The translations under genes and the position numbers were made by a program. DNA of 64,000 nt from Acidimicrobiia bacterium (GTDB lineage: Bacteria; Actinomycetota; Acidimicrobiia; Spongiisociales; ZC4RG35). Below, in pieces: positions 1 to 64,000 of this stretch. Below the pieces are notes generated by a model that worked only from the letters and a program-made list of their open reading frames with translations, did no database searches and was not told the origin of the DNA. Location of the stretch: NCBI GenBank assembly GCA_028285585.1, contig JANQOU010000006.1:186001-250000 (forward strand), given 5' to 3'. Numbering within the stretch: the stretch's first letter is position 1; each line of letters begins with the position of its first letter.

Positions 1-207
1 CAGCTGTGGGGGCCTCGGATTTTGAAGGCAGCTGATGCGACTGTGAGGGAAGACCCTGTTCGACTGCGCTCTGGATGCTGACTGGCGTAGGTTCGTAGTC
101 GCAGACCCATCTGATCGAGTCGACGACTTGTCGACAGCAGTTAACGCTGACGAGTCGGCAGGGGCCATTGAGCCATGTGTTCGGGAGCGGTTTCGGGGAG
201 GAACGAG

Positions 208-1167
208 ATGACGGATGAGCGACATACGTGGGAATTGATCGTCGAAGTTGCTGAGGATCTCACCCGCCGCGGACAAACGCCGTTCGAGATGCGGACTCTT
301 ATCCGAGAAGTTCAGCGTCTCGACCCATCCCGAGACCGCGGATCCATCCAGCCCATCGTCCAAGGGCTCACCGTCAACGCGGGCACCGGTCCCCCGTCGC
401 GAGGGGGGAAGCCGCTGCTGAGAGTGGCACACGGCCTCTATGCGTTGCGACCAGAGGAGCACGAAGTCGAAGGCGAGGTCGCAGCAGATGAACCCGTAGA
501 ACTCCAAACAGACGAACCAAGGCTTGTCTCTGGGCTGAACACGACAAGGCTCGGAGCCGCGCTCAATGCGGTCTCCGCCGAGATGGAATCGCTGATCGAC
601 GACGGCCTCGAGCACCTGCTCACTGAAGACATCCTCCGGTTCTCCCTCATCCGCTCGCTAATCGGACTCGGGACACCGCCTACTGCTATTCGCACAGAGG
701 TGAGGATCCCGAACATAGGAGCTATCGACCTCGAGTTTGGGGAAAGTTCTAAGACCCTGGTGGAACTCAAGTTCCCTCGTGATCCCACCAACTTCGGAGC
801 CGCCGACACCATGACGCTCGGCGAGCTGATCAAGGACTTCTACAAGGTGGCAAAGGGTGACGATCGCGGAGGCGTCATCATTCAGATGACAGACGAAAGG
901 CTGAGAAGGTATCTCGGGAGGCGAACGCGCCCAGAGCCCGTCTGGCGATTCAATCCAGGAACCTTCATGACCTTCACGCCGACGAGCGTCGACGCCCTCC
1001 CCAAGTCCGCCAAGACCCCCAGTCTTGTTTCGCTTGCCGAACGTGGCGAGTTGATCGCTCGGTGTTTCTCAGCCAACAGAATTCACAACTGGCTACTGGT
1101 CGCGTGGTCGGTATCGGCGGTAGAAGCGCCTCGGGTCGATGCCGGTGAGGACACCACCGATCGGTAG
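208..1167 (+). CDS. PD-(D/E)XK nuclease-like protein with N-terminal helical domain
   Basis: A protein of 319 residues, not firmly recognised. Residues about 5-80 are a basic helical region ending in a GLYAL-like strand, resembling the winged-helix domains attached to some restriction-type nucleases (inference). The C-terminal half carries IDLEF followed by VELKF, giving D174, E186 and K188, the spacing of a PD-(D/E)XK nuclease core. I chose the ATG at 208 because GGGGAGGA stands 5 nt before it; an upstream ATG at 175 has no such site. No methyltransferase or partner subunit is adjacent, so it is an orphan nuclease candidate. The next gene follows 22 nt later. Confidence 0.6.
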   Translation: MTDERHTWELIVEVAEDLTRRGQTPFEMRTLIREVQRLDPSRDRGSIQPIVQGLTVNAGTGPPSRGGKPLLRVAHGLYALRPEEHEVEGEVAADEPVELQTDEPRLVSGLNTTRLGAALNAVSAEMESLIDDGLEHLLTEDILRFSLIRSLIGLGTPPTAIRTEVRIPNIGAIDLEFGESSKTLVELKFPRDPTNFGAADTMTLGELIKDFYKVAKGDDRGGVIIQMTDERLRRYLGRRTRPEPVWRFNPGTFMTFTPTSVDALPKSAKTPSLVSLAERGELIARCFSANRIHNWLLVAWSVSAVEAPRVDAGEDTTDR

Positions 1168-1189
1168 TCGACCCGAAGAGGACCACTCA

Positions 1190-1993
1190 TTGCTACACAA
1201 GCAACCCCCGCCGAGTCCTCACCGGTCGAATGCGACAGTCGTTGTGCTGGTCGTTCTGGTACTGGCCGCCTGCACTGGGGTGACCACTGATCGGACGACG
1301 ACGCAGCCAAGACCAACGGTCGAGAGTGAACAGTCTTCTACAACCGCTGCCGCTGGAGCCGAATCGACAGCAAACTCGACCGTTGTCGATGGCGGGCACC
1401 TGAGCGACGAGCAGGATCTCGATTGTCTGGCTGAGCTTCTCGAGTCCATAGTCCAACTCGATGAGGAGACCGCCAGGCTCCTTGAGTCTGATGCGCCATC
1501 GCGCGCGGACGCTTTCGGCATCTCTGTCGAAAAGGCGAGGGTTGGGCTGCTCTTCGAACTTGCGTTCAGGGAACTGAAACAAACGATCCGCCAGGACAGT
1601 TCGCTGGCGGCGGTTCTTGCGGACGCGGCTACCGGACCTCCCGAAGGCCCCATCGGCGGACACATCCATTTCGTCGATGAGATACCGCAAAAGGCTCGGG
1701 ATCTAGTTGCGGCCAGCGAGATCGCGGGTTTGGTCACTCTTTATGGCGGATCGATGTACACGATCGAGGAAGTAGAACTACTGACTAGGGACATCGCTGA
1801 AGCCACGCTCGACCTGGGCTTCACCTTCGGCGCATGGTATGACACCGAACTCCAAGCCTTCATCGTTGCCTTGGAACCCACGCCCGACGCTCCCGACATG
1901 ACAGACGAAGAAATCCTCGATCATCTCGCCGCAAATATCCGCGACCCTCAGGCCGCCGACCACATCATTATCCGCCGCGTCGACTCGACATGA
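1190..1993 (+). CDS. Putative lipoprotein of unknown function
   Basis: A secreted protein of 267 residues. The N-terminus has a hydrophobic stretch of valine and leucine ending in a LAAC lipobox (C28), so it is probably lipid-anchored. A Ser/Thr/Ala-rich linker of about 40 residues follows, then an acidic, mostly helical domain without a motif I recognise. The TTG at 1190 is preferred since AGAGGA lies 7 nt upstream and it clears the preceding gene. The ATG at 1139 would overlap that gene by 29 nt and place 17 extra residues before the signal peptide. Co-transcription with the nuclease-like gene is likely from the short gap. Confidence 0.6.
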   Translation: MLHKQPPPSPHRSNATVVVLVVLVLAACTGVTTDRTTTQPRPTVESEQSSTTAAAGAESTANSTVVDGGHLSDEQDLDCLAELLESIVQLDEETARLLESDAPSRADAFGISVEKARVGLLFELAFRELKQTIRQDSSLAAVLADAATGPPEGPIGGHIHFVDEIPQKARDLVAASEIAGLVTLYGGSMYTIEEVELLTRDIAEATLDLGFTFGAWYDTELQAFIVALEPTPDAPDMTDEEILDHLAANIRDPQAADHIIIRRVDST

Positions 1994-2106
1994 ATACCCC
2001 CAACTAAAACCACCCATGGCTAAGTCGATTGACGCCGGCCCGGGCGTAGAACCTCGACCGTTCGGAGTTGCCCCGGACACCGGCATTCGCACGTGAAGCT
2101 GGGGAG

Positions 2107-2502
2107 CTAGACCACGGCGACGCAGACCAACTCGACTTTGGCCTTGGGATCCACCAGCTCGTCGACGCCGATGAGGGCCATCGCTGGGAAGTGCTTGCCG
2201 AAGACGGTCCTGTAGGCGTCGCCGATCTCTTTGGTCCGACTGCGGTACTGGTCGACGTCAGTGGTGTAGATCACCATCGAGACCACGTCGTCGGGTTGAC
2301 CCCCTGCCTCGGCAACCACCCGGGCCACACCGGCACACGCGGCACCAAACTGCTCGACGTAGTCGTCTGAGATCGTCATGTCCGCGGCGTGACCTGTGAT
2401 GCCGGCGAGGTGGAGTGTCCGGCCTTCGGCTTCGACCACGCCGTAGGAGAACCCTCTGGCCGGTGGCATCCCGTCAGGGTTGACCAGTGAGTGACGGGTC
2501 AC
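2107..2502 (-). CDS. RidA family protein (YjgF/YER057c/UK114)
   Basis: A protein of 131 residues with the RidA fold length. Family members hydrolyse reactive enamine/imine intermediates or act as related deaminases in the cytosol. Visible family features are the N-terminal NPDGMPPARGFSYG segment, the LAGITG strand and the C-terminal KAKVELVCVAVV strand. The usual RidA arginine near the C-terminus is not evident, so it may belong to a divergent, non-archetypal subgroup. GTG at 2502 is chosen: it follows GGAGGGG and overlaps the stop of the upstream enoyl-CoA hydratase by 4 nt. The alternative GTG at 2514 gives a longer overlap. It is the second gene of a two-gene unit. Confidence 0.8.
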   Translation of the reverse strand: MTRHSLVNPDGMPPARGFSYGVVEAEGRTLHLAGITGHAADMTISDDYVEQFGAACAGVARVVAEAGGQPDDVVSMVIYTTDVDQYRSRTKEIGDAYRTVFGKHFPAMALIGVDELVDPKAKVELVCVAVV

Positions 2503-3353
2503 CTGCCCCTCCACTCCGGTGGGCGCTTGCCGGTGAAGGCCTGATAGAACTCGGCGTGGTCCTCGGTGGTCATCAGCAAAGCCTGGGTGTAGGCCTCCAA
2601 CTCGATCGATGAGCCGAGATCCATGTCGAGCTCACGGCTGATCAGGGCCTTGGTCGTGCCGTAGGCGAGGGTTGGGCCTTCGGCCAGCTTCCGTGACAGT
2701 GCGGCTGTCTTGGCCTCCAGCTTCTCGTCCTTGACGACCCTCGTGGCGAGGCCGATCTTCTCGGCGCTCTTGGCATCGACCTGCTCACCAAGCAACAGCA
2801 ACTCCGACGCTCTGCCCAGGCCGACCACTCTCGGCAGCAGATAGGCGCTGCCCATGTCGGCTCCGGCCAGCCCGACTTTGGTGAACAGGAAGTGGAAGCT
2901 CGCCGATTCGGCCATCAGCCGGAGGTCTGCGGCCAAGGCAATGACCGCGCCCGCCCCTGCGGCGACACCATTCACAGCAGCAATGATGGGCATGGGCAGC
3001 CGACGCATTCTCTCCACAACCGCTCCGGTCATGCGGGTGAAGTCGATCAGGCCCTTGCTGTCCATCTCGAGCAACTGGCCGATTATCTCGTCGACGTCAC
3101 CGCCAGAGCAGAAGCCTCGCCCGGAGCCAGTGATGACGACTACGTCGACATCCTCACGATGCTCGACCTCGGTGAGCAGATCACGAAGATCGGCATAGAC
3201 CTCGAAGGTGAGTGCGTTCAGCTTGTCCGGCCGGTCAAAGGTGATCGTTCCGACACCGTCGCTGACCTCGAACGAGAAATGCTCCCACGACTCCGTGAAA
3301 GACGCGGATGCACGAAAAGGGCTCACCGACCTGAGGCTAACCCCATCCCGCAA
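2499..3353 (-). CDS. Enoyl-CoA hydratase/isomerase family protein
   Basis: A crotonase-fold protein of up to 284 residues. The two oxyanion-hole segments are present: GSGRGFCSGGD and the glycine/alanine-rich NGVAAGAGAVIALAADLR stretch. Such enzymes hydrate or isomerise acyl-CoA double bonds in fatty-acid or aromatic-acid breakdown; the exact substrate cannot be read from sequence. The outermost start is TTG at 3353, only 29 nt from the divergent gene, with GGAG 3 nt before it. GTG at 3326 is an alternative that better fits the family N-terminus. It lies beside an acyl-CoA dehydrogenase, a CoA-binding protein and a thioesterase, supporting a role in acyl-CoA metabolism. Confidence 0.88.
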   Translation of the reverse strand: MRDGVSLRSVSPFRASASFTESWEHFSFEVSDGVGTITFDRPDKLNALTFEVYADLRDLLTEVEHREDVDVVVITGSGRGFCSGGDVDEIIGQLLEMDSKGLIDFTRMTGAVVERMRRLPMPIIAAVNGVAAGAGAVIALAADLRLMAESASFHFLFTKVGLAGADMGSAYLLPRVVGLGRASELLLLGEQVDAKSAEKIGLATRVVKDEKLEAKTAALSRKLAEGPTLAYGTTKALISRELDMDLGSSIELEAYTQALLMTTEDHAEFYQAFTGKRPPEWRGR

Positions 3354-3382
3354 CCACTCCGCACACGCATTAACTTCTCACC

Positions 3383-3751
3383 ATGGAACCGACTCTCGAT
3401 CAGGTCCGGCATGAGCTTGCGGAGATTCATGAGGAGCTGCTCGGCTTGCCCCAGGATGACTTCGACCGGAGAGCAACCCTGCGCGACCGTCAGAACCACC
3501 TTCGGCAGCTGTCACACAGTCTCGTCGACCAGGCCGACCTCCACGATGCAGAGCACCTCAAGGCGGCATACGACCGTCTGGCACAGGTGAGGGATCGGAT
3601 GCTCGACGAGCAGATCTCCGGAGCATCAGTCGGCGATGACGCCGTCTGGGGTGAGATAGCCCTCAGTGTCAACCGGGCCATCGACGCAGGAAACGGGCTC
3701 GACGAGGTGGAAGCCCGCCTTCAGGAGATCCTGAGCCAGCTGCGCGACTGA
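3383..3751 (+). CDS. Hypothetical coiled-coil protein
   Basis: A charged protein of 122 residues, predicted almost wholly helical, with heptad-like patterning in the first 70 residues (EPTLDQVRHELAEIHEEL) and again near the C-terminus. No catalytic motif, signal peptide or membrane segment is visible. It is probably a small cytosolic protein that oligomerises. Its stop is 4 nt before the acyl-CoA dehydrogenase start, so the two are probably translated from one message. No clear ribosome-binding site precedes the ATG, so a leaderless transcript is possible. Function unknown. Confidence 0.7.
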   Translation: MEPTLDQVRHELAEIHEELLGLPQDDFDRRATLRDRQNHLRQLSHSLVDQADLHDAEHLKAAYDRLAQVRDRMLDEQISGASVGDDAVWGEIALSVNRAIDAGNGLDEVEARLQEILSQLRD

Positions 3752-3755
3752 CGAC

Positions 3756-4862
3756 GTGCCTGAACTCTCTCTCATCGAAGAAGCTGAGCGGCTCGGGCAA
3801 GCACTGGTCCCCGTAGCCGAAGGCGGCACACCGGGGCGGGTGAACCGCGAGCTTGCGCTCGCACTCGGAGCTTCCGGGATGTTCGATCGCATCTTCAAAG
3901 AGGAGGGGGTGGCCGCAGTCGACCTGTGCCGGATACGTCAGGGGTTGGCTCGAGTGTGCACCGAAGCAGAGACTGCTCTTGCCGTCCAAGGCCTCGGAGG
4001 AAGCCCTATCCATCTCAACGCGACATCCGCCGTCAGAGAGCGGTGGATGCCCTTGCTCCGCAGTGGAGAAGCCGTGGCCGCGTTTGCCCTCACCGAGCCG
4101 GGAGCAGGCTCGGATGTGGCCAACCTCGCACTCGAGGCAGTGCCCGACGGCGACGGCTACCGGCTGAACGGTGAGAAGCGATACATCTCCAACGCCCCGG
4201 AGGCCGACGTCGCCACGGTCTTCGCAAGAACCACCCCGGACGCAGGCGCTCGCGGCGTCACCGCCTTCGTAGTGCCCATCGACACCGGCGGGATATCCCC
4301 CATGCACTTGGACATGCTCTCGCCACATCCCTTGGGTGGCTGGGTGTTCGACGGTGCCTTCGTCCCTTCCGATCATGTGCTCGGCGAGATCGACCAGGGA
4401 TTCAGGGTCGCCATGCAGACACTCGACATGTTCCGGCCCAGTGTTGGCGCTTTTGCCCTGGGGATGGCCGAGGCGGCACTCCGCATCGCAGTCGAGCACG
4501 CTGCCACACGGGAGGCGTTCGGGTCGCCGATCTCCGAGTTCCAGGGTGTGAGTCACCAGTTGGCCGATGTGCGGACCGCGATCGAGGCGTCCGGTCACCT
4601 CGTCTACTCGGCGGCAGCCGCCTACGACTCTGGCAAAGACGAGACCCTCACCGGCAAGGCGGCGATGGCGAAGGTCCACGCAACGGAAACCGCCCAGCAC
4701 GCCGTCGACGTCGCCATCCAGGTGCTGGGAGCCAGAGGGCTTGAGTCTGACTCGACACTCGCCCACCTGTACAAAGAAGTCCGCGCTCCCCGCATCTACG
4801 AGGGGACGTCAGAGATTCAGAGAAACATCATCGCCAGAGAGATGTTCCGCCAGAGGATCTGA
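3756..4862 (+). CDS. Acyl-CoA dehydrogenase
   Basis: A flavoprotein of 368 residues that oxidises acyl-CoA to enoyl-CoA, passing electrons to electron-transfer flavoprotein. Family signatures are present: AFALTEPGAGSDVAN for FAD/substrate binding near residues 110-125, YISNA, and the C-terminal YEGTSEIQR segment, whose glutamate (E349) sits where the catalytic base of many members lies. It is slightly shorter than the usual 380 residues because the N-terminal helical domain is compact. GTG start at 3756, 4 nt after the preceding gene. Chain length and substrate cannot be told from sequence. Confidence 0.93.
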   Translation: MPELSLIEEAERLGQALVPVAEGGTPGRVNRELALALGASGMFDRIFKEEGVAAVDLCRIRQGLARVCTEAETALAVQGLGGSPIHLNATSAVRERWMPLLRSGEAVAAFALTEPGAGSDVANLALEAVPDGDGYRLNGEKRYISNAPEADVATVFARTTPDAGARGVTAFVVPIDTGGISPMHLDMLSPHPLGGWVFDGAFVPSDHVLGEIDQGFRVAMQTLDMFRPSVGAFALGMAEAALRIAVEHAATREAFGSPISEFQGVSHQLADVRTAIEASGHLVYSAAAAYDSGKDETLTGKAAMAKVHATETAQHAVDVAIQVLGARGLESDSTLAHLYKEVRAPRIYEGTSEIQRNIIAREMFRQRI

Positions 4863-4867
4863 GCCGG

Positions 4868-5266
4868 TCAGAAAGCGGCAGTGCGGGCCCTGACCATCAC
4901 ACAGGCCTCTGCCAACCAGTCGAAATCACCAGATTCGAGAACCTCTTCCATCTCGTCTGAGAAAGCACCGGGCTGGATCCAGATGTTCCGGATACCCGCC
5001 TGAGCACACTCCTCGATGACGCCGATACCCCTCTTTGCCGGGACAACGAGCACCACGATCGTCGGTTTCTCGGGCAGGTCGAGGACGGAAGGCCAGCACT
5101 GGTCACCATCGACCGTCTTGCGATAGGGATTGACGCCAAAGACAGGGAATCCCTTGGCCTTCATGTCCCGATAGATGATCCCGCCGTACTTCTCGGGGTG
5201 GTCGGTGGCCCCCACGATGGCGAGCGAGGTCCCGGGCTCGGCGAGCAGCGGAGTCAGGTCTTTCAT
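4868..5266 (-). CDS. CoA-binding domain protein (YccU-like)
   Basis: A protein of 132 residues consisting of a single CoA_binding_2 type Rossmann domain. The N-terminus carries LAIVGATDHPEKYGG, the nucleotide-binding loop, followed by FGVNPYRKTVDG and VVPAKRG segments and a C-terminal NIWIQPGA motif typical of the family. Members bind CoA or acyl-CoA; the physiological role is poorly known. ATG at 5266 fits the family N-terminus; a longer reading from 5365 would overlap the thioesterase gene. It follows the thioesterase by 13 nt on the same strand and converges with acyl-CoA dehydrogenase. Confidence 0.85.
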   Translation of the reverse strand: MKDLTPLLAEPGTSLAIVGATDHPEKYGGIIYRDMKAKGFPVFGVNPYRKTVDGDQCWPSVLDLPEKPTIVVLVVPAKRGIGVIEECAQAGIRNIWIQPGAFSDEMEEVLESGDFDWLAEACVMVRARTAAF

Positions 5267-5279
5267 GCCAATGAAAACG

Positions 5280-5690
5280 CTAACCGGACCCTTCGAGATT
5301 CCCAGAGAGCGCCTCTTTCGCGAAGTCTGGCACCGGCACCGGGCGGAAGGTCTCGGGGTCCACATAGACGATGACCTCGCGCCCTTCGGCGCACACCACG
5401 TCGTCCGACAGCCGCCGGGTGGCCATTGCGATGGTCATCGAGGTGTTGCCCCACCTCTCGACCTCGATCGACGTCTCCAGCTCGTCACCAAGGGTCGCCG
5501 CCGACTTGAAGTCGATTTCGATCCGCGCGGTGAGTATGTCGACGCCGGAGCCGCCCAGCTCGGGTCCGCCGAGGCCCGATTCCTCGTACCAATCGGTGAG
5601 GGCGTCATCCCAATAACGGGGATAATTCGCGTTGAAGACGATCCCCTGCGGGTCGCAGTCGGAGTACCTGATCTTCTGTCTGGTTGGCAT
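5280..5690 (-). CDS. Acyl-CoA thioesterase, 4HBT hot-dog fold
   Basis: A protein of 136 residues with the 4-hydroxybenzoyl-CoA thioesterase signature: YSDCDPQGIVFNANY near residues 9-23, containing the catalytic aspartate (DPQGIV), then the helix YPRYWDDALTDWY. It hydrolyses acyl-CoA or aryl-CoA thioesters in the cytosol. ATG at 5690 gives the canonical start; the open frame continues upstream into the divergent hutH region but without conservation. It is the first gene of a two-gene minus-strand unit with the CoA-binding protein, 25 nt from the divergent hutH start. Confidence 0.9.
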   Translation of the reverse strand: MPTRQKIRYSDCDPQGIVFNANYPRYWDDALTDWYEESGLGGPELGGSGVDILTARIEIDFKSAATLGDELETSIEVERWGNTSMTIAMATRRLSDDVVCAEGREVIVYVDPETFRPVPVPDFAKEALSGNLEGSG

Positions 5691-5715
5691 CTGCGGGAAG
5701 CTACCGTCATCAACC

Positions 5716-7212
5716 GTGGAAAAGGTGATCGTCAACGGCGACCCGCTCACGCCGCAGCAGGTGGCCAAGGTGGCCGGCCGTAAGGCCGAAGTGGAAGTTG
5801 GAGGAGATCTGGCGGCTCGACTGGAGCCTGCAAGGCGCGTTGTGGAGCAGGCTGTCGAGTCGGGTGCCGTCGTCTACGGGATCACGACCGGGTTCGGCGC
5901 ATTGGCGACAACCCACATCGGGGAAGCCGAAGGTGAAACCCTCCAGTACAACCTGATTCGCTCACACTGCACCGGAGTGGGCGACCCCCTCGACGACGAG
6001 GTCGTGAGAGCCATGCTCCTCCTGCGCGCCCGAACCCTGGCCCAAGGCCACTCGGGTGTCCGGCCGGTGATCGTGGAGAAGCTGATTGAGATGTTGCAGC
6101 GGGACATCCTCCCGGTGGTTCCGTCGCAAGGATCTGTCGGCGCATCGGGTGACTTGGCCCCATTCGCTCATCTGGCGGCCCCGATCATCGGGGAAGGCCA
6201 GGTGAGGATCGACGGTGTGCAAATGCCGGCATCCGAGTCCGGTCTCAGCCCGGTGAGCCTCAAGACCAAGGAGGGTCTGAGCCTGCTCAACGGGACCGAA
6301 GGGATGGCGGCCATGGCAGCTCTCTCACTCCAGCGCGCCCGACGGCTCGTCGGCGCTGCCGATGTAGCGGCAGCTCTGACGGTCGAGGCGGTTCTGGGGA
6401 CTGCGACGCCGTTCCGGCCCGAGATACACGAGTTGCGCGCCCATCCCGGCCAAATCGTGAGCGCCGAGCGGATCCGCAATCTGATCGCCGGATCCGAGAT
6501 CGTGGACAGCCACAGCGACAACTTTGATCACGCCGTGCAAGACGCCTACTCCCTTCGCTGTGCGCCCCAGGTCCACGGCGCAGTCAGTGACACACTCGAC
6601 CACGTCGAGAGCATCCTCGTTCGCGAGATGGGCTCGGTCGTCGACAACCCCATCGTGTTCCCAGAAACCGGGGAAGTTCTGTCGGGAGGCAACTTCCACG
6701 GACAGCCGCTGGCGTTCGCTCTCGACTTCCTCGCAATCGCAGCGTCCGAGCTGGCGTCGATCTCGGAGAGAAGGACAGACCGGGTGCTCGATCCGGCGAG
6801 ATCGCAAGGCCTCCCCCCATTCCTGGCCGCCAAGCCCGGGGTCAACTCTGGGTACATGATCTGCCAATACGTGCAAGCTGCTCTCGTCGCCGAGAACAAG
6901 GTGCTGGCCCACCCAGCTTCAGTAGACACCATCCCCACATCAGGCAGCCAAGAAGACCATGTCTCCATGGGCTGGGGAGCAGGGACAAAGCTGCTGAAGG
7001 TGCTCGACAACGTGCGCAGGGTCATCGCCGTGGAGATCATGTGCGCTGCCCAGGGCATTGAATACCGGGCTCCGCTGCAACCGGCTGATGGCACCGGGGC
7101 CGCTTTCGACAAAGTGCGATCGGTCGTTCCCACCCTCGACGACGACCGGTCACCAAGCCGTGACATCGAAGCCATCGCGGAGCTGATAGCCACCGGTGCG
7201 TTCGACGGCTGA
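5716..7212 (+). CDS. hutH: Histidine ammonia-lyase
   Basis: Converts L-histidine to urocanate and ammonia, the first step of histidine degradation. The Ala-Ser-Gly triad that self-cyclises to the MIO electrophile is at A143-S144-G145 within GSVGASGDLAPF, essentially the position known for the Pseudomonas enzyme. The N-terminal YGITTGFG motif and the GNFHGQP and QEDHVSM segments are also present. GTG at 5716 gives 498 residues, the family length; the open frame extends upstream to 5632 but overlaps the thioesterase start. It is the first gene of hutH-hutI-methyltransferase-hutF and overlaps hutI by one base (TGATG). Confidence 0.97.
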   Translation: MEKVIVNGDPLTPQQVAKVAGRKAEVEVGGDLAARLEPARRVVEQAVESGAVVYGITTGFGALATTHIGEAEGETLQYNLIRSHCTGVGDPLDDEVVRAMLLLRARTLAQGHSGVRPVIVEKLIEMLQRDILPVVPSQGSVGASGDLAPFAHLAAPIIGEGQVRIDGVQMPASESGLSPVSLKTKEGLSLLNGTEGMAAMAALSLQRARRLVGAADVAAALTVEAVLGTATPFRPEIHELRAHPGQIVSAERIRNLIAGSEIVDSHSDNFDHAVQDAYSLRCAPQVHGAVSDTLDHVESILVREMGSVVDNPIVFPETGEVLSGGNFHGQPLAFALDFLAIAASELASISERRTDRVLDPARSQGLPPFLAAKPGVNSGYMICQYVQAALVAENKVLAHPASVDTIPTSGSQEDHVSMGWGAGTKLLKVLDNVRRVIAVEIMCAAQGIEYRAPLQPADGTGAAFDKVRSVVPTLDDDRSPSRDIEAIAELIATGAFDG

Positions 7213-8408
7213 TGAGCGATCTCTTCCTAACCGAGATCGGAGAGCTGACAACCAACGACGGGGAGGTCGTCACCAACGCGGTTGTGGTAGTCGACGACGG
7301 CGGCGTCTCATTTGCCGGCCCGAGCGCCGACGCCCCCGAGCACCGGGGCCGGCCCCTGATCGATTGCGAGAAGAGAGCGGTCATCCCCGGGTTTGTCGAC
7401 GCCCACACCCATCTCGTCTTCGCAGGTGACCGGTCTGACGAGTTCAGGCGGCGCCTGGCCGGAGAGTCGTACTCGGAGATCGGTGCCGCCGGAGGCGGCA
7501 TCCTGGCAACTGTGGCCGCCACACGGGATGCAACCGCCGAGGATCTGTTCGAGTTGGCCGCGGGGCGAGTCCGGCGGATGATCTCGGGAGGAACCACCAG
7601 CCTCGAGATCAAGTCCGGGTATGGACTAGACCTCGAGACCGAGTTGAGGATGCTGGAGGTGGCGCGTCGCATCGGAGAAGAGCTCCCAGTCGATGTGAAG
7701 ACGACGTTTCTCGGTGCTCACTCCGTGCCACCGGAGCACAAGAAAGACCCTGACGGATACGTCGACCTGGTGATCGAAGAGATGCTGCCTGCCGTCTCGG
7801 GCCTCGCCGACTACTGCGATGTGTTTGTGGAGGAGGGTGTCTTCACCGTCGAACAGGCGCGGCGGATATTTGAAGCTGGCGCAGCGATCGGAATGCCGGC
7901 TCGGGTCCACGCCGAGCAGCTGAGTCACCTCGGCGGAGCCGGGCTGGCCGCCGAGCTGGGGGCGGCTTCGGCCGACCACCTCGACCATGTGACTCCGGAA
8001 GACGCCACTGCCCTCTCCGAGGCCGGGGTAAGTGCAGTGTTGGTGCCGGGCGCTGCGTACACGCTGGGTTCGCCGCAGCCTTCGGGCGCGATGCTTTGGG
8101 ATGCCGGCTGCACCGTGGCCGTGGCCACCGATTGCAACCCCGGCACTTCCTACATGGAAACGATGTCATTGGTGATCTCGCTGGCTGTCGTTCAAATGGG
8201 GCTGACCGTGGAGCAGGCCATATGGGCTGCCACCAGGGGTGGTGCGCTTTCGCTGGGCTTCGACGACAAAGGCACCATCCGCCAGGGCAGCTCTGCCGAC
8301 CTGCTCGTGCTCGACGCCCCGACGGCTGCCCACATCCCTTACCGGCCCGCCAGCGATCTCGTCGCGACAACCATCAAGGCGGGCTCGATCGTGAGCGAGA
8401 TCCGGTGA
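7212..8408 (+). CDS. hutI: Imidazolonepropionase
   Basis: Hydrolyses 4-imidazolone-5-propanoate to N-formimidoyl-L-glutamate, the third step of histidine degradation. The protein has 398 residues of the amidohydrolase superfamily. The metal-binding DAHTHLVFAGDR motif is at about residues 62-73; the RVHAEQLSH histidine/glutamate segment and ATDCNPGTS near the C-terminus match HutI. ATG overlaps the hutH stop, implying coupled translation. The substrate must come from urocanate hydratase (hutU), which is not in this window. Confidence 0.97.
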   Translation: MSDLFLTEIGELTTNDGEVVTNAVVVVDDGGVSFAGPSADAPEHRGRPLIDCEKRAVIPGFVDAHTHLVFAGDRSDEFRRRLAGESYSEIGAAGGGILATVAATRDATAEDLFELAAGRVRRMISGGTTSLEIKSGYGLDLETELRMLEVARRIGEELPVDVKTTFLGAHSVPPEHKKDPDGYVDLVIEEMLPAVSGLADYCDVFVEEGVFTVEQARRIFEAGAAIGMPARVHAEQLSHLGGAGLAAELGAASADHLDHVTPEDATALSEAGVSAVLVPGAAYTLGSPQPSGAMLWDAGCTVAVATDCNPGTSYMETMSLVISLAVVQMGLTVEQAIWAATRGGALSLGFDDKGTIRQGSSADLLVLDAPTAAHIPYRPASDLVATTIKAGSIVSEIR

Positions 8409-8452
8409 GCCACGCAAAGTTGAACAGCCGTCCCTGAACCGAGGAGCCACAA

Positions 8453-9502
8453 GTGGACCGCGTCCGAATCGAGACCTTTCTCGAGGCCTTCACCGAGCAT
8501 CTCGCCGGTGCCACCACCATCGGCTTGCTGGCCGTCGCAGATCGATCAGGTCTGAGCCGGCACCTCATGGAGCATCCGTCGGGAACGAGTGCCGAGATCG
8601 CGGAAGCCGCCGACCTCGAGGAGAGATACGTGCGCGAGATCCTCTCGGGGCTGGCTGCTGCGGGGATCGTCGAGTACGACGCCGGTTCCAAGGTCTTCAC
8701 GATGCCCGCCGAGCACAGCCTGTTCCTCGCCGATGAGACAAGCCCGTACTTCATGGGCGGCTGGCTGGACATGATCCCCGCCGTCATGTCGCAGGTCGAG
8801 GGTGTGGCCACGGCCACAGCCCATGGAGGCGGCGTCGGGTTCGAGGAGTACGGGAGAACGATGATCCGGGGCATCGACCGAGGGAATGCACCCTCACAAA
8901 CGGTCTTTCTGACGAAACGCTGGCTGCCGGCGGTCCCCGAGTTGGCCGAGAGACTCGAGAAGGGCGCCCGCATCGCCGACGTTGGCTGTGGATCGGGCAC
9001 CGCCGCAATCTTGATGGCAAAGGCCTACCCGAACTGCCAGGTCGTTGGCTACGACGTGTCGGCCGATTCGGTGACGGTGGCGCGGAGCCGTTCCGAAGAC
9101 ATCGAGAACGTCGAGTTCCACAATTACTCGGTGGAGGAGATCCCCACGGACCACCCGTTCGACCTCATAACCACGTTCGACGTGATCCATGATCTGCCAG
9201 ACCCTGCCGAGGGCTTGGAATGCATCAGAGAAGCCCTGAAGCCAGACGGGATGTTCCTGATGATGGAGCCCGAGGCGAGCTCGCATCTCGAGAACAACCT
9301 GACCGCGGCCGGCGCTCTCCTCTATGGCATCTCAGCCCTCCACTGCATGACCCAGTCACTGGCCAAAGACGGGGCGGGGTTGGGTGCAGCCTGGGGACGA
9401 GAGCTGGCCGAGGAATACGCCGCCGAGGCCGGATTTGGCTCGTTCCAGCGTCTCGACGACATCAGCAACCGATTCTCGGCCTTCTACCTGCTCGAGCCAT
9501 GA
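8453..9502 (+). CDS. SAM-dependent methyltransferase with N-terminal winged-helix domain
   Basis: A protein of 349 residues. Residues about 1-80 form the helical/winged-helix dimerisation region seen in Rv2258c-like and O-methyltransferase-like enzymes; residues about 160-280 are a class I methyltransferase fold with the SAM-binding DVGCGSGTAAI loop and the GYDVS acidic strand end. GTG start at 8453 follows GAGGAG. It lies 44 nt after hutI and its stop is 1 nt from the hutF start, so it is embedded in the histidine operon. No step of the known histidine pathway needs a methyltransferase; the substrate is unknown. Confidence 0.88.
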   Translation: MDRVRIETFLEAFTEHLAGATTIGLLAVADRSGLSRHLMEHPSGTSAEIAEAADLEERYVREILSGLAAAGIVEYDAGSKVFTMPAEHSLFLADETSPYFMGGWLDMIPAVMSQVEGVATATAHGGGVGFEEYGRTMIRGIDRGNAPSQTVFLTKRWLPAVPELAERLEKGARIADVGCGSGTAAILMAKAYPNCQVVGYDVSADSVTVARSRSEDIENVEFHNYSVEEIPTDHPFDLITTFDVIHDLPDPAEGLECIREALKPDGMFLMMEPEASSHLENNLTAAGALLYGISALHCMTQSLAKDGAGLGAAWGRELAEEYAAEAGFGSFQRLDDISNRFSAFYLLEP

Positions 9503-9503
9503 G

Positions 9504-10772
9504 ATGACCGTCCAGTGGCTCGCCGACAAGGCCTGGCTCGGAGGTGAGAACCTCGCCGAGAACGTCCTCCTATCAGTTGAGGGAGGCGTGATCAGGCAGG
9601 TCGAGGCCAACTCGGCCCACCCAGCAGCAAAGCGGATCAACGGAGTCACGCTTCCAGGGGTGGTCAACGCCCACTCCCATGCGTTTCATCGGAGGCTTCG
9701 CGGCCGCACCCACCAGCAAGGAGGTGACTTCTGGGTCTGGAGGGAGATGATGTACGAGACGGCCGCGGAGTTGACTCCCGACAGCTACAGGGCGCTGGCC
9801 ACGGACGTGTATCGCGAAATGCTCGAGGCCGGGTTCACCGCCGTCGGCGAGTTCCACTACCTCCACCATCAACCCGGCGGGGTGCCGTACGACGATCCCA
9901 ACGAGATGGGTCACGCCCTGATCGAGGCGGCGACAGAAGCCGGCATCCGCATCAACCTGTTGGACGCCGGCTACCTGAGAGGAGGAGTTGGCGGGACGGA
10001 ACTGTCGCCGGTTCAACTCCGATTCAGCGATGGGTCTGTGGAGGCCTGGCTGGAGCGGGTCAGCGGGCTCGTGGACCGATACGAAGGAGAGCCGTCGGTT
10101 CGGATCGGCATTGCCCCTCACTCCGTTCGAGCGCTGACACCGGAGGACTTGCGAAAGGTGGCCGAGCTGCGCGACAGCAGCCTCCGCTGTCACATCCACG
10201 TCTCTGAGCAGCTGGCGGAGAACTCCGACACTTTCGAGGCAACCGGCATGACTCCGGTACAGCTTCTCGGCGATTGTGGCCTGCTGGGCGAGTGGACCAC
10301 GGCGGTGCACGCCACGCACCTGACCGAAGAAGACATCGCCGCCTTGGGTGAGTCCGGCACCGGTGTTTGCTACTGCGCAACCACCGAGCGCGAGCTGGCA
10401 GACGGCTTGGGCCCGTCGGGGGCCTTGCGCAACGCAGGTGTTCCGCTGTCGATCGGAACCGACTCCCATGCGGTGATCGACCCCTTCGAGGAGGCTCGGG
10501 GAATCGAGCTGCACAACCGGCTGGCCACGGGTCGGCGCGGCGAGCTATCGGCCTCAGAGCTGATGGCCGCAGCGACATCAGGAGGCTCGAACGCCTTGGG
10601 GTTCTCTCCCAACGAGATCGCGGTCGGGGCACCGGCCGACTTCACTGTCGTGTCGACCGGCTCCCGGCGCACCCAGGACGTCGCAGCCGAAGGCCGGCTC
10701 CAACAGCTGCTCTACACAGCCACAAACGCCGACGTGTCAGCCGTCTTCGTCGCTGGAAAGCAGGTCGTCTAA
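9504..10772 (+). CDS. hutF: Formimidoylglutamate deiminase
   Basis: Deiminates N-formimidoyl-L-glutamate to N-formyl-L-glutamate and ammonia, the alternative fourth step of histidine degradation, normally followed by HutG. The protein has 422 residues of the amidohydrolase superfamily. The metal site NAHSHAFHRRLRG is near residue 55, and the GEFHYLHHQPGG segment near residue 117 is characteristic of HutF rather than HutI or guanine deaminase. IGTDSHAVIDPFEE supplies the late aspartate. ATG at 9504, 1 nt after the methyltransferase stop. The end overlaps the convergent peptidase gene by 4 nt. Confidence 0.92.
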   Translation: MTVQWLADKAWLGGENLAENVLLSVEGGVIRQVEANSAHPAAKRINGVTLPGVVNAHSHAFHRRLRGRTHQQGGDFWVWREMMYETAAELTPDSYRALATDVYREMLEAGFTAVGEFHYLHHQPGGVPYDDPNEMGHALIEAATEAGIRINLLDAGYLRGGVGGTELSPVQLRFSDGSVEAWLERVSGLVDRYEGEPSVRIGIAPHSVRALTPEDLRKVAELRDSSLRCHIHVSEQLAENSDTFEATGMTPVQLLGDCGLLGEWTTAVHATHLTEEDIAALGESGTGVCYCATTERELADGLGPSGALRNAGVPLSIGTDSHAVIDPFEEARGIELHNRLATGRRGELSASELMAAATSGGSNALGFSPNEIAVGAPADFTVVSTGSRRTQDVAAEGRLQQLLYTATNADVSAVFVAGKQVV

Positions 10773-11584
10773 GGCAAGCCCAGCCAAGCCGGTGTAGCCA
10801 CCGGCTCCATGCCGCCAGGACAACGGTGCAGGTCAACCGAGATGGCTGCGGCGGGACCGTGGGCTGCGGCCACAACCTGGGGAAGCCCACAGGCAGCCAG
10901 TGAGGTGCCCACCCAAACGAACTCCCATGGTTCGGGGTTAGGGCCCTGATTGTCGACATCGTCCGGGTAAGAGGGGATCAAGCCATGCGACTTTGGCACC
11001 GCGAAGTTGTCGTCTTTGAGCCACCGATAGTCGGGCGTCGCTCGGAACCCGCCAAACGTCCCGGATCGGTACCGGAAGTCGAGTGCGTAGCCGGCGTGAT
11101 GCTTCGACGTGCCAGGCACCGAATACCAGGTGAGAGTTGCGTCGATTGCCGTATCTGAGGTCCCCGACAGTTTCGAGTTGAATTGTGTTCGCTGGGCTGC
11201 CGGCGATCGATAGGCGGACGACACGATGAAATACATGCCAGCGGCTCGGGCCTGGGTCTTCAGCCCTTTCCAGGCCGCAGCAGCTTGGGGTTGCATGACC
11301 ACTCCGTCGGCCCGATTCAGGTCATCTCCCGCCGTGGGCCGGAGCACATAGCCCCGAGAGAAGGCTGCTTCCCAAATCCGCTCGTCGAGATCGTCGTTGC
11401 CCGTAATCGGATATCTCCCGTTGGGAGCCTCGAGGTTCGGCAACGTGTTGGCCACGGCATAGTCGTACAAGGCCACGAACTCTTCACCGGTGTACTCAGG
11501 AAAGGCGTGACCTTCGGCGGAAGCAACGCCAGGGGCCACAAGCACCATCGCCCACACCATTAAAAGCCAGAGCAAACGGCTCAT
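10769..11584 (-). CDS. Secreted M15B-type (VanY-like) peptidase, altered zinc site
   Basis: An exported protein of 271 residues with a signal peptide (residues 1-23, ending GVASA). The fold is that of M15B D,D-carboxypeptidases acting on peptidoglycan stem peptides: SSAYRS, then SKHHAGYALDF carrying the first zinc His and Asp. The closing motif, usually E-P-W-H, reads EPWEF, so the third zinc ligand is Glu instead of His. It may be inactive, use Glu as ligand, or bind substrate only. ATG at 11584; GTG at 11587 is equally possible. It lies downstream of the DUF2207 gene by 29 nt. Confidence 0.85.
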   Translation of the reverse strand: MSRLLWLLMVWAMVLVAPGVASAEGHAFPEYTGEEFVALYDYAVANTLPNLEAPNGRYPITGNDDLDERIWEAAFSRGYVLRPTAGDDLNRADGVVMQPQAAAAWKGLKTQARAAGMYFIVSSAYRSPAAQRTQFNSKLSGTSDTAIDATLTWYSVPGTSKHHAGYALDFRYRSGTFGGFRATPDYRWLKDDNFAVPKSHGLIPSYPDDVDNQGPNPEPWEFVWVGTSLAACGLPQVVAAAHGPAAAISVDLHRCPGGMEPVATPAWLGLP

Positions 11585-11613
11585 CACCCGCAGACGGTAG
11601 ATCCGGTGATCGG

Positions 11614-13470
11614 TTACCAGGCTCCGCCTCCACCACCGCCGCCACCGCCTCCTCCGCCACCGGAGAACCCACCCCCGCCGCCACCGGACCCCGGGGGTGT
11701 GAAAGCACCTGAAAGCGCTGACTCGATGCCCACGAAGGCGTTTTCCGTGTGACCGCCGGAGAACCCGTAGTGGCCGAACCAGTACAGGCTCGAAGTGGTC
11801 TCCAGCTCGGGTGGGGCATGGAGACGCGCCTGCTCGAGCACCTCCTGAGCCAAACCGAAGGTGATGGCATAGACCAGGTATCGGTCCCACAAGTCCAGGG
11901 AGATCACCGGGGCGTCGTGGATTCGCGAGAAGTCCTTCAGGTAGTCGCGGAAAGCTTCCCAACGCGCTGCCTCCAATGCCCCTTCGGGGCTGCGCTTGGT
12001 GCGAACCCGTCGAAAGCTGAACAAGGCAAAGAGGATCACAGCACCCAGGAACACGCCCACAAGGATCAGGATCGCCATCACCTGGCCTCCGGGCATCCTG
12101 TCGCCGAGGAAGCGGGGCAGCACAAAGAAGCTGAGCAAGAGAACGCCGACCAGGCCGAGCCGGACGAACCAGGAGATGGCATGGCCAGCGTTGTCGAGCA
12201 TGCCGCTCCGCTTGATCGCATCGAGGACACGACTCCGGAAAGATTGATAGGTCTCGGCGTTGGCCGCGGCATCCTCACGGATCGCCGTCTTGAACTCATG
12301 GAGAGGACGGGGCCCGGTGTCGAGGGCACGACGGACGACTGTCATGACCGACTGCTCGAAGTCGCGCATCCCGCTGGTTGATCCCGTCTCAGAGAGCACG
12401 AGATCGGTGATCGTCTCGGTTCTGAGGCCCGCCCAGGTGACACGCTCCACCTGCGACGGCGTGGCTTCAATGGCACCTTTCCGGATCAGGTCGAAGAGGG
12501 TGGCAGTGAACTCCTTCTCACCAACACCGCCCTGGCTGAGCAACGCACCGACTTCGGCCGGGGAAAGATCTGACGGAGGCTCCTGCTCGTACTCCCGGTC
12601 GTAGTCCACTCTCGGCTCGCGCCCATAGAAGAAGTACACCAGGCCACCAAACCCAAACGTGATCGCGATCAGCGCGATCCCACCAATGAGCAGGCCTGTC
12701 CTCGCCGCGGCCGCCGCTAGCTCCGCTTCTTCAGCTCTCTGCGCCTCCTCGGCGAGGATCCCTTCGAGACCGGGCCTGTCAATCGTCTGGGCACCAGACT
12801 GGGATTGGAGCAGATCAATCGGGAAGACCACCCTCATCTCCACCCATTGCTCGGCTGGAACACCCCTAGCGGTCAAAGATGGCGAGATGCCGTCGTCCCC
12901 GAGGCTCGTCGAGCCGTCGACTGTATAGGGACGGCCCCAAACCAGGACGTCTCCCGAGACCGCGCCATCGGGAAGAATCACCTCGGCTTCGACCTGGCTT
13001 GCACCAACACTCCAGTCCTCACCCCAGACCTGCCACTCGAGATCCACGACGTCGGTGTAAGCGAAGGTGGCCCCGCTGACTCGATAGACGATCTGGAAGG
13101 TGCGCAGCCGGTCGACACTGCTGTGATGCCAGACCACGCGCATGTGCCCGGCGACCGGCTCCACCCCGTAGCTGCCGGGGGGTGATGAGCACCCCAGGAC
13201 GGTGCAACCGTCCTTTTGGTACACGCCGGTCTCGTCGGATACCGAGACGACATCGACTGTCTCCCCCGGTCTGACCTTGATGTCGCGAAACGCGCCGCTG
13301 AAGCTTCCGGAGAAGTCATATGTGAGTCTCTCGGTGACTTCGAGAGATCCGTCGTCGTTGACAACCACCGTGACATCGGCACTCTCGATCCAGAACGATT
13401 TGGCGTGAGCCGGCAACGCCGGCAGAACGACAACCGCTAGGAGGAGAAGGAGCCGAAGCTGCCTTCTCAT
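11614..13470 (-). CDS. DUF2207 membrane protein with Gly-rich tail
   Basis: A protein of 618 residues. It has a signal peptide (1-23, PAHA), an extracytoplasmic beta-rich DUF2207 domain to about residue 250, a membrane segment near 255-280, a cytoplasmic region, and two further membrane segments near 430-490. The C-terminus is almost pure glycine with Phe, Ser and a final AW, the tail seen in many DUF2207 and TPM-domain proteins. Function unknown; members occur beside lemA, as here (lemA ends 1 nt before this ATG). It is probably an envelope-maintenance protein (inference). Confidence 0.88.
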   Translation of the reverse strand: MRRQLRLLLLLAVVVLPALPAHAKSFWIESADVTVVVNDDGSLEVTERLTYDFSGSFSGAFRDIKVRPGETVDVVSVSDETGVYQKDGCTVLGCSSPPGSYGVEPVAGHMRVVWHHSSVDRLRTFQIVYRVSGATFAYTDVVDLEWQVWGEDWSVGASQVEAEVILPDGAVSGDVLVWGRPYTVDGSTSLGDDGISPSLTARGVPAEQWVEMRVVFPIDLLQSQSGAQTIDRPGLEGILAEEAQRAEEAELAAAAARTGLLIGGIALIAITFGFGGLVYFFYGREPRVDYDREYEQEPPSDLSPAEVGALLSQGGVGEKEFTATLFDLIRKGAIEATPSQVERVTWAGLRTETITDLVLSETGSTSGMRDFEQSVMTVVRRALDTGPRPLHEFKTAIREDAAANAETYQSFRSRVLDAIKRSGMLDNAGHAISWFVRLGLVGVLLLSFFVLPRFLGDRMPGGQVMAILILVGVFLGAVILFALFSFRRVRTKRSPEGALEAARWEAFRDYLKDFSRIHDAPVISLDLWDRYLVYAITFGLAQEVLEQARLHAPPELETTSSLYWFGHYGFSGGHTENAFVGIESALSGAFTPPGSGGGGGGFSGGGGGGGGGGGGGAW

Positions 13471-13471
13471 C

Positions 13472-14020
13472 TCAAAACTCGACTACTGGAGCCTCTTCCG
13501 CCTCGTCGCCGGCGACGAAGAACTCCCGGGGCTTGAACCCGGTGATGGCAGCCACGATGTTGGTCGGGATCTGCTGCACCCTGTTGTTGTAGGTGAGCAC
13601 GGTGTCGTTGTAGATCTGGCGGCTGACCGCGATGCGATTCTCCGTCTCCTCGAGGTCCTCCTGGAGGCTGGCGAAGTTCTCCGAGGCCCTCAGCTCCGGA
13701 TAGTCCTCGGCCACGGCGAAGAGCTGGCGGAGCGCCTGCGTGAGGAAGTTCTCCGCCTGGGCCTGCTCTGCAGGCGTGGATGCCGATTGCGCACCGGCCC
13801 GGGCCTGCGTCACTCGCTCGAACGTCTCCTGCTCGTGGGTCGCGTATCCCTTCACCGTCTCGACCAGGTTGGGTATCAGGTCGTATCGGCGCTTCAGCTG
13901 GACATCTATCTGCGACCACGCGTTGTCAACGCGGTTCCGATCACGGACCAAGCCGTTGTAGACGACTACGAAGATGACAACGAGAAGCCCGACTGCGATG
14001 AGGAAGATCGTCCAACCCAT
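13472..14020 (-). CDS. lemA: LemA family protein
   Basis: A protein of 182 residues. It has one N-terminal membrane segment ([17 protein letters not shown]) followed by [20 protein letters not shown] and the [17 protein letters not shown] helix, the family hallmark. The remainder is helical bundle ending in a short acidic tail. The role of LemA proteins is not settled; they are membrane-anchored with the helical part outside. First gene of lemA-DUF2207-peptidase on the minus strand, 35 nt from the sucD end. Confidence 0.95.
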
Positions 14021-14055
14021 GCGGTCAGCCTAGGCGACCCGTCTGCTCCGAGCCC

Positions 14056-14979
14056 TCAGCCGAGGGCACGAACCATCGCCTCGCCCATGTCGGACGGAGT
14101 CTCCGCCACCACGATCCCCGCGTCGGCCATTGCCTCGATTTTCGCCGCAGCGGTGCCTTTCCCGCCCGAGACGATGGCGCCGGCGTGGCCCATCCGCTTC
14201 CCAGGGGGTGCGGTGGTGCCGGCGATGAAGCCCGCCACCGGCTTGCTCATCTCGGCCTTCACGAACTCGGCTGCCTCCTCTTCGGCGGTTCCCCCGATCT
14301 CACCGATCATGATGACGCCTTCCGTCTCAGGGTCGGCCTCGAAGAGGCTCAAGCAGTCGACGAAACTGGTGCCGTTGACCGGGTCCCCGCCTATGCCGAT
14401 AGCCGTCGTCTGGCCGAGCCCGAGCAACGTGAGCTGGTGAACGGCCTCGTAGGTGAGGGTGCCGGAACGGGAGACGACGCCGATGCGGCCGCGTTCGTGG
14501 ATATAGCCCGGCATGATGCCGATCTTGCACTCGCCGGGGGTGATGACACCCGGGCAGTTGGGGCCGACCAGACGGGTTCCAGTACCTTGGAGATAGCGCT
14601 TTGCCACGATCATGTCGGCAACGGGAATCCCCTCCGTTATCGCGACAACCAGTTCCACCCCGGCCGCGGTGGCCTCCATGATGGCGTCGGCAGCAAAAGG
14701 GGGCGGGACATAGACGACGGAGGCGTTCGCCCCGGTCTCGGCAACTGCATCGGCAACTGTCGCGTACACCGGCACGTCGACCGAGTAGGTGTCGTCTCTG
14801 CCGGCGACGCCGGAGTGGTCGGTCTCTCCCTCGAAACTCGTAGTCGTCCCGGCCTTGGTCGGATGGACCGCAGCCACGACGTTAGTGCCATACGCGATCG
14901 CCTTGTCCGTGTGGAACTGCCCCGTCTTGCCCATGCCCTGAACCAGGAGCCTGGTGCTCTTGTCGACGAGAACACTCAT
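14056..14979 (-). CDS. sucD: Succinyl-CoA synthetase, alpha subunit
   Basis: Alpha subunit (307 residues) of the enzyme interconverting succinyl-CoA and succinate with ATP or GTP formation in the citric acid cycle. It shows [10 protein letters not shown] for CoA binding, [10 protein letters not shown], and [10 protein letters not shown] with the phosphorylated histidine. The N-terminus is a few residues extended compared with common SucD. Its ATG overlaps the sucC stop by 4 nt, so the subunits are translated together. The upstream B12-binding mutase subunit suggests use in propionate/methylmalonyl-CoA breakdown also. Confidence 0.97.
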
Positions 14980-16199
14980 GTGGTGAGCTCCAAGATCTTC
15001 TCGGCACCGTCACGAAGGCTGCCGGCATTGACGACCTCGAGATCAGACTCCTCGATGATCTGCTTGCCCAGCTCGACGTTGGTCCCTTCCAGTCGCACGA
15101 CCAGAGGCACCTCCAGCCCAACCCGCTCGACGGCCTCGACGATGCCGGTGGCGATGACGTCGCACCTCATTATCCCGCCGAAGATGTTCACGAATATCCC
15201 CCGCACATTTGGGTCTTTGGTGATGATCTGAAAGGCGGTGGTCACCTGGTCGGCTGTGGCACCACCTCCAACATCGAGAAAGTTGGCCGGCTCTCCCCCG
15301 ACATGCTTGATGGTGTCCATCGTCGCCATCGCCAACCCGGCGCCGTTGACCAGGCAGCCAATCGTCCCGTCGAGCTTGATGTAGTTGAGCCCGGCGTTCT
15401 TGGCTGCAAGCTCCGCCGGATCTTCCTCCGTGTCATCTCTCATGTCGGCGATGTCTGGATGCCGGTACAGGGCGTTGTCGTCGAAAGCCATCTTGCCGTC
15501 AAGTGCCATCACCTGACCCTCACCGGTCACGACCAGTGGGTTGATCTCGATCAGGTCGGTGTCGAGATCTGAAGCGGCTTGTGCCAGAGCCTTGACGAAC
15601 ACGGCGAAGTTCTTGCCGGGCTCGCCGTCCAAAGAGAGACCGTGTGCCAGCGCATTGGCCTGGAAACCGGCGAGGCCGATGGCCGGGTCGATCTCCTCGC
15701 GGAGGATCTTCTCAGGAGTCTCCTCCGCCACCTTCTCGATCTCCATGCCACCTTCGGTAGAAGCCATGACGATGTTCCGCGACGTCGAGCGGTCGAGGAG
15801 AACAGCCAGGTACAACTCCCTGGCTATGTCGATGCCCTGCTCGACATAGAGCCGGTTCACCACCTTGCCCTCGTCGCCGGTCTGAATCGTCACAAGAGTG
15901 CTTCCGAGCATCTTCTTGGCGAGGTCGCGGACCGCCTCCTCGGCAGCCGCCGGCCCGCCTTCGATGCCGTCCGTCACCACGTTGACACCTCTGACTTCGG
16001 GGAACTCCTTGAAAGTCCCCTTGCCCCGGCCCCCGGCGTGAATCTGCGCCTTGATGACCACCACCGGGTTGCCCGATTCCTCGATCAAAGGCCGAACCGC
16101 GGCGACGGCCTCATCGACAGAGCGCGCCACCCTGCCCAATGGGACAGGTATGTCGCGGCCAGCCATCAAGTGCTTGGCCTGATGCTCGTGGATCTTCAA
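14976..16199 (-). CDS. sucC: Succinyl-CoA synthetase, beta subunit
   Basis: Beta subunit (407 residues), with an ATP-grasp domain and a C-terminal ligase domain. The start [11 protein letters not shown] matches the family MxLHEYQAKxL. HAGGRGKG and EINPLVVTG are in the ATP-grasp part, and [13 protein letters not shown] is the conserved C-terminal segment. The start codon is TTG at 16199, sharing TTGA with the stop of the mutase subunit gene. Order on the message is mutase subunit, sucC, sucD. Confidence 0.97.
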
Positions 16200-16597
16200 T
16201 TGGTTCCTTTCTGAGAGACGTTGTCGGTGACCCAGGCGGTGATCTCGTCGAGCGGAGTGCCCGGGGTGAAGATCATCTGAAGACCGGCCTCGGTGAGCGA
16301 CGGGATGTCGGCATCCGGGATGACACCGCCGCCGAACACCATGATGTCGCTGGCATCGCGACCGGCAAGCTCGTCCACCACTTTGGGGAACAGCGTGTTG
16401 TGGGCACCGGACAGCGACGAGAGCCCGACCGCGTCGACATCCTCCTGAAGCGCTGTTTCGGCGATCTGCGCCGGTGTCTGGTGCAGACCCGAGTAGATCA
16501 CCTCGAAACCGGCGTCACGGAGAGCTCGCGCGATGACCTTTGCACCTCGGTCGTGGCCGTCGAGGCCTGGCTTGGCGATGAGAATCCGACGCGGCAT
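16196..16597 (-). CDS. Cobalamin B12-binding subunit of methylmalonyl-CoA mutase type enzyme
   Basis: A stand-alone B12-binding domain of 133 residues. The lower-ligand signature DGHDRG (DxHxxG) is at about residues 14-19, followed by SSLSGAH and GGGVIP, which cradle the nucleotide tail. Such small subunits pair with a separate catalytic subunit, most often methylmalonyl-CoA mutase, which converts methylmalonyl-CoA to succinyl-CoA. The catalytic subunit is not in this window. Overlap with sucC fits this pathway. ATG at 16597 was chosen over 16633, which lacks conservation. Another acyl-CoA mutase (ethylmalonyl or isobutyryl) cannot be excluded. Confidence 0.9.
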
Positions 16598-16691
16598 GTC
16601 GGCTGGCGAGGGTAGCGGCCCTAGAGAGCCCAAAGGCCGCGTTGTGCCACGAGACGATTCCGTGAACAGGGTTGAGGCCTACCCTTGGTAT

Positions 16692-17789
16692 ATGCCCAAA
16701 TCGAATCTTCACGGCCTGGCCGCCTCCGGAGTGAGCGTTTGGTCGGATCAGATCTCAAAGTCGATGCTCGACAGCGGAGAGCTTGGCCAGAGGATCGAAG
16801 CCGACGCAGTGACCGGAGTCACATCCAACCCGACAATTTTCGCCGGCGCGATCCTCGGCTCCGACGACTACACAGCGCAACTCCAGGATCTCAAGTCCGC
16901 AGGGACTCCTACAGAGGAGATCATCAAGAGCCTCATGGCGTCCGACATCACCCGGGCCTGCGACGAGCTTGCCTCGGTTCATCGTTCGACGGGCGGCAGC
17001 GACGGCTTCGTGTCCGTCGAGGTCTCTCCCACGCTCGCATCCAACACCGAGGCGACAGTCGAAGAGGCTCGGGACTGGGTGAAGCAGATCAACCGTCCCA
17101 ACCTCCTGGTCAAAGTCCCGGCAACACCGGAAGGCATCCCAGCCATTCGCCAGCTGATCGGAGAAGGGATATCAGTGAACGTGACCCTCATCTTCTCGCT
17201 GGAGAGGTATCGAGAGGTGATGGAGGCGTACATCTCGGGCTTGGAGGACTTCGGCAACATCGGCGGCGACCTCACATCGGTGTCCTCTGTGGCGTCTTTC
17301 TTCGTGTCGAGATTCGACAGCGAGGTGGACAAGAGGCTCGAATCAGTGGGAAGCGCTCAGGCGCTGGCCCTCCGAGGGAAGACTGCGGTGGCCAACGCCC
17401 AAGCCGCCTACGGCGAGTACCTAGAGGAGTTTGGGTCAGCCCGCTATGAGACGCTGGCGGCGAGAGGAGCGAGACCCCAGAAGCCGCTCTGGGCTTCCAC
17501 GTCGACAAAGAACCCCGACTACCACGACCTTCTTTACGTGGAGGATCTGGCGGCACCCGACACCATCAACACCATGCCGATCGCAACGATCGAGGCCTAC
17601 CAAGACCACGGGAACCCGACCCCAGGCCACTTCTCAGCAGCCGACATTGAGACGGCGAGGATGTCGTTGGCCGAGCTCGGCGACGTCGGCATCGACTACG
17701 ACGACGTCGTGCAGGCTCTCGAGGACGAGGGCGTGGACAAGTTCGTGCAGAGCTGGAACGACCTGCTCGACTCTGTCGACACCGCCTAG
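16692..17789 (+). CDS. tal: Transaldolase
   Basis: A protein of 365 residues, the length of actinobacterial transaldolases. It transfers dihydroxyacetone units between sugar phosphates in the pentose phosphate pathway. The N-terminal SVWSDQISKSML, then VTSNPTIFAGA, and NLLVKVPATPEG with the Schiff-base lysine are present; SRFDSEVDKRL and WASTSTKNPDY complete the family pattern. ATG at 16692 matches the family start. No strong ribosome-binding site stands before it (GAGG is 14 nt away). Divergent from the mutase subunit gene, 94 nt apart. Confidence 0.96.
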   Translation: MPKSNLHGLAASGVSVWSDQISKSMLDSGELGQRIEADAVTGVTSNPTIFAGAILGSDDYTAQLQDLKSAGTPTEEIIKSLMASDITRACDELASVHRSTGGSDGFVSVEVSPTLASNTEATVEEARDWVKQINRPNLLVKVPATPEGIPAIRQLIGEGISVNVTLIFSLERYREVMEAYISGLEDFGNIGGDLTSVSSVASFFVSRFDSEVDKRLESVGSAQALALRGKTAVANAQAAYGEYLEEFGSARYETLAARGARPQKPLWASTSTKNPDYHDLLYVEDLAAPDTINTMPIATIEAYQDHGNPTPGHFSAADIETARMSLAELGDVGIDYDDVVQALEDEGVDKFVQSWNDLLDSVDTA

Positions 17790-17828
17790 CCGGGCTCTAC
17801 TCCCAACGCGGCTACAGCTCCGACCGTC

Positions 17829-20060
17829 TCAGGCGCGCTCCAAGGGTGCCCACGCGAGGAGGAGGCGCTTCTTTCCTTGTGTGTCGAACATCACTTCGGC
17901 CTCGGCCCTATCGCCGTCACCAACTACCTCACGCACGGTGCCCAAGCCCCACTTGTCGTGACGCACCCGGTCCCCTGGCCCTACCTCGCCGGCAGCGACC
18001 GTGGTTCGCGGCCCGGAAACTGCGGCTCGATCGGCCGGGCGGTTTCTCATCCGTTTCGGTGCCTTCTCCAGCAGCCCATCGGGGACTTCCTGGAGGAACC
18101 GTGACGGGGGGTTGTAGTTGGACCCTCCAAAGAGCATCCTCTGCCAAGCCGACGTCAGATAGAGATGGTCTTGAGCGCGGGTGATCCCCACGTAAGCCAG
18201 CCGGCGCTCCTCTTCCAGCTCCTCGGGATCGCCCAGCGAGCGCATGTGTGGGAACACCCCATCTTCCATGCCGACCATGAACACCACCGGGAACTCAAGG
18301 CCCTTGGCCGTGTGAAGGGTCATCAGAGTGGCAGCACCTGCACCCTCGTCCCACTCGTCGATGTCGGCCACCAGCGCCGTCGACTCCAGGAACACCTCCA
18401 GCCGTCTCAGGTTGTCGAGTGAGTCGAAGTCTTCGTCGCCGATGACCGCGCCCTCATTCGACTTCTCGAACTCAGCCGCCACCCCCGCCAACTCGCGCAA
18501 GTTCTCGACACGACCCATCGCTTCGATGGTCCGCTCGCTCTCCAGGGTCGCCACCAGCCCGGTGTCGTCGAGCACCGCCTCGACGGCAGCATGGACCCCA
18601 CCTTCGGCGGCTTTCTCTCGCAGCCCGTCGACGAGGGCAACGAACTCGAGGATCGCTTTCTGGGCTCTCGTGTTCAGCTGTGGGATCTCGGCGGCGCGGC
18701 CCAAACCTTCGGCGAAACCGATCCGCTGGGCCTGGGAGAACCGATCGACGTGCGCTACCGATGTCTGCCCGATGCCACGTTTCGGCTCGTTGACGATGCG
18801 TTTCAGGGAGACCTCGTCCGCCGGGTTGACCAGCGCCTTCAGATAGGCGACCGCGTCTTTGATCTCCTTGCGGTCGTAGAACTTGACCGAGCCGACCACC
18901 GTGTAAGGCACCCCCCTGCGAACGAACACGTCCTCTATGACACGAGACATGGCGTTGGTCCTGAAGAAGACAGCCATGTCTGCCAGGTTGTAGCCCTGGC
19001 CTTGAAGACGCTCCACCTCGTCGGCGACATACCCCGCCTCGTCGTGCTCGTCCTCGGCTTCGAACCGGATGATGTGAGAGCCGCGGCCGCGATCCGACCA
19101 GAGATGCTTCGGCGTCCTCTTCGTGTTGTTTGAGATAACCGAGTTGGCCGCTTCGAGAATTGTCTCGGTCGACCTGTAGTTCTGGTCGAGGACGATCACA
19201 CGGGCATCGGGATAGTCCTTCTCGAAGTCCCGGATGTTGCGGATGTCGGCACCCCGGAACTTGTAGATCGACTGGTCGGAGTCTCCGACGACACAGAGAT
19301 TGCGATGACTAGCGGTCAGCTGCTTCACCAGCATGTACTGGGCCCGGTTGGTGTCCTGGTACTCGTCGACCAAGACATACCGGAAGCGACGCTGATAGGT
19401 CTCCAACACGTCGGGGAAAGCCGAGAACAGCTCCACGGTGACCATGAGAAGGTCGTCGAAGTCCATTGCCGACGCCTCCACCAGCCGCTGCTGATAGAGC
19501 CGATAAACGTCAGCGACCTGCTCGTGGAAGAAGCCGTCACCGTGATCGGCAAATGACTCGAAGTCGACCAGCTCGCTCTTGGCGTTGGAGATGATCCCCT
19601 TCAGCATCTTCTCGGGGAACCGCTTCGACTCCAGATCGAGATCCTTGACCACCATCCGGAGCAGCCGGAGGGAGTCGGCGTCGTCGTAGATGGTGAAGCC
19701 TGACTTGTAACCGAGCCGGGATGCCTCTCGGCGAAGGATGCGCACACATGCCGAGTGGAAGGTGCTCACCCACATCGACCGCACCATGCCGCCCACCAGC
19801 GCACCAACCCGCTCCTTCATCTCGTTGGCGGCCTTGTTGGTGAAGGTGATGGCGAGAATCGAGTCGGGAGCCACACTCAGATCGCGGATCAGGTGCGCTA
19901 TGCGATACGTGAGCACCCGTGTCTTGCCGGAGCCTGCCCCGGCCACGACCAGCACCGGGCCCTCCGTGGCCGCCACCGCCTCGCGTTGAGTCGGGTTCAA
20001 GTCGGCGAAGAGCGGCGAGTCCGCGGGGACGTCATCGAGAGACCACTCTGCCTGCTGCAT
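17829..20060 (-). CDS. pcrA: ATP-dependent DNA helicase PcrA/UvrD
   Basis: A superfamily 1A 3'-5' helicase of 743 residues, acting in DNA repair and conflict resolution. Seen motifs: Walker A GAGSGKTRVL, VDEYQDTNRAQ (motif II), GDSDQSIYKFRGA (motif III), QNYRS (motif IV), and LMTLHTAKGLEFPVVF with VGITRA (motifs V-VI). The C-terminal 50 residues (VGPGDRVRHDKWGLGTV) are the Tudor-like domain of PcrA that binds RNA polymerase. ATG at 20060 follows GGGA; the GTG at 20084 is less likely. Confidence 0.97.
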   Translation of the reverse strand: MQQAEWSLDDVPADSPLFADLNPTQREAVAATEGPVLVVAGAGSGKTRVLTYRIAHLIRDLSVAPDSILAITFTNKAANEMKERVGALVGGMVRSMWVSTFHSACVRILRREASRLGYKSGFTIYDDADSLRLLRMVVKDLDLESKRFPEKMLKGIISNAKSELVDFESFADHGDGFFHEQVADVYRLYQQRLVEASAMDFDDLLMVTVELFSAFPDVLETYQRRFRYVLVDEYQDTNRAQYMLVKQLTASHRNLCVVGDSDQSIYKFRGADIRNIRDFEKDYPDARVIVLDQNYRSTETILEAANSVISNNTKRTPKHLWSDRGRGSHIIRFEAEDEHDEAGYVADEVERLQGQGYNLADMAVFFRTNAMSRVIEDVFVRRGVPYTVVGSVKFYDRKEIKDAVAYLKALVNPADEVSLKRIVNEPKRGIGQTSVAHVDRFSQAQRIGFAEGLGRAAEIPQLNTRAQKAILEFVALVDGLREKAAEGGVHAAVEAVLDDTGLVATLESERTIEAMGRVENLRELAGVAAEFEKSNEGAVIGDEDFDSLDNLRRLEVFLESTALVADIDEWDEGAGAATLMTLHTAKGLEFPVVFMVGMEDGVFPHMRSLGDPEELEEERRLAYVGITRAQDHLYLTSAWQRMLFGGSNYNPPSRFLQEVPDGLLEKAPKRMRNRPADRAAVSGPRTTVAAGEVGPGDRVRHDKWGLGTVREVVGDGDRAEAEVMFDTQGKKRLLLAWAPLERA

Positions 20061-20109
20061 CGGTTCCCGATGGTACCGGGCCACCGGGACGAATCACATG
20101 TGTGTGATC

Positions 20110-21009
20110 TCAGGCCGAGAGAGTCTCCGGCAGCTCGACGAGGCCCTGACCTTCGACATCGACCGGCTGCACCGTGCCGTCCTCCAGGATGATGCGACGA
20201 CGCAGTGGCAGGGAATAGCAGAACCTGGCTCCGGTGGGGAAGCGCCGCTCGTACCAGACGTCGCCGCCCATGTGCCTGGCGAGTCGCCGGGCAATGGGAA
20301 GACCGAGCCCGATGCCGCTGGACTCGCGTGCGTCACCCTTGGAGACCTGCTCGAAGTTCTCGAAGACCTTGAGAGTCTCCTGGTCGGGCACACCGGGGCC
20401 GTTGTCGGAGATGATGACGAGATACTGGTCGCCCATCACCGAGCCCTCCACCATGATCTGATCGCCGCCGTACTTGCGTGCGTTTTCCATCAGGTTTCGG
20501 ATGATCTGTTGCACGCGCCGGCGGTCGGCGTACACACGAACACCGTCGGGCAGCGAGACCAGGGATGTCTTCCGGCCACCGTTCGGGAACACCATCAGCG
20601 CCACATCCTCGATCAGGTCGCCGAGGTCGAACAGATCCGGGTCGAGCCTCAAGCGATCGGCTTCGAGGCGGGGGATCACCAGGACATCTTCGACGAGGTC
20701 GCCGAGATAGATCGCCTGGCGGTTGATGATCGTGAGGAACTCGTTGACTTCCTCGTCGGGAAGGTCGCTCCACGACTCGAGAAGGGTGTCGGCAAAACCT
20801 GCGATGGACGTCAGCGGCGTCCGCAGCTCATGGCTCACCATCGCCACGAAATCGTTCTTCAGCGTGTGGGCCTCTTCACTGAGCCGGCGGACCTCGCGCT
20901 CGCGCTCCCTGCCCTTGGACGTGATTCGCCATGACCAAAGCAGCGCCAGGGCGCCGACCAGCGACACCAAGTACGGCAGATACTCCCAGTACTGCGTTAG
21001 ATCAGGCAT
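20110..21009 (-). CDS. Membrane-anchored sensor histidine kinase
   Basis: A protein of 299 residues with one N-terminal membrane segment (residues about 11-28) and no sizeable sensor domain. The H-box is VSHELRTPLTSIAGF; the ATPase domain has NLMENARKYGG (N box), DNGPGVPD and GIGLGLPIA. It lies 40 nt after the CheA-like gene on the same strand, and no separate response regulator gene is adjacent. The receiver fused to that CheA-like protein is the nearest possible partner (inference). Confidence 0.92.
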   Translation of the reverse strand: MPDLTQYWEYLPYLVSLVGALALLWSWRITSKGREREREVRRLSEEAHTLKNDFVAMVSHELRTPLTSIAGFADTLLESWSDLPDEEVNEFLTIINRQAIYLGDLVEDVLVIPRLEADRLRLDPDLFDLGDLIEDVALMVFPNGGRKTSLVSLPDGVRVYADRRRVQQIIRNLMENARKYGGDQIMVEGSVMGDQYLVIISDNGPGVPDQETLKVFENFEQVSKGDARESSGIGLGLPIARRLARHMGGDVWYERRFPTGARFCYSLPLRRRIILEDGTVQPVDVEGQGLVELPETLSA

Positions 21010-21049
21010 GCCTTGTGTATATCGGCTGGCTGTTCATGGGTCTGAAGAC

Positions 21050-23056
21050 CTAGGCGGTGTCTACGTCATCGAGGCCGATCAGCTGTTTCAGGGTCTTGGT
21101 CAGCACGCCCTGACGCAGGTCGAACTTGTCGAGGTAGGCATCGACACCGACCTCCCAGGCAGCATTCTTCTCCTCTTGGGTGGCGACACCAGACACCATC
21201 ACGATGGGAACTATCACCTCGGATGCTCTGAGCGCCCGAACCAACTCGACGCCATTTGATCGCGGCATCGAGTAATCGACGACCATGGCGTCGAACCCGT
21301 CGTTGGCCATTGCCAGGACCGCCTCCCGGGCACCGCTGGCCACCTCCACGTCAAAGCCTGCGCCGTTCAGAGTCGCCGAAAGCAGCTGACGGACTCCGGC
21401 GGAGTCGTCGACCACCAGCACCCTCGGCTTGTCCTCGACGATCCGGGGCCGATGTCTCGCCACCACACCGAGGAAGTTCGGGTCCAGCACGACCAGAACC
21501 TGGCCACCGCCCAGAAGCGCAGCACCGGTGATGTGCCCGGCCCCTTCGAGGATTGGCCCGAGGTTCTTCACTGCTACCCGGCGGCGATCCACCAGCTCGC
21601 TCACTGTCACCGCGACCAGCCCTGATCTGGTGTTGACCACCAAGAGCTCGGACTCGTCGTCAGGGGCGGCGGCACCTACTGCCAAGGAAAGAGAGACGCA
21701 CGGGATCGAGCCACTCTTGAAGACCAGCTCTCGGCCACCAGATGTCTGAGACAGCTCGGCTGCCGAAAGTGGCATTGCAGCTTCAACGGCCGCCTCCGGA
21801 AGGCCCCAGAACTGATCTCCGAGAGCGACGACGACGATGTTCTGCAGGACCATCGACAACGGCAGTGTCATCGTCACGGCCGTGCCTTCACCGGGTGTGG
21901 AGACAACGTGGACGGCACCACTCACCTGCTCGGCAGCCTCCAGGGTCGCGGGAAGCCCGTCACCGGCCCCGGAGAAGTCCGTCACCTGGTCGGCGGTTGT
22001 GAAGCCGGACTGGAAGAGGATTGGTCTCAGGTCAGGCGGCACAACCGGCAGTCCCTTGTCGCGAGCCACGTCGGCCACGAGATCCCAGTCGACACCGGCA
22101 CCGTCGTCCGCCACCGTCACCTCCACGCGATCGTCGACCTTGGCGGCGGTGATGTGGACGGTCCCAGTTGCCTGCTTCCCGGCAGCAACCCTGACATCGG
22201 GTGGCTCGATCCCATGATCGATGGCGTTGACCAGGAGATGCCTGAGAGGGTCTCTGATCAGGTCGATGATCTGGCGGTCCAGCTCCACATCCTCGCCGGT
22301 CAGCTCAAATCGAACATCCTTGCCGAGCTGGCGAGCGAGGTAGCGGACGAACTGAGGGAAGGTGGCGACAGCGTCGAAGAAGGAGACGTTGGCGAGGGAA
22401 ACCGCCTGCTCCTGGATGTCGGCTATGGACCTGCTCAAACGCTCCAGCTGGACGCGCCACGACTTCCTGAACATCTCGGGATCAGCACCTTCGATGCTGA
22501 CCATCGACAAGTCGGCAATCGCATCGGCGTCCAGGGCAACCTCAACGACTCTGTTGATCAGCCGGTAGAGGTCGCCGGTGTCGACCCGAGTCGCCCCTCC
22601 CAACAGAGACTCGGAGACCGACGAGAGCAAGCCACCGAGGCTCGACGAGTCCGGCTGACGGAGCGGGACCACCTCTCGAGGCTCCTCCGCGTGCTCGAGC
22701 CCGGCGTCGAGCTTCCCGATGATGCCGGCCAACTCGCTGCTGTCACCGCTCTCGAACGTGGGGAGCAGCCGCCCGGCGATGGCCTCCATGATCACTATCA
22801 CCTCGCTGTCCGGGACCAGGCCGTCGCCAACCATCCTCCAGAGCCGCTCCAGCCGCGCACCCGCTTCGCGGAGCCCGTCATGACCGAGGAGGCCGGCCGA
22901 GCCCTTGATGGTGTGGGCATCGCGTATCAAGTCGGGGACCTCGTCGGAGACGAGTCGGTTCTCGGCCAGGGCGCGGGCAGCCGCGACGAGGCGGCCAGAC
23001 CGCTCGTCTAGCTCGTTACGGAATATGCGCGTGAGTTCAGGATTGGTGAGATCCAA
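21050..23056 (-). CDS. CheA-like hybrid histidine kinase with C-terminal receiver
   Basis: A protein of 668 residues. Domains in order: HPt (1-110) with H48 in DAHTIKGSAG, the exact position of the CheA phospho-histidine; a dimerisation segment; a CheA-type ATPase with LLVNAIDHGIEPP, VADDGAGVDW and SGAGDGL; a CheW-like domain (about 405-535); and a receiver (543-668) with VVDDS, phospho-acceptor D594 in VVDYSMP and K644. Start is TTG at 23056, with GGGAGAG 5-6 nt upstream. No chemoreceptor, CheW, CheY, CheR or flagellar/pilus gene is in the window, so its input and output are unknown. It resembles ChpA/PilL-type hybrid kinases. Confidence 0.93.
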   Translation of the reverse strand: MDLTNPELTRIFRNELDERSGRLVAAARALAENRLVSDEVPDLIRDAHTIKGSAGLLGHDGLREAGARLERLWRMVGDGLVPDSEVIVIMEAIAGRLLPTFESGDSSELAGIIGKLDAGLEHAEEPREVVPLRQPDSSSLGGLLSSVSESLLGGATRVDTGDLYRLINRVVEVALDADAIADLSMVSIEGADPEMFRKSWRVQLERLSRSIADIQEQAVSLANVSFFDAVATFPQFVRYLARQLGKDVRFELTGEDVELDRQIIDLIRDPLRHLLVNAIDHGIEPPDVRVAAGKQATGTVHITAAKVDDRVEVTVADDGAGVDWDLVADVARDKGLPVVPPDLRPILFQSGFTTADQVTDFSGAGDGLPATLEAAEQVSGAVHVVSTPGEGTAVTMTLPLSMVLQNIVVVALGDQFWGLPEAAVEAAMPLSAAELSQTSGGRELVFKSGSIPCVSLSLAVGAAAPDDESELLVVNTRSGLVAVTVSELVDRRRVAVKNLGPILEGAGHITGAALLGGGQVLVVLDPNFLGVVARHRPRIVEDKPRVLVVDDSAGVRQLLSATLNGAGFDVEVASGAREAVLAMANDGFDAMVVDYSMPRSNGVELVRALRASEVIVPIVMVSGVATQEEKNAAWEVGVDAYLDKFDLRQGVLTKTLKQLIGLDDVDTA

Positions 23057-23151
23057 TTGAGCTCTCCCTGTCCAGGCTGTCCTGGCAAGCCGAAGTCAAT
23101 GGTTCTATCGGCAACAGGGGGAACCCGCTGAATGGCCCTATTGCGGCCTGG

Positions 23152-24696
23152 TCACTCCCATTCGATGGTTGCTGGGGGTTTTGAGGAGATGTCGTAGGCA
23201 ACACGATTGATCCCCGGCACTTCGTTGATGATCCGAGATGAGACCCGCTCCAACACCTCATAAGGAAGACGTGCCCAATCCGCCGTCATGGCGTCCTCAC
23301 TAGTCACAGCTCGGACGATCAGCGGGTAGGCGTAGGTGCGGCCATCCCCCTGGACACCGACGGTTTTTACCGCCGGGAGCACGCCGAATGTCTGCCATAT
23401 CTCCCTGTAGAGGCCGGCGCGCCGGATCTCTTCGAGGATGATGGAGTCGGCTGCTCGGAGCGTTTCGAGACGCTCCAACGTGATGTCTCCGATGATCCTG
23501 ACCGCGAGGCCGGGGCCGGGGAAGGGCTGGCGCCAGACGATCTCCTCCGGAAGCCCTAGCTCCTCACCGATCGCCCTCACCTCGTCTTTGAACAGGTCTC
23601 GCAACGGCTCCACCAGCTCGAAGCTCATGTCCTCCGGCAAGCCGCCCACGTTGTGATGGGTCTTGATGGTTGCCGCCGATCCGGAGCCAGACTCGATCAC
23701 ATCCGGGTAGAGCGTGCCTTGGACGAGATAGCCGGCATCCCCCACCGATGCCGCGGCCTCTTCGAACACGCGGATGAAGGTCTCGCCGATGATCTTTCGT
23801 TTCGACTCGGGGTCGGTGACGCCCTCCAGCGCCTCCAGGAAACGGTCGGCCGCCTTGACGTGGATCAGATCGACCTCGAAGTGCGACTTGAACGTCTCCT
23901 CAACCTGTTCGGCCTCACCGGCCCGAAGCAGGCCGTGGTCCACGAAGATGCAAGTCAACTGGTCACCGATTGCCTCATGGACGATGGCCGCCGCGACCGA
24001 GGAGTCCACCCCGCCGGACAGGCCACAGATGACGTGGCCGTCACCGACCTGTTCCCGGATCTGCTCGACCTGGGTCTCGATGATCGAGTGCGACGTCCAC
24101 GACGGGCCGGCTTGGCACACCTCGTAGAGGAAGTGCTTGAGAATTTCGGCCCCTCTGGGTGTGTGAGCGACCTCGGGATGGAATTGAACGCCGTAGAGAG
24201 CCTGCTCGCGATTCTCCATCGCCGCAACTGTCGCTCCAGGCGACGTCGCCACCGAGACAAACCCATCGGGTGGCTCGATCACCTGGTCGTTGTGGGACAT
24301 CCAAACCGTCTGCTCGGTTGGGAGATCTCTGAGCAGGACCGAGTCACCGACAACACTGAGGTCTGTGCTCCCGTATTCGGCGTCGCCCGTGTTCGCCACC
24401 TGCCCACCTGCCATGTCGGCAAGCAGCTGATGCCCGTAGCAAATCCCGAGGATGGGGATGCCCAGATCCAGGATCGCCGGATCCATCCGATAGGCATCAT
24501 CGGCGTACACGGAGGCGGGGCCGCCTGACAGGATCAGCCCAATAGGCCTGAGCTCGCGGATGCGATCGGCTGTGATGTCTCTCGGGACGATCTCAGACCG
24601 GACGTGGGCCTCACGGACCCGCCGGGCGATCAGTTGTGCGTATTGGGCGCCGAAGTCGACGACCAGGACGGTGGGCTGAAGCTCGTCGGCCCTCAT
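23152..24696 (-). CDS. guaA: GMP synthase (glutamine-hydrolysing)
   Basis: Aminates XMP to GMP using glutamine and ATP. The 514-residue protein has an N-terminal class I amidotransferase with the nucleophile in GICYGHQL and a later HPEVAHTP, an ATP-pyrophosphatase P-loop [10 protein letters not shown] near residue 225, and the C-terminal dimerisation domain ending in KPPATIEWE. The ATG overlaps the stop of guaB3 by 4 nt, so the two are translationally coupled. Confidence 0.98.
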
Positions 24697-25850
24697 CCCA
24701 TCCCGACACCTTGCGACCTCTGGAGGTTCTTGCCTTCGGTCTGAAGCGACGGAGCGATCATGACCTCGGCCTTCTGGAACTCCTTGACATCGGAGTAGCC
24801 GGTGGTCGCCATGCTCGCCTGAAGACCTCCGAAGAGGTTTCGCTTGCCGTCATTCTCGTGCGCCGGCCCGACCAGGATCTCGTCGAGAGTCCCACGGTCA
24901 CCGACGTTGACCCGAGCGCCGCGCGGCAGGGTGGGATGGAAAGTGGCCATGCCCCAGTGATAGCCCTTGCCAGGCGCATCGGTGGCCGAAGCCAGCGGCG
25001 ACCCGATCATCACCGCATCGGCACCGCAGGCAATTGCCTTGGACACATCACCGCCGGTGCGCATGCCGCCGTCGGCGATGACATGCACGTAACGGCCGGT
25101 CTCGTCGAGATAGCGGATCCTTGCCCCGGCTGCGTCGGCGATGGCGGTGGCCTGAGGCACGCCAACACCGAGGACGCCGCGAGTAGTGCAAGCGGCACCT
25201 GGCCCAACACCGACGAGAACCCCTACAGCGCCGGTTCGCATCAGATGAAGAGAGGTCGAGTAGCTGGCGACGCCACCGACGATCACTGGCACATCACAAT
25301 CTGCGATGTACTCCTTGAGGTTCAGCGGCTCCTCCCGACTGGAGACGTGCTCGGCCGAGACCACGGTTCCCTGAATCACGAGGATGTCGAGACCCGCACC
25401 GAGGGCGTTGCCGGCCCATGCACGAACCTTCTGAGGGGTGAGACTGCCGGCGGTGACGATCCCGGCAGCTTTCATCTCCGAGACACGCTGGCCGATCAGG
25501 TCGGGCTTCACCGGCTCGAGGTAGATCTCCTGCATCCGCCTAGTTGCCTTCTCGTCGGGAAGGTCGGCGATTTCCTCGAAGTACGGCACTGGATCCTCGT
25601 ACCGGCTCCAGAGCCCTTCGAGATTGAGAACGGCGAGCCCGCCGAGCCGACCGATGGCGATGGCCGACTCCGGGCTGATCGCGGAGTCCATCGCCGAACC
25701 CATCATCGGAAGATCGAACTTGAACGCGTCGAGCTGCCAGGAGATGTCGACATCGTCGGGATCCCGCGTCCTCCGCGACGGGACGATTGCGATGTCATCG
25801 AACCCGAAAGCTTGCCGGCCCGACTTACCGATGCCGATATCGATTTCCAT
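24693..25850 (-). CDS. guaB3: GuaB3 family IMP dehydrogenase-related protein
   Basis: A protein of 385 residues of the IMP dehydrogenase/GMP reductase barrel family, without the CBS pair of true GuaB. The active-site loop is [16 protein letters not shown], with cysteine in place. Mycobacterial relatives (GuaB3) sit beside guaA in the same way, and their reaction has long been uncertain. A strong ribosome-binding site, GGAGGTCTGA, stands directly before the ATG. Probably linked to guanine nucleotide synthesis or salvage. Confidence 0.92.
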
Positions 25851-25919
25851 TCAGACCTCCAGCGCGTTCAGCGCAGGGTAACAGTGCGCCCGCGCCGTCC
25901 CTAAGTAGGGTGCCAACCG

Positions 25920-26681
25920 GTGCAAGATCCTCCCTCTCAGCCCGTCGACGAGCGACGTCCTACGTGGACGATTGGTGACTTCGCCCTGATCTGGCTCGGC
26001 GGCCTGATCGGCACGGCGACGTTCGTTGCTCTTGCAACCTCACTCGACAACGAAGACTGGCTCGTGGTCTTCGGGCTCGCCGGCCAGTACGTGGGCAACC
26101 TCCTTATGCTCTGGCTTGTCTGGAGCCGAAAGCAGCGGCCGGGTCTCGGATTCCAGGTCGAGCCCAGAGATGCGGCGTACGTCGGTCTCGGTCTTCTCCT
26201 CCAGCTGGTGCTGGCACTCCTGCTCCTCCCCCTCGCAGAGCTTCTCTTCCCGGACGGGCGGCCACCTCAGGAAATCGCCGAGGCGATCGCCGACGCGGCA
26301 GGTTCCGGCTCATTGAAAGTGTCGCTGGTCCTGACAGCAGTGGTGCTGGCACCAGTCACAGAGGAAATCCTCTTCCGGGGTGTGCTGCTCAAAGCACTGC
26401 GCAAGCACAGCGACCGGTTCGTGATCGTGGTCACCGCGACCGTGTTCGCGTTGATCCACATCCTCGGGCTCAACTTCGAGCGAATCTGGGCATCGGCAGC
26501 ACTCGTGCTTCCCCCCCTCTTCGTCCTCGGTCTCCTGCTGGCCTGGATCACGTTGAGAACAGGCCGGCTCGGGCCCGCCATCTTCCTCCACTCGGGCTGG
26601 AACCTCCTGGCAGCCCTCGTCCTCCTCATCCCCGCCGACCTCCTCGAAGAAGTCAACTCCGCTACCGCGAACCTCAGGTAA
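25920..26681 (+). CDS. CPBP (CAAX-type) intramembrane metalloprotease
   Basis: A membrane protein of 253 residues with about seven hydrophobic segments. The Abi/CPBP signature is complete: EEILFRGVLL (glutamate pair and arginine), FALIHI (histidine), and HSGWN near the C-terminus. Bacterial members have been tied to bacteriocin immunity or protein sorting; the role here is unknown. GTG start at 25920. The N-terminal 20 residues are polar and proline-rich. The gene stops within the left arm of the inverted repeat at 26670. Confidence 0.9.
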   Translation: MQDPPSQPVDERRPTWTIGDFALIWLGGLIGTATFVALATSLDNEDWLVVFGLAGQYVGNLLMLWLVWSRKQRPGLGFQVEPRDAAYVGLGLLLQLVLALLLLPLAELLFPDGRPPQEIAEAIADAAGSGSLKVSLVLTAVVLAPVTEEILFRGVLLKALRKHSDRFVIVVTATVFALIHILGLNFERIWASAALVLPPLFVLGLLLAWITLRTGRLGPAIFLHSGWNLLAALVLLIPADLLEEVNSATANLR

Positions 26682-26833
26682 TGCCTGATGAAATCAGGTT
26701 GGAGTTTCTGGCAGAAACTCCAATGCCCTTTCAGGGCACCGGCCCAAATGCGGGCGCTATGGCCTCAGCTTCGACACACCACTACGCAACTCGAGGCTAT
26801 AGAGCCCAGATACGGGCGTTATTACCTGAGGTT
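26670..26833. repeat. 164-bp module bounded by 13-bp inverted repeats, with three abutting hairpins
   Basis: The arms AACCTCAGGTAAT (26670-26682) and ATTACCTGAGGTT (26821-26833) are exact inverted copies; the left arm includes the stop codon of the CPBP gene. Inside are three perfect hairpins placed end to end, each with a 3-nt loop: 26684-26698 (6-bp stem), 26699-26723 (11-bp stem) and 26724-26738 (6-bp stem). GCCC-N6-GGGC stems follow at 26742-26755 and near 26803-26816. It lies between convergent genes, so bidirectional termination is one reading; a REP- or MITE-like element is another. Confidence 0.7.
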
Positions 26834-26847
26834 GCCGGGTGGGGGGG

Positions 26848-27822
26848 TTAGGTGAGGCCGGTGGCGGAGCGGACGTCGGCCATGGTGTCGTCGGCCATGG
26901 ACCGGGCGCGCTCGGCGCTCGACGACATCACACCGGCCACTTCTTCGTCCGACATGCCGAGATAGGCCTCCCTGATCGGGCCCACGCCATCTGCGACCGC
27001 TTCGGCCACGGCAACCTTGAAGGTCCCGTAGCCGGCCGTCTCGTACTCGGCTGCGAGGTCGGCGATGGGGCGCCCGGTGAAGTACGAGAAGATCTCGAGC
27101 AGGTTGGAGATGCCCGGCTGACCTTCCCAGTCGTAGGCCACGACCGACCCGGTGTCGGTGACAGCCGACTTGATCTTCTTCACGATCTGATCGGTGGTGT
27201 CGATGAGGTCGATTCGCGACTTGGGCGCGTCGGTCTTCGACATCTTGGACGTGGGATCGGTGAGGGACATGACACGAGCCCCGATCTCCGGGGTGATTCT
27301 CTCCGGGATCGGGAACACCTCGCCGAACCTGTGGTTGAAGCGCTCGGCGAGATCCCGGGTCAGCTCGAGATGCTGCGCCTGATCGTCGCCAACCGGGACC
27401 GCATGCACCTTGTGGATCAGGATGTCCGCGGCTTGCAGCACCGGGTAGGAAAGCAACCCCAAGTTTTGGCCCGACTTGTCAGACTTCTCCTTGAACTGGG
27501 TCATGCGCTCCAAATGGCCCAAACCCGCAAGTGTGGAGAGGATCCACGACAGCTCTGCGTGATGGTGAACGGCCGACTGGTAGTAGAGCAACGACCGCCC
27601 CGGGTCGACGCCCACGGCAAGGATCATCTTGGCCAGGTTGTGACGAGCCTCGACGAACTGGGCGGGCTCGTTTGGGACGGTCATCGCGTGAAGGTCGACG
27701 ACGCAGTAGATCGAGAAGTACTCGTCCTGCATCGAGACCCAGTTGGAGAAGGCACCGATCAAGTTCCCCAGGTGGGGCTCGCCGGTGGGCTGCATGCCCG
27801 AGAACACTCGTTTGTTGGTCAT
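26848..27822 (-). CDS. trpS: Tryptophanyl-tRNA synthetase
   Basis: A class I aminoacyl-tRNA synthetase of 324 residues charging tRNA-Trp. The HIGH-type motif appears as PTGEPHLGNLIGA at about residues 11-23 and the KMSKS-type loop as SKMSKTDAPKS near residue 195. ATG at 27822 follows GAGAGGGACGAG and matches the family start; TTG at 27840 only adds six residues. Single gene, convergent with the CPBP protease gene. Confidence 0.97.
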   Translation of the reverse strand: MTNKRVFSGMQPTGEPHLGNLIGAFSNWVSMQDEYFSIYCVVDLHAMTVPNEPAQFVEARHNLAKMILAVGVDPGRSLLYYQSAVHHHAELSWILSTLAGLGHLERMTQFKEKSDKSGQNLGLLSYPVLQAADILIHKVHAVPVGDDQAQHLELTRDLAERFNHRFGEVFPIPERITPEIGARVMSLTDPTSKMSKTDAPKSRIDLIDTTDQIVKKIKSAVTDTGSVVAYDWEGQPGISNLLEIFSYFTGRPIADLAAEYETAGYGTFKVAVAEAVADGVGPIREAYLGMSDEEVAGVMSSSAERARSMADDTMADVRSATGLT

Positions 27823-27876
27823 CTCGTCCCTCTCAACCAAAAGGCCGCCGGAGCGTAAACCTGGCGTCAGGCCTTC

Positions 27877-28863
27877 TCAAGAAACCCTCACACCCTGCCC
27901 GGCGAGATATGTCTGCTGCGACTCGACCAGCCCCCAAGCCTGGTCGAACTTGGCTCCTGCGACGATCGCACCATCAAAGCGAGTCGCCGACAGGGCGGTT
28001 CCCGAGAGGTTGGCACCACTCAGGTCTGCCCCAGAGAAGTCGGCTCCTTCCAGATCCGAGCCCGAGAGGTCTGACTTCGCCAGCTTGGCCCCGGCGAGGT
28101 TGCTCAACGAAAGGTTGGATTCCCTGAGATCGAGCTCGGCCAGACGGGCTTCGCTCAGGTCGCAATTCTTCAGATAGATGCGTCGCATGTCCGAGCTGGC
28201 GGGCTTCCATCCGGCAAGGTCAAGGCCCAACAGCACCCGGCCTCGATACTTGCCGAAGTTGGTGGCGAGACGAAACCGCTCCAGCTGTTCGGGCCGGAGA
28301 GATCCCGAAGTGAACCTCTCGCGGCCTGAGACCGGGTCGGCGTTGTTGTGATAAGACGAATTGGTCTCCCACCACCCGAGACGGTCCTCGGCCAGAACCT
28401 CGATCGCCTTCAGCCACTTCAGCGACTTGTAGAAATACTTGCCCGGCGTCACCAAGCGCACTGGGCCGCCATGCTCGGCCGTCAGTGGCTCGCCTTCGAA
28501 CTCATGGGCCAGCCAGCTGTGCTCCAGGGCATAGTCGAGTGGCAATGAGGTGTGATGATCCCTCTCCGAGAAGGACTGGAACGAGACGAAACGCGCTTCA
28601 TCAACAGGCTCGACCATTTCGGCCAAGGGAACGCCTCGGAACCGGCTGCCCAACCGCGACCAGGAGGTGACACAGTGGATATCGAAAACCAACTCGCGAT
28701 GATTCAGACTCATGTAGTCGGTGAGTGAAAGCACCCGCGGCGAGGTGACCAAGCCGCCGATCTCCAGTGACCAAGTCTCGATGCCAGGTGATGGCGCCCG
28801 CTCCCCGACCACGGGAAAGCGCTTGGTCACGATTTGGCCGGGCGGGAGGGTGGGGTTGGTCAT
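27877..28863 (-). CDS. Sulfite-oxidase-like molybdopterin oxidoreductase fused to pentapeptide repeats
   Basis: A cytosolic protein of 328 residues. Residues about 10-190 are the Oxidored_molyb domain; C64 in DIHCVTSWS is the expected molybdenum ligand, and GGPVRLVTPGKYFYKSLKW is typical of the family. Residues about 225-305 are some fifteen pentapeptide repeats of the A(D/N)LSG kind, forming a right-handed beta-helix. No Tat signal is present, unlike MsrP/YedY. The fusion is unusual. ATG at 28863 lies inside the second copy of a tandem repeat. moaA, needed for the cofactor, is at 57603-58607. Confidence 0.88.
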   Translation of the reverse strand: MTNPTLPPGQIVTKRFPVVGERAPSPGIETWSLEIGGLVTSPRVLSLTDYMSLNHRELVFDIHCVTSWSRLGSRFRGVPLAEMVEPVDEARFVSFQSFSERDHHTSLPLDYALEHSWLAHEFEGEPLTAEHGGPVRLVTPGKYFYKSLKWLKAIEVLAEDRLGWWETNSSYHNNADPVSGRERFTSGSLRPEQLERFRLATNFGKYRGRVLLGLDLAGWKPASSDMRRIYLKNCDLSEARLAELDLRESNLSLSNLAGAKLAKSDLSGSDLEGADFSGADLSGANLSGTALSATRFDGAIVAGAKFDQAWGLVESQQTYLAGQGVRVS

Positions 28864-28885
28864 TGAGGGAGGGTGGGGTTGGTCA
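28844..28885. repeat. Tandem duplication of 19 nt across a start codon
   Basis: The 19-mer GGGAGGGTGGGGTTGGTCA occurs at 28844-28862 and again at 28867-28885, a 23-nt period with a 4-nt spacer. On the minus strand the second copy contains the start of the molybdopterin oxidoreductase gene. The first copy offers a GTG that reads the same codons but ends in TGA after eight codons, overlapping the true ATG. Confidence 0.9.
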
Positions 28886-28898
28886 CTGCTGAAGACCC

Positions 28899-29939
28899 TC
28901 AACCTACGGCCATGGCCGGCTCGCCGGCGGTCTGGGTTGAGAGGAAACCGGCGACGATCTCATCCACCGGGATCGACGCCAGCAACACGGCGGCCCCTGC
29001 CTCGGTTGTGTAGTCATACACAGGCACGTCAAGTTGCTGCACGGTCCCCTCATCCATGGCTCGGAGAGCCCAAGCCAAGTCGACCGCCTCGGTGAGAGTC
29101 AACTCCGTGTCGACGGTCACAAAGGGGGCAATGGCGCTGGCCGTGGCGGCAACAGCCTGCGGGCTCGAGAAGTCAGAAAGCTCCGCCATCATGTCAATCA
29201 GGAATACCCTTTGACGCTCGTTGCGAGCCAGGTCGTTGACCCCCGCCATGATCTGCCAGCCATCGTCTGTCAGCTCTTGAGTGAAGCGAGAGCGGAGCCA
29301 TGCCAGTGTCTGCTCGCCTGAGGCCTTGGTGCACCCAGCCGGAAGCTCCAGGTTTGCCTTGCTGTCACGGACCGGGTTGTCCACACAGATCTCATAACCG
29401 CCAACTGCGTCGACCGCACTCTGGAATCCTGCCAGATCAACCAGAGCGAAGTGGTCGACCGGATGGCCGATCAAGCCTTCGACCGTGACCGTGAGCAGCG
29501 TGGCGCCGTTGTACTCCTCCCCACAGCCCTCGAGCATGGTGCTGAGGCGCTTCTGGTCGCCGGAGCAGACGTCTTCGACCAAGAGGTCGCGAGGAAGCGA
29601 CATGACTGCGGTGTCGTCGGGGGTCCGGATCACCACCATCACGACGTCAGCCCTTGTCCCTTCGAAGTCGCCAAACCCTTCGAGATCACCCAGGTCACTC
29701 CTCGAATCGGAGCCAACGAGCAGCAGCACGTCGGTGCCGAGACGCTTCTCGTCCGGATCGAGAGCTTCCTGAACACCCATCTGATCGACTGCAGACGGCG
29801 CCTCCGGAGCCACTGCCTGTGAGGGCCGCTCGATGGAGACGCGATTGACCGAGCTCCAAGTCGAGAGGGCAAGACCCGCCATCGCCAAGGCCAGGACGGC
29901 TGCGAACGACACGCCGGCGATCAAGATGCGCTTAGTCAT
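28899..29939 (-). CDS. LytR-CpsA-Psr family protein
   Basis: A membrane-anchored protein of 346 residues. Residues about 5-27 are the signal anchor; the LCP domain starts near residue 65 with LLLVGSDSRSDLGD, followed by RADVVMVV, SLPRDLLV and GGYEICVDNPVRD. The catalytic arginines of the fold are in SLPRDL and in LAWLRSRF. LCP enzymes attach wall polymers from lipid carriers to peptidoglycan. No dedicated polymer cluster adjoins it, but polysaccharide genes lie 17 kb away. The 108 nt upstream hold no gene; GGAG is 14 nt before the ATG. Confidence 0.9.
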   Translation of the reverse strand: MTKRILIAGVSFAAVLALAMAGLALSTWSSVNRVSIERPSQAVAPEAPSAVDQMGVQEALDPDEKRLGTDVLLLVGSDSRSDLGDLEGFGDFEGTRADVVMVVIRTPDDTAVMSLPRDLLVEDVCSGDQKRLSTMLEGCGEEYNGATLLTVTVEGLIGHPVDHFALVDLAGFQSAVDAVGGYEICVDNPVRDSKANLELPAGCTKASGEQTLAWLRSRFTQELTDDGWQIMAGVNDLARNERQRVFLIDMMAELSDFSSPQAVAATASAIAPFVTVDTELTLTEAVDLAWALRAMDEGTVQQLDVPVYDYTTEAGAAVLLASIPVDEIVAGFLSTQTAGEPAMAVG

Positions 29940-30047
29940 GACAAGTACCCATCACTCCTGCTGCGATCAACTCGCCCTTCTTGTGGCTCCAAACCAGGCA
30001 CGATGCTCAGCCTGTCTTCGAACTGTTAAACGGAGGTGAAGAAAGGT

Positions 30048-31805
30048 CTAATAGTTGCCCACCTTGACCTTCTCGACACCAGTTGCCGGCGCTGCGGATA
30101 GGAACGGAAGCTCCAATTCGAAACGAGACTCGCTTCCCTCGCTCACGTATCGGAGTGATCCCTCCATCATCTCCGCGAGCTGGCGGGAGACAGCCAGTCC
30201 GATGCCTACGGAGCCCGGCTTGGTGGGAGACTCGGCACTCCGGTAGTAGCGCTCGAAGATCAGGTCAGACTCATGTGTGGGGATGCCTGGCCCATTGTCG
30301 GTCACCATGACGTAAGAGGCGTTGCCGTCACAATGTGCTTCGACAACAATCCTGTCGCCGCCGTATTTGATGGCGTTGGTGAGCAGGTTCCGCAGGATCT
30401 GCCGCACCCGCAGCGGGTCCGCCCAGGCCAACACATCTTTGCAAGCGGCTTCCACTCTCTTCTCGGTCCGATGGGACTCGCGGACACCGTCGAGCACCCG
30501 GCTCACCTGGTCGTGCAAGCTGATCATCTCTGGCTTGATGGATAGATTGCCGAAATCAGCCCTCGAGGCAACGAGCAGATCCTCGACCAACTCGGCCAGC
30601 TCGCGGCTTTGCACAGCGATGATTTCGTTGAGCTCGTTGAGCTCCTCCGGGCCGAGACTGGAGCGGGAAGCATTGATCTCCTCGGACAGGCCGACGATTG
30701 CGGTGAGGGGTGTTCTGATCTCATGAGATACAGACGCCAGCAACCGTTCTTTTGACTCGTTGGAGGCCCTCAGCTCCTGTGCGTAGTCCTGTCTTCCCCA
30801 GTAGGACCCGATCATGTGCGAGGCCCTCCACAAAGTCTGGATCTCGGCGTCACTCCAGACTGTGTCGTCGGTATAGGCCACAAAGCCGATCGTGCCTCGC
30901 AACACACCGGCGACGAAGATGGGCACCGCAACCTCGGACAGGATCCCGGCGTCCGCGTAGAACTTCCGCTCTCTGCCCTGGAGGGTCCCTGTGTGCACCA
31001 CGGCGGCTTGGCCTTCCAGCAACATCTCGTAGGTCGATGGAATCTCGGAGTACATGCCTCTGCGACGCGCGCTGCCGTACCCGGCCGCCCTTTTTGCCGC
31101 GTCAGCGCTCATCTCCCACCCCGGCTCGCCGTCTACCTCAATCGTGCGATCGATATACGCATAGTCGGCATCCGAAGCCTCGAGGAGGGCTCTCACCGCC
31201 TCATAGGTAGCGAAGGCGTCTTTTTGCACCAGGAGCGCCTCGGAGCACCGTGCGATGGCGTCTTGAAGCCGAGCAGAGCGATCGTGCCTCACGATGGCCT
31301 CGCTGAGCTGATCGAGCAGCTTCGACACCAAGGTGGTGGTGGCAAGCACACCGGCGGCAGCGACCACAGCACGACCGGCGACAACCTGAGCGACCTCACC
31401 CTCCAGCGCACCAACGACTATCACCCATGTAGCCAACATGCCGGCTATCCCGCTTCCCCAAATCATGCGATTTCCGGTGACCAGAGTGCCGGCCAGCACT
31501 GACAGCACCGTCAACGCACCGAAGGTTGTGGCGAAGTCGAAAGCGCTGGATTCGGACTCGGACAAACTCTCCACAACGACAAGAACGCCGCCGTGCGTCA
31601 TGGTGGCCAAAACGAGTAAGACAGCCTTTGGTCTGGCCTTCAGGGCTATGTACACAGCCCAGCTGCCCAAGGCCACAAACCCCGCGACACGGGCCACAGC
31701 GAGCGGTGAACCTATGCCGCGGGTCAGTTCCACGACCCCCAAAACAGGGATCGTGAACGAGAAGAGGAGCGCCACATACCGGTGAAACCTCTCCTGTGTA
31801 TCCAT
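30048..31805 (-). CDS. Sensor histidine kinase with membrane and GAF-like domains
   Basis: A protein of 585 residues. About six membrane segments (residues 10-170) are followed by a GAF-like region (about 185-335), an H-box SVSHEIRTPLTAIVGL near residue 370, and an ATPase domain with LLTNAIKYGGD, DNGPGIP and GIGLAVSR. It therefore probably senses a signal within or across the membrane. No response regulator gene adjoins it. ATG at 31805 has no evident ribosome-binding site; GTG at 31823 is an alternative, and the open frame to 31982 would overlap the Nudix gene. Confidence 0.9.
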   Translation of the reverse strand: MDTQERFHRYVALLFSFTIPVLGVVELTRGIGSPLAVARVAGFVALGSWAVYIALKARPKAVLLVLATMTHGGVLVVVESLSESESSAFDFATTFGALTVLSVLAGTLVTGNRMIWGSGIAGMLATWVIVVGALEGEVAQVVAGRAVVAAAGVLATTTLVSKLLDQLSEAIVRHDRSARLQDAIARCSEALLVQKDAFATYEAVRALLEASDADYAYIDRTIEVDGEPGWEMSADAAKRAAGYGSARRRGMYSEIPSTYEMLLEGQAAVVHTGTLQGRERKFYADAGILSEVAVPIFVAGVLRGTIGFVAYTDDTVWSDAEIQTLWRASHMIGSYWGRQDYAQELRASNESKERLLASVSHEIRTPLTAIVGLSEEINASRSSLGPEELNELNEIIAVQSRELAELVEDLLVASRADFGNLSIKPEMISLHDQVSRVLDGVRESHRTEKRVEAACKDVLAWADPLRVRQILRNLLTNAIKYGGDRIVVEAHCDGNASYVMVTDNGPGIPTHESDLIFERYYRSAESPTKPGSVGIGLAVSRQLAEMMEGSLRYVSEGSESRFELELPFLSAAPATGVEKVKVGNY

Positions 31806-31864
31806 GGGAGCGCGTGAACTCACAGGGCTATTTCGGCGGTGTGGCAAAAAACCTGTAATCGTGG

Positions 31865-32398
31865 CTACTCGACGTCGAGCCCGACGAGCAGCCTCACCAT
31901 ACGAGCTGTGGCGCCCCAGAGAGTGTCGCCTTCCAGGTTGTAATACCAGACCTTGTGATCGCCCCAAGGCACGTGCCACCAATGATCGGGATCAGCCAAT
32001 TGGCCCAGTCGGGGCTGATAGACCTTTGCCACCTCGCGCTCACTTGGCACCAGGTCAAAAGGCGTTTTGACCTGGCCGACGACCGGTATCACCAGCAAGC
32101 TGAACTCAACGGTGTCCATCGGCGGAAGGAACCCCAGGATCTCAACCTGACTCCGGTTGATCCCGACCTCTTCCTCAGTCTCTCTCAACGCGGTGTCGAC
32201 CGGATTGCGATCCACCGGATCGGGACGCCCGCCTGGGAATGCGATGTGGCCGGCATGGGTCGGCATCGTGTCGGGGCGCTTGGTCAGTATCACTCGGACG
32301 TCGCCGGCGTCGTCCTCATACAGAGGGGCCAGAACCGCCGCCATCGGCTTCTCCGACTCCTCGGGATACGCGTCGACAAGGCGAAGTGAGTCCCACAT
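31865..32398 (-). CDS. Nudix hydrolase, CoA pyrophosphatase type
   Basis: A protein of 177 residues. The CoA pyrophosphatase extension of the Nudix box is clear: VILTKRPDTMPTHAGHIAFP precedes GGRPDPVD, then ALRETEEEVGI. The catalytic REtEEEvG glutamates are present. It probably cleaves CoA or acyl-CoA to phosphopantetheine and 3',5'-ADP. ATG at 32398 is chosen as it avoids overlap with the divergent acetyltransferase; a start at 32503 would overlap that gene by 35 nt. A GGAGGAA sequence lies upstream but is too far (27 nt) to serve this ATG. Confidence 0.88.
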   Translation of the reverse strand: MWDSLRLVDAYPEESEKPMAAVLAPLYEDDAGDVRVILTKRPDTMPTHAGHIAFPGGRPDPVDRNPVDTALRETEEEVGINRSQVEILGFLPPMDTVEFSLLVIPVVGQVKTPFDLVPSEREVAKVYQPRLGQLADPDHWWHVPWGDHKVWYYNLEGDTLWGATARMVRLLVGLDVE

Positions 32399-32468
32399 GA
32401 ACTCGACCAGCCTACGAGAGGCCAGGTGTTCCTCCAGGAATCGAGCAGCATGGCGATATCCTGACCGG

Positions 32469-33047
32469 ATGCCCAGAGGCCAGTTGGAAACCGACAGGTT
32501 CATCCTCCAGCGCTTCACCCGTCGGGACACCGCCGCACTCGACGTCGCAATCCGGTCCTCTCTGGCCGACCTGAACCAGTGGCTTCCCTGGGCGCGCATG
32601 GACTACACCAGCGGCGATACGACTGCCTTCATCCGCGAATCGATTCAGGCCTGGAAGGAAGACCGTGCTTGGGACTATTCGATAAGGCGCCGTGAAGAGC
32701 CCGACAAGCACATCGGCAACATATCTCTCTGGACGACATCCAAGCTCGGGAAGATCGCCGAAGTCGGATATTGGGTTCGCTCAGACGAAACCAGCAAGGG
32801 CGTCTGCACCGAGGCCGTGGATCGCCTCCTCGAGGAGGCCTTCACCGCGCTCGGGTATCACAAGGCGGTCTTGCGGATAGCGGTCGGCAACGACGCTTCG
32901 GATCGAGTAGCCGAGAAGCTCGGGTTCACCCGTGAGGGCGTCCTCCGCGAGGAGTTGCTGATCCGAGGCAACTGGGTGGACCACTCGCTCTGGTCATTGA
33001 TCGACCGTGAGTACCGGGCGCTTCGTCGAGCCGACGCGCCGCGCTGA
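32469..33047 (+). CDS. GNAT family N-acetyltransferase (RimJ/RimL-like)
   Basis: A protein of 192 residues. It begins LETDRFILQRFTRRD, typical of RimJ/RimL-like acetyltransferases; the acetyl-CoA loop region is around residues 100-118 (VGYWVRSDETSKGVCTEA), and NDASDRVAEKLGFTREG is the conserved C-terminal segment. These enzymes acetylate protein N-termini, antibiotics or small amines; the substrate here is unknown. Monocistronic, divergent from the Nudix gene with 70 nt between starts. Confidence 0.9.
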   Translation: MPRGQLETDRFILQRFTRRDTAALDVAIRSSLADLNQWLPWARMDYTSGDTTAFIRESIQAWKEDRAWDYSIRRREEPDKHIGNISLWTTSKLGKIAEVGYWVRSDETSKGVCTEAVDRLLEEAFTALGYHKAVLRIAVGNDASDRVAEKLGFTREGVLREELLIRGNWVDHSLWSLIDREYRALRRADAPR

Positions 33048-33077
33048 ATCTACGCCCCTGGAAACGCTGCGTGAGAG

Positions 33078-34562
33078 TCAGCCCCCTGAGGCTATGACCC
33101 GCGAGGCGTCCCCTACGAAGGTGGCGATCGCCGGGTAGAAGCCGATGGCGACGGTCAGAGCCACCGATATGCCAAGGGCCAAGCGCAACGAGCCAGAAGG
33201 TGCTGCCTCTACGTCACCAGGGAACTCGCCGGCCACGTCATCGAGCCAAACGCTCTTCACGACCTTGGCGTAGTAGTAGAAGGCGATGACAGCGTTGATC
33301 GCTGCGATCACCGCCAGCACCACCGTCGTCACGCCTCCGGCGATGATCACTGAGCGGAACATGGCGAACTTGGCGAACCAGCCTGCAAGCGGGGGTATCC
33401 CGGCAAGGCTGAAGAAGAAGACGGCGACCAGCACCCCGAGCTTGGCGTCGACCTTGGCGAGTCCCGCCCAACCCTCGATCTCACCGGAGCGAGTCTTGTT
33501 GGCGCCGGCGATGACCACCCCAAACGCACCGAGGTTCATCACCGCATAGATCACCAGGTAGATGACGGTGGCGGCGAATGCCTCTTCGAGATCGGCACCT
33601 GCCACCGCAGCCGCGGCGAAGGGCACCAGCATGAAGCCTGCCTGGGCCACGGACGAGTAGGCGAGCAGCCGGACGATGTTGGTCTGCCGCAAGGCCGCGA
33701 GGTTGCCGATGGTCATCGAAAGGGCCGCCAGCGCCCAGAGCGCGGGCGCCCAGACATCGGCAAGTCCGGGCAAGGCCAGGTACATCACCAGGAGCATCGC
33801 CACGAACCCCGCCGCCTTCGAATTGACGGACAGATAGGCCGTTATGGGCGTCGGCGCTCCTTCGTACGTATCCGGAGCCCAGAAGTGGAAAGGAACCGCC
33901 GAGATCTTAAACCCGAACCCGACGATCACGAAGAGGACCGCCATCACCATGGCGGGCTGGTCGGCCATGCCCTGCGTCGCCTCTGCGAGCCCGGCGAAGG
34001 TGACCTCGCCGGTCAGTCCGAACAGGAGGGACATCCCGTAGAGAAGGATGGCCGTCGAGAGGACACCGAGGATGAAGTACTTCATCGAGGCCTCGTTCGA
34101 CTTGACGTCGCCTTTTCGCCAGCCGGCGAGGAGGTAGAGCGGGCCGGTGACCAGCTCGAGACCGATGAACAGGACGATCAGGTCTCGTGACGAGGCCATC
34201 ACCAGGGAGCCCAACAGTGAGGCCAAGAGCAGGAAGTAGTACTCGCCCTGGTAGTAGCGGTCCGACTCGATGTAGCTGACCGACATCAGGAAGACGACGT
34301 AGGCGGCGATGAGGAACAGGCCTTTGAGCACAACCGCAAACTCATCGACGACGTAGGAGCCGTCGAACATGGAGACAACCTGGTCATCGATGACGAGCAG
34401 TGCCAGCGGGAGCAACGCCAAAGCCGTCCCGGCCACGGCAGCGGTCGCCGTCCAGTACTTCAGCGGGCGAGGCAGAAACAGGTCGAGCGCGAGCACAACC
34501 AGAATCGTCACGAAGATGATCAGCTCGGGAGCGATCGCGAGGTAGTCGATCTCGTAGGGCAC
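33078..34562 (-). CDS. nuoN: NADH-quinone oxidoreductase subunit N (complex I operon 1)
   Basis: An antiporter-like proton-pumping subunit of 494 residues with about 14 membrane helices. FIGLELVTGPLYLLAGW carries the conserved glutamate of helix 5, and AVPFHFWAPDTYEGAPTPIT is the family signature. GTG start at 34562 immediately follows the nuoM stop. Last gene of the eleven-gene nuo operon. A paralogue is at 60245-61702. Confidence 0.96.
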   Translation of the reverse strand: MPYEIDYLAIAPELIIFVTILVVLALDLFLPRPLKYWTATAAVAGTALALLPLALLVIDDQVVSMFDGSYVVDEFAVVLKGLFLIAAYVVFLMSVSYIESDRYYQGEYYFLLLASLLGSLVMASSRDLIVLFIGLELVTGPLYLLAGWRKGDVKSNEASMKYFILGVLSTAILLYGMSLLFGLTGEVTFAGLAEATQGMADQPAMVMAVLFVIVGFGFKISAVPFHFWAPDTYEGAPTPITAYLSVNSKAAGFVAMLLVMYLALPGLADVWAPALWALAALSMTIGNLAALRQTNIVRLLAYSSVAQAGFMLVPFAAAAVAGADLEEAFAATVIYLVIYAVMNLGAFGVVIAGANKTRSGEIEGWAGLAKVDAKLGVLVAVFFFSLAGIPPLAGWFAKFAMFRSVIIAGGVTTVVLAVIAAINAVIAFYYYAKVVKSVWLDDVAGEFPGDVEAAPSGSLRLALGISVALTVAIGFYPAIATFVGDASRVIASGG

Positions 34563-36182
34563 TCAGCCGCCGATCATCGTCCTGGCCGATGCTGTCGCAT
34601 CGGAGCCAAACGCCATTTCGACCAACGCGGTGACCGTGTCGGTGGTCGAGTCGAAGATGAGCTTGGGGAAGAACCCGATCACAACGATCAGGACGATCAG
34701 CGGCACCCAGGCCGTCAGCTCGAAACGATCGACATCTTGGAACTCGTGGCCTTCCCACTCCTCCTTGGGCTCCCCGAGATTGACCCGTTGGAGCATCCAG
34801 AGCATGTAGCCGGCGGTGAGCACCGTCCCGACGGCACCAAGCACCATCGACGTTCGGAACACACCGAGGGACAAGCCTGGCAAGGGGTTGTAGGCACCGA
34901 CCAGCGACATGAACTCACCCCAGAACCCGGCCAGCCCCGGCAGGCCCAGCGAAGCCATGGCTGTGAAGGCGAGTATCCCGCCCATCACCGGCATCAGCTT
35001 GATGTTGCCTCCGAGACGTGACATCTCACGTGTGTGGTAGCGATGGTGCATCGACCCGGCCAGGAAGAACAAGAGGCCGGTGATCAGTCCGTGAGCCACC
35101 ATCCCGATGATGGCGGCGTTGATCCCGATGTCGGTCATGGTGGCGATGCCCAGCATCACGAAGCCCATGTGACCGACCGATGAGAACGCGATGAGGCGTT
35201 TCATGTCGGTCTGGGCGAGACAGGCGAGCGAGCCGTAGATGATCCCGATGACCGACAGGACTGCGATGAAGGCAGCCCAGTTCCGAGCTTCGTCGGGAAG
35301 GATGGGGATCGAGATCCTGATGAAGCCGTACGAGCCGAGCTTCAGGAGGATGGCCGCCAAGAGCACTGAGCCAACGGTCGGTGCCGCCGTGTGAGCGTCG
35401 GGGAGCCATGTGTGCAGAGGCCACATGGGCACCTTCACCGCGAAGCCGAGGAACATCGCCCCGAACACCAGGAAGGCGAACGTGCCCGTGAACGCACCGC
35501 CGGCACCCAGCTCGGTGAGGGCTGTTATGTCAAAAGTTCGTTCTCCGAACTTGCCCGACTCGAAGTAGAGGGCGAGGAAGCCGAGAAGCATGAACGCCGA
35601 ACCGAACAAGGTGAAGAGGAAGAACTTGATCGCCGCGTAGAGACGGGTCTCGAACTCCTTGGCGAAGCCGGGCACCTTGCGCGGTGACCGATCACCCCAG
35701 ATTCCGATCATGAAGTACATCGGCAGCAGCACGATCTCGAAGAAGATGAAGAACAGCACCAAGTCGAGGGCGACAAACGTGCCGTTCATGCCCGTCGCCA
35801 GGATCAGCATCAGAATCAGGAAAGCCTTCGGGTTCTTGGGCTCGTCCCAGTGGTTCCACGAGTAGATGACGGCAAGAACGACAACAAACGTGGAGAGGAC
35901 GAGGAGAGGCAGGCTGATGCCGTCCACACCCACGTGGTAGTTGGCGTTGATCGCGCCGATCCAGGTCTCGTTGACCTCGAACTGATAGCTGTTGTACCCC
36001 CCGCCGCCGAAGTCGAACTGGCCGATCAAGACCAGCGAAGCGACAAAGGCGAGCCCGGTGACTGCCAGCGCCGTGCGCTTCAAGGCGTCCTCGTTCTCCT
36101 TGTCCATCAGCCCAAGGAGAAGGGCGCCAACGAGGGGCAGGAAGACGATGATCGTCAGGCCCCAGGTATCGAACCATTCCAT
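34563..36182 (-). CDS. nuoM: NADH-quinone oxidoreductase subunit M (complex I operon 1)
   Basis: An antiporter-like subunit of 539 residues. LFFIFFEIVLLPMYF contains the helix 5 glutamate, and FAVKVPMWPLHTWLPDAHT the helix 7 lysine and the family signature used in proton transfer. The C-terminal region is a little longer than in operon 2, with a polar loop (residues about 470-490). It starts 22 nt after nuoL and abuts nuoN. Confidence 0.97.
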   Translation of the reverse strand: MEWFDTWGLTIIVFLPLVGALLLGLMDKENEDALKRTALAVTGLAFVASLVLIGQFDFGGGGYNSYQFEVNETWIGAINANYHVGVDGISLPLLVLSTFVVVLAVIYSWNHWDEPKNPKAFLILMLILATGMNGTFVALDLVLFFIFFEIVLLPMYFMIGIWGDRSPRKVPGFAKEFETRLYAAIKFFLFTLFGSAFMLLGFLALYFESGKFGERTFDITALTELGAGGAFTGTFAFLVFGAMFLGFAVKVPMWPLHTWLPDAHTAAPTVGSVLLAAILLKLGSYGFIRISIPILPDEARNWAAFIAVLSVIGIIYGSLACLAQTDMKRLIAFSSVGHMGFVMLGIATMTDIGINAAIIGMVAHGLITGLLFFLAGSMHHRYHTREMSRLGGNIKLMPVMGGILAFTAMASLGLPGLAGFWGEFMSLVGAYNPLPGLSLGVFRTSMVLGAVGTVLTAGYMLWMLQRVNLGEPKEEWEGHEFQDVDRFELTAWVPLIVLIVVIGFFPKLIFDSTTDTVTALVEMAFGSDATASARTMIGG

Positions 36183-36204
36183 TGCTATCAGCCTCTCACT
36201 ATCT

Positions 36205-38247
36205 CTATATGAAGAAAACGAACACGATTACGAGGATCACCGCGCCGGCCACAAAGGCCGCCGCGTATTGCTGCACCCGCCCGGTCTGCCATTTGCGAAC
36301 CGCAGATCCGGCACCGTCGGTGATCGCCGACAGTCCGTTGAACACCCCGTCGACACCGCGCTGATCGAGAATCCCGTAGACGAACCCACCGACCGCCTTG
36401 GTGACGCCACCAATCGCGTTGGGCACCATGTCGATGATGTAGGTGTTGGTCCAGTTGACGAACCGGGCCAGAGGGCCTCTGGTGGTGTTGACGAGACCCC
36501 AAGCCAGGTCGTCCATGTAGTACTTCCTCCGCAGCAGCGGATAAAGGACCGGGACCTCCAGCGCGTCGCGTTCGGCTTGGGTGGCGCGGTCACGGGCAAA
36601 GATCATCCAGCCGAGGACGATTCCGAGGACGGCAGCAGCCAGGCCGATGGCAGCCAAGCCCCAATCGACCGACTTGGGGTGGTAGTCGCCCATCGCGACA
36701 ACTCGCACGCCGATCCACTCGGTGAAGTTGCCGATGCCCGGCCAGTTCACACCCGGGATGTTGAGCACGCCGACGAATATCGAGGGGATGGCCAGGCCGA
36801 TGAGGGGAGCTGTCATCACCCGTGGCGACTCGTGCGGCTCGCCGTGGCCCTTGTACGAGCCGAAGAAGGTGAGAGCGACCGTCCGGGTCATGTAGAAGGC
36901 GGTGACAAAGGCACCGGCGATAGCGATCCACATCACCGTGGTGTAACCCTCGTGGCCCAGCGTGGCCAAGATCTCGTCTTTGGACCAGAAGCCGGCAAGC
37001 GGGATTATCCCTGCCAGGGCCAGCGAGCCGACCATGAACGTCCAATAGGTCGTCGGCATGTGTTTTCGCAGACCCCCCATGTCACTCATGTTGTTCGAGT
37101 GAACGGCATGGATGACCGATCCGGCGCCGAGGAACAAAAGCGCTTTGAAGAAGGCGTGGGTGAACAGATGGAAGACGCCGGCCGTGTAGCCGCCGGCGGC
37201 GACGGCAGTCATCATGTACCCGAGCTGTGACACGGTCGAATAAGCGAGGACCTTCTTGATGTCGTCAGCGGTCAGGGCAAGGAGACCGATGGCGAACAGC
37301 GTGATGGTGCCGATCGCGATCATCAGCGTCCGGGCATCCATCGCCAGGTTCTGGAACAGTGGGAACGTGCGCGCCATCAGGTAGATGCCGGCAGTCACCA
37401 TGGTGGCCGCGTGCATGAGGGCCGATACCGGCGTCGGGCCGGCCATGGCGTCCGGAAGCCAGATGTGAAGCGGGAACTGGGCGCTTTTGCCCATGGCACC
37501 GAAGAAGAGCAGCAGCCCGCCGGCGACAGCCACAGCACCCAGCTCGGTGGAGTGATCGGTGGCGGCTTTGGCCAAGTCGGCGAAGCTGAAACTGTGAATT
37601 GAGACCCCGATCAGGATCGCTCCGAGAATGAGCCCGACATCAGCAACTTTGTTGGTGAGAAAGGCCTTGTTGCCGGACCGGACGTTGTCGAGGTCCTCCC
37701 AGTAGAACCCGATCAGGAAGTACGAGGCGAGACCGACACCCTCCCAGCCGATGATCAGCTGAATGAGGTTAGGGGCTCCGACCAGGATCAGCATCGCTCC
37801 GGCGAACAACGAGAAGGCAGCAAAGAACCAGTCGACCCGGCGATCTCCGTGCATGTAGCCGATGGCGTAGATGAACACCAGGAGGCCGACAAAGCTGACC
37901 AGGAAGTACATCATTATCGAGAGGCCGTCGACCACCCACCCCAACTCGAAGACGATCCCCGATCCGATCCGGGCGATCTCGAAAGTCGTCTCGTCGAGAA
38001 CTCCCCCGGTCATGTTCATGATCATCAGGACCGAGGCCCACAACAGGTTGATGGCCATGGCCCCCACGGCGATCTCACCGCCCTTGTTGGGGAGTCTCTT
38101 TCCAAAGGCGAGGATCAGGAGGAAGGCGACGAAAGGGAGCACCAGCATGATGCCGGCGGTGTCGGCCCAGAAGCCACCGTCACCGGCATGGATGGTGCCG
38201 CCATCCTCGGCGGCCAACAAACCTACGGAGAACAACCCTCTCACCAT
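36205..38247 (-). CDS. nuoL: NADH-quinone oxidoreductase subunit L (complex I operon 1)
   Basis: The distal proton-pumping subunit, 680 residues. The GWEGVGLASYFLIGFYW segment, FPLHIWLPDAMAGPTPVSAL signature and GFWSKDEILA are present. The C-terminus carries the long amphipathic helix and final membrane segment (FVAGAVILVIVFVFF) that clamp the membrane arm. The ATG at 38247 overlaps the nuoK stop by 7 nt. The N-terminal 25 residues are polar and could be partly untranslated if a later start is used. Confidence 0.97.
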   Translation of the reverse strand: MVRGLFSVGLLAAEDGGTIHAGDGGFWADTAGIMLVLPFVAFLLILAFGKRLPNKGGEIAVGAMAINLLWASVLMIMNMTGGVLDETTFEIARIGSGIVFELGWVVDGLSIMMYFLVSFVGLLVFIYAIGYMHGDRRVDWFFAAFSLFAGAMLILVGAPNLIQLIIGWEGVGLASYFLIGFYWEDLDNVRSGNKAFLTNKVADVGLILGAILIGVSIHSFSFADLAKAATDHSTELGAVAVAGGLLLFFGAMGKSAQFPLHIWLPDAMAGPTPVSALMHAATMVTAGIYLMARTFPLFQNLAMDARTLMIAIGTITLFAIGLLALTADDIKKVLAYSTVSQLGYMMTAVAAGGYTAGVFHLFTHAFFKALLFLGAGSVIHAVHSNNMSDMGGLRKHMPTTYWTFMVGSLALAGIIPLAGFWSKDEILATLGHEGYTTVMWIAIAGAFVTAFYMTRTVALTFFGSYKGHGEPHESPRVMTAPLIGLAIPSIFVGVLNIPGVNWPGIGNFTEWIGVRVVAMGDYHPKSVDWGLAAIGLAAAVLGIVLGWMIFARDRATQAERDALEVPVLYPLLRRKYYMDDLAWGLVNTTRGPLARFVNWTNTYIIDMVPNAIGGVTKAVGGFVYGILDQRGVDGVFNGLSAITDGAGSAVRKWQTGRVQQYAAAFVAGAVILVIVFVFFI

Positions 38248-38546
38248 CGCATCAGGCTCAGGTCGTCGACGTTGGCGGACTTACGGTTGCGGAAGATCAT
38301 CAGGACGATGGCGAGGCCGATCCCAACCTCGGCGGCGGCGACGGTGATCACGAAGATGGCAAATACCTGCCCGAGGGCTTGGGAGGTCACCAGGAAGGAC
38401 TCGAAGGCGATCAGGTTGATGTTGACCGCGTTGAGCATCAGCTCGACGGAGAGCAGGATCAGCACGATGTTGCGACGGACCAACAAGCCGTAGACACCCA
38501 TCGCAAACAGGGCAGCACCCAGGATCAGGAATTGGTTCAGAACCAT
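38241..38546 (-). CDS. nuoK: NADH-quinone oxidoreductase subunit K
   Basis: A subunit of 101 residues with three membrane helices, related to MrpC. VLILLSVELMLNAVNINLIA carries the conserved glutamate of helix 2; the second conserved glutamate is in AAAEVGIGLAIV. Its ATG shares one base with the nuoJ stop. Confidence 0.97.
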   Translation of the reverse strand: MVLNQFLILGAALFAMGVYGLLVRRNIVLILLSVELMLNAVNINLIAFESFLVTSQALGQVFAIFVITVAAAEVGIGLAIVLMIFRNRKSANVDDLSLMRW

Positions 38547-39097
38547 CAGACCGCTGACCTCTCTTCTTCTTCGGCCGGGGTCAAGTCACGGCGGGCGACG
38601 GTGATCCCGCCAACTAGGGCCGCGAGAAGGATGAAGCCCACGATCTCGAACGGGATGACAAACCTGCCCAGCAGCGACTGGCCCAGGAGCTCTGTCGCGG
38701 TCGGGCTGCCCGTCGAGGTGATCAGCTCGGTGCCGAAAGCATCGATAGAGGCCCAGGCCATCATGACAAATACCGCCGCGGACAGCAGCGCGGGAAGCGC
38801 TTTCTGCTCCGAGTCGAGACCCTCGTCGAGGCCGGTGGGTGCCCTGGTGATCATGATCCCGAAGAGGAACAGCACGATGACGGCGCCGATGTAGACGAGG
38901 ACCAGGACCCAAGCCACGAACTCGGCCGAGAGAAGAAGGAAAAGGGCGGCGGTGCCGGCCAGGGCACCGACCAGGTACAACGCTGCGTGCACGACGTTCT
39001 TGGCAGTCACCACCCGGAAGCCGCAGAAGAGCACCACGAGGCCGAAGGCGAGGAAGAACCAGTTAACCGGCTCTGAGATCCAGTCGGCGAAGGTCAA
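38546..39097 (-). CDS. nuoJ: NADH-quinone oxidoreductase subunit J
   Basis: A subunit of 183 residues with five membrane helices. The helix 3 segment VAWVLVLVYIGAVIVLFLFG is the family signature, including the region that undergoes the pi-bulge transition. Start is TTG at 39097, directly after the nuoI TAG, with no intergenic base. The short charged tail ends at the nuoK start. Confidence 0.95.
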   Translation of the reverse strand: MTFADWISEPVNWFFLAFGLVVLFCGFRVVTAKNVVHAALYLVGALAGTAALFLLLSAEFVAWVLVLVYIGAVIVLFLFGIMITRAPTGLDEGLDSEQKALPALLSAAVFVMMAWASIDAFGTELITSTGSPTATELLGQSLLGRFVIPFEIVGFILLAALVGGITVARRDLTPAEEEERSAV

Positions 39098-39595
39098 CTA
39101 CTTCTCCAAGGCCGGGGGCTCGGGAACAGTTGTCATCCAATCCTGGAGACGGTCCATGTCATGCAGCATGTCGCCCATGTGGCCTTCCGAGTACTCATAC
39201 TCGGGGGACCAGAACAGGGCGTCGAACGGGCACACTTCAACGCAGATGCCGCAGTACATGCAAAGGGCGTAGTCGATGTCGAAGCGGTCCAACTCGGCGC
39301 GGACCTTGATCCGCCCACCCGGCTTCTCGGGCGGCTGTTCCTCCTTGTGGCCTTCGATGTAGATGCACCAGTCGGGGCACTGGCGAGCACAGAGCATGCA
39401 CACCGTGCAAGCGTCCTGATCTAGCGCGATCACGCCACGCGCCCGTGGGACAGGTGTCTCCTTGACCTTTGGGTAGTTGACCGTCGCCAGGTACTTCTTG
39501 GGTCGGAAGATGGTCTTGAACATCGTCGTGATGGTCACGCCGAGGCCTTTCACCATCCCGCCGCCTGGGATCACCCGTCGTCCGTTGGCCGTCAT
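39098..39595 (-). CDS. nuoI: NADH-quinone oxidoreductase subunit I
   Basis: A peripheral iron-sulfur subunit of 165 residues that carries clusters N6a and N6b. Both 4Fe-4S motifs are complete: [12 protein letters not shown] and [12 protein letters not shown]. It links the electron-input side to NuoB. ATG at 39595 overlaps the nuoH stop by one base; the open frame further upstream lies in nuoH. In this operon, lacking NuoEFG, NuoI would be the most exposed cluster-bearing subunit and a possible docking point for another electron donor (inference). Confidence 0.96.
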
Positions 39596-40602
39596 CAGAG
39601 CACCACCTTGAGGATTGCCGTGACTGCGATATTGACCAGTGCCAGTGGGACCAGCCACTTCCATGCCAGAGACTGAAGCTGATCCTCCCTGAATCTCGGG
39701 AAAGTCCAGCGGAACCAGATCATGGCGAACGCTAGGAGGAAAACCTTGCCTAACAGGATGAACGGCCCGGCAAACTCCAGCACATCTTCAGGGACCCCGG
39801 GCAGCCAATAGCCGCCCAGGAAGAGGGTGGCGGCGATCGCCGACATCGTGAACATGTTGGCGAACTCGGCGAGGAAGAAGAACAAGAACCTGAATCCGGA
39901 GTATTCCGTGACGTAACCCATCACCAGCTCCGACTCGGCGATCGGCATGTCAAAGGGGATCCGGGTCAGCTCGGCGAGCGCGGCGATCATGAAGATCCCA
40001 AATCCGACGAATTGGAGGATCACATACGGGTAGCCGGCGGCGATCTGCGCTTCGACGATGCCCTGCATGCTCATCGTCCCCGCCATGATCACCGTGCCCA
40101 CGACGGCCAAGACCAGAGGCAGCTCGTATGCGATCAGCTGGCCGGCCGCGCGAAGACCGCCGATCAGCGAGTACTTGTTGGCTGAGGACCAGCCCGCCAT
40201 CAGCACGCCGACGGTGCTGAGGCTCGAGATGGCAAGGGCGTAGAAGATCCCGACGTCGAGGTCGTTGAAGATCAGGCCCGGGCCGAATGGGATAACGACG
40301 AAGAGAGCGACGGTGCCGACGAGCACCAGGATGGGCGCCGCCTTGAAGACCGGGGCATCGGCCTCCTCGGGGATGATGTCCTCTTTCTGGAAGAACTTGA
40401 TCCCGTCGGCGATCAGCTGGGCCCAACCCCAGCGGCCTCCGGCGAAGTAGGGACCGACCCTGGCCTGCATCTTGGCGGACAACTTCATCTCGGCGAACCC
40501 GAGCACCATCCCGATCAGAGGGACCATCAGAGCCACGAGCAGCAACTTCCCGGCGAGACTCACCCAGAAGTTCTCGAAGACGCTGGTCAGAGTCTCGATC
40601 AT
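39595..40602 (-). CDS. nuoH: NADH-quinone oxidoreductase subunit H
   Basis: A membrane subunit of 335 residues with eight helices, which shapes the quinone chamber. [19 protein letters not shown] at about residues 45-63, [19 protein letters not shown], and [17 protein letters not shown] are the conserved cytoplasmic loops. ATG at 40602 follows GAGGTG. A 157-nt gap separates it from nuoD, where nuoE, nuoF and nuoG are found in 14-subunit operons. Confidence 0.97.
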
Positions 40603-40759
40603 GAGAACACCTCAGGGCAACGCGGCAGCTGCGGCCGACCGGCGTCTGTTTGCCCGGCGAAGGCAGGCCTCGAGGCACTGTTGAGGGAGCCTCCCCAGCG
40701 AATCAACCACTGGGAAGGTTGGGAGCCACACGGGCAAAGTCGGCCGCCATTCAAAGCTG
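40603..40759. other. Gap between nuoD and nuoH; site of missing nuoEFG
   Basis: This 157-nt stretch is the only sizeable gap in the nuo operon. It holds no convincing gene; the longest minus-strand reading begins ATGGCGGCCGAC and ends after 15 codons. I see no clear terminator hairpin. In typical operons nuoE, nuoF and nuoG occupy this position, so it may be the scar of their loss, or the ancestral join of an 11-subunit operon. Confidence 0.6.
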
Positions 40760-41953
40760 TCATCGGTCGACGTCTCCCAGCACGAAGTCGAGGCTGCCCA
40801 TGATGGCGATGATGTCGGGGACCAGGATCCCCTCGAGAATCCAGGGCAATATCGAGATGTTGGAGAAGCTCGCCGAGCGGATCTTCAAGCGGTACGGGCC
40901 CAACCCTCCGTCGGAGACCAGGTAGTAACCCATCTCACCTTTGGGGTTCTCGGCCCTCACATAGGTCTCGCCCGCTGGGACCTTGATGATCTTCGGGACC
41001 TTGGCCTGGAGGGTGCCGGAAGGTGGCATCCCGTCGATCGCCTGCTGGATGATCTTCGCCGACTCCCGGATCTCCTCGAGCCTCACCCACCATCGATCCC
41101 AACAGTCGCCGTTCTCGCCAGTGACCACGCTGAAGTCGAAGTCCTCGTAGGGGAGATAGTTCTCCACCTTCCTCAGGTCGAAGGCGACTCCTGAAGCGCG
41201 GAGGTTGGGGCCGGAGACACCGTATGCCGCCGCCACTTCCGGGGGAAGGATCCCGATACCTTTGGTGCGGGCGAGGATGATCTCGTTTCCGGCGACGAGA
41301 TCCTCAATCTCATCGCAGACTTCGAGCACCTTGTCCATCGCGTCCCGGGTGTCGTTGAGAAAGCCAGCGGGAAGATCTTGAGGTGTCTTCCGAGTGGTCG
41401 GCCCTGCGCCGGCGTTGGGCTTGACCCCGCCGATCCGGTTGAAGTTGGGGTGGAACCGGCCACCGGTCACACCTTCGAGGAGGTCAAGGACCCTTTCCCG
41501 CTCGCGGAGGGCGAAGAACAGGGGGGTCGCAGCACCCAGCTCCAACGGATAAGACGCCATGAACACGAGGTGCGATGAGATTCGCGCCATCTCGGTGAGG
41601 ATCAGGCGGATGTACTGAGCCCGCTGCGGAACCTCCAGCTCCATCAGCTTCTCGGCGGCCACGATGAAAGGGACCTCGTTGGCGTAGCCGGACACCCAGT
41701 CGATGCGGTTGATGAGCGCGGTGATCTGCGGGTAGGTCCTCACCTCGGAGAGCTTCTCGTAGCCGCGATGCATGTAGCCGATGACCGGCTTCACGTCGTA
41801 GGCCCGCTCACCGTCAACACGGGCGACCAGCCGAAGCACACCGTGAGTAGACGGGTGCTGTGGGCCAATGTTGAGCGTCATGTCCTCGGTGGCGAGCTCC
41901 ACCGACACCTGCGCCTCGCTGAGGTGACGCATCGCGTCTTGATCAATGACCAT
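40760..41953 (-). CDS. nuoD: NADH-quinone oxidoreductase subunit D
   Basis: The 49-kDa-type quinone-site subunit, 397 residues. It shows NIGPQHPSTHGVLRL at about residues 28-42 (quinone-binding histidine), IGYMHRGYEKL, and the C-terminal SLDFVLGDVDR, the usual end of the family. ATG at 41953 shares one base with the nuoC stop; an upstream reading to 42025 lies within nuoC. Confidence 0.97.
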   Translation of the reverse strand: MVIDQDAMRHLSEAQVSVELATEDMTLNIGPQHPSTHGVLRLVARVDGERAYDVKPVIGYMHRGYEKLSEVRTYPQITALINRIDWVSGYANEVPFIVAAEKLMELEVPQRAQYIRLILTEMARISSHLVFMASYPLELGAATPLFFALRERERVLDLLEGVTGGRFHPNFNRIGGVKPNAGAGPTTRKTPQDLPAGFLNDTRDAMDKVLEVCDEIEDLVAGNEIILARTKGIGILPPEVAAAYGVSGPNLRASGVAFDLRKVENYLPYEDFDFSVVTGENGDCWDRWWVRLEEIRESAKIIQQAIDGMPPSGTLQAKVPKIIKVPAGETYVRAENPKGEMGYYLVSDGGLGPYRLKIRSASFSNISILPWILEGILVPDIIAIMGSLDFVLGDVDR

Positions 41954-42555
41954 CAGGCCTCTGGGTTCTCCGTAGAGGGCTCTTCCTTCTCGGGCATTGC
42001 CTCGACATCCACCGTCCCCGGCCATGGCTTCACCTCACGGCTCAAGAGTGGGTAGCTCTTGCGAAGCGGGTTCCCGATGAAGCCGTTCGGCAGATAGAGA
42101 TGGACCAGCTCGGGGTGGCCCTCGAAGTCGATGCCGAACATCTCGGCCGCCTCCCGCTCGTGCCAGTTGGCTCCGGCATACACGCCTATCAGCGTGGGTA
42201 TCGAAGGTGACGCCTTGTCGAGAGTCGTCGAAAAGGTGACTCGCTTGCCCTCGGTCAAGTCGCCGACCGTGGTCATCAGCTCGATTCGCTCTTCGACCTC
42301 GTCAGAGAGCGGATCACCGGCGGCTACCTCGTTGGACCAGTCGATGGCCGACAGCCAAGAGAAGAAGACGAGATCGAGCTCATCACGAGCCACGCTGTGG
42401 GTGTCCAACCAACGATCCGCGGGAACGGTGACCTTGACGGTGTCAAAGTGAATCTCGGCGGTGCCCTCGACCGCTTCGGCTACGGCATCGGCAAACCCCT
42501 GGAGGGGGTGTTCGGTGACCTCGGCTGCTTCCGTTTCAGACGGGGACGATGTCAC
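41953..42555 (-). CDS. nuoC: NADH-quinone oxidoreductase subunit C
   Basis: The 30-kDa-type subunit, 200 residues. The signature is [20 protein letters not shown] followed by [15 protein letters not shown]. It supports NuoD and NuoB at the quinone module. GTG at 42555 overlaps the nuoB end by 20 nt, a longer overlap than elsewhere in the operon; the N-terminal 20 residues are acidic and variable. The C-terminal 20 residues are also acidic. Confidence 0.94.
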
Positions 42556-43033
42556 GCTGGTTCCACTTCTCTTTGATGTCTTCGCCCTGGATCTTCTGCT
42601 GAAGGAGGACGATCCCCTCCATCAATGCTTCGGGGCGAGGGGGGCAGCCCGGCACGTACACGTCGACAGGGATCACTTGGTCGACGCCTTTCGTGACCGA
42701 GTAGGAGTCCCAATAGGGACCGCCGCAGTTGGAGCACGAGCCCATCGAGATCACATACTTCGGCTCGGGCATCTGGTCGTAGAGACGCTTGACCGAAGGC
42801 GCCATCTTGTCGGTCACGGTGCCGGCGACGACCATCAGGTCGGCCTGCCGTGGAGAAGCGGGGAGCGGGATGATGCCGAACCGCATGAAGTCGTAGCGCG
42901 GGCCGGACGCAGCCATCATCTCGATGGCGCAACAGGCCAGCCCGAACTGGAACATCCAGAGGGAGTACTTCCTCGACCAGTTGAGGAGCCACGAGACAGG
43001 CTTTGGGACTCCGAACTTCTGGGCTACTCCCAT
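42536..43033 (-). CDS. nuoB: NADH-quinone oxidoreductase subunit B
   Basis: A subunit of 165 residues that carries cluster N2, the last electron donor before quinone. The four ligands are all visible: C34 and C35 in [10 protein letters not shown]100 in [11 protein letters not shown], and C130 in [12 protein letters not shown] at 43033 overlaps the nuoA stop by 10 nt. The quinone module is therefore intact despite the missing NADH module. Confidence 0.97.
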
Positions 43034-43389
43034 CGGAGCACGCCCTTCTTGATCGCGTAGGCCAGCCCCTCAACCAGCGTGAACATGAAGAGGAGCATGG
43101 CAACCAGCCCAAAGACTCCGAGGGCCTCCGACTGGATCGCCCACGGGAAGATGAACACGGCCTCGACATCGAAGATGACGAAGAGGAGGCCGAACACGTA
43201 GTAGCGGACGTAGGTCTGGCTCCAGCCGGAACCGACCGGGTCGACCCCGCACTCGTAGGTCATCTGCTTCGCCTTGGACGGCTTGTTGGGCCGCAAGACC
43301 GACGCCACACCCAGCATCACCAGCACTAGGACCGCACCCAGGGCGGCGAAGGCGCCAACGGTCAGATAGCTCTCGAAGTACTCGCTCAT
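43024..43389 (-). CDS. nuoA: NADH-quinone oxidoreductase subunit A
   Basis: A membrane subunit of 121 residues with three helices. The loop [20 protein letters not shown], with the conserved cysteine, and [13 protein letters not shown] are the family signatures. First gene of the operon. The 82 nt between it and the divergent phosphodiesterase gene must hold the operon promoter; TATACT on the minus strand (43420-43425) is a plausible -10 element, without a good -35. Confidence 0.97.
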
Positions 43390-43471
43390 TCTCTCGATCG
43401 TCGGGGACCGACGGCGGCGAGTATACGCCTCAAGGGTTCCTGGCCGAAGTCAGGGATATACGCTGGCAGTA

Positions 43472-44548
43472 ATGGCAAAAACGCCCTCCTATGACGGCTC
43501 CGGCCTGGTCAACCTGGTGGCCGAAATCGAGCGACTCCTCACAGGCAATGCGCCGTCCCCAGGGCTCGGCGAGGGCATGTCGGTCCCACCCGCCGAGACT
43601 TATGTCCTCGTGCTCTTCGATGGGCTGGGAATGGCACAACTGGAGCATCCATCGGCTGCTTCATTCGCCGCCGCCGCCGTAGGGTCACTCGATGCGCCCT
43701 TTCCGACCACGACGAGTGTGTCGCTGGCGACGGTGGCCACCGGGCTGGCGCCAGCCGGGCACGGTCAGGTCGCCCACCTGAGCTGGATGCCGGACCTGAG
43801 CGAGGTCGTCAACACTCTGAAGTGGGTCGACTTGAGCGGGGCGCCGGTGACCTACGACTATCCGGCGTTGATGCCGAACCCCAATCTTTGGGAGCGGCTG
43901 AGGCACGCAGGCATCGAGCCGATCACGGTCCAGCCCGGCGACTTCTCCGGGTCACCGCTGTCGCGGGCTCTCTATCGCGGCGCCCGGTTCGAGCCCGCCT
44001 GGGATGTCGACGACTTGATTCAGGCCACGGCTCAGCTGGCCGGAGTGCCGGGCAGGATGATCTTCACCTACGTCCCCCATGTCGACTTCGCCGGCCACGT
44101 CTTCGGCCTCGGGTCAGAAGAGTTCACCGATGCCATGCGGGTGGCTGTCTCTGTTTGGGAAGGCATCGCAGCCGCGCTGCCACCAGGCGTGGCCTTGCTG
44201 GGCACGGCGGATCACGGTCTTGCCGAGTTCCCGGAAGAGAAGAAGGTGCTGATCCGCGACCCGCGCTTCGACTCCCTCCGCTTCGCCGGCGACACCCGGG
44301 GAGTCCAGTTGTGGGGCGACGCGGAGCTGATGGACGAGCTGGCCGAGCTGGCGGGTGGCCGGCTGGCCGACCCGTCGCTTCTGGTCGGCCCATCGCCGAC
44401 ACCAATCGCCCTCTCGCGGCTTGGCGAACAGGTGCTGCTCCCGCCGGACGACATCGCCGCGCTCCCCCCCGGATTCGACAAGCGCCTGCGTTGCTATCAC
44501 GGCGGCCTGTCGGAGGCCGAGGTCAAGATCCCCCTCCTGGTCGGCTGA
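43472..44548 (+). CDS. Alkaline phosphatase superfamily phosphodiesterase/nucleotide pyrophosphatase
   Basis: A protein of 358 residues without a signal peptide. Metal-site segments of the nucleotide pyrophosphatase/phosphodiesterase family are in order: LVLFDGLGM (Asp), PTTTSVSLATVATG (nucleophile Thr), PHVDFAGHVFG (Asp, His), TADHG (Asp, His) and CYHGGLS (His). It therefore probably hydrolyses a phosphodiester or phosphomonoester with two metal ions. The substrate is unknown. The ATG lies 82 nt from nuoA; TATACG ends 10 nt before it, so the leader would be very short. Confidence 0.88.
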   Translation: MAKTPSYDGSGLVNLVAEIERLLTGNAPSPGLGEGMSVPPAETYVLVLFDGLGMAQLEHPSAASFAAAAVGSLDAPFPTTTSVSLATVATGLAPAGHGQVAHLSWMPDLSEVVNTLKWVDLSGAPVTYDYPALMPNPNLWERLRHAGIEPITVQPGDFSGSPLSRALYRGARFEPAWDVDDLIQATAQLAGVPGRMIFTYVPHVDFAGHVFGLGSEEFTDAMRVAVSVWEGIAAALPPGVALLGTADHGLAEFPEEKKVLIRDPRFDSLRFAGDTRGVQLWGDAELMDELAELAGGRLADPSLLVGPSPTPIALSRLGEQVLLPPDDIAALPPGFDKRLRCYHGGLSEAEVKIPLLVG

Positions 44549-44557
44549 CCGGCCTCC

Positions 44558-44569
44558 TTGCTATAGCAA
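44558..44569. promoter_or_regulatory. Perfect 12-bp palindrome, copy 1
   Basis: TTGCTATAGCAA, set in the shared 14-mer CTTGCTATAGCAAC. It stands in the 186-nt region between the phosphodiesterase gene and the DtxR-family gene. An identical copy is 108 nt downstream. Candidate operator for the adjacent metal-dependent repressor (inference). An inverted repeat GTGTCG-N5-CGACAC follows at 44573-44589. Confidence 0.6.
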
Positions 44570-44665
44570 CCCGTGTCGGTCAGCGACACGCTGTGCACGG
44601 CAGAAGCGAGCAACGGCCGACAACAGCTAGTTGCGCGTGCACCGCGTGACGCATAGCGCGACCAC

Positions 44666-44677
44666 TTGCTATAGCAA
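44666..44677. promoter_or_regulatory. Perfect 12-bp palindrome, copy 2
   Basis: TTGCTATAGCAA again, 57 nt before the GTG of the DtxR-family gene, a usual distance for a site near the -35 region. TACGAT at 44722-44727 could be the -10 element; it would place the transcript start at or near the GTG, i.e. a leaderless message. Autoregulation of the repressor is the simplest reading. Confidence 0.6.
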
Positions 44678-44734
44678 CGATGCACGGTCAGTCCGCCGGC
44701 GACGGAGGCTCGACGAGCGGATACGATTGCGGTC

Positions 44735-45382
44735 GTGGACGAGTACGGCCGGTATCGAGAGTACGCAGAGGCGATCTGGGAGATCGAAGAGCTGAAGATC
44801 CCCGTCATCCAGGCGCGGATCGCCGACTGGCTCGGGGTCAGCCGCGCCAGCGTCAACGAGATGGTCCACCGAATGAAGGACGATGGGTTGGTCACCATCG
44901 AAGACGAGATCCAGCTGACCGAAGAAGGCCGTCACCTCGCCGCGGTGATCGTTCGCCGGCATCGTCTCGCCGAGCGCTTCCTGACCGACATCCTCAAGCT
45001 GCCCTGGGACAAGGTCCACGCCGAGGCCGAGATCTGGGAGACAACCATCTCCGACCAGGTCGAGGAGGCAATGTGGAACGCCCTCGAAGACCCCAAGACC
45101 TGCCCTCATGGGAACCCCATCCCCGGTGCCGGCTACAGACCGCCGAAGATGAAGCCGATCAGCTCGATGGAGCCGGGCGAGACCCGTCCCCTGGAGAGGA
45201 TCTCTGAGGAGTTGGAGCTGGACGATGAGATGCTCGGCTTCCTCTACAGCAACGGGTTCCACCCCAAAGCCGACATCGAGTTGGTCAGCAAAGACCCGTC
45301 CGGCGCCTTCACGGTGTCGATCGCCGGGAATCGGGTGGGCGTGGGCGAGTTCGCAGCCGACCGACTGTTCGTGGCCGCCTAG
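44735..45382 (+). CDS. DtxR/MntR family metal-dependent transcriptional repressor
   Basis: A protein of 215 residues with N-terminal winged helix (residues about 5-65), dimerisation domain, and C-terminal SH3-like FeoA domain (about 140-215). By alignment to DtxR and MntR, metal ligands are E9 (Met10/Asp8), E12 (MntR Glu11), H76, E80, H95, E99 (DtxR Cys102, MntR Glu99) and E102, but the next His (DtxR H106, MntR H103) is T103. The set is more MntR-like than IdeR-like, with one ligand missing, so the sensed metal is uncertain. GTG start. It heads an iron-handling region and converges with the FEA1-like gene. Confidence 0.92.
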   Translation: MDEYGRYREYAEAIWEIEELKIPVIQARIADWLGVSRASVNEMVHRMKDDGLVTIEDEIQLTEEGRHLAAVIVRRHRLAERFLTDILKLPWDKVHAEAEIWETTISDQVEEAMWNALEDPKTCPHGNPIPGAGYRPPKMKPISSMEPGETRPLERISEELELDDEMLGFLYSNGFHPKADIELVSKDPSGAFTVSIAGNRVGVGEFAADRLFVAA

Positions 45383-45390
45383 ACGCGAAC

Positions 45391-45419
45391 GGTCCCGACC
45401 GGCGAAGCCGGCCGGGACC
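45391..45419. terminator. Bidirectional terminator hairpin
   Basis: A strong hairpin: 7-bp outer stem GGTCCCG/CGGGACC, one A-C mismatch, 5-bp inner stem CCGGC/GCCGG, loop GAA. It lies midway between the convergent repressor and FEA1-like genes (stop codons at 45382 and 45439). CGCGAA at 45384-45389 and TTCGCG at 45427-45432 extend the symmetry. No T-run is seen on either side. Confidence 0.75.
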
Positions 45420-45438
45420 ATGTCCATTCGCGAGGAGA

Positions 45439-46623
45439 TCAGCTCAGTTCGCCGATGTCCTCATCGGTGATGCCGAGAGCATCCCAAGCGGGAGCGAGGG
45501 CCGCTCGGACCTCGTCACCACCACCGTTCTCGGCCGGATCGTTTGCCAGGTCGAAGATCGCGTTGACCGCATCGACATCTGCGCCTGCCGCCGAGGCCCA
45601 CGCCTCGATCACCCGCCAGAAGGCGAGTCCTTCAGCTTGGTGCTCACGGCCTTTGGCGTCGTCACCACCGGCGATGTCACTGACGGTGAGAGTTGCGTAA
45701 CGAATCGCAGCCTGGGAGTAAGTGATGAAGATGGCGCGTCTGGCATCTTCGGCTGCCGCCTCTGCGCCTGCCGCGTCTTCGGCCAGGAGTGCATCCCGTC
45801 CCGCGACCAGCGCCGCCAGTGTCTGCTCATTGGCCTGCGCCGTCTCGCCGTCGGCTCCAGTGGTACCGAAGTTCCCGGCCCGGCTGTTAGCAGTCGCATA
45901 CGGAGCGCATCCTGGGGCCGCACCGTGGAAGAACGCCCACGCCTCGTCCCAATTGTGAACAGCGCCCGATGCCACGTCGAAGTTGCCGTCGGCTGCCTTC
46001 TGAAGTGCCGCCGCGAACTCGTGGTCGGTCCAGGCGACCATGATCGCGTTCTGGATCCCCTTCTCAATCGCTTGGGACCGGACAGCATCAGCTTCGCCAT
46101 CGAACATCCCCGTGCCGGCTATAGCGGCCGAGACGAAGTCGTCGAGGGGCGTCGGTGTCCCGTAGTAAACGTCGAGGCCATGCCGCTTGTCGTCTCGTGC
46201 GGCGAAGCCTGCGATTGTCCGGATGGAGCCGTCGGACTTCACGGAGCTCACTCCGTCTTGGTAAATCGCGTTGATCGCGTCGTAGTCGATGGGCTCGACA
46301 TCGAGCAGGTCCTTGATCAGGCAAACGTCTTCGACCACCAAGCGATGCGTCGAGACATCGCTCGCATAGTCGTATCCGGCGTCACCCGGTGTGGCCATCA
46401 TCTCGGAGCCAGAGCCCGAAGCGGACGCAGAAACCGATCCGGAGGCCGAAGCCGAACCTGAACCGGAAGCTGATCCAGAGGCGGAGGCCGAAGCCGAGCC
46501 GGAGCCGGAAGCGGAGCCGTCAGCGCCAATGTCCCTGACCTCACCTCCTTCGTCACCACCACATGCGGCAAGCACCATCGCTGCCACGGCGAGAAGCGCC
46601 AGCAGCTTGCTGCGCTTTGTCAT
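45439..46623 (-). CDS. FEA1-like iron-assimilation lipoprotein
   Basis: A lipoprotein of 394 residues. Signal peptide with lipobox LAAC (C21); then a linker (residues 36-73) of almost pure Ser, Ala and Gly; then a globular helical domain (about 80-394). I recognise the globular part as like the FEA1-related proteins, named after the algal Fe-assimilation protein; this is from memory of the family and needs a search. Paired helical halves resemble an imelysin-like layout. AAAGGG precedes the ATG, which overlaps the stop of the membrane glycosyltransferase by 4 nt. Probably binds iron at the cell surface (inference). Confidence 0.75.
   Translation of the reverse strand: MTKRSKLLALLAVAAMVLAACGGDEGGEVRDIGADGSASGSGSASASASGSASGSGSASASGSVSASASGSGSEMMATPGDAGYDYASDVSTHRLVVEDVCLIKDLLDVEPIDYDAINAIYQDGVSSVKSDGSIRTIAGFAARDDKRHGLDVYYGTPTPLDDFVSAAIAGTGMFDGEADAVRSQAIEKGIQNAIMVAWTDHEFAAALQKAADGNFDVASGAVHNWDEAWAFFHGAAPGCAPYATANSRAGNFGTTGADGETAQANEQTLAALVAGRDALLAEDAAGAEAAAEDARRAIFITYSQAAIRYATLTVSDIAGGDDAKGREHQAEGLAFWRVIEAWASAAGADVDAVNAIFDLANDPAENGGGDEVRAALAPAWDALGITDEDIGELS
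46405..46518 (-). repeat. Ser/Ala/Gly low-complexity linker coding repeat
   Basis: Codons 36-73 of the FEA1-like gene encode only Ser, Ala and Gly apart from one Val. The DNA is an imperfect short tandem repeat, with units such as GAAGCGGACGC-type permutations on the plus strand. It is a linker between lipid anchor and domain, likely variable in length by slippage. Confidence 0.8.
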
Positions 46624-48032
46624 GTCAACACCCTTTCGCGTTGTGTTTCGTAAGCAGTGCCCGGCGGTGGCAGTGCCAACCGTCGAGCCGATCCGAGCCT
46701 CCATCCCGCCCATGCCAGAGCAAGGGCGATGAGGACCCAGAAACCGTGAAGAATCCATGTGGCTGCCGTCGGCGTCATGTAGTCAGGCAGTGCATGCGTG
46801 ATCAGCCTGTAGAACGGATTGGCCGTGGAACCGAAGTCGACCACCCAGGTGAGCTGCCCACCAACACCTTCGACAACCAGGAAGGCAAAGGCGACGACAC
46901 CAATGAGTCCCGCCATCGCGAAGAGGCTCCTGGCCGCGACTCGAGCTCGATCTACGAGGGCAGCCAGCAGAACTGCTGCGACCGCAAGAACCACAACGAG
47001 CTGCCGGCCCGGGAACCACCAGCCGTGCATGGTGAGGGCGACGAAGGTGGCCACCAGCCACCCCACCCCCAACAACGAAAGAGCCACGTTGAAGCGGAAC
47101 TGGCGTCGACTCAGGGCCCAACCTGCCGCCAGCGGAAGCAGCAGGTAAGCCGGCTGCCATGCGCCGATGCCGAATCCTTGGTCGACGATCAGCCCGATCA
47201 GCCGTGTCGAACGTCCCCAGAGGTCGACCTGTGTTCCCACGGCGGTGAACTCACCACCAACGAAGTGGTCTCCTGAGGCGTAAGCCGTGAAACCGCCATA
47301 GATCAGCTGGTGACCGAGAAGGTAGGCAACACCGGCGAACGCGAACACACCGAGCATCTGCCAACGGTGAGATCGTTTCATCCGGATCAGGCCAGCGATG
47401 GCCAGAACGGCTGCCAGCGGCACGTACTTCACCGCGAGCCATGGGAGGCCGACCACGGAGACGACGAGAACCAGTCGACCCCGGCGATCAAGACCGCCGA
47501 GCAGGGAGGCAAAACCGGCGAGGAGCAATAGCGCGGCAGGAATCTCCGGATAGACCTGAGTTGCGTAGATCGCCATGGGCGGGCTCAGCGCAAACAGCCC
47601 GGACACCATCACCGCGGTCCCGACGGACACTCTGAATCGGTTGACGGCAATCCACGCGACGAGAGCAGCGAGAGCGCCTGCCATCAAAGCCAGAGCCGCC
47701 TTGGCACCAGCCCATCCCCAGATCCCCATCGGCACGGCGATGAGAACCGGCAGCAGCGGATCGTGAGGGCTTATCCGGCTTCCATCGGCCATGGCCTCTG
47801 TTTGCTGTGGCAACAGCACCTCGTGGAACTGGCGGTAACGCTCGTCTTCGATCTCATCCGAGATGTCGAGATTCCCGTCCTCCCAGAGGCTGAGAGCCGT
47901 CAGCAGGTACTGAGGCTCGTCCGCAGTCGTCTGCGCGCCGTATGTCGCCCGGGCGTCGATGCCGAAGGCTGATATCACTGCCACGACGAGCGCCAGGCCT
48001 CCGTACACGAGAAGCTGCATGCGGGCGCTCAT
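46620..48032 (-). CDS. Polytopic membrane glycosyltransferase-like protein
   Basis: A membrane protein of 470 residues with about ten to twelve hydrophobic segments. The first external loop carries TADEPQYLL, resembling the acidic catalytic loop of GT39/GT-C enzymes, which use polyprenyl-phosphate sugars. A large part between 60 and 110 (EVLLPQQTEAMADG, ISPHDPLLPVL) fits this loop. The ATG at 48032 overlaps the epimerase stop by 4 nt, and its own stop overlaps the FEA1-like ATG by 4 nt. It may glycosylate the lipoprotein or a wall polymer (inference). Confidence 0.78.
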   Translation of the reverse strand: MSARMQLLVYGGLALVVAVISAFGIDARATYGAQTTADEPQYLLTALSLWEDGNLDISDEIEDERYRQFHEVLLPQQTEAMADGSRISPHDPLLPVLIAVPMGIWGWAGAKAALALMAGALAALVAWIAVNRFRVSVGTAVMVSGLFALSPPMAIYATQVYPEIPAALLLLAGFASLLGGLDRRGRLVLVVSVVGLPWLAVKYVPLAAVLAIAGLIRMKRSHRWQMLGVFAFAGVAYLLGHQLIYGGFTAYASGDHFVGGEFTAVGTQVDLWGRSTRLIGLIVDQGFGIGAWQPAYLLLPLAAGWALSRRQFRFNVALSLLGVGWLVATFVALTMHGWWFPGRQLVVVLAVAAVLLAALVDRARVAARSLFAMAGLIGVVAFAFLVVEGVGGQLTWVVDFGSTANPFYRLITHALPDYMTPTAATWILHGFWVLIALALAWAGWRLGSARRLALPPPGTAYETQRERVLT

Positions 48033-48952
48033 GTCCGAACCTTCTCCCTGCGGCTGACCGCGGAGATGACCTGCCGCTCCAGTAGCGCCGGCAGATCGGT
48101 GAACGGGGTGAACCCGAGGAGCTGTCGGCACCTGGTGGTGTCGGCGAGAGTGGCGTCGACATCGTCACCGGCGGCTGCGGCGTACAGAAGGCGGCTCTCA
48201 CCACCCACTATCTGGCGGAGAGTCGAAGCCATGTCGATCACCCGGTGACTTGTGCCAGACCCGATATTGACTGTCTCGTTGACGCGCCGCTCCCCCGCTC
48301 TGACAAGGCCGCGGACGACGTCGCGAATGTCGGTGACGTCTCTGAGCTTGTCACCCGAGCCAAGGATGGTCAGCGGCTGCTTCGCCAAGAGGGCGGCGAT
48401 CCAGATGGAGAACGCCATGTCGTCCCGCTGGCCCTCGCCGGCGACGGTGAACGGCCTCACGACAGTGATCGTGCGGCCGGACTCCCGTGCCTGAGCACAC
48501 AGCTCCTCCGCTCGTAGCTTCGAGCGTGCGTAACCACCACGCGGCTGTGGAATCGCAGACTCCATCAAAGGAAGAACCCGGCCGTCCTCTATCAATGCTC
48601 CGCCGTAGATGGAAGACGACGAGGTGACCACGACATGTGTCTCGGGCTCAATCGCAGCCAAGACTCGAGATGTCGACTCGACATTGTCTCGTTCCCGGAG
48701 AGTGTCCAGATCGACCCCTCCGCCGCGGACGCCGGGACGACCTGCGAGATGGAACAGGATGTCGGCACCTGCGACAATGCTCCTCAACGCGGCTTGTCGG
48801 GACATGTCGGCGAGGTCCATGGTGATCTCGCGGTGAGGTCGAGGAGGCCCAGGGACTCGATCGATTCCCACGACCTCGTAGCCCCTCATCGAAAGGGCCT
48901 CGACTAGATGGCCTCCGATGAATCCTCTCGAGCCGGTGACTATTACCTTCAT
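48029..48952 (-). CDS. NAD-dependent epimerase/dehydratase (extended SDR)
   Basis: A protein of 307 residues. NAD-binding loop TGSRGFIGGHL at residues 6-16; catalytic Ser in TSSSSIYGG; Tyr and Lys in GGYARSKLRAEEL; then VVRPFTVAGEG. It acts on a nucleotide sugar, probably UDP-hexose; the exact product is unknown. First gene of the epimerase-glycosyltransferase-FEA1 operon. The ATG is preceded by a CACTA-N6-TAGTG palindrome at a distance of 20 nt, and by no clear ribosome-binding site. Confidence 0.92.
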   Translation of the reverse strand: MKVIVTGSRGFIGGHLVEALSMRGYEVVGIDRVPGPPRPHREITMDLADMSRQAALRSIVAGADILFHLAGRPGVRGGGVDLDTLRERDNVESTSRVLAAIEPETHVVVTSSSSIYGGALIEDGRVLPLMESAIPQPRGGYARSKLRAEELCAQARESGRTITVVRPFTVAGEGQRDDMAFSIWIAALLAKQPLTILGSGDKLRDVTDIRDVVRGLVRAGERRVNETVNIGSGTSHRVIDMASTLRQIVGGESRLLYAAAAGDDVDATLADTTRCRQLLGFTPFTDLPALLERQVISAVSRREKVRT

Positions 48953-48971
48953 TCCGGAGGCGACCGTAATA

Positions 48972-48989
48972 ACACTACGGCCGTAGTGT
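48972..48989. promoter_or_regulatory. Perfect 18-bp palindrome, shared operator candidate A
   Basis: ACACTACGGCCGTAGTGT lies between the divergent starts of the epimerase (48952) and the flippase/GT2 fusion (49009). The core CACTA-N6-TAGTG recurs before fbpA. In both cases the last G of TAGTG is separated by exactly 20 nt from the ATG on the minus strand. On the minus strand TACACT at its edge could serve as a -10 element. Probable regulator binding site. Confidence 0.75.
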
Positions 48990-49008
48990 AAAGTCGGGCT
49001 AACAGCTT

Positions 49009-50634
49009 ATGTATGGGATACCTAACAGAAGTGGAGAAGGCCGACGCTTCCCACGGTGGCTGATCACCACGGCCGTCGTAGTGACGATCCCCGTCGTATG
49101 GCTCATCGCCACCACCGTCGACACCTCTGCGCTGGGATTGGTCTGGGGCAACATCCTGGACCGCCCGTTGCAGCTGGTCCTCACCTTGCTCGCCTTTGCG
49201 GCTGCATTTGGGATTCGTGCGATTGCCTGGAGCAGGGTGCTCCCCGACCTTCCGATCGGCCAGAGTTGGGCGGGCTTGCACATGTCCCTCTTGGGGAACC
49301 ACCTGCTGCCGCTCCGCATGGGAGAACCGCTTCGAATCCTGAGCGTGGTGAGACGGGCCGGCATCGACTGGCCAAGAGCCACCGCATCAACGGTCACCTT
49401 GCGAGCGGCGGACATGGTTGCCATCGCAACACTGGGTGTCGTCGCCGGTGTCGGGGCTGTGACGGCGTGGTGGGCGATCATCGCCGTGCTTGCGGTGGGG
49501 TCAGTGGCTGTCATCGCCGGCATCGTCTGGTTGCGCCGGTTGAGACGCACCGGTGCCGTCAGGCTTCCCGACCTGGCTGTCATTGGGCTGACAGCAGGAG
49601 CCTGGGGACTCGAATCGGTGGTGATGTACCAGGTGGCATCCTGGGCCGGGCTCGACATCGGCGTTGCGGGGGCACTGGTGGTCACATCCGCGGCCGTAGT
49701 AGCTCAGATCGCGGCCATTGCCCCGGGCGGGATCGGCACCTACGAAGCCGGTGGCGTCGCGGCCATGGTCGTCCTCGGCTTCGACCCGGCACTCGGCTTG
49801 GCCGTCGTGCTCTCTGCGCACGCAATCAAGACCGCATACTCGCTGCTCGTGGGTGTAGTAGCGCTTGGCGTCCCGAGCCCGGGAATGCTCGGAAAACTGC
49901 GGCTCTCCAAGCTGTCACAACCGGATCCTCCCGTCCCGGCAACCGACCAAGTGAAACCCATCGTGTTGTTCATGCCGGCCTACAACGAAGCAGAGTCGGT
50001 GGTGTCCGTGGTGAGAAGGGTGCCGAGCAAGGCGGCCGGCCGGGACGTCATCTGCCTGGTCATCGACGATGGCTCAACCGACGACACGGCCGAACTGGCC
50101 CGAGAGGCTGGAGCCAGCGTGGTCGAGCTGTCGGTGAACCGCGGATTGGGGGCGGCGGTCCGAACCGGGTTCGAGGAGGCCCTGAAACACGACCCGGCTG
50201 CGGTGGCGTTCTGCGACGCCGACGGGGAGTACGCCCCGGAAGAGCTCGACAAACTGGTGGCGCCGATTCTCGAAGGACAAGCCGACTACGTCGTCGGCTC
50301 GCGCTTCGATGGAGAGATCGGGCGGATGCTCCCTCACCGCCGCTTCGGCAACTTGGTTCTCACTCGCCTGCTGTCCTGGGTGGCCAGGAGGCGGATCAGC
50401 GACGGGCAGAGCGGTTACCGGGCGTTCTCACCGCGCGCCCTGGCGGCGGCCGAGGTGATCCACGACTTCAACTACGCACAAGTGCTGACGCTCGACCTGC
50501 TCGCCAAAGGGATGACATATGCCGAAGTCCCCATCAGCTATCGGTTCAGGACTACGGGCGAGTCCTTCATCAAGCTCGGCCGGTACCTGCGCGCCGTCGT
50601 GCCCGCGGTTTATCGCGAAGTCAACACAGCCTGA
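49009..50634 (+). CDS. Fusion of LPG-synthase-type membrane domain and GT2 glycosyltransferase
   Basis: A protein of 541 residues. Residues about 15-290 have seven to eight membrane helices of the lysylphosphatidylglycerol synthase TM (UPF0104, flippase-like) family, with LLPLRMGEPLRIL and IAPGGIGTYEAGG as recognisable segments. Residues about 315-541 are a GT2 dolichol-phosphate-mannose-synthase-like domain: PAYNEAES, VIDDGSTDDT, CDADGEY, VGSRFDGE. It probably makes a polyprenyl-phosphate sugar and helps move it across the membrane (inference). ATG at 49009 has no ribosome-binding site, so it is perhaps leaderless. Its stop abuts the next convergent stop with no base between. Confidence 0.88.
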   Translation: MYGIPNRSGEGRRFPRWLITTAVVVTIPVVWLIATTVDTSALGLVWGNILDRPLQLVLTLLAFAAAFGIRAIAWSRVLPDLPIGQSWAGLHMSLLGNHLLPLRMGEPLRILSVVRRAGIDWPRATASTVTLRAADMVAIATLGVVAGVGAVTAWWAIIAVLAVGSVAVIAGIVWLRRLRRTGAVRLPDLAVIGLTAGAWGLESVVMYQVASWAGLDIGVAGALVVTSAAVVAQIAAIAPGGIGTYEAGGVAAMVVLGFDPALGLAVVLSAHAIKTAYSLLVGVVALGVPSPGMLGKLRLSKLSQPDPPVPATDQVKPIVLFMPAYNEAESVVSVVRRVPSKAAGRDVICLVIDDGSTDDTAELAREAGASVVELSVNRGLGAAVRTGFEEALKHDPAAVAFCDADGEYAPEELDKLVAPILEGQADYVVGSRFDGEIGRMLPHRRFGNLVLTRLLSWVARRRISDGQSGYRAFSPRALAAAEVIHDFNYAQVLTLDLLAKGMTYAEVPISYRFRTTGESFIKLGRYLRAVVPAVYREVNTA

Positions 50635-51999
50635 TCAATCCTCCACGACGTGGTCCGCGAAAGACGCTCGGGCCCCCAGCCAAGCCTCTTCATCGATCTT
50701 CAAATCGTCGGAGATGCAGGCCACCGCGTCGCGAGCCATCGCCATGGCGTGATGGGTGTTGTCATGGGCGAAGAGCCCTTGCCGACCGAAGCTCATCATC
50801 CCCCGCTTGGTGTCGAGCCAGTCGGAGACGGCCTGGAAGGCTCCTTCACTTCCCAGTTGATACACCGGATAGGCGTTGGGAAGACGGCGAACCTCGCCGC
50901 GCTCCCCCGGATCGGGAAGACCCAGGCCGACCAGCTCTGAGCGAACCCGCGACAGCAGCGCCTCATCACTCATGAGATAGGTCGGATCGTCACGATCGCA
51001 AGGGATCTCGACGCAGAGGACCGAGACTCCGTCAGGGTCGGGTCCCGTCCGATAGTTCTTCGGCTCAGAAACCCTGGTGAACACGACCTCTTCGCCGGGA
51101 AAGTAGTGGGCGTCATACTCGGTCCACTGCGAGACATCGACCGCCAAGTAGGCGAGGATCATCGCTCGGGACTTCAACGAGTTGATCGACTCCAACACCT
51201 CCGGTCCGGGTGAGAGAAACCAGGCAAGAGTGGTGATCGGGAGAGTTGAGAGGACCAGATCAGCGGAGTGTGAGCGCTGGGCAGACTCGACCACCCACGA
51301 GTTGTCCAGGTGCCGAACCCCCGTGACAGGCTGTCCCAGATGCACCTCAGCGCCCGCCGACACCGCCGCCTCGGCTACGCGAGTCGCGATCTGGCCGAAT
51401 CCACCCGACGGATAGAAGAAGTGCTTGCCCGTCGGCTTTCGTGACAACGCCTTCGAAAGCAGCTTCCACGGAGTGTCCGCCGAAATCCGACGACGGGCCT
51501 GCTCGCCCGAGAGCATCTCAGGCTCGATGCCCCAGATCTTGCGCGCATACGGGTAATAGAAGAGTTCGCCCATCGGACGGCCGAGACCCGACTCGATGAA
51601 CTCGGCAAACGTCTCCGACCCCGACGGCTTGAGCGAGGCGCGCGCCGCCCCCAGACCAAGACGCGCCAAGTCGCCCAACCCGAGGCTCCGAGCCAGATCG
51701 ACGGGAGAAATCGGGAAGGAGAGCCATGACTCACCGACCAGCATCCTCCCGTTCCGAGGACGCATCTGGAGATCGTCACCCAGAAGCCCTCGAAGATCAT
51801 CCATGATGTCCGGAGCAGTCGACGGGTGGAGGCGGTGACTCCCGTAGTCAACTCTGACACCGGCGACTTCGGTACCGGCCGACAGGCCTCCGGGGAGCTG
51901 CTCCCGCTCGAGCACTGTGACCTCGATGCCACGACGCGCCAACAGCAACGATGCATAGAGACCGGCGGGCCCGCCGCCGAGAACGATGACACCAGGCAC
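50635..51999 (-). CDS. FAD-dependent amine-oxidase-fold oxidoreductase
   Basis: A flavoprotein of 454 residues. The dinucleotide fold is at the N-terminus (VLGGGPAGLYASLL, then LEREQLPGG) and the GSHRLHPS segment follows; FYYPYARKIWG resembles UDP-galactopyranose-mutase-like and protoporphyrinogen-oxidase-like proteins found in polysaccharide clusters. The C-terminal flavin segment is near GLFAHDNTHHAMAMARDA. The substrate is unknown; a lipid-linked sugar or a porphyrin are possible. GTG start shares one base with the stop of the ABC transporter ATPase, so it is the last gene of the iron transporter operon. Confidence 0.82.
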   Translation of the reverse strand: MPGVIVLGGGPAGLYASLLLARRGIEVTVLEREQLPGGLSAGTEVAGVRVDYGSHRLHPSTAPDIMDDLRGLLGDDLQMRPRNGRMLVGESWLSFPISPVDLARSLGLGDLARLGLGAARASLKPSGSETFAEFIESGLGRPMGELFYYPYARKIWGIEPEMLSGEQARRRISADTPWKLLSKALSRKPTGKHFFYPSGGFGQIATRVAEAAVSAGAEVHLGQPVTGVRHLDNSWVVESAQRSHSADLVLSTLPITTLAWFLSPGPEVLESINSLKSRAMILAYLAVDVSQWTEYDAHYFPGEEVVFTRVSEPKNYRTGPDPDGVSVLCVEIPCDRDDPTYLMSDEALLSRVRSELVGLGLPDPGERGEVRRLPNAYPVYQLGSEGAFQAVSDWLDTKRGMMSFGRQGLFAHDNTHHAMAMARDAVACISDDLKIDEEAWLGARASFADHVVED

Positions 52000-53093
52000 T
52001 AACTCGCCGGGTAGGCGACCGCGGCGGCTCCGCTGTATTCGAGCGAGACCTGATCTCCGGAAGTGAAGACCGGTGCGGCGAGCGACCTGACGGTGATCGG
52101 CGTGCCTGACACATCCACGACGTACGAGCAGTCGTGGCCGTAGAACTCGACGTCTTTCACCTGGCCGGCGTCGCCAGGTCTCAGAGAGATCTGCTCAGGC
52201 CGCAACAAGATCTGATGTGGCCCGTGCGCCGGGTTGGCAAGGGGGATCTGACCCAGAATGGTGGTCGCCACTTCGCCGGCTGCCTCACCGTCGAGGAGGT
52301 TGGCCTCACCGACAAACGCAGCAACCCAAGGGTCCGAAGGACTCGAGTAGAGGATGTCTGGAGTTGCCTGCTGGTGGATCACACCTTCCTTCATGACGGC
52401 CACCTCGTCGCCCAAGACAAAGGCCTCCCCTTGATCGTGGGTGACGAAGATCGTGGTCATCTCCAACTCGCGAAGCAGTGCCCTGGTCTCAGACCGGATG
52501 GTGGCTCGCAGGGCTGCGTCGAGATTCGAGAAGGGCTCGTCAAGCAGGATCGCATCCGGCCGAGGAGCTATGGCGCGCGCGATGGCCACTCGTTGCTGCT
52601 CGCCGCCCGACAGCGTCGATGGCATTCGCTTGCCAAACCCTGAGAGCCCAACCATCTCCAGGGCCTCCTCGACAGGACGGTCGACTTGGCCACCGTTTCG
52701 AGCCAGTCCGTACGCAACGTTTTCGTAGACGTTCAGGTGGGGGAACAAAGCCCAGTCCTGGAACACCATGCCGATCCGTCGCCGCTCAGGCGACACGAAG
52801 CGGCCAGAGCCGGTCAGCACCCGATCTCCGAGGGAGACCGCACCATTGTCGGGGCGCTCCAACCCGGCGATCACCCGGAGCAGAGTCGTCTTCCCACAGC
52901 CACTAGGCCCGAGCAAGGTCACAGACGACCCCTCGCTCACCACGAGGTCGACATCGTGAAGCACGGCCTCGTCTGCGAACCGCTTGGAGACGCCCTCTAC
53001 TGTCAAGGGCTGGCGAATCTTCCCGCTCACAAGTGAGATGGTATCAACCGGCTGACCAGACCGGAATTGTACGGGGAACCTGACAGGCTTCAT
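51999..53093 (-). CDS. fbpC: Iron(III) ABC transporter ATP-binding protein (FbpC-like)
   Basis: An ATPase of 364 residues driving iron(III) uptake. Walker A GPSGCGKTT, Q-loop FQDWALFPH, signature LSGGEQQRVAIARA, Walker B AILLDEPFSNLD, H-loop FVTHDQGEA; residues about 260-364 are a TOBE-type regulatory domain. ATG at 53093 overlaps the permease stop by 4 nt and has GGAG 9 nt upstream. GTG at 53030, giving 343 residues, fits the usual N-terminus better and cannot be ruled out. Confidence 0.9.
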   Translation of the reverse strand: MKPVRFPVQFRSGQPVDTISLVSGKIRQPLTVEGVSKRFADEAVLHDVDLVVSEGSSVTLLGPSGCGKTTLLRVIAGLERPDNGAVSLGDRVLTGSGRFVSPERRRIGMVFQDWALFPHLNVYENVAYGLARNGGQVDRPVEEALEMVGLSGFGKRMPSTLSGGEQQRVAIARAIAPRPDAILLDEPFSNLDAALRATIRSETRALLRELEMTTIFVTHDQGEAFVLGDEVAVMKEGVIHQQATPDILYSSPSDPWVAAFVGEANLLDGEAAGEVATTILGQIPLANPAHGPHQILLRPEQISLRPGDAGQVKDVEFYGHDCSYVVDVSGTPITVRSLAAPVFTSGDQVSLEYSGAAAVAYPAS

Positions 53094-54730
53094 CGACGGG
53101 CTCCGGCGCCAACCAACGGGGGGTCGGACAGGATGACGCTGTCCCGGCGCTCGCGACGAAGGTAGATCACGATCGGGATCATGGCTGCGACCACGATGAG
53201 CAGGGCCGGAACGGCGGCCGAGGACCAACGTGATTCCGAAGCCAACTCCCAGACCCAGATGGAGGCTGTCGTGAACCCGAACGGCCGGATCAGCAGCACG
53301 ATCGGGAGTTCTTTGAGGACATCTATCGTCACGAGGACGGCTCCCGCCGCAGCGCCGGCACCCGCCATAGGGAAATGGATCTGCCGCATGACGCGCGAAG
53401 GGGTTGCGCCCAAAGTGTGAGCGGCATCCACCGTCGCCGGGGTGATCTTCTCCAAGCTGGCGTCGACCGCTCCATAGGCCAGGGCCATGAACCGCACCAC
53501 ATACGCATAGACCAAGCCGGTCAGCGACAGCAGGACAAGACCGGTTGGGTTGCGGCCCATCGCACCACTCAGCCAGGACACGATCACAAGCACCCCAATA
53601 GCCACCACAGGGCCGGGAACCGCATAACCGGCGGTCACCAGGTGGGCCGCCTTCCGAACCAGGCCGCTTCCACTGAATCGAGATCCCGCCGCCACCAGCA
53701 CCGCGACTACCACGGCCCCGACTGCGGCGGCTACGGCAAGCCCCAAGCTGTTCGAGAGGTACTCGAATGCCCGGCCGATGTCGCCGACGGTGCCCGTGGA
53801 CGTGAACATCCAGACCAGTAGCTGAGCGATCGGGAGGACGATGGCAAAGGCGAGCACGCCGCCGCAAGCGCCTATCGCCAGAGCCGATCGCCGGCCCCTG
53901 AGAGTCACTCGCTCGATCTCCCGCGGCGCCCCTCTCTGGAAGAACTTGGCCGAGCCCCGAAACAGCCGCTCCAGCCCGAGAACCAGAATCGCGATCAAGA
54001 GCACGAGGGCCGCCAGCTCTACGGCTGTCTCCCGATCGAACATCCCTCGCCAGACTTGATAGACGCCAACTGAGACTGTCTGGACGTTGAAGTACTGAAC
54101 GGTGGCGAAGTCGGTGAGCGTCTCCATGATGACCAGGGCGACGCCGGCGGCAAGTGTGGGTCGCGCCATCGGCAGCACCACTCGGCGCAAGGCGACGAAG
54201 CGACTGTCACCAAGCATTCGCGCCGACTCATAGGTCGCCGGTGTCTGCTCCCTGAACGCGGAACGGGCGAGGATGTAGACGTAGGGATAGAGCGTGAAAG
54301 TCATCACGAGGGCGGCACCGCCAATCGAGCTCACATCCGGAAACCACACGTCGAAGCCGAACACCGAGCGCAGCGCGGTCTGGACCGGCCCGGCGAAGTC
54401 GAACACGGCAAGAAAGACAAACCCGAGGACGTAGGCCGGCATGGCGAGGGGAAGCATCAAAGCCCAGGTGAAAACGCGGCGGCCGGGGAAGTCGTAGGCA
54501 GTTACCAGCCATGCCAACGAGGTCCCCACCATCAGAGCCCCACCGCCGACCAGCACCAAGAGAGACAGCGTGCTCCAGAGCATCCCGGGCAATGGGCCTG
54601 CCCACAGCTGGCCCCACGCGTCGCCGGACGGTGAGATCGCACCCAGGCCTACCAGGGCGATCGGAGCCAGGACCGCCAGCACCGCCGCAAGCGTGATCGT
54701 CGACCAGAGCGGCCGCCGACTGCCAGTCAC
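53090..54730 (-). CDS. fbpB: Iron(III) ABC transporter permease (FbpB-like)
   Basis: A membrane protein of 546 residues with two repeated permease halves, about twelve helices in all, as in FbpB/SfuB. The EAA-type loops appear as ESARMLGDSRFVALRRVVLPM in the first half and DAAHTLGATPSRVMRQIHFP in the second, where the ATPase docks. GTG start, 7 nt after the fbpA stop. Confidence 0.93.
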   Translation of the reverse strand: MTGSRRPLWSTITLAAVLAVLAPIALVGLGAISPSGDAWGQLWAGPLPGMLWSTLSLLVLVGGGALMVGTSLAWLVTAYDFPGRRVFTWALMLPLAMPAYVLGFVFLAVFDFAGPVQTALRSVFGFDVWFPDVSSIGGAALVMTFTLYPYVYILARSAFREQTPATYESARMLGDSRFVALRRVVLPMARPTLAAGVALVIMETLTDFATVQYFNVQTVSVGVYQVWRGMFDRETAVELAALVLLIAILVLGLERLFRGSAKFFQRGAPREIERVTLRGRRSALAIGACGGVLAFAIVLPIAQLLVWMFTSTGTVGDIGRAFEYLSNSLGLAVAAAVGAVVVAVLVAAGSRFSGSGLVRKAAHLVTAGYAVPGPVVAIGVLVIVSWLSGAMGRNPTGLVLLSLTGLVYAYVVRFMALAYGAVDASLEKITPATVDAAHTLGATPSRVMRQIHFPMAGAGAAAGAVLVTIDVLKELPIVLLIRPFGFTTASIWVWELASESRWSSAAVPALLIVVAAMIPIVIYLRRERRDSVILSDPPLVGAGARR

Positions 54731-54737
54731 GGTCTTG

Positions 54738-55748
54738 CTAGTCGTAGCCGGCCTCGCTCATCAGGCGAATTGCCTCGGCGTTCAGAGAGGCGAACTGCTG
54801 TGCGTTCAATGGGTCTTCCTTGAAGTCGCCCCAGCCGGCGATGGACGGCGGTGGCGGCACGCTCGGGTTGACCGGGTACTCGTGGTTCCCGTAGACGAAT
54901 TCCTCCTGGCCCTCCGTTGCCAACCACCTGATCAAGTCCTCCGCAAGCTCAGGGTCGTCGGCGTTGGCGGTGACACCAGCACCGCTGATGTTGACATGGA
55001 CCCCACGACCGTCCTGATTGGCCCAGAACGGCAGGACAGGGAACTCGGGGTCGTCTTCCAGAAGCCGAGCCAAGTAGTAGTGGTTGGTGATCCCGACGTC
55101 GCAACCACCGGCAGCGATCGTCTGGAGTATCAACACATCGTTGGACATGATCTCGGTGTCATTGGCCACCCACCCGGAAACGACGTCGAGTGCCCCGTCG
55201 TAGCCGTGGTGGTAAATCAGGCTGGCCACGAGAGATTGCGTGTAGACGTTGTTCGAGTTTCGCATGCACAGCCGGCCTTGCCACTTGGGATCGGTTAGGT
55301 CCTCATAGGTCGACAGCTCCGAAGGGTCGACCCGGTCGGGGTGATACATGATGGTCCGCACCCTCTTCGACAGCCCCACCCAGAGAAGCTCGGGGTGGAC
55401 CAAGTTGTCGGGTAGACCGTCGACCACAGCCGCGTCCATGGGCTGGAGGAGCGAATCGGAGGCAGCAAGCTCCAGGTTGGCGGCATCGACGGTCATGAAG
55501 ACATCGGCGAGGGTGCTCTCGCCTTCCGCGTCAAGCCGCTCGCGAAGCTCGGCGTCTCCGCCAAAGAGGAATTCGACATCGTTCCCTGTCTCATCGGCGT
55601 AGTTGGCAAACGCCTCTTCTAGGTCGTAGTGGCGACCTGAGTAGACCCGGACCGCGGCGTCACCGGAGAGCGCGTCGACAACCCCGCAGGCCGACAGAAC
55701 GAGCAGCAACACCAGCAGTGTGACGAAGAAGGTGGACTTTTGCTTCAT
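54738..55748 (-). CDS. fbpA: Iron(III)-binding lipoprotein of ABC transporter (FbpA/FutA-like)
   Basis: A lipoprotein of 336 residues with lipobox LSAC (C21). The mature protein begins with VYSGRHYDLEEAF, giving the first tyrosine region, and carries the paired tyrosines of NHYYLAR near residue 235, the iron ligands of this family. It captures ferric iron outside the membrane and passes it to FbpB. First gene of fbpA-fbpB-fbpC-oxidoreductase. The ATG is 20 nt after a CACTA-N6-TAGTG palindrome. Confidence 0.93.
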   Translation of the reverse strand: MKQKSTFFVTLLVLLLVLSACGVVDALSGDAAVRVYSGRHYDLEEAFANYADETGNDVEFLFGGDAELRERLDAEGESTLADVFMTVDAANLELAASDSLLQPMDAAVVDGLPDNLVHPELLWVGLSKRVRTIMYHPDRVDPSELSTYEDLTDPKWQGRLCMRNSNNVYTQSLVASLIYHHGYDGALDVVSGWVANDTEIMSNDVLILQTIAAGGCDVGITNHYYLARLLEDDPEFPVLPFWANQDGRGVHVNISGAGVTANADDPELAEDLIRWLATEGQEEFVYGNHEYPVNPSVPPPPSIAGWGDFKEDPLNAQQFASLNAEAIRLMSEAGYD

Positions 55749-55768
55749 ACCGGAGAGAAAAACCTTTG

Positions 55769-55784
55769 CACTATCGACATAGTG
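55769..55784. promoter_or_regulatory. Inverted repeat, shared operator candidate B
   Basis: CACTATCGACATAGTG, arms CACTAT/ATAGTG around CGAC. Its core CACTA-N6-TAGTG is the same as at 48973-48988, and both lie 20 nt from the ATG of the downstream minus-strand gene, here fbpA. This agreement of sequence and register supports binding by one regulator. Confidence 0.75.
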
Positions 55785-55792
55785 TTAATTGA

Positions 55793-55810
55793 TGTTAGGC
55801 GACCCTAACA
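55793..55810. promoter_or_regulatory. Inverted repeat TGTTAGG-CGAC-CCTAACA upstream of fbpA
   Basis: Arms of 7 bp separated by the same CGAC spacer as the neighbouring repeat. TTAGG and CCTAA are the end half-sites of the DtxR/IdeR iron box, though there they are 9 bp apart, not 4. It is 45 nt before the fbpA ATG, near where a -35 element would lie (TTGTTA on the minus strand overlaps it). Confidence 0.6.
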
Positions 55811-55851
55811 AGTGCCGAAGCACAACGGCCAATCGCCGATCACGGTCGGCT

Positions 55852-55870
55852 TGCCGACAGGTTGTCGGCA
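55852..55870. promoter_or_regulatory. Perfect inverted repeat TGCCGACA-GGT-TGTCGGCA
   Basis: A 19-nt symmetric site just before the small membrane protein gene. A second pairing, GTCGGC (55845-55850) with GCCGAC (55853-55858), excludes the first because they share bases. It could be a repressor site or an RNA switch in the leader of the small gene; the sequence alone does not decide. Confidence 0.5.
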
Positions 55871-55885
55871 CAGAAAAGCGCCACG

Positions 55886-56281
55886 ATGGTGCCCATGAAG
55901 AGGAAACGGCTGCCTGGCACCCCCGATCAGCGTCTCGGAGCCCTGATCGGCGTCTGGACTCTCGCCGTCTGGCTGCCACGCATCTGGATCATCCCGGTAG
56001 GCGACGTCTGGGAGATGGCGCGGATCGTGGTGTCGATGGCCTTGGGGCTTGGCTCAGCGTGGGTGCTGCTCAGAGCCACCCGATACCTCACACCAGTGCT
56101 GCTGGGCTTCGCCCTGTGGTCGGTTGTCGTCTGGGGACGGACCCTTTGGAACTACTGGACACTGAACAACCCGACCGACCTGCGCCTGGTCCACACGATC
56201 CTCGCCGGTGGGTTCTTCTACCTGGCATGGAGAGCCATTCGATCCCTGACGCGGAACCGCCGGCCGGCAACCCCCGGATAG
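55886..56281 (+). CDS. Small polytopic membrane protein, unknown
   Basis: A protein of 131 residues with four hydrophobic segments (roughly residues 18-38, 45-65, 70-90 and 105-122) and a basic N-terminus (MKRKRLPG). I do not recognise a family. The start is uncertain: ATG 55886 and ATG 55895 are both possible, and TTG 55862 would lie inside an inverted repeat. It is divergent from the iron transporter and 9 nt from the convergent ferritin stop, so a role in metal transport or its control is possible from context only. Confidence 0.65.
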   Translation: MVPMKRKRLPGTPDQRLGALIGVWTLAVWLPRIWIIPVGDVWEMARIVVSMALGLGSAWVLLRATRYLTPVLLGFALWSVVVWGRTLWNYWTLNNPTDLRLVHTILAGGFFYLAWRAIRSLTRNRRPATPG

Positions 56282-56290
56282 GTCGGTTGG

Positions 56291-56785
56291 CTATCCGTCT
56301 CTGGCACCCAGCTCGCTATCGAGAAGGAGAATCGCACTCGACTCACCACCGGCGAGCTTCACCCTCTCGAGGATGGTGTCGACCATCGACTCCTCCTCGT
56401 TTTGCTCCTCGATGAAGGTCTGGAGGAAGGGATAGCTGCCCAAGTCACCCTGGTCAGAGGCGAGGCGATAGAGGTCGTGAATGGCGGCAGTCACGTCCCG
56501 CTCTTGTTGAAGAGCCGTAGCAAACACCTGCTCGACGCTGTCGAAATCGGTCACGGGCATGTCGATGGGACCCAGGCTCACCTTGTTGCCCCGGTCGAGC
56601 ACGAAGTCCATGAACCGCAAAGCGTGCTCACGCTCCTCCTCCGACTGGCTCCGCATCCAGGCCGCCATGCCAATCAGATTCTCACTCTCGAAGTGAGCTG
56701 CCATCTGGAGATAGGCGATGGACGAGGAGATCTCCATAGAGATCTGTTTGTTGAAGGCGGTCGCCAGATCATCGGACATCTTCAT
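56291..56785 (-). CDS. ftn: Ferritin (non-heme, FtnA-like)
   Basis: An iron-storage protein of 164 residues that forms a 24-subunit shell and oxidises ferrous iron. Ferroxidase residues are visible: Glu in QISMEISSS, the ExxH of SEEEREHALRF, Glu in LQQERDVTAAI, and FIEEQNEEES. ATG at 56785 follows GAGGATC; upstream in-frame codons to 56836 are not conserved. The C-terminal 15 residues (LLLDSELGARDG) extend beyond most FtnA. Lies beside the iron transporter, as part of the iron region. Confidence 0.94.
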   Translation of the reverse strand: MKMSDDLATAFNKQISMEISSSIAYLQMAAHFESENLIGMAAWMRSQSEEEREHALRFMDFVLDRGNKVSLGPIDMPVTDFDSVEQVFATALQQERDVTAAIHDLYRLASDQGDLGSYPFLQTFIEEQNEEESMVDTILERVKLAGGESSAILLLDSELGARDG

Positions 56786-56895
56786 GAGTAGATCCTCACT
56801 GCTCGCGGCTGCCACGATCCTAAACAGAGGGGCCACCTGGCAACGGTTGCTCGATCTGACCTGGCCCGAGTTCCACCTACGATCGAAGCGACCAC

Positions 56896-57606
56896 ATGTC
56901 AGTTGACTCAGCTCTCGCCCTCATCGCCGGCGTCGCAGCGACTTCCTTCGCCCTCGATCTGTGGCGTGACTATCGGCGTCGGCCCCGGCCACACATAGCG
57001 GCCTATGGGACAGGCGTCACCATGTTCGCGGCAGCCACATGGTCCCTGTTTCTAGGCGTCACATTCGGCTGGGCCGGGCCGCTCTATCGAACCTTCTTCC
57101 TGCTGGGAGCGGTCCTGAACATCCCGTTTCTGGCACTCGGCTCGATGTTTCTCGTCGTCGGCAGGCGGTCCGGCCATGTCATGACGGTTCTCCTGGGAGC
57201 GCTCGCGGCGATTTCGACCACTTTGACCCTGACCGTTTCCTTCCAAAGAAGCCTTCCCACCGGCGGGATCCCCCATGATATGTTCGCCACCGGCTTCGGA
57301 CCGAGGCTTTTTGCCATCATCGGAGGGGCGATGGGATCGACAATCCTCATAGTCCTGGCCTTGGTCAGCGTGTTCCGCTTCTGGCACCGAAACCGGAAAA
57401 TCGTCTGGGGCAACCTCCTCATCGTCGCCGGGACATTCGCCGCCGCCTGGGGTGGCACCGGGCTTGCACTGGGCGAGGCGAGCGGCTTCGCCCTCTCTCT
57501 GTTGCTGGCAGTGACCTTCATCTGGGCCGGATATCGAGTCGCATCGGGTGGTCGCCGGGTCACCCGCTCCGACGAACCTGCGAGAAGCGCTGTGCAGGCC
57601 GGCTAG
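56896..57606 (+). CDS. Seven-helix membrane protein, unknown
   Basis: A protein of 236 residues with about seven hydrophobic segments and a short basic tail. Not recognised. The conserved-looking features are DLWRDYRRRPRPH after the first helix and a glycine-rich fifth to seventh helix. No catalytic motif is visible. Divergent from ferritin, 110 nt apart; its stop overlaps the moaA stop on the other strand by 4 nt (CTAG). Confidence 0.75.
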   Translation: MSVDSALALIAGVAATSFALDLWRDYRRRPRPHIAAYGTGVTMFAAATWSLFLGVTFGWAGPLYRTFFLLGAVLNIPFLALGSMFLVVGRRSGHVMTVLLGALAAISTTLTLTVSFQRSLPTGGIPHDMFATGFGPRLFAIIGGAMGSTILIVLALVSVFRFWHRNRKIVWGNLLIVAGTFAAAWGGTGLALGEASGFALSLLLAVTFIWAGYRVASGGRRVTRSDEPARSAVQAG

Positions 57607-58607
57607 CCGCCGATGTAAGACATCTCGACCGGGACCGACAGCCGAGGCGTCGCATCGGACCGGACTTCCGAGTAACGGTCGTCGCGTTTCGCCCAAACCT
57701 CTGAGATCACCTCGCCGACATCGACCCCCGACCTCATCGCATCACGAAGGCTTGTTCCCTCGGAGGCAAAGAGACAGGTGTACATGCTCCCTTCGGCGGA
57801 GACTCTGGCGCGTGTGCAGGAGCCGCAGAACGGCTTGGTGACGGAGGCGATGATCCCCACCTCCCCGTCGCCGTCCGAATAACGAAAGCGATTCGCCACC
57901 TCGCCGGGATAGTTGGGTGGGATCGCCTCCAGCGGATGGACCGCATTGATCTGATCGATCATCTCGTCCGCAGGCACCACGTCGTCGAGACGCCATCCGT
58001 TGGTGTTGCCGACGTCCATGTACTCGATGAATCGCACGATGTGGCCAGTCCCCTTGAAATGGTTGGCCATGTCGACCACCGAGTGCTCGTTCACGCCGCG
58101 TTGGATCACCGCATTGACCTTGATCGGGCCCAGACCGGCAGCGGCAGCCACTTCGATCGCATCCAGGACGGTCCCCACGGGGAATTCCACATCGTTCATC
58201 TTCTTGAAGGTTGGGTCGTCCATTGCGTCGAGAGAGACCGTCACCCTGTTGAGACCGGCGGCCGCAAGAGCCTCTGCCTTCCTCGCCAGCAGCGAGGCGT
58301 TGGTGGTCAGGGTCAGGTCTTCGACTCCGTCCACACGGGAGAGCATCCCGACTAGGTCGACGATGCCTTTCCGAAGCAGGGGCTCGCCGCCGGTGATGCG
58401 CACCTTGTTCACCCCGCGAGCCACAAAGGCCCTGACGACTGAGGCGATCTCGTCAAAGGTGAGAAGCTCGTCACGAGGGAGGAACTCGTGGCCAGGGCCA
58501 AAGATCTCCTTTGGCATGCAGTAAGTGCAGCGAAAGTTGCACCTGTCGGTCACCGAGACCCGAAGGTCTCGAACCTGACGATCGAAGAGGTCGGTAACCC
58601 CGGCCAT
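57603..58607 (-). CDS. moaA: GTP 3',8-cyclase MoaA (molybdenum cofactor synthesis)
   Basis: A radical SAM enzyme of 334 residues making the first intermediate of molybdopterin from GTP. N-terminal cluster ligands CNFRCTYC at about residues 23-30; C-terminal cluster FCGSC...C with the last cysteine in MYTCLF; and the obligatory C-terminal GG (SYIGG). ITGGEPLLR is the SAM-binding GGEP motif. Other moa/moe genes are absent from the window. Its product is needed by the molybdopterin oxidoreductase at 27877-28863. Confidence 0.97.
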   Translation of the reverse strand: MAGVTDLFDRQVRDLRVSVTDRCNFRCTYCMPKEIFGPGHEFLPRDELLTFDEIASVVRAFVARGVNKVRITGGEPLLRKGIVDLVGMLSRVDGVEDLTLTTNASLLARKAEALAAAGLNRVTVSLDAMDDPTFKKMNDVEFPVGTVLDAIEVAAAAGLGPIKVNAVIQRGVNEHSVVDMANHFKGTGHIVRFIEYMDVGNTNGWRLDDVVPADEMIDQINAVHPLEAIPPNYPGEVANRFRYSDGDGEVGIIASVTKPFCGSCTRARVSAEGSMYTCLFASEGTSLRDAMRSGVDVGEVISEVWAKRDDRYSEVRSDATPRLSVPVEMSYIGG

Positions 58608-58735
58608 GTGTCACTCACGATATTCCGCAAAGGAGCCAAAGAGCACCTCGAAGCCGTGGAACGGGATGTGGCGGTCCCGATGGAACAGAGCACAATCCTC
58701 GAGCGTTGACCGGATGAGAGCCCACAAGAAGGACC

Positions 58736-59098
58736 ATGACCATCTTCAAGCGACGTCACAAAGCACCGCAGCTCACATCGAGTGCCGAGTTCGAACAACT
58801 GCTGGGCGAGGGCAAGCCATTGCTCGTCGACTTCATGAAGCACAACTGCGGTCCGTGTCAGACCATGGACGGCATCGTCAACGAGGTGTCCGAGGAGTTC
58901 CTCGACGACGCCATCGTCGTCAAGGCGAACCTCGAAAAAGTCCCTGACCTCTTCGGCAAGTTCAAGGTCAAGTCGACTCCGACGTTTGTGCTGCTGTCGC
59001 CACACGGCAACGGGCTGCACCAGCGCTGGCGTCACTCCGGCCTGGTCAAGAAGGACGTGATCACAACCAACGTCCAGCGGGCTGTCGACGCCGTCTAG
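58736..59098 (+). CDS. Thioredoxin family protein
   Basis: A protein of 120 residues. The redox motif is CGPC, but the residue before it is Asn (KHNCGPC) where thioredoxin has Trp. The cis-proline segment is KSTPTFVLL. A basic tail follows (VKKDVITTNVQRAV). AAGAAGGA stands directly before the ATG. It is probably a cytosolic disulfide reductase with altered reactivity. Its stop overlaps the next convergent gene by 4 nt (CTAG). Confidence 0.9.
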   Translation: MTIFKRRHKAPQLTSSAEFEQLLGEGKPLLVDFMKHNCGPCQTMDGIVNEVSEEFLDDAIVVKANLEKVPDLFGKFKVKSTPTFVLLSPHGNGLHQRWRHSGLVKKDVITTNVQRAVDAV

Positions 59099-60261
59099 GC
59101 CTGAACCTCGGATGTGATGCCGGGACGCCGGGCGAGGATCCACGAGCCCAGCCCCACAGGGAGAACCACGAGCGGGACCAGGAAGCCGACGAAGGGCAGC
59201 AGCCAGAGAACACCCGCCAACACCGAGCCGGCCACAATCGCCCCGAACACGTCGAGACGGCGAAACAGCAACGACCCAAGCCGGCCGACCGCGGGTATGC
59301 CGGCCACCAACCCCAGCGCCAGGACCAACCCGGCCAGTGCCAGCACGAGCGGCACGAGGATCAGAAGTAAAGGGAAGCTCGCCGAAGCCGGCGCGAGGGC
59401 GAGGACCAAACCGACGAGACCGGCCAGTATCAGTGGAGATGTCAGCACTGCCGCACCACGCCACCAAGCGCTCCACGGGCGGCTTGTGACCACGCCAATG
59501 GCTTGCCTGGTGGCCTGCGGCCATCCCCACGCAACGGCCAACGCCGTGACAGTGAGGAAGATGATCAAGAGATAGCTGCCGAAGAAGTCGAGGGCGCGCA
59601 CCCTGAGGTTGGGCGGGAGCGGTGTCTTGTGAGCGACAGCGCCGCCAACTGTGGCTTCGGAAAGACCCACTGCCTCGTTGTTCGAGCGATAGCCGAAGTC
59701 GCCTCCGACTGTCAGTCCGTTCCCAACTGACACCTGCGTCACCGAGACATCGACATCTCCGTCGATTGTCCCAGCCACCCGCAATGAGCGTTGTGACCCC
59801 TCGAGATCACCGGAGATACGGCCTCGGGCCGAGAGGCTCCAAGCCCAGACCAGAGCGTCCTGCCGGATGACAGACCCTTCGGCGAAGTCTGCATCGACAA
59901 CGGCAGCGACCACATCGCCGCCGACGTCGCCGGTCAACACGAGGTCGTTGCCGCTGACACGCAACGACCCGTCGACCACCCCGGATACTTCGACCAGCGG
60001 GGCGATGGCAACCACAGACCCGGTCACCCGTCCCTCGATGATCACGGCCTCACCGGCAGCCACTATCAGATCTCCGTCGATCACTCCCTCGACCGTGACC
60101 TTCACCGCCCCCGCATAGAGATCGTCGGCTAGCACGTCTCCAGGCTGGATGATGACGAACTCGGAGTTCGAAACCTCTATGGCCAGAGCCGGGGTGGCAG
60201 ACATCGTCAAGATCACCCCCACCAACACAGAGAGCGCCGCGGCTCTAGAGCGGGAAGGCAT
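59095..60261 (-). CDS. Exported bactofilin-like beta-helix protein with membrane domain
   Basis: A protein of 388 residues. Signal peptide (1-28, ATPALA); residues about 30-230 are regular short beta repeats rich in G-D and V-x-G (VEGVIDGDLIVAAGEAVII), as in polymer-forming bactofilin-like domains; residues about 245-375 hold four to five membrane helices. It may assemble outside the membrane as a scaffold; this is an inference. ATG at 60261 overlaps the nuoN end by 17 nt, so it appears to be the last gene of the second nuo cluster. Confidence 0.75.
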   Translation of the reverse strand: MPSRSRAAALSVLVGVILTMSATPALAIEVSNSEFVIIQPGDVLADDLYAGAVKVTVEGVIDGDLIVAAGEAVIIEGRVTGSVVAIAPLVEVSGVVDGSLRVSGNDLVLTGDVGGDVVAAVVDADFAEGSVIRQDALVWAWSLSARGRISGDLEGSQRSLRVAGTIDGDVDVSVTQVSVGNGLTVGGDFGYRSNNEAVGLSEATVGGAVAHKTPLPPNLRVRALDFFGSYLLIIFLTVTALAVAWGWPQATRQAIGVVTSRPWSAWWRGAAVLTSPLILAGLVGLVLALAPASASFPLLLILVPLVLALAGLVLALGLVAGIPAVGRLGSLLFRRLDVFGAIVAGSVLAGVLWLLPFVGFLVPLVVLPVGLGSWILARRPGITSEVQA

Positions 60262-61702
60262 CAGCCGCCAACCGGAGCAGCGGCTCGGGGAGAATCCCGA
60301 ATAGGACCGTCCCCAGAACGGCCAGCCCGACCGCCCACCTGACCGGCGTGGAAGGAGCGGCCAGATCGGACTCACTCTCCTCCATGAACATCATCACGAT
60401 CACACGCAGGTAGAAGGCGAACGTGACCACCGACGTCAGCACTCCCAGAATCACCAGCCACTCGAAGCCTCCGGCCCAAGCCTCCGCGAAGACCCCGAAC
60501 TTCGCCACGAAGCCCGAAGTCAAAGGCAAGCCGGCCATGCCCAGAAGGAGGACGGCCAGCGAAACCGCAAGCACGGGGCTTCTTCGCACCAGGCCGCGGT
60601 AGTCGTCGATGTCCGAGGCCGAACTGGCGGAGCCGCTGACGGCGGCGACGATCGCAAACGCACCCACCAGCTGGAGTGCGTACACGGCCACATAGAACAA
60701 CATGCCTGTGAAGGTCCCACCGACCAGTCCGGTCATGATGAAGCCGGCGTGAGCCACACCCGAGTACGCGAGCAGACGCCTCACGTCACTCTGGACAAGC
60801 GCCATGAACGCCCCGATCGCCATCGACAGGGCTGCCACCCCGGCCAGGACCGGAGCCCAACTCTGCTCGTATTGGGGCAACCCGGTGATGAGGATTCGGG
60901 CAATGGCGAGAAACCCGGCAACTTTCGCCATCGCGGCCATGTAGCCGGTGATCCCGGCGGGCGCCCCTTGATAGACGTCAGGAGCCCAGCTGTGGAAGGG
61001 TGCGGCAGACACCTTGAACCCGAGACCCACGATCACGAGAGCAATCCCGATGAGGATGACGGCCGGCGCCGTGACAATCACGCCGGAGAAGAAACCCCGC
61101 ATGCCCAGCACGTCGAAGCGGCCCGTGCCCGCATAGAGGAGGGCAACGCCGTAGATGAAGATCGCCGAGGCGAACGAGCCGAGCAGGAAATACTTCATCG
61201 CTGCTTCATCCGAGCGGGAGGTGTCACGGGTCATGCCTGCCAGCACGTACAGGGAGATCGAGCCGACCTCCAACCCGAGAAACATCATCACCAGGTTGTT
61301 CGAGGCGATCATGATCGAGAAACCCGCAGTGGCAAGGAGGATCAGGGCGATGGACTCGGCACCCCTTCGCCCGAGCCCAGTCACGAAACGCCAGCCCGAC
61401 ATCAGCCCCAACCCCATGATCGCCAGCAGGGCGAGTCTGCCGAAGACGGCAAATCCGTCCATCAGGACCATGCCTGAGAACCCGAGAAGCGAGCCGATCT
61501 GCCCCACCGCCAATGCGTCGGAAGCGGTGAGCCATTGCACGATCGTGAAAGCCATCGCCAGAGCGAAGCTGATGCCGGCCACCCAGCCGAGGCGGTTGGC
61601 GGCCGGCTTCCACTGAACCTCGATCAGGAGCACCGCAGCAGCACCGGCGGCGAGCGCGATCTCGGGGAGAATCGCAATCCACTGGATCTCGGGAGTGATC
61701 AT
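60245..61702 (-). CDS. nuoN: NADH-quinone oxidoreductase subunit N (complex I cluster 2)
   Basis: An antiporter-like subunit of 485 residues, paralogous to the gene at 33078-34562. FLGLEVGSISLYVLAGM carries the helix 5 glutamate and AAPFHSWAPDVYQGAPAGIT the signature. It differs clearly from the first copy in loops and N-terminus, so it is an old duplication or separate acquisition, not a recent copy. ATG shares one base with the nuoM stop. Confidence 0.95.
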   Translation of the reverse strand: MITPEIQWIAILPEIALAAGAAAVLLIEVQWKPAANRLGWVAGISFALAMAFTIVQWLTASDALAVGQIGSLLGFSGMVLMDGFAVFGRLALLAIMGLGLMSGWRFVTGLGRRGAESIALILLATAGFSIMIASNNLVMMFLGLEVGSISLYVLAGMTRDTSRSDEAAMKYFLLGSFASAIFIYGVALLYAGTGRFDVLGMRGFFSGVIVTAPAVILIGIALVIVGLGFKVSAAPFHSWAPDVYQGAPAGITGYMAAMAKVAGFLAIARILITGLPQYEQSWAPVLAGVAALSMAIGAFMALVQSDVRRLLAYSGVAHAGFIMTGLVGGTFTGMLFYVAVYALQLVGAFAIVAAVSGSASSASDIDDYRGLVRRSPVLAVSLAVLLLGMAGLPLTSGFVAKFGVFAEAWAGGFEWLVILGVLTSVVTFAFYLRVIVMMFMEESESDLAAPSTPVRWAVGLAVLGTVLFGILPEPLLRLAADAFPL

Positions 61703-63237
61703 CAGCGGCCGTCCCCGGCGACAAACACGTCGCCCAGCCGACCGGGCTCGGGCACCTCGTAGCCGGTAGAGGCCTCGACGTGATCGAGCACCTGTTCGGT
61801 CGACGGCGCGATCTTGTCGAGGAGGATGTTGGGATAGAGGCCCAAGACGAGCACCAGGATCGCAAGGGGGGCGAGCAGCCCAATCTCCCTCGGGCTCAGA
61901 TCAGACAACGCCTTGTTCTCTTCCTTCTCCGGAATACCGGTGAACACCCTCTCGTAAGCCCAAAGCAGATAGATCGCGGCGAGGACCACACCGGAAGCAG
62001 CGATGATCGCCAGCGGTGGAAGAGTGGCGTAGCTCCCGACCAAAACCAGGAACTCACCCACGAAGCCGTTGAGGCCGGGCAGTCCGATGGAGGCGAAGAC
62101 CATGAACAGGAAGAAGCCCGCGTAGATCGGCATCACCTTCTGCAGCCCGCCGAACTCGGAGATCTGTTTGGTGTGCCGGCGCTCGTAGATCATCCCCACC
62201 AAGAGGAACAAAGCCCCGGTGGTGATGCCGTGGTTCACGTTTTGGATGACCGCACCCTGGAGGCCGCCGGAGGTGAGAGCGAAGGTGCCGAGCACGATGA
62301 AACCGAGGTGGCTCACCGACGAGTAGGCGACGAGCTTCTTGAGGTCCGGCTGGACTATCGCGACGACCGCTCCGTAGACGATGCCGATGACGGCAAGCAC
62401 GCCCATGATCCACGCCGCATCAACCGAGGCTTCGGGGAACAGCCCGAGGTTGTAGCGAAGCAGCCCATAGGTGCCGAGCTTCAGGAGAACACCGGCGAGC
62501 AATACCGACCCGGCGGTCGGAGCCTCGGTGTGGGCGTCAGGAAGCCAGGTGTGCAACGGAAACAACGGGACCTTGATCGCAAACGCCAAGGCAAAGGCGG
62601 CGAACAGCCACCGCTCGGTGCCCTGGGACAGCTCGACGGTCATCAGATCGGCCAGGGCGAACGACACCGACCCGGCCTGAGCCGAATGAGCCAAGGCAAG
62701 TGCGATGATGCCGGCGAGCATGAACGCCGAGCCGAAAGCGGTGTATAGGAAGAACTTCGTTGCCGCATAGCGGCGGCGATCACTCCCCCAGATGCCGATG
62801 ATGAAGTACATCGGGACCAAGATCGCCTCGAAGAAGACGAAGAAGAGGAACAGGTCGAGGGCCAAAAAGACACCGATCATCCCGGCTTCCAGCAAGAGCG
62901 TGTTGGCAACGAACTCCTTGCGCCGGTTCTTGATCCCAGTAGACGCTCCGAGAGCGATCGGGACGAGGATCGTGGTGAGCAGCACCATGGGCATGGAGAT
63001 GCCGTCCACACCGAGGCTCCAGCTGATACCCCATGGCTCGTACCACGGGACACTCTCGGTGAACTGGAACCCGGGCACGGGCTCAAAGGCGTAGAAGAGG
63101 TATCCGGCGAGAGCAAGGGGGAGCGCCGAGAGAGCGATGCCCAGCGGGAGGTGGAGCTCTTCCCGCTCGCGCGGGATCGCCATGATCACGAGTGCTCCGG
63201 CAATGGGAACCAGGATGAGCCAGGTGAGAAGACTCAT
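61702..63237 (-). CDS. nuoM: NADH-quinone oxidoreductase subunit M (complex I cluster 2)
   Basis: An antiporter-like subunit of 511 residues. LFFVFFEAILVPMYF with the essential glutamate and FAIKVPLFPLHTWLPDAHTE with the lysine are conserved. It is 28 residues shorter than the copy at 34563-36182. ATG at 63237 overlaps the nuoL stop by 4 nt; the reading upstream to 63336 is within nuoL. Confidence 0.96.
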   Translation of the reverse strand: MSLLTWLILVPIAGALVIMAIPREREELHLPLGIALSALPLALAGYLFYAFEPVPGFQFTESVPWYEPWGISWSLGVDGISMPMVLLTTILVPIALGASTGIKNRRKEFVANTLLLEAGMIGVFLALDLFLFFVFFEAILVPMYFIIGIWGSDRRRYAATKFFLYTAFGSAFMLAGIIALALAHSAQAGSVSFALADLMTVELSQGTERWLFAAFALAFAIKVPLFPLHTWLPDAHTEAPTAGSVLLAGVLLKLGTYGLLRYNLGLFPEASVDAAWIMGVLAVIGIVYGAVVAIVQPDLKKLVAYSSVSHLGFIVLGTFALTSGGLQGAVIQNVNHGITTGALFLLVGMIYERRHTKQISEFGGLQKVMPIYAGFFLFMVFASIGLPGLNGFVGEFLVLVGSYATLPPLAIIAASGVVLAAIYLLWAYERVFTGIPEKEENKALSDLSPREIGLLAPLAILVLVLGLYPNILLDKIAPSTEQVLDHVEASTGYEVPEPGRLGDVFVAGDGR

Positions 63238-64000
63238 GCGCCACCTACCAAGAGCCAGATCACGATGCCAACGGTTCCGGCGAGAAGAAGCGCCCCATAG
63301 TTGCGCACGTAACCGGTCTGAAGCGGCCGGATCCAATCCCCAACGCGGACCGCGAGCCGGCCCACGCCGTTCACTGCTCCGTCGATCAAGGGCAAGTCCA
63401 CGCTGAATGCGGCCAGCTCAGCCGTCTTCCGGCCTGGTGCCACCAGCACCGTGCCGTAGAAGTCGTCCACCCGGTAGGCGTCACCCCAAAGTCCCCAGAC
63501 CGGCTGAAGGCTCTGCTCCCAATGCTCCCAGGACTCACGCGGGCGCCTGTAGTTGAGCCATGCGGCACCGATCCCGGCGAGACCAGCTGCGACCGAGAGT
63601 GCGGCCAGCACAACCAGCATCAGGCTGCTGTCAGGCGGATGTGCGATATGCACGTTCTCGAAGGCCGGCTCGAGGAAGTGCTCCAAGGTGAGACGGAAGG
63701 GAGTGTTCACCAGGCCGCCGATCACGGCCAAGCCCGCCAACACCACAAGAGGGATCGTCATGACTCGTGGTGACTCATGAGGCTCGACCCCGTCCTCCCA
63801 ACGCGGCCTGCCCAAGAAGATGAGGATGAACATCCGGGTCATGTAGAAGGCAGTGATCAGAGCGGTGGCGAGGCCGATGACCCATAGGAAGGACCACCAT
63901 CCCCCACGCTCGAACGCCGAGGCGAGTATCTCGTCCTTCGACCAGAAACCGGCCAGCGGGGGCATCCCGGCGATGGCGAGAGTTGCGATGCCCATAGTGA
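63234..64000 (-). CDS. nuoL: NADH-quinone oxidoreductase subunit L (complex I cluster 2), 5' part cut by window edge
   Basis: The C-terminal about 255 residues of a NuoL. The visible part begins at the MPPLAGFWSKDEILA region, then RMFILIFLG and VEPHESPRVMTIPL, the polar lateral helix region and a final membrane helix. The frame is open at the window edge, so the true start lies beyond 64000. The gene order nuoL-nuoM-nuoN repeats that of operon 1; other subunits of this second cluster, perhaps including nuoEFG, would be outside the window. Confidence 0.93.
   Translation of the reverse strand, partial: TMGIATLAIAGMPPLAGFWSKDEILASAFERGGWWSFLWVIGLATALITAFYMTRMFILIFLGRPRWEDGVEPHESPRVMTIPLVVLAGLAVIGGLVNTPFRLTLEHFLEPAFENVHIAHPPDSSLMLVVLAALSVAAGLAGIGAAWLNYRRPRESWEHWEQSLQPVWGLWGDAYRVDDFYGTVLVAPGRKTAELAAFSVDLPLIDGAVNGVGRLAVRVGDWIRPLQTGYVRNYGALLLAGTVGIVIWLLVGGA

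Follow-up and report, generated by a model that had tools for sequence, protein, structure and literature searches.

MITEs are small non-coding sequences with terminal inverted repeats that are copied to new places in a genome, and the BOX elements of Streptococcus pneumoniae are modular repeats in which constant ends can enclose an optional internal module. High-G+C actinobacteria have terminators without a U-tract, in which convergent genes share a strong hairpin, rich in G+C, that closely follows the stop codon. Pairs of uptake sequences reportedly form terminators, and their consensus, or dialect, is said to shift between related genera. Uptake sequences are also mentioned in PMC2267715. 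REP sequences and BIMEs, according to an excerpt of PMC3733652, are short imperfect intergenic palindromes that often occur as inverted dimers with spacers and sometimes form one large stem-loop, and the same excerpt describes many lineage-specific REP families tagged by GTAG/CGTC.

The element described here lies in a window of 64 kb (G000:C4:186001-250000, where G000 is the 2.59-Mb draft genome of the organism itself). It resembles REP/BIME sequences because it is also a short intergenic palindromic repeat arranged as an inverted dimer with a spacer, with 46-bp units and 21 two-ended elements. Unlike them, it has no GTAG/CGTC end tag, its units ending in AACC..GGTT with S-S/C-rich flanks; it occupies about 40 places, whereas REP sequences number in the hundreds; and it has C-tract/G-tract arms and is in close contact with stop codons. 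As in MITEs, it is small and non-coding, has terminal inverted repeats and is present in multiple copies. It is also modular as BOX elements are, with constant ends and an optional module, but its sequence is unrelated and its module consists of three perfect hairpins. Like uptake sequences it is found genome-wide as inverted pairs at gene ends with a consensus that changes between genera, but it is longer and has far fewer copies. It differs from the terminators without a U-tract in that its hairpin is a repeated and copied sequence family. No description of this element was found in the literature searched.

The element between the CPBP gene and trpS

The 13-bp exact inverted repeat reported in the earlier note, AACCTCAGGTAAT at 26670-26682 and ATTACCTGAGGTT at 26821-26833, was confirmed and spans 164 bp including its arms. 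It grows outward into an 18-bp repeat that is 89% complementary. Since conservation among copies includes the arms that flank the inverted repeat, the real element spans about 26656-26847 and is wider than had been noted. The three perfect hairpins with 3-nt loops that had been described as lying end to end are also there, at 26684-26698 (6 bp), 26699-26723 (11 bp), and 26724-26738 (6 bp). The parts of the window copy and its neighbors are as follows.

25920-26681, plus strand: CPBP (Rce1-like) protease gene, its final codons and stop coming from the element
26656-26669, plus strand: left outer arm, in which the conserved A-CCCCCC-WACCGSS sequence is degenerate (flank base counts at 62 element ends)
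26670-26682, plus strand: left terminal repeat AACCTCAGGTAAT, containing the TAA of the CPBP gene (26679-26681)
26684-26738, plus strand: optional module of three contiguous hairpins (nine copies; compensatory changes in eight aligned copies)
26739-26771, plus strand: remainder of the left unit U1, which is split by the module (aligned with a 30-nt direct repeat and with module-free units)
26772-26787, plus strand: 16-bp spacer separating units U1 and U2
26788-26833, minus strand: right unit U2, 46 bp, dyad-symmetric, inverted relative to U1 and ending in the right terminal repeat at 26821-26833 (pattern match with 0 mismatches, C4:212788-212833)
26834-26847, minus strand: right outer arm, which contains a G7 tract and immediately adjoins the trpS stop codon
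26848-27840, minus strand: trpS (tryptophanyl-tRNA synthetase), the convergent neighbor

When the window was scanned for adjacent hairpins with 3-nt loops and stems of at least 6 bp, the stretch 26684-26738 was the sole array found, and none was found in 10 windows simulated with a first-order Markov model. The RNA fold of a 174-nt stretch has an energy of -87.5 kcal/mol as against -53.05 (sd 3.9) for shuffled sequences (z -8.8), and the opposite strand, folded with DNA parameters, is also far below its shuffles (z -7.6). The TAA at 26679-26681 is the stop codon of the ORF at 25920-26681, whose product is a CPBP/Rce1-like protein (PF02517). Of the sequence features of an intrinsic terminator, the G+C-rich stem-loop soon after the stop codon is present and the run of T after the stem is absent; a search of 26400-27100 for terminators with a U-tract gave 0 terminator-like sites. 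Elsewhere in the window, a direct repeat beginning CTTGCTATAGCAA is found at 44557-44583 and 44665-44691, 108 bp apart and just 3' of the stop of a predicted ORF that ends at 44548.

Copies in the genome and anatomy of the element

A 186-bp query gave 122 matching pieces in G000, and the 13-mer with at most one mismatch was found 65 times (35 + 30) at about 40 places, while the reversed control gave 0. Thus, the sequence has the further genome copies that the earlier note had suspected and is not a single copy lacking structural conservation. There are 21 complete elements with both ends within 250 bp; 17 of these are 99-121 bp long, 10 of them exactly 108 bp, and the other four, which bear the module, are 163-164 bp long. 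The basic element consists of two inverted 46-bp dyad-symmetric units, a short variable spacer between them, and C-tract/G-tract arms. The unit reads AAC-NN-SAGG-NN-AT, 5 nt, CC-NN-AT-NN-GG, 5 nt, AT-NN-CCTS-NN-GTT, and this pattern matches 52 places in G000 and 0 in the control. An alignment of 51 units shows short blocks with little or no variation, separated by doublets that differ from unit to unit. The terminal repeats are flanked on the outside by a conserved 14-nt arm, A-CCCCCC-WACCGSS, and beyond -14 the conservation is lost (62 element ends). Since only one of the 61 predicted gene ends in the window, that of trpS, is directly followed by a C-tract, the C-tract is part of the element.

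Contigs C13 and C14 (L071:1-120 and L072:1-100) start with a reduced version of the element, which consists of a C-tract followed by ATCTTGCAACCTCAGGTAATGCCTGAGGTTGCAAGAT and a G-tract, and it seems that the assembly breaks at element hairpins there. The spread of copies is uneven, with 11 of the 14 places on C4 at 390-660 kb and the places on C1 at 208-385 kb, a pattern noted post hoc.

At three places (L063, L064, and L065) single genes lie between two half elements in arrangements of about 0.8, 1.1, and 1.3 kb. One gene codes for what reads as a small secreted protein, one is AbiEi_4/DUF559, and the third has no family assignment. These genes, read as a test for a parent transposon, look ordinary, AbiEi_4/DUF559 being an example. 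In G011, too, two of the three are seen as two units around a gene, and the enclosed genes therefore look like ordinary genes that happen to be between two units. A cargo transposon at these places thus looks unlikely. A tie between DUF559 nucleases and the element was rejected because G000 has three such genes, of which a single one, at C13:162264, is enclosed by known units, and G013 also has three, yet the unit profile matched nothing in that genome.

Stop codons and gene ends

Genes were called from ORFs with a heuristic based on GC by codon position and not from annotation. At the 62 element ends, ORFs that read inward tend to stop in one of three registers, namely, immediately ahead of the C-tract, at TAACCGCG (-8), or at the TAA within the terminal repeat (+9). 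This TAA is the stop codon of six genes that show clear coding bias and end in NLR* (L001, L004, L005, L012, L014, and L040); nine ends have such a frame and L003, L023, and L037 were excluded for weak coding bias. A gene 3' end is 30 nt or less away from 15 of the 21 complete elements in G000 and from 33 of 48 units in relatives, the latter read from 33 stretches together with search loci chosen among the matches listed. Of the 63 element sites that could be classified, 33 are convergent junctions, compared with 20 of the 84 remaining junctions in these stretches (Fisher p 0.0005, pooled). Some copies adjoin tRNA genes and one is close to tmRNA. The element at L003 lies between divergent genes and does not fit a pure gene-end role.

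The trpS-CPBP junction in relatives

A search for trpS matched 39 of 41 genomes, and its locus was read in 29 relatives. Of these, 24 have a CPBP homologue convergent with trpS, the two stop codons being -7 to 61 bp apart in 13 of the 24, 78-523 bp apart in six, and more than 1.2 kb apart in four; in L146 the distance, judged by eye and outside the count of 13, is about 7 bp. No element was seen at this junction in the downstream stretches of the relatives (up to about 260 bases). Thus, comparison of the same site shows that the convergent pair is kept and that the junction is without the element. In G012 there is an unrelated self-complementary stretch of 56 bp, a hairpin, between the stops of CPBP and trpS. 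The CPBP proteins of relatives end, for example, in ELLESLS* or ELLQLPT*. The window protein continues further, as far as DLLEEVNSATANLR, and its tail ATANLR is encoded by element sequence. Because the junction is empty and the CPBP tails are shorter in relatives, the element is an addition in the lineage of G000 that supplies the CPBP stop codon. The suggestion that it had landed at the end of this gene and provided its stop is therefore supported by the genome copies, by the empty site, and by the element-encoded tail. Since the gene pair is found in several relatives with hardly a base separating the stops and with no hairpin, a terminator at this junction is not essential.

Distribution, dialects, and shared places

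Matches to the 186-bp query were found in 3 of 41 genomes, and those to the unit sequence profile in 9 of 34 genomes from the family. With pairing added, the unit profile matched at least 11 of 138 genomes from the order, of which 9 belong to the family of G000; in this last search at most 45 candidates were scored per genome and the counts are lower bounds, per strand. A scan of genome contigs, in which near records may be omitted, gave one match, the Acidimicrobiia MAG contig JANQRA010000019.1, whose match equals that of G012:C23. The unit consensus is AACCTCAGGTAATA.. in G000 and G012, AACCTGAGGTWGTT.. in G024/G048, where units are near-perfect or perfect palindromes, AACCTCAGGTTGTACGG.. 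in G011/G047, and AACCTCCGGTAGTTAGG.. in G001. Thus, the dialects differ between genomes but the layout of the unit is conserved. Some units of G024, G048, and G001 are perfect palindromes with paired changes between copies.

Judged by flanking proteins, five places in G000 coincide with unit-bearing places in G011 or G047 (L012, L019, L046/L006, L008, and L020/L059), L004 coincides with a place in G001, and L018/L054 with one in G012. One unit-bearing junction is common to G012, G011, G024, and G047. This sharing of places across genera may alternatively reflect recurrent insertion at the same tight junctions.

The three-hairpin module and the constraint on pairing

The module is present in nine copies (L001-L006 and L008-L010), always directly after AACCTCAGGTAAT. 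Thus, the three hairpins described in the earlier note are real in the window copy but are an optional module and not the core of the element. In the module stems 97.3% of cells are paired and 6 pairs are changed on both sides, and 0 of 500 shuffles reach either value; the alignment used (A2) holds 8 of the 9 copies, L010 with its four hairpins being left out and L006 being shifted by one base. Since most of the compensatory changes lie in one copy, L009, they amount to few events.

One reading of these changes is that the module or the whole element is a structured non-coding RNA, either processed from CPBP or trpS mRNA or independently made. The stable multibranched fold and the paired changes in the stems would agree with this. 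We consider it very improbable because Rfam gave no match at gathering scores in the window, its chance-level matches (E up to 5) lying only outside the element, because no promoter-like site was found, and because the many copies are at unrelated gene ends. Moreover, the paired changes come mostly from the divergent L009, and templated correction of quasi-palindromes could also yield them.

The units behave differently from the module stems. Within G000 their pairing is 85.0% compared to 85.3% in shuffles, and no covariation is seen between variable mirror positions. For units taken from four sister genomes the covariation score was reached by 18 of 500 shuffles and across genera by 0 of 500, kinship remaining in the control in both cases; these alignments (A3 and A4) are made of orthologous places of sister genomes and their rows are not independent. 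From these alignments the symmetry appears to be kept over longer time, and within G000 the invariant blocks look more like the contacts of a DNA-binding protein. For this reason another explanation keeps weight, namely, that a dimeric or tetrameric protein which marks or insulates gene ends uses the 46-bp unit as its double-stranded site for binding or recombination. The hairpins would then be a by-product of dyad symmetry and the dialect of each lineage would follow its protein. This would account for the invariant short blocks at mirror positions with variable doublets between them, for the lack of covariation in G000, for the fixed unit length, and for lineage dialects with a conserved layout at places common to several genera. 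We nevertheless regard it as rather unlikely since no binding protein was found, the module and the outer arms favor strong base pairing, and perfect palindromes with paired changes are seen in some units of the three genomes named above.

Outside any unit, adjacent pairs of perfect 3-nt-loop hairpins similar to hairpins 1 and 2 of the module are found in G012, G024, G103, and G104, the last two being genomes of another family, and at L020 in G000. This hairpin-pair repeat has stems of 9-11 bp and 6-7 bp and 3-nt loops, is sometimes in tandem, and shows many paired differences between genomes. Its loci are L267, L270, and L273 (G012), L266 (G024), L265 and L271 (G103), L268 (G104), and L020:2456-2493 (G000). 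These pairs are apparently a second and wider repeat type that is independent of the 46-bp unit. Since similar pairs are found outside units, we infer that the module may be this second repeat type, which entered the element once and was then amplified with it.

Copying of the element

At L016 on C4 and L022 on C8, which are unrelated places, 149 bp are shared with 3 mismatches (98%), including 27 and 23 bp beyond the terminal repeats. Such a match, flank included, would hardly be expected unless the element had been copied together with some of its flank, and copying within the genome is well supported. No target duplication was found, flank matches being no longer than in shuffled pairs. A Y1/RAYT transposase (PF01797) was found in 0 of 16 family genomes including that of the element's host, with positive search controls and with the proviso that drafts may miss genes; this absence speaks against a RAYT-driven REP and sets the element apart from REP sequences. 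No plasmid or phage source matched and the module pattern was not found in the viral contigs searched. No parent element was found among the Y1 family and the three gene-enclosing half-element pairs. Of the earlier description as REP/MITE-like, the repetition and the insertion stand, while the classical marks, that is, the GTAG/CGTC tag, RAYT, target duplication, and a parent, were not found; the lack of target duplication separates the element from MITEs, as the lack of a parent would.

These results could also mean that the element is a purely parasitic repeat without function that survives only where it is harmless, between gene ends. Its lineage-specific insertion, the copied pair L016/L022, the degraded and half copies, and the patchy distribution are all compatible with such a parasite, and this is an explanation of some, but clearly less than even, likelihood. 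Its weaknesses are that some places are common to several genera, that invariant blocks are kept amid strong variation, and that the module stems show paired changes.

Conclusions

We propose that the element is a non-autonomous REP/MITE-like extragenic palindrome that is copied in the genome, persists at stop codons, and is most likely a two-way gene-end hairpin, and we hold this to be probable. Copies would propagate within the genome and persist beside stop codons, chiefly where two genes converge and the terminal repeat itself can provide the stop codon. Hairpins in both RNAs would end or protect the transcripts, acting either as a terminator without a U-tract or as a 3'-end stabilizer, and the module, as an optional insert, would give the CPBP transcript three further stem-loops, all strong. 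A more far-reaching idea, which we put forward as speculative and rather doubtful, is that this uncultured clade of Acidimicrobiia has a 46-bp dyad-symmetric gene-end sign, written in lineage dialects at the same junctions across genera and read by a protein (or copied by an enzyme), that ends or insulates convergent transcription, spreads, and provides stop codons.

The best-studied extragenic palindromes have a tyrosine transposase and an end tag. For this element neither was found, and it abuts stop codons and combines a consensus that varies between genera with a constant layout. The element is a repeat that writes the last residues of several unrelated proteins. If confirmed, it would offer a natural setting in which to ask if short palindromic repeats are parasites or serve as gene-end devices, since junctions that are empty, that hold an unrelated hairpin, or that hold one unit or two units can be compared.
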